Shown piece by piece: positions 1-9,204 of a stretch of DNA of 9,204 nucleotides. This stretch comes from Candidatus Iainarchaeum sp. (GTDB taxonomy: Archaea > B1Sed10-29 > WALL01 > JAGHAM01), in NCBI GenBank assembly GCA_021161465.1, contig JAGHAM010000018.1:1-9204 (forward strand), in the 5' to 3' direction. How positions within the stretch are numbered: the first letter of the stretch is position 1; the number at the start of each line of letters is the position of its first letter. A program made the translations under genes and the position numbers. The notes under the pieces are model-generated. The model was not told the DNA's origin, did no database searches, and saw only the letters and a program-made list of their open reading frames with translations.

Positions 1-1156
1 ACATTATAACTAGGTTTATATCACCTCTTGGAAGCATAGTTATACTCATTAACAAGGATTCTTTGTTTGTTAATTTGCTTAGCTTCCCAGCAACATAAGC
101 AGCTATTGCATTTGCTGCTAGAACCCCCAATACTACAGAAATAATCATTAAGTCTTGTGCAACAATGATTGGGTTATTGATGTTTATGAACTGGTTTATG
201 TCCATCAGCCAACTTAGTGTCAGCCCAGTCCACACGAAAAATAATGGTATGAAGATGCCATATGAGATTGATGAAATTTTTCTCGAAAAACTGGTTGTAG
301 CTATCGAGCATTTACTGAGTATGACACCAGCTAGAAACGCCCCAATTATACCACTTAACCCAAATCTCTCGGCGGTTATTGCTAGCAATATCATAAAAAC
401 AAAGGCAAATGAGAACTCTGCTTGCTCAACACTTAGGTGTTCTATCCATCTAACTGCTATTGGAGTTATCTTTTGCATTAGGAGGAATATCAAGAGAAAT
501 AGTGCTATGAATGTAAGAACCTTCATCATATTGAATATGTCTACATAACCTGCAGTTATGTAAGTTATTATAGCGGTAAATATAATCAAACCAGTGATAC
601 CATCTAAAATAGTCACACCGAGCATTATTTTGCCTGGTCGTGTGTTTAGTTTCCCAACACTCATTATTGACCTTAATGTTATACCCGAGTCGGTGGAGGC
701 GACTAACAGCCCAAGCAACAACAAGAAGCTCAACAAAGGTATTGAGCTGAAATCAAACCCAATTTGGTTGGAGAAGAAATAGCCAAGCAAAATCGCAACA
801 GCGAAAGGCATGAAATAGCCGAGAGATGAGGTTAATAATATGGCTTTCCGGTTTTTGAGTAGTTCTCTTAGGTTGCTTTGTTGAAATCCAGTTATGAAAA
901 GCATGAGGATTATCCCCAACCTTGCAAATGGTTCTATGTTTGCTGGGTCAAAATATCTACCAATACTGATTAGAGTATTGCCAATAGATGGGGCGAAATT
1001 AACTACTGCGTTTCCCATCATAGGACCTGCAATTATACCTGTTATTATGTAACCTAAAACACTTGGAACGTCAAACCTCTCACATAGTTCTCCAAGCAGT
1101 TTGGCTCCAATCAGGAGCACAACTAGGTTTATAATGACTACCGTAAAATAGTCCAT
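1..1156 (-). CDS. CPA-type Na+/H+ (or K+/H+) antiporter, partial (C-terminus beyond left edge)
   Basis: Integral membrane monovalent cation/proton antiporter, expected to exchange Na+ or K+ for H+. The visible 385 residues start at ATG 1156 and run off the window without a stop. They are almost wholly hydrophobic helices joined by short loops. Family signposts are an N-terminal helix followed by LGYIITGIIAGP (34-45), STDSGIT (154-160), GKIMLGVTILDGITG (175-189), FIPLFFVWTG (302-311) and PRGDINLVI (376-384), the last matching the usual PRGE/PRGD block of this superfamily. The overall pattern suits the CPA2 (NapA/KefB-like) group, with some CPA1-like traits such as a TD pair in STDSG. Odd point: where CPA proteins usually have DD, ND or QD, this one reads L184-D185-G186, so the second, ion-binding Asp appears to be Gly. 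Many relatives carry a C-terminal RCK/TrkA domain; whether this one does cannot be seen. A TATA-like box about 26 bp upstream supports the start and a separate leaderless transcript. Confidence 0.92.
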   Translation of the reverse strand, partial: MDYFTVVIINLVVLLIGAKLLGELCERFDVPSVLGYIITGIIAGPMMGNAVVNFAPSIGNTLISIGRYFDPANIEPFARLGIILMLFITGFQQSNLRELLKNRKAILLTSSLGYFMPFAVAILLGYFFSNQIGFDFSSIPLLSFLLLLGLLVASTDSGITLRSIMSVGKLNTRPGKIMLGVTILDGITGLIIFTAIITYITAGYVDIFNMMKVLTFIALFLLIFLLMQKITPIAVRWIEHLSVEQAEFSFAFVFMILLAITAERFGLSGIIGAFLAGVILSKCSIATTSFSRKISSISYGIFIPLFFVWTGLTLSWLMDINQFININNPIIVAQDLMIISVVLGVLAANAIAAYVAGKLSKLTNKESLLMSITMLPRGDINLVIM

Positions 1157-1177
1157 AGTTACAATTACGCTGAATTG

Positions 1178-1185
1178 TTTTTAAA
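1178..1185 (-). promoter_or_regulatory. TATA box of the antiporter gene
   Basis: On the minus strand this reads TTTAAAAA, preceded by a purine-rich GAAAAGG that could serve as the TFB recognition element. Its centre is 25.5 bp upstream of the A of ATG 1156. An archaeal TATA box places transcription start about 25 bp downstream, so the mRNA should begin at or next to the start codon (leaderless). The box lies in the 43-bp gap after the isomerase gene. Confidence 0.68.
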
Positions 1186-1199
1186 CCTTTTCTATGCCG

Positions 1200-1895
1200 T
1201 TATCTGAGCAGCCTCTCATAATGTGAAGGGTCTTTCTTGAAGAGTAAGCTCAAGGAAGGGCCAGACGTAGCCCTTCTCTTAAATGGTTTTGGATGTTCCT
1301 CATAGTTGGGGTTCTCTTTAAGCCCGCTTTTAAGCACATAATAAGCCATACCATGTTTCTTCAAAATTGGTTCGTAATTTGAGAGGAAACCATCAGCTAC
1401 CAGGTTGCCCATGATTAAGGGGGTATTGCCAATGTTCACTGTCGCATGGCCATAGTCCGGTGGAATCAAGGCGTGTGTTCCTTCTTCAGCAAATATAACC
1501 TGGAAGTCTGTGAGGTCATTTTTCTGTATCAAGAATGCCGCTTTCCCTGATAGTACTTCATACAACTCAGGATACGTCTCATTTTTTTCCTTAATGAGTG
1601 GATGAATATGGCCAAGGGTTTTGTAATACTCCTCCCCCATAAAGCCATTTTGTATTATTGTTATATCATATCTAAGGCCATGTTTCTTACAGAGGTTTCC
1701 ACACTCGCCAACAACGCCCCAAACATCCCTATACATATAATAAAGCGGTTCTTTTATGGAGTCAAGTGATGCAGGGTCATAAGCTACTGCTTTCATTTCC
1801 TCTGGTGTGCGAACTGCTGGTTTTATTGGAATCCCGAGATTGACACCACTGATAGGTATTTTCACACCACAACTATCTAAGAAGTTCACACCCAT
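1200..1895 (-). CDS. pgiA: Cupin-type archaeal glucose-6-phosphate isomerase
   Basis: Cytosolic metalloenzyme that interconverts glucose-6-phosphate and fructose-6-phosphate. It belongs to the cupin phosphoglucose isomerase family found mainly in archaea, unrelated to the bacterial/eukaryotic PGI fold. The 231-residue length is slightly longer than the roughly 190 residues of the Pyrococcus enzyme. The cupin core is clear: KTLGHIHP (92-99) gives the metal-binding histidines H96 and H98, YPELYEVLSGKAAFLIQ (108-124) gives the Glu ligand E110, and PPDYGHATVNIG (145-156) gives H150. The HxH to Glu spacing is longer than I recall for Pyrococcus furiosus, but the YPE variant is familiar from other archaeal members. 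ATG 1895 is preferred because a TATA box sits 26.5 bp upstream. The gene lies 23 bp after the helical-protein gene and 43 bp before the antiporter, all on the same strand. Together with the phosphohexomutase nearby it can route hexose phosphates between glycolysis/gluconeogenesis and sugar-nucleotide synthesis. Confidence 0.94.
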   Translation of the reverse strand: MGVNFLDSCGVKIPISGVNLGIPIKPAVRTPEEMKAVAYDPASLDSIKEPLYYMYRDVWGVVGECGNLCKKHGLRYDITIIQNGFMGEEYYKTLGHIHPLIKEKNETYPELYEVLSGKAAFLIQKNDLTDFQVIFAEEGTHALIPPDYGHATVNIGNTPLIMGNLVADGFLSNYEPILKKHGMAYYVLKSGLKENPNYEEHPKPFKRRATSGPSLSLLFKKDPSHYERLLR

Positions 1896-1917
1896 AGCAT
1901 AAATTAAACAGCCGTTG

Positions 1918-1925
1918 TTTAAAAA
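1918..1925 (-). promoter_or_regulatory. TATA box of the isomerase gene, overlapping the upstream stop codon
   Basis: The minus strand reads TTTTTAAA, with GAAGA just upstream as a weak TFB-site candidate. The centre is 26.5 bp from the A of ATG 1895, again the leaderless distance. The TAA stop of the preceding helical-protein gene (1919-1921) lies inside the box, so the promoter is embedded in the end of that gene. The isomerase may therefore be transcribed alone as well as by read-through. Confidence 0.63.
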
Positions 1926-2722
1926 TCTTCAAGTTTAGCTTGCTTTTTATGGTGCCAAACAGGCTCTGGTTTCACTCGTGCTTCCTTGATGAATTTTTCT
2001 ATGAATCTACGTTGCTCAGGCATAGAGTTAGCTAGGTCTCTCAGCCGTTTGAATGCTTTCTTCCTGTTTGTGATTCTCTCAAGCATATCCCTAATTTCCT
2101 TATCACTATAACCCCTTTCACGACCATATTTCTCAACACCAGCACTTATCGCCTTTTGATGATTAATCTCTTCCTCCATGAGCCTATCCGCCAGTTTCTT
2201 ATAAAATTTCCTGGTTTTCTCCGTGTCAATAAATTTACCTACATTGTTATCCTCCAGGCCAAGGTCTTTGCTGAAATTCTTGAGTCTACCCCTTTTCTTA
2301 AGGCCATCCAGATAATCTAGCTCCTCATTGGATAATCTGCTCTTGTTTGCTATCTTTGATAGACCATCGTAAAGGTTTCTGCTGGCGTCCATATCAACTA
2401 TCGCCTTTACCAGGTTTATCACACTATCTATTTTTGATATGTTTGCATATCTTGTAGCTGTGTTTTTGAGTTCTTCAAGATGGTTCACTGACATTTGGAT
2501 TCTTTTCTCCAATGATTGCGGCTTTTCAACCTCTATGCCTTTTTTCTTGAGTGAGTTATAGATATTTTTGTAACTTTCTCTGAGTATATTTTCTTCTTCG
2601 TCCCAATTTTTTTTCATCTCTCCCCTTTCCCGATATATCGAGAATTTCCGTGATATGGCTAATCTCAATAATCCGAGTTTGTGGCTTTCAACTAGTTCCT
2701 TGTTGTATTCTAGCTCAGGCAT
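1919..2722 (-). CDS. Unrecognised charged, all-helical soluble protein (267 aa)
   Basis: I do not recognise this family. With ATG 2722 as start it is 267 residues, has no cysteine, no signal peptide and no membrane segment, and is very rich in Lys, Arg, Glu and Asp. The predicted character is helical throughout. Stretches resembling amphipathic or coiled-coil helices lie near residues 35-65 (KKNWDEEENILRESYKNIY), 160-190 (TRKFYKKLADRLMEEE) and 205-250 (YSDKEIRDMLERITNRKKAF). The C-terminus, after residue 250, is a basic tail containing PVWHHKKQAKLEDF. The content would suit a cytosolic nucleic-acid- or protein-binding factor, but this is only a guess. An in-frame TTG at 2746 would add eight residues; it is disfavoured because the TATA-like box at 2745-2752 overlaps it and sits exactly 26.5 bp from the ATG. 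The reading frame is intact over its whole length and is followed closely by the isomerase gene. Confidence 0.8.
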   Translation of the reverse strand: MPELEYNKELVESHKLGLLRLAISRKFSIYRERGEMKKNWDEEENILRESYKNIYNSLKKKGIEVEKPQSLEKRIQMSVNHLEELKNTATRYANISKIDSVINLVKAIVDMDASRNLYDGLSKIANKSRLSNEELDYLDGLKKRGRLKNFSKDLGLEDNNVGKFIDTEKTRKFYKKLADRLMEEEINHQKAISAGVEKYGRERGYSDKEIRDMLERITNRKKAFKRLRDLANSMPEQRRFIEKFIKEARVKPEPVWHHKKQAKLEDF

Positions 2723-2744
2723 GATTAATTTTTGTATTTTTTGC

Positions 2745-2752
2745 AATAAAAA
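2745..2752 (-). promoter_or_regulatory. TATA-like box of the helical-protein gene
   Basis: The minus strand reads TTTTTATT with its centre 26.5 bp upstream of the A of ATG 2722. This decides the start: an upstream in-frame TTG (2746) falls within the box and would lie upstream of the expected transcript start, so it cannot be used from this promoter. Confidence 0.62.
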
Positions 2753-2831
2753 CCAGTATTATTGTGCCTGTTCCCCTAAAATTACAGTCATATACCCAAA
2801 CGTCATTGTAAGGTGAGAACTCCCCATAATG

Positions 2832-2838
2832 TTTTTAA
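2832..2838 (+). promoter_or_regulatory. Candidate TATA box for the phosphohexomutase gene
   Basis: TTTTTAA closely resembles the boxes of the neighbouring genes. It would start transcription near 2860, leaving a leader of about 15 nt to GTG 2875 or about 24 nt to TTG 2884. A second AT-rich element, ATTAAAA at 2849-2855, would place the transcript start around 2875-2879. The two cannot be separated by eye. The divergent helical-protein promoter lies about 85 bp away, with nothing else recognisable between them. Confidence 0.45.
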
Positions 2839-2874
2839 GCAGGAACTGATTAAAAGCACACGCTAATATACCGG

Positions 2875-4248
2875 GTGCTAACATTGTTATCAAAATTCAT
2901 ATTTCGTGCCTATGATATACGTGGCGAGTATAAGAAAGACTTAGATGAAGATGGTATGAAACTCATTGGGAAGGCACTTGGCTCGTTCATGAAGAAAAAA
3001 GGATTGAAAACGGCCTTGGTTGGTAGTGACACGCGGGAATCAAGTCCAGTCTTAAAGGAGGCACTTGTTGAAGGTATCCAGGATACTGGTGTTAGGGTAT
3101 TTGAATGCCCCCAAAGCAGTTTTGGTGTTACTATCTTTACAGCCCAGGAGGAAAAATTTGATTGCTGTTTCTACATAACAGCCTCTCACCTACCCAGAGG
3201 ATATAATGGTGTGAAGCCTTTCTATGGTTCTGGCCTGTCTTTCGAGCCAGATGACATCTCTCTGGTTGGGAAGTTAGCTATGTCTGAGGATTTCATTATT
3301 GGAGAAAAGCATGAAATCTCTCATATCGATAGAAAAAAAGAGTATCTTCATTTTATGAAGAGTCACTTCGATTGCTCTGGTTTGAATATTGCATTGGATT
3401 GTGGTGGTGGGAGTACATCGCTAGTAGTGCCAGAACTGTTTAAAGAGCTTGGAGTTAACACTAAATGTGTTTTTTGCGATGTTGACCCTACTCTTTCTGT
3501 AAGGGACCCCAGACCAGCAGAAGAAACCCTAACAGAACTCATACGTGTGGTTAAGTCAGGCGGTTTTGATTTTGGTGTTGCATTTGATGGAGATGGTGAT
3601 AGGGCTGTAATACTTGATGAAAATGGCAATGTTTTGCTCCCTGACCAGGTTGGTGTTTTAGTTGGGAAAGAACTGCTTGGTGATGAGGGAGGTACCATAG
3701 TCGCTACTGTTGAGTGTTCGGACCTTCCAGAGAAGATTCTATCTCCACTTGGTGCCAAGATAGTCCGTGTTCCAGTTGGTCACCCCTACATAATGAGAGC
3801 CAGTTATGAGAATAATGCAATTTTGGGCTATGAGGCAACTGGCCATATGGTTTTGCCATCGTTTTCCTTAGCTGATGATTCCCTTTTTGTTGTCCTTAAG
3901 CTCGCAGAGATGCTTAAAGTAAGAGACACTAAATTGTCTGAGATGGTTTCAAAGCTACCTAAACTTTACAGGAAGAGGATAATGTTTGAGACATCTGAGG
4001 AGGGGAAGTTCAAGGTGGTTGAGGAGCTTAAACAGAAATTGTCTACCAAATTCAAAAGGATATCATTAGTGGATGGCATACGTGTGGAACTTGACCATGG
4101 CTGGGCTTTAATACGGCCAAGTAACACCTCTCCAGTTATTCGGCTTACTGTCGAAGGAGATTCAAAGGAACATCTAAGCGAAATAGAAAATATCTTTGTT
4201 GACTATTTGAAGGAGTATTGCCACAAAAGCCATGAAACTTCTTTTTAG
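2875..4248 (+). CDS. Phosphomannomutase / phosphoglucomutase (alpha-D-phosphohexomutase)
   Basis: Cytosolic Mg2+ enzyme that moves phosphate between the C6 and C1 hydroxyls of mannose or glucose through a phosphoserine intermediate, supplying hexose-1-phosphate for nucleotide sugars. All four domains of the superfamily are visible in 457 residues, a normal length: FRAYDIRGEY (10-19), the active-site loop ITASHLPRGYNG (101-112) with catalytic Ser104, the metal loop FDGDGDR (237-243) with Asp238, Asp240 and Asp242, the sugar-binding loop GYEATGH (318-324) with Glu320, and the C-terminal phosphate-binding RPSNTSP (414-420). The loop has Leu where TASHNP is commoner. Substrate preference between mannose and glucose cannot be told from sequence by eye. 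The start is uncertain: GTG 2875 is annotated, but TTG 2884 has a possible Shine-Dalgarno GGTG at 2874-2877 six bases upstream and gives a more typical N-terminus. Transcribed divergently from the helical-protein gene. Confidence 0.95.
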   Translation: MLTLLSKFIFRAYDIRGEYKKDLDEDGMKLIGKALGSFMKKKGLKTALVGSDTRESSPVLKEALVEGIQDTGVRVFECPQSSFGVTIFTAQEEKFDCCFYITASHLPRGYNGVKPFYGSGLSFEPDDISLVGKLAMSEDFIIGEKHEISHIDRKKEYLHFMKSHFDCSGLNIALDCGGGSTSLVVPELFKELGVNTKCVFCDVDPTLSVRDPRPAEETLTELIRVVKSGGFDFGVAFDGDGDRAVILDENGNVLLPDQVGVLVGKELLGDEGGTIVATVECSDLPEKILSPLGAKIVRVPVGHPYIMRASYENNAILGYEATGHMVLPSFSLADDSLFVVLKLAEMLKVRDTKLSEMVSKLPKLYRKRIMFETSEEGKFKVVEELKQKLSTKFKRISLVDGIRVELDHGWALIRPSNTSPVIRLTVEGDSKEHLSEIENIFVDYLKEYCHKSHETSF

Positions 4249-4265
4249 GCGGCGATACCACAAGC

Positions 4266-4273
4266 TTTTTTAA
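4266..4273 (+). promoter_or_regulatory. TATA box of the ferredoxin gene
   Basis: TTTTTTAA, preceded by ACAAGC, is centred 25.5 bp upstream of the A of ATG 4295, the leaderless spacing seen elsewhere in this window. This favours ATG 4295 over ATG 4307, although 4307 would fit the ferredoxin family length as well. The T-run could also help end transcription of the mutase gene just upstream (stop at 4246-4248). Confidence 0.63.
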
Positions 4274-4294
4274 CTACGTTTCCCAAAAACTGGA

Positions 4295-4480
4295 ATGGTG
4301 TTTTTGATGGTAGTGAAAGTTGATTCAACTAAGTGCATTGGTTGTGGGGTATGCGTTTCTTTGTGCCCTGAGGTCTTTGAGATAGGCAGTGATGGAAAGT
4401 CTCATGTGAAGAATGAGAAAGGAAACTGCGATTTGGAAGCAGCCAAGAACAGCTGCCCTGTTGGTGCAATAAGCATCTAA
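4295..4480 (+). CDS. Monocluster [4Fe-4S] ferredoxin
   Basis: Small soluble electron carrier of 61 residues, about the usual length for single-cluster archaeal ferredoxins. The cluster ligands are C14, C17, C20 (CIGCGVC) and C54 (CPVGAISI). Two further cysteines, C24 (SLCPEVFE) and C45 (GNCDLEA), sit where Pyrococcus furiosus and Thermotoga ferredoxins form a disulfide, so they probably do the same here. Unlike P. furiosus ferredoxin, the second ligand is Cys and not Asp, giving a complete set for a stable 4Fe-4S cluster. It likely passes low-potential electrons between oxidoreductases, but no partner enzyme is in the window. The start ATG 4295 fits a leaderless transcript; ATG 4307 (residue 5) is an alternative that leaves the fold intact. 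It begins 46 bp after the mutase stop and converges with the surface-protein gene. Confidence 0.96.
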   Translation: MVFLMVVKVDSTKCIGCGVCVSLCPEVFEIGSDGKSHVKNEKGNCDLEAAKNSCPVGAISI

Positions 4481-4490
4481 TGGCAGCTGG

Positions 4491-4509
4491 CTTTTATTTT
4501 TATCTTTGT
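4491..4509 (+). terminator. T-rich terminator after the ferredoxin gene
   Basis: Eleven bases after the ferredoxin stop the plus strand becomes T-rich (CTTTTATTTTTATCTTTGT), the usual form of an archaeal intrinsic terminator. A weak inverted repeat, TGGCTT at 4488-4493 and AAGCCA at 4518-4523, flanks it, but the loop of 24 nt is long and probably not needed. The converging gene has its own short T5 run on the minus strand at 4527-4531. Confidence 0.5.
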
Positions 4510-4526
4510 TAGTAAAGAAGCCAAGT

Positions 4527-4531
4527 AAAAA
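4527..4531 (-). terminator. Short T-run after the surface-protein gene
   Basis: Reading the minus strand past the TAA stop at 4577-4579, a T5 run (GCGTTTTTACTTGG) occurs about 46 bp downstream, followed later by AT-rich sequence. It is the best candidate for the 3' end of the surface-protein transcript before it meets the convergent ferredoxin unit. Support is compositional only. Confidence 0.32.
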
Positions 4532-4576
4532 CGCACTTGTATCCTTTATGGGCTAATGTTTGCAGCGGGTTGGTTT

Positions 4577-7500
4577 TTAGTCCTCTTGATGACTTTTTCC
4601 TATTCCTTCTATCTCTGTTAATGCTACATACACTGCAGCTAGTGCTGTTATTATTGCTATCAACCCAAGCGCTATTTCTATTCCACCCATTGCTGTAGCA
4701 TATCCCGTTAGTGGCGACGTAGATACTTTCATATACTGTAGGTGTGCAGCTGTTGTCGTGTTGTCTTTGTTTCCACTCATATCCTGGCAAAAAACAAATA
4801 CATCGTTAACGCCATCATCCAGCCCGCTTATGTTACATGTAATTGAGGTTGTTCCACTGCCATTACAATCGCCTGAAGCCTCATCATAGCCGGTGTTCTT
4901 AAAGTCCCATCTACACTCTCCAGCTTCACTTAGCGAGAAGCTTAGCAAGAAGGAGTCATTCACAGTTGTTTGGTTTGATGGGCTCCACCCGAATTTCTCT
5001 GGTGGTGCCATATCCTCGGTTTTGTTTTCAACTCTGTGGCATTCTATCCTATCCTTTGACCAACCATCAGGACAATCTTCTGGGAATAATTTTCCAATCC
5101 TCATGTCTCCAATACACTTATAACACCTAATCTGGCTTGATGCGTTGGTGTTCGTTTCTCCACTCACTGTCGGAGCAGGTACAATAATGCGCCTGCGCCT
5201 ATGATGGGATGTGCTTGCCTCTGTGTTTTGTGTTGGGCTGGCTGGGCAGTCCTGTGGACACGAGATGCTGTCTTCATCAGATGTGCATGCACCATCACCA
5301 CACCAGCTTTCTTGTTTTATGCCAAACCCGCTTAGGGAGTCAAGCTCAAAGGTAAATGTGTTCCTGCCTTCGTCTTGGATGCCGCTGATTGGTGTCCAAT
5401 CACCATTACAGGTTCTTTCCTGCATATCCCAGTCATCACATTTGTATGTCCCAAGATAGTCTTCGTTTGAATAGCCTGTGCCAGCATAACTTACAGTTAG
5501 AAGGATACCATCTGCATTGTAGTTGGTATGTACACCATAGACAATCAAAAAGTTGGTTGGGCCGAAACTATCAAACCTTACCCTCCCATCCAGGTTGTCT
5601 GATATATTCACATTGTGTAAAACGAGGTCTATAGAGTTATCGAGTGTTTCAAGCTCTAGGTCATATACACCGCCAACTAAATTACCATAGAAACTTCCAT
5701 CAGGCATGCTATAAACCGCAATCTTAGTGCCGTTAACATACATTGATAGGTGGCAGGGTACCCCACCACCGGACTGGTTCTCCACACTAATGCTAAAGCT
5801 TGTCAACCTGCCAACCATAAGATATCCTGTTTCACTATCTTCGCCAAGGGAATTGTTAGCAACCACTGTTATCTCATACAAGCCCTCTACTGCGGGTGTT
5901 ATTGTTGTATTATCACAATTGGTAAGCGGAACAGTTAATTGAGTCCCGTCTGGAAGGATGACTCTCGCAATTATTGCTTGAGCATTACTGGCGTTTACAA
6001 AGATGTCAACATCACCATCTACTTCAACATTATCTGGGCTTATATTAAATTCATTAATAACTGGTAGTTCTGTTGGTGTTTGTTCGACAGAGAAGTTCAG
6101 GGAGAGATTGTTATTGCTTTCATTTTGTTCCTCTATGTTGTTTTCTGGATCAAGCCTTAAGCTTAATGTGTGATTCCCGGCACTGGCAAGCCAACTGGCT
6201 TTAATCGTTGCGATGGAATAGCTTGGCAAAAGAAGCTCTCCCGTAAGATTTCCAGTTATAGCAAGGACACAGCTACCATTCGTATGGATTAAGATTGGTC
6301 TGCTTGAGTTTATATTGAAATCTGTTGTTTCTCCACAGGAGTGGTTCAATAGGTTGCTGCCATTTGATTGCTGTATTCCATCGACAGTTGCACAGAACTC
6401 ACATATATCCTCGGCTGTCCAGTTGCTGTTTAGCGGTAGCATCATTGTGTTCAGACCCGTTTCAACCGGAACCAGCATACTAGTGATTCCGCCAGTTGTT
6501 GCGTTTGAGTCAATTAAAAGCTGAAGTTCGGCTGGCTGCCCCATCGATGCACCCATATTTGAGACGTTTGCGGTTATGTTAGCGTAGTCCCCCTCACTGA
6601 TAGGCGTGGTAATACCCAGTGAAATGGGTGTTAAGTCTGGAAGGTCTGGTGCTTCAGAGTTGCACTGTGAGATATCCCGTGCTAAGCTATTGTTGAATAA
6701 GTAGAACACAAGTAGGTCTCCATTCCCCACGCAAGAATCTCCATTTAGGTCAGAGCTATTTGAATAGTCGCTACTTCCATAGCAGCTCCAATAGTGCTGG
6801 ATTAGCTCGTTGTAATCCTTGTCATCTACTACACCGTCCTCATTGATGTCTGGACACCTTACCAACTGGGAGCAGTTTGTGCTTTCTTCCCAATGCCTGC
6901 TTACTACAGCTAGGTCAAATATGTTTATGACTCCGTCATAGTTTAAATCATACCCAAGAGTGTCGCCAAGCCAGTGCTGTTTCAGGATATCGGCATCCGA
7001 GCTGTTGACGAAGCCGTCATGGTTCAAGTCAGGGCAGGGGCTAACTTCTTCTTTGTATACCTCTAGCTCGCCAACTGCTGATGTTATCGAGTTTCCAGAC
7101 TCATCTATGGCTACAAGACTCATAGAATAGTTCCCGGGTTTTATTAGAGGTACGGCATACACGATTGGCTGTTCAGTTGCGTTATCCAGGTGGAAATCTA
7201 TAAAGCTGGCTGTTTTGTTGTTTACAGCTAACCTTATCCCCACAGTTAGGGGATAACTACTACTGTTGAACCATATCCTAATCTGCTTTCCTGCCTTCAT
7301 CTTTGCTGGGAGTATTGGACTGGTCGTGATGTTTGTTATAACCAGTTGGGTGTTCTCGACATTAAAGGGCAGGTAAACCGCAGAGTAATCGTTATAGCAT
7401 TTTGGGATTCTCACTTTTAGGTATCTAAAGTTTGAAATATTCTGCATTAGATATCCTTGTTTTTTCCACCCGTGCGTTGCTTTTTCTGTCATTACGGGGA

Positions 7501-9204
7501 TACTGGCTATTTTTTCCCAGGTTTGATTATCTATGGATGAATACAGTGCGGCAGTGCTCTTGCATGCTGTGTGATGCCCTGGTTTTACTACAATATACAC
7601 ATTTGTGTAGTTTTCAACGATAGTTCCAATATCATGAACGTGCGATACCCTGAAACAACAGCACTTGTCTGCTGGTTCCCCTGTCAACCCAGCTGGATTA
7701 CTGTATCCAATGCCGTTTCCGCATTCTTCAGCCAAGGCGAATCCTTCTGGAGGCGTGTCTATCCTTTGATAATTCTGAGCCGTTGTCGCCTTACCAGAGA
7801 AATCCACGCTTATGGCCTTTGAGTTTCCATATATATCTGTACAGTTTACCTCCGCGGTATAGTTAGTGTCTGTGTGTATTGTTATGTGTTGCACGTGGGA
7901 ATAGCCATTTGTTGTCTCCATTATATCCCAGCCTATTGTGGAATTCCCAGACTGGTTTGAAATGGAAAGCATGTATGAGCAATTGGAGGGGTTGTTTGTC
8001 AATAAGCTGATACTGGACTCTCCTGCATCGATAGTGGAACCCTCTTTAGGTGATATCAAATACAGCAGAAGCGAGGGGGCACCCGCCTCGCAATCTGAGT
8101 CATTTTCATCTACAAGCCCATCACAGTCGTTATCAACATCATCATTGCAGTTCTCCCTCGCGCTGCAGGAGTAGCCAGCTGGGAAGCAATGAGTCCCACC
8201 ATTAGCATAGTAGAGTATCCCAAGCAGGTCTACATCAGTTAGGGCATCATCACCATTTACATCAATACAGCATAAGTTATCTCCTGTAAATTGGATAATC
8301 CCGCTTCCTATCTCTAAAGCTATATTCGCGTCGGTTTCATTTATTTCGCCATCATTGTTCAAGTCGCCTATCAACTGGTCTCCGCCAGCGCATGAAATTA
8401 CATTGGGCTGATTGCAAGCAGGGGTTTCCACACAGTCCGAATCCTCACAATCAACCATGCCATCACAATCGTTGTCTAAACCATCAGTGCATATGGTTTC
8501 TGTTGTTTCATAGTTAGGTATGGTTGTGTAGTTACAACCTGGCCATTTGCCATCCGTGCAGCTCTCCACAGAGTTGTCACACACACCATCTTGATTTGGG
8601 CATAATCTTGTTTCACCCTCGTTGCACTCAGGGCAGTTACAGTCTGGGTCTTCATTGCCTTGTTGGCAATCAACTAACCCATCACAGTCATTGTCAATGC
8701 CATCAGTGCAGTCCAACTCTTTTTGAGAGCCATACGCGCCGCACCCGGAGCTACAGCAGTAGTCCTTATCAGTTCCAGAGAGGGGGCTTTCACAGTCGAT
8801 TACTTTTTTGACGACACAATCCGCGTCACCAGGGTATCCGCCGCATTTGAAGAGCCTATATTCTGTTCCATGGCAACCGTTCTTTGATGGGCAGTAAGTC
8901 CTTTTAGAATCATCATGCCTGCAGGTGTTTCCATCTGCATACCAATCTTGATACTCTTTATAATTACCATCACAATACCAGCCGTCCGATGGATTAAAGT
9001 GTCCTGTAGCTGTGCAAGCACCTTGCTGGCAGCCACCAGTTCCATCACTAAAGTAATTGTGGTATTCCTTGTAACAACCATAGCTGGTGTCCCAGGCCTC
9101 CGAGTACCAACAGTATTTGTAGACTGGTTTGCATACATCATTCTCACAGTAATACTCTTTTAGCCATGCATTTTGGGCATAAGGTTCTCTCCCACAAGAG
9201 TCTA
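4577..9204 (-). CDS. Giant modular, heavily glycosylated surface protein, C-terminally membrane anchored (N-terminus beyond right edge)
   Basis: Secreted cell-surface protein, at least 1541 residues. The frame is open to the window edge, so the start lies outside; an internal TTG at 8716 is not the start. Domains, counted from the first whole codon at the edge: Cys/Tyr-rich repeats (13-94), more Cys-rich sequence, MopE-like repeats (165-188, 238-257, 352-371), dockerin-like pairs (279-334, 723-771, 783-834), Ig-like beta domains (376-468, 622-717, 1044-1132, 1400-1492), a discoidin-like sandwich (475-617), one full and one partial CARDB-like domain (852-1039), a carboxypeptidase-regulatory-like fold (about 1134-1212) with a beta domain after it, CGDG Cys motif (1301-1319), linker with RRRR (1335-1338), a Cys cluster (1360-1388), then PLTGYA and a transmembrane helix (1508-1529) with a short cytoplasmic tail. 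I count about 47 N-X-S/T sequons, all after residue 223. It carries no catalytic motif I can see; adhesin, S-layer-associated or carbohydrate-binding roles are all possible. Confidence 0.92.
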   Translation of the reverse strand, partial: DSCGREPYAQNAWLKEYYCENDVCKPVYKYCWYSEAWDTSYGCYKEYHNYFSDGTGGCQQGACTATGHFNPSDGWYCDGNYKEYQDWYADGNTCRHDDSKRTYCPSKNGCHGTEYRLFKCGGYPGDADCVVKKVIDCESPLSGTDKDYCCSSGCGAYGSQKELDCTDGIDNDCDGLVDCQQGNEDPDCNCPECNEGETRLCPNQDGVCDNSVESCTDGKWPGCNYTTIPNYETTETICTDGLDNDCDGMVDCEDSDCVETPACNQPNVISCAGGDQLIGDLNNDGEINETDANIALEIGSGIIQFTGDNLCCIDVNGDDALTDVDLLGILYYANGGTHCFPAGYSCSARENCNDDVDNDCDGLVDENDSDCEAGAPSLLLYLISPKEGSTIDAGESSISLLTNNPSNCSYMLSISNQSGNSTIGWDIMETTNGYSHVQHITIHTDTNYTAEVNCTDIYGNSKAISVDFSGKATTAQNYQRIDTPPEGFALAEECGNGIGYSNPAGLTGEPADKCCCFRVSHVHDIGTIVENYTNVYIVVKPGHHTACKSTAALYSSIDNQTWEKIASIPVMTEKATHGWKKQGYLMQNISNFRYLKVRIPKCYNDYSAVYLPFNVENTQLVITNITTSPILPAKMKAGKQIRIWFNSSSYPLTVGIRLAVNNKTASFIDFHLDNATEQPIVYAVPLIKPGNYSMSLVAIDESGNSITSAVGELEVYKEEVSPCPDLNHDGFVNSSDADILKQHWLGDTLGYDLNYDGVINIFDLAVVSRHWEESTNCSQLVRCPDINEDGVVDDKDYNELIQHYWSCYGSSDYSNSSDLNGDSCVGNGDLLVFYLFNNSLARDISQCNSEAPDLPDLTPISLGITTPISEGDYANITANVSNMGASMGQPAELQLLIDSNATTGGITSMLVPVETGLNTMMLPLNSNWTAEDICEFCATVDGIQQSNGSNLLNHSCGETTDFNINSSRPILIHTNGSCVLAITGNLTGELLLPSYSIATIKASWLASAGNHTLSLRLDPENNIEEQNESNNNLSLNFSVEQTPTELPVINEFNISPDNVEVDGDVDIFVNASNAQAIIARVILPDGTQLTVPLTNCDNTTITPAVEGLYEITVVANNSLGEDSETGYLMVGRLTSFSISVENQSGGGVPCHLSMYVNGTKIAVYSMPDGSFYGNLVGGVYDLELETLDNSIDLVLHNVNISDNLDGRVRFDSFGPTNFLIVYGVHTNYNADGILLTVSYAGTGYSNEDYLGTYKCDDWDMQERTCNGDWTPISGIQDEGRNTFTFELDSLSGFGIKQESWCGDGACTSDEDSISCPQDCPASPTQNTEASTSHHRRRRIIVPAPTVSGETNTNASSQIRCYKCIGDMRIGKLFPEDCPDGWSKDRIECHRVENKTEDMAPPEKFGWSPSNQTTVNDSFLLSFSLSEAGECRWDFKNTGYDEASGDCNGSGTTSITCNISGLDDGVNDVFVFCQDMSGNKDNTTTAAHLQYMKVSTSPLTGYATAMGGIEIALGLIAIITALAAVYVALTEIEGIGKSHQED
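4616..4714 (-). other. C-terminal PLTGYA motif and membrane anchor
   Basis: The surface-protein end. Residues 1497-1502 are PLTGYA, then a short Gly-rich stretch, then a hydrophobic helix at about 1508-1529 (IEIALGLIAIITALAAVYVALT), then a short charged tail ending KSHQED. All glycosylation sequons lie before it, consistent with an extracellular body and a small cytoplasmic tail. The TGYA block resembles a short 'TG-x-x' juxtamembrane motif I associate with secreted proteins of DPANN archaea; no role is known to me. Confidence 0.72.
5243..5305 (-). other. CGDG-type cysteine motif
   Basis: Surface-protein residues 1300-1320: CGDGACTSDEDSISCPQDC, a four-cysteine motif that often follows Ig-like domains in secreted prokaryotic proteins next to MopE-like repeats. 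The four cysteines (1301, 1306, 1315, 1319) probably form two disulfides. A flexible Ser/Thr/Pro linker with four arginines follows. Confidence 0.65.
6086..6649 (-). other. CARDB-like domains (one complete, one partial)
   Basis: Surface-protein residues 852-1039. The first unit starts at PDLPDLTPISLGI, has the N-x-G strand NVSNMGASMG and ends with ATVDGIQQSNGSNLLNHSC, the usual 'VDxxxxvxEsNExNN' end of CARDB cell-adhesion domains. The second shows only the latter part, with LRLDPENNIEEQNESNNNLSL. CARDB domains are Ig-fold modules of archaeal and bacterial surface proteins. Sequons are dense here. Confidence 0.7.
6701..6856 (-). other. Dockerin-like calcium-binding pair 3
   Basis: Surface-protein residues 783-834. 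The loops DINEDGVVDDKD and DLNGDSCVGNGD are joined by a linker with WSCYGSSDYSNSS. The second loop has Ser-Cys after the third ligand instead of Gly, a slight departure. In tandem with pair 2 this makes four calcium loops in about 110 residues. Confidence 0.77.
6890..7036 (-). other. Dockerin-like calcium-binding pair 2
   Basis: Surface-protein residues 723-771. The loops DLNHDGFVNSSD and DLNYDGVINIFD are both textbook dockerin/EF-hand loops, each followed by a helix ending in a tryptophan (QHWLGD and RHWEES). It directly follows an Ig-like domain and is separated by only about a dozen residues from pair 3. Confidence 0.83.
7352..7780 (-). other. Discoidin-like beta-sandwich domain
   Basis: Surface-protein residues 475-617. 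The segment has the rhythm of an F5/8 type C (discoidin) or galactose-binding-like sandwich: NVYIVVKPG, a middle strand with LYSSIDNQTWEKIASI, and NFRYLKVRIPKC near the end (the 'R-Y-L-R-I' strand of such domains). A cysteine triplet (residues 514-516) and two histidines (HVHD) follow the first loop. Such domains usually bind glycans or lipids. Assignment is by pattern memory only. Confidence 0.48.
8090..8149 (-). repeat. MopE-like Cys/Asp repeat 3
   Basis: Surface-protein residues 352-371: CNDDVDNDCDGLVDENDSDC. One Gly of the usual DG is replaced by Asp, but the DNDCDG core and final DSDC are intact. It marks the end of the Cys-rich half; Ig-like and discoidin-like beta domains follow. Confidence 0.8.
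8201..8368 (-). other. Dockerin-like calcium-binding pair 1
   Basis: Surface-protein residues 279-334. Two EF-hand-like loops of dockerin spacing (D-x-N-x-D-G-x-h-N-x-x-D): DLNNDGEINETD (280-291) and DVNGDDALTDVD (314-325), each followed by a hydrophobic helix. Ligand positions D280, N282, D284, D291 and D314, N316, D318, D325 are all filled. The pair sits between MopE-like repeats 2 and 3. In cellulosomes dockerins bind cohesins; no cohesin is recognisable here. Confidence 0.75.
8432..8491 (-). repeat. MopE-like Cys/Asp repeat 2
   Basis: Surface-protein residues 238-257: CTDGLDNDCDGMVDCEDSDC, the most canonical of the three copies. It is preceded by a spacer ending in SCTDGKWPGC and PNYETTETI, a leader commonly seen before such repeats. 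The DNA matches the coding of repeat 1 closely over the DNDCDG core, consistent with duplication. Confidence 0.83.
8639..8710 (-). repeat. MopE-like Cys/Asp repeat 1
   Basis: Surface-protein residues 165-188: CTDGIDNDCDGLVDCQ, closing with a DPDC. The C-x-D-G-x-D-N-D-C-D-G signature matches the short 'putative metal-binding' repeat named after the copper-binding protein MopE, common in secreted proteins of many bacteria and archaea. The Asp/Asn side chains probably bind Ca2+ or another divalent ion, with the cysteines paired. A Cys-rich spacer with the GETRLCPNQDGVC pattern leads into repeat 2. Confidence 0.8.
8921..9166 (-). repeat. Cys/Tyr-rich tandem repeats with a K-E-Y core
   Basis: Part of the surface protein, residues 13-94 from the right edge. 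At least two good copies share W/Y-x-C, then YKEY, then a D-G-x-x-C end: YGCYKEYHNYFSDGTGGC (41-58) and WYCDGNYKEYQDWYADGNTC (75-94), with the YKEY cores 37 residues apart. LKEYYCENDVC (14-24) looks like a degenerate or partial third copy. Together with the following sequence there are 17 cysteines in the first 162 visible residues, pointing to a disulfide-stabilised extracellular module. More copies may lie beyond the window. I know of no named family for it. Confidence 0.68.

Follow-up and report, generated by a model that had tools for sequence, protein, structure and literature searches.

The window analysed here (9,204 nucleotides) is the entire contig C22 of a 40-contig, 976-kb genome that is 93% complete, and the organism is inferred to be a DPANN archaeon related to Diapherotrites. 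It contains the long reading frame of a predicted surface protein on the minus strand, convergent with a ferredoxin gene. The features are listed below from the N-terminal end of the protein, with residues numbered on the window frame.

4577..9202, minus strand: surface protein reading frame, 1541 codons, 5′ end open in the window, stop codon at 4577-4579
9078..9204: exact 127-base overlap between the window and the end of contig C8 (L044:8731-8857)
8723..9202, minus strand: Cys-rich N-terminal region, residues 1-160, no Pfam match
8624..8719, minus strand: acidic Cys repeat 1, residues 162-193, NF033662 type, teneurin C-rich-like, containing D-N-D-C-D-G
8414..8500, minus strand: acidic Cys repeat 2, residues 235-263
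8165..8398, minus strand: dockerin 1, with F-hands DLNNDGEINETD and DVNGDDALTDVD
8090..8158, minus strand: acidic Cys repeat 3, residues 349-371
7772..8077, minus strand: Ig-like segment (Big_13, sub-threshold)
7361..7771, minus strand: discoidin / CBM32 / F5-F8C-type domain (predicted fold), residues 478-614, with a family-specific HVHD motif and conserved cysteines
7037..7360, minus strand: second Ig-like segment, residues 615-722, of which 632-715 also occur in the positional orthologue
6653..7036, minus strand: dockerins 2 and 3 in tandem, four F-hand loops
6083..6655, minus strand: CARDB-like region, best stretch residues 996-1034
5795..6085, minus strand: PKD/Ig-like segment, sub-threshold
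5303..5794, minus strand: first part of the C-terminal core, without a Pfam family, conserved in the positional orthologue of the related genome G001
4730..5305, minus strand: CGDGxC motif, basic linker, small Cys module and last Ig-like domain
4622..4690, minus strand: single C-terminal transmembrane helix (predicted), followed by a tail of ~12 residues
4295..4480, plus strand: 4Fe-4S ferredoxin, convergent with the surface protein gene here and in G001, serving as synteny anchor

The first-pass annotation, made from the sequence of the window alone, had described a single open frame of at least 1541 codons ending in a membrane anchor, had called for the N-terminus to be sought beyond the window, and had noted that an upstream stop or frameshift would divide the frame into two genes. 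The frame is present as described, with its 5′ end open, and one C-terminal transmembrane helix is predicted. De Bruijn assembly with k=127 leaves neighbouring contigs with exact overlaps of fixed length; besides the 127 bases that the window shares with C8, contigs C24 and C8 likewise have one exact 127-base end in common, and ‘k127’ appears in the record names of the nearest relative, G001. Joining C8 to C22, on the basis of the exact overlap rather than of sequencing reads, gives a full-length protein of 1,597 aa: C8 adds 56 residues with an ATG start (L044:8565), and a signal peptide, MKGDFLSLVLVSFILLVAGANS, is predicted within this part, outside the window. Reading across the C8 overlap reveals neither a stop nor a frameshift upstream of the window frame, so that the visible frame is a single gene starting 56 residues beyond it.

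Following the Cys-rich N-terminal region, which together with its C8 part starts CIDTDGGKNWDVQG and resembles the DSDGGKDY module of an Aenigmatarchaeota protein (L081), the order of modules is repeat 1, repeat 2, dockerin 1, repeat 3, Ig-like, discoidin, Ig-like, dockerins 2 and 3 in tandem, CARDB, PKD-like, C-terminal core and anchor. This corrects the arrangement first proposed, in which three MopE-like repeats interleaved with three dockerin pairs and the discoidin domain came after the dockerins: the repeats flank dockerin 1 only, and the discoidin domain precedes the dockerin tandem. The module assignments themselves fared better. CARDB (PF07705) passes its curated Pfam cut-off (1e-8, 35.7 bits vs 22.7), and dockerin type I (PF00404) does so over four stretches (5.6e-16, 58.9 bits vs 22.9).

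The acidic Cys repeats had been likened to the copper-binding protein MopE. As repeats they are real, passing the cut-off of NCBIfam NF033662 (acidic double-disulfide repeat; 4.5e-15, 55.1 bits vs 41), but the MopE identity does not hold, Cu-binding MopE (PF11617) scoring below its threshold (5.6e-5, 23.7 bits vs 27). Among PDB structures, the repeats match the teneurin-4 C-rich domain best (PDB 7PLP, 1.2e-6 for repeat 2), followed at weaker scores by teneurins 3, 2 and m. In the reverse direction, the teneurin-4 sequence matches NF033662 at 5.3e-12, over the cut-off, and teneurin-3 falls just below it. In 7PLP, three calcium ions are bound via E835, D840, D843, N844, D845, D847, D851, D854 and D856, and disulfides join residues 838-857, 852-863 and 858-869 (PMC9058538). 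Repeat 2 retains all nine of these side-chain calcium ligands together with four of the six cysteines, those of the first two disulfides; repeat 3 retains eight of the nine ligands and lacks one cysteine. The copper reading was consequently set aside, because the Pfam cut-off failed whereas the teneurin calcium ligands are kept. Over the 25 repeats examined at loci of this genome and G001, the position of D851 is acidic in 24 and that of D854 in 17, where insertions in some repeats shift the later alignment columns and where D843, N844, D845 and D847 carry no evidential weight, since they belonged to the search pattern.

The likeness to the teneurin C-rich domain thus comprises the calcium ligands, the cysteines of the first two disulfides and, on the teneurin side, an NF033662 score over or near the cut-off. 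Unlike teneurin, whose disulfides pair cysteines 1-3, 2-5 and 4-6, the archaeal repeats have cysteines for the first two bridges only and carry an extra conserved Cys in ‘DNDCDG’; the rest of the protein is unrelated. As the cysteines of the third disulfide are absent, the repeats are described here as C-rich-like. From the ligand pattern we infer that the archaeal repeats bind calcium. A resemblance of the teneurin motif to putative metal-binding motifs of bacteria and algae was noted in 2012 (Tucker et al., as cited in PMC6425310), and the teneurin-type calcium repeat is the most useful new point of the present analysis. Thirteen acidic repeats are found in this genome and twelve in G001, compared with 0-4 elsewhere.

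The dockerins, too, carry a well-preserved set of predicted calcium ligands. Asp or Asn occupies calcium positions 1, 3, 5 and 12 in all six loops of the three modules, and Gly6 is missing in two of the six. The tandem of dockerins 2 and 3 matches the CelS dockerin structure (5.1e-6); its AlphaFold model, obtained from single-sequence input, has a pLDDT of 36, which is too low to interpret. Dockerin 1 has additional cysteines, CC ahead of the second loop and CFPAGYSC behind it, and is linked by CFPAGYSCSARENC to acidic Cys repeat 3. Paralogues on C39, C40 and C18, as well as G001, contain the same dockerin-CFPAGYSCSARENC-acidic repeat unit, which therefore acts as a shuffling unit. Altogether, six dockerin loops and three acidic repeats make nine predicted calcium-binding loops or sites. 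Taking into account this ligand conservation, calcium-dependent stiffening, which the first-pass annotation had offered as one role of the dockerin and ‘MopE’ modules, is a good reading of both, the stiffening itself being a putative consequence of calcium binding.

The other role considered there was docking to a cohesin-bearing partner. Within the same cell this finds no support: searching the 93%-complete genome with the cohesin profile PF00963 retrieves nothing at E <= 10, and a search with the G001 cohesin protein finds no homologue there, despite 11 dockerin matches, the highest number among the 61 genomes searched. Docking in trans to another organism has to be weighed separately, since cohesin matches (E <= 0.01) occur in 11 of the 61 genomes, namely G001 and ten others. 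That the dockerins are true docking modules for a cohesin of a partner organism, or for one whose gene lies in the ~7% of the genome missing from the assembly, is rather unlikely in our judgement. They are complete two-loop modules matching cellulosomal dockerins, and G001, which belongs to the same family and is the nearest relative, has a cohesin protein that carries a signal peptide. A more distant archaeon also has a minimal two-gene pair (L088:358-2686) in which a carbohydrate-binding-like cohesin-dockerin protein adjoins a membrane-anchored cohesin protein. Furthermore, ANME-2c and its bacterial partner both highly express cohesin/dockerin proteins (PMC10553843). By analogy with what has been proposed for ANME consortia, such docking might hold the cell to a partner, a corollary that we consider no less doubtful than the docking itself. 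Against docking stand the cohesin searches in this dockerin-rich genome and the constant fusion of the dockerin to an acidic Cys repeat, together with its added cysteines, which fits a structural role.

A role of the protein in a cellulosome-like scavenging system, with its carbohydrate-binding and dockerin modules recruiting secreted hydrolases, is extremely unlikely. The CBM32 fold is frequent in glycoside hydrolases and cellulosomes typically have dockerins; however, PF00963 detects no cohesin-bearing scaffoldin in the 93%-complete genome, and domain searches, in agreement with the first reading, find no catalytic domain beside the dockerins of the surface protein, nor in the dockerin-bearing paralogues scanned.

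The discoidin-like assignment is upheld by the predicted fold and by a paralogue. The domain of the surface protein itself has no direct Pfam match; it is homologous to the copy in the paralogue (E 9.5e-17), which matches F5_F8_type_C (PF00754) at 7.5e-13, over the cut-off. The model of residues 478-614 (pLDDT 91, pTM 0.86) is a discoidin-type beta-sandwich. Its best VIA-align match is the CBM32 of AlyQ (Z 10.0, rmsd 2.8, 111 aligned), the top ones among the VIA-align matches listed are discoidin/CBM-type domains or proteins containing such domains, and Foldseek returns a match at E 6e-4. While the predicted fold is that of CBM32/F5-F8C domains, the sequence belongs to a subfamily with the motifs CC(C)...HVHD...GC...CYNDYS and with invariant G, S, D, HxHD and Cys positions. 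Members occur in relatives of the same order and in records titled Diapherotrites, Micrarchaeota, Aenigmatarchaeota and Altiarchaeota, as well as in one record titled bacterium (L083:4648-6540), where the HVHD discoidin follows a peptidoglycan-binding-like segment and the gene adjoins pheT- and gyrB-like genes. A search of viral contigs for the domain gave 33 pattern matches, none of which was confirmed. CBM32 domains are mostly glycan binders, which suggests, without proving it, that the discoidin domain is a head; on the modelled fold it is likely a ligand-binding head, and by analogy its ligands are probably glycans.

Comparison with G001 shows which parts of the gene are stable. There, the convergent neighbour of the ferredoxin homologue is a gene whose product aligns over its last 444 residues with residues 1097-1540 at the C-terminus of the surface protein (34%, E 8e-78), while its segment just upstream aligns with the Ig-like part 632-715 (E 2e-9). 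Since the two matches are contiguous in G001, about 400 residues comprising dockerins 2 and 3, CARDB and the PKD-like segment were gained here or lost there. The positional orthologue keeps the Ig-like domain and the C-terminal core and is without dockerins, MopE-like repeats, discoidin and CARDB; its N-terminal half differs, has its own signal peptide and lies in another frame. Gene position and core are therefore conserved and the exposed modules are not, and DPANN surface proteins are seen to swap modules between relatives of one family. The G001 orthologue is spread over two overlapping frames (L069:1807-3525 and 389-1873), with an apparent frameshift within an Ig-like domain that may be real or an assembly artefact.

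At least 10 further contigs of this genome encode proteins with the same modules. One of these proteins reaches 1743 aa, so that the description of the present protein as ‘giant’ holds in a relative sense only. It belongs to a large surface repertoire and is not evidently the main coat. The first-pass proposal of a main envelope protein loses its footing here, because there are many paralogues, one of them longer, and because the modules of the positional orthologue are not conserved. A principal S-layer-like envelope protein forming the cell coat would be in keeping with large size, membrane anchoring and many Ig-like folds and sequons, but it is highly unlikely, given the many other modular surface proteins, a G001 orthologue that lost or never had most modules, and a Pfam search that recognised no lattice domain.

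The sequons are in clear excess. N-x-S/T occurs 47 times in the surface protein vs 16 for S/T-x-N, and shuffles within 30-residue blocks give 20.8 +/- 3.9, with a maximum of 35 in 2000, which points to N-glycosylation as a possible modification. For the oligosaccharyltransferase (STT3/AglB), PF02516 finds nothing in the 93%-complete genome and TIGR04154 gives two chance-level matches only, which by their sequences resemble an amino-acid permease and a GT-C membrane protein, respectively, and were rejected; the sequon excess is thus without a matching enzyme.

Collectively, it is reasonably probable that the protein is a type I-anchored modular adhesin with a discoidin/CBM32 head, a stalk stiffened by calcium and disulfides, and dockerins that do not act as plugs for cohesins of the same cell. 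The signal peptide would export the protein and the C-terminal helix would hold it, leaving about 1,500 residues extracellular. Dockerins and acidic Cys repeats would bind calcium, and calcium, disulfides and the Ig, CARDB and PKD domains together would make a stiff stalk, which may present the discoidin head to glycans on another surface or in a matrix. The first-pass view of a membrane-anchored, non-catalytic, adhesin-type surface protein agrees with the signal peptide, the anchor and the outcome of the catalytic-domain searches, adhesion being the presumed function.

A narrower form of this adhesin reading is a host-contact adhesin for an episymbiotic lifestyle, by analogy with the long surface proteins of Nanohaloarchaeota. 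The genome is that of a DPANN archaeon (~0.98 Mb), and large surface proteins have been proposed as mediators of DPANN host contact (PMC10266531). The nanohaloarchaeal SPEARE proteins are likewise DPANN membrane-anchored proteins with Ig-like modules; however, they reach 8,880-9,409 aa, beside which the present length is ordinary, and carry a cytosolic VirB4/TraG ATPase domain, in contrast to the ~12 residues that follow the helix here (PMC10266531). Specific host contact is judged quite improbable.

Surface proteins of adhesin type that carry dockerins or discoidin domains are already known in ANME archaea and Omnitrophota. The cohesin/dockerin and CARDB surface proteins of ANME are also archaeal and non-cellulolytic and have been tentatively linked to adhesion, but ANME genomes have many cohesins, including scaffoldin-like proteins, whereas none is detectable here (PMC9012536, PMC5244752). 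Among the Omnitrophota, the available text of PMC10066038 reports adhesin-like ORFs of >20 kb with discoidin PF00754 and nine dockerins in one ORF. These giant ORFs, too, encode large surface proteins with discoidin or non-cellulosomal dockerin modules and are proposed adhesins; they differ in being bacterial, in exceeding 20 kb and in having dockerin and discoidin in separate proteins, and acidic Cys repeats are not described in that text. A limited literature search found no match for the exact module mix.

In archaea, cohesin-less dockerins are common and have no accepted explanation. In the present case they occur in a genome without a detectable cohesin, in a unit with a second predicted calcium module that has a solved animal relative binding three calcium ions, and the ‘structural joint, not plug’ idea is therefore testable with small fragments. 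The disulfide-bearing dockerin and the teneurin-type repeat fused to it could be a compound module that has expanded across the family and serves as a calcium-set rigid joint, not as a plug, while being recombined among surface proteins that differ in their heads from one close relative to the next, a possibility that we hold somewhat more tentatively than the adhesin reading. If true, a structural role as calcium joints may apply to many archaeal dockerins that lack cohesins, and the teneurin C-rich domain would be one member of a widespread prokaryotic calcium module.

Several minor observations concern the other surface proteins. The 1743-aa protein (L046:3538-8769) has an N-terminal third composed of an array of small ‘CCSGHCC’ Cys repeats, whose match to a conotoxin-like Pfam profile most likely reflects the Cys pattern only. 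A 901-aa protein (L012:9672-12377) combines FG-GAP (integrin-type) repeats, a dockerin and a pilin-like N-terminus. Contigs C39 and C40 (L010:1-170 and L011:1-170) start with 127 identical bases within the dockerin-acidic-repeat unit and are 93.5% identical over 170 bases, which indicates either a recently copied unit in two paralogues or an assembly branch point. Two different surface protein genes have 121 bases at 97.5% identity near their ends, in the cytoplasmic tails (L047:3063-3183 and L046:3309-3429), a sign of gene conversion or recent duplication. Directly before the membrane helix, a motif [L/I]TG[Y/L]AT (window 4675-4710) reads SPLTGYAT here and PITGLAT in the G001 orthologue, a VTG also stands before the helix in a second surface protein of G001, and the motif could be a sorting or processing signal.
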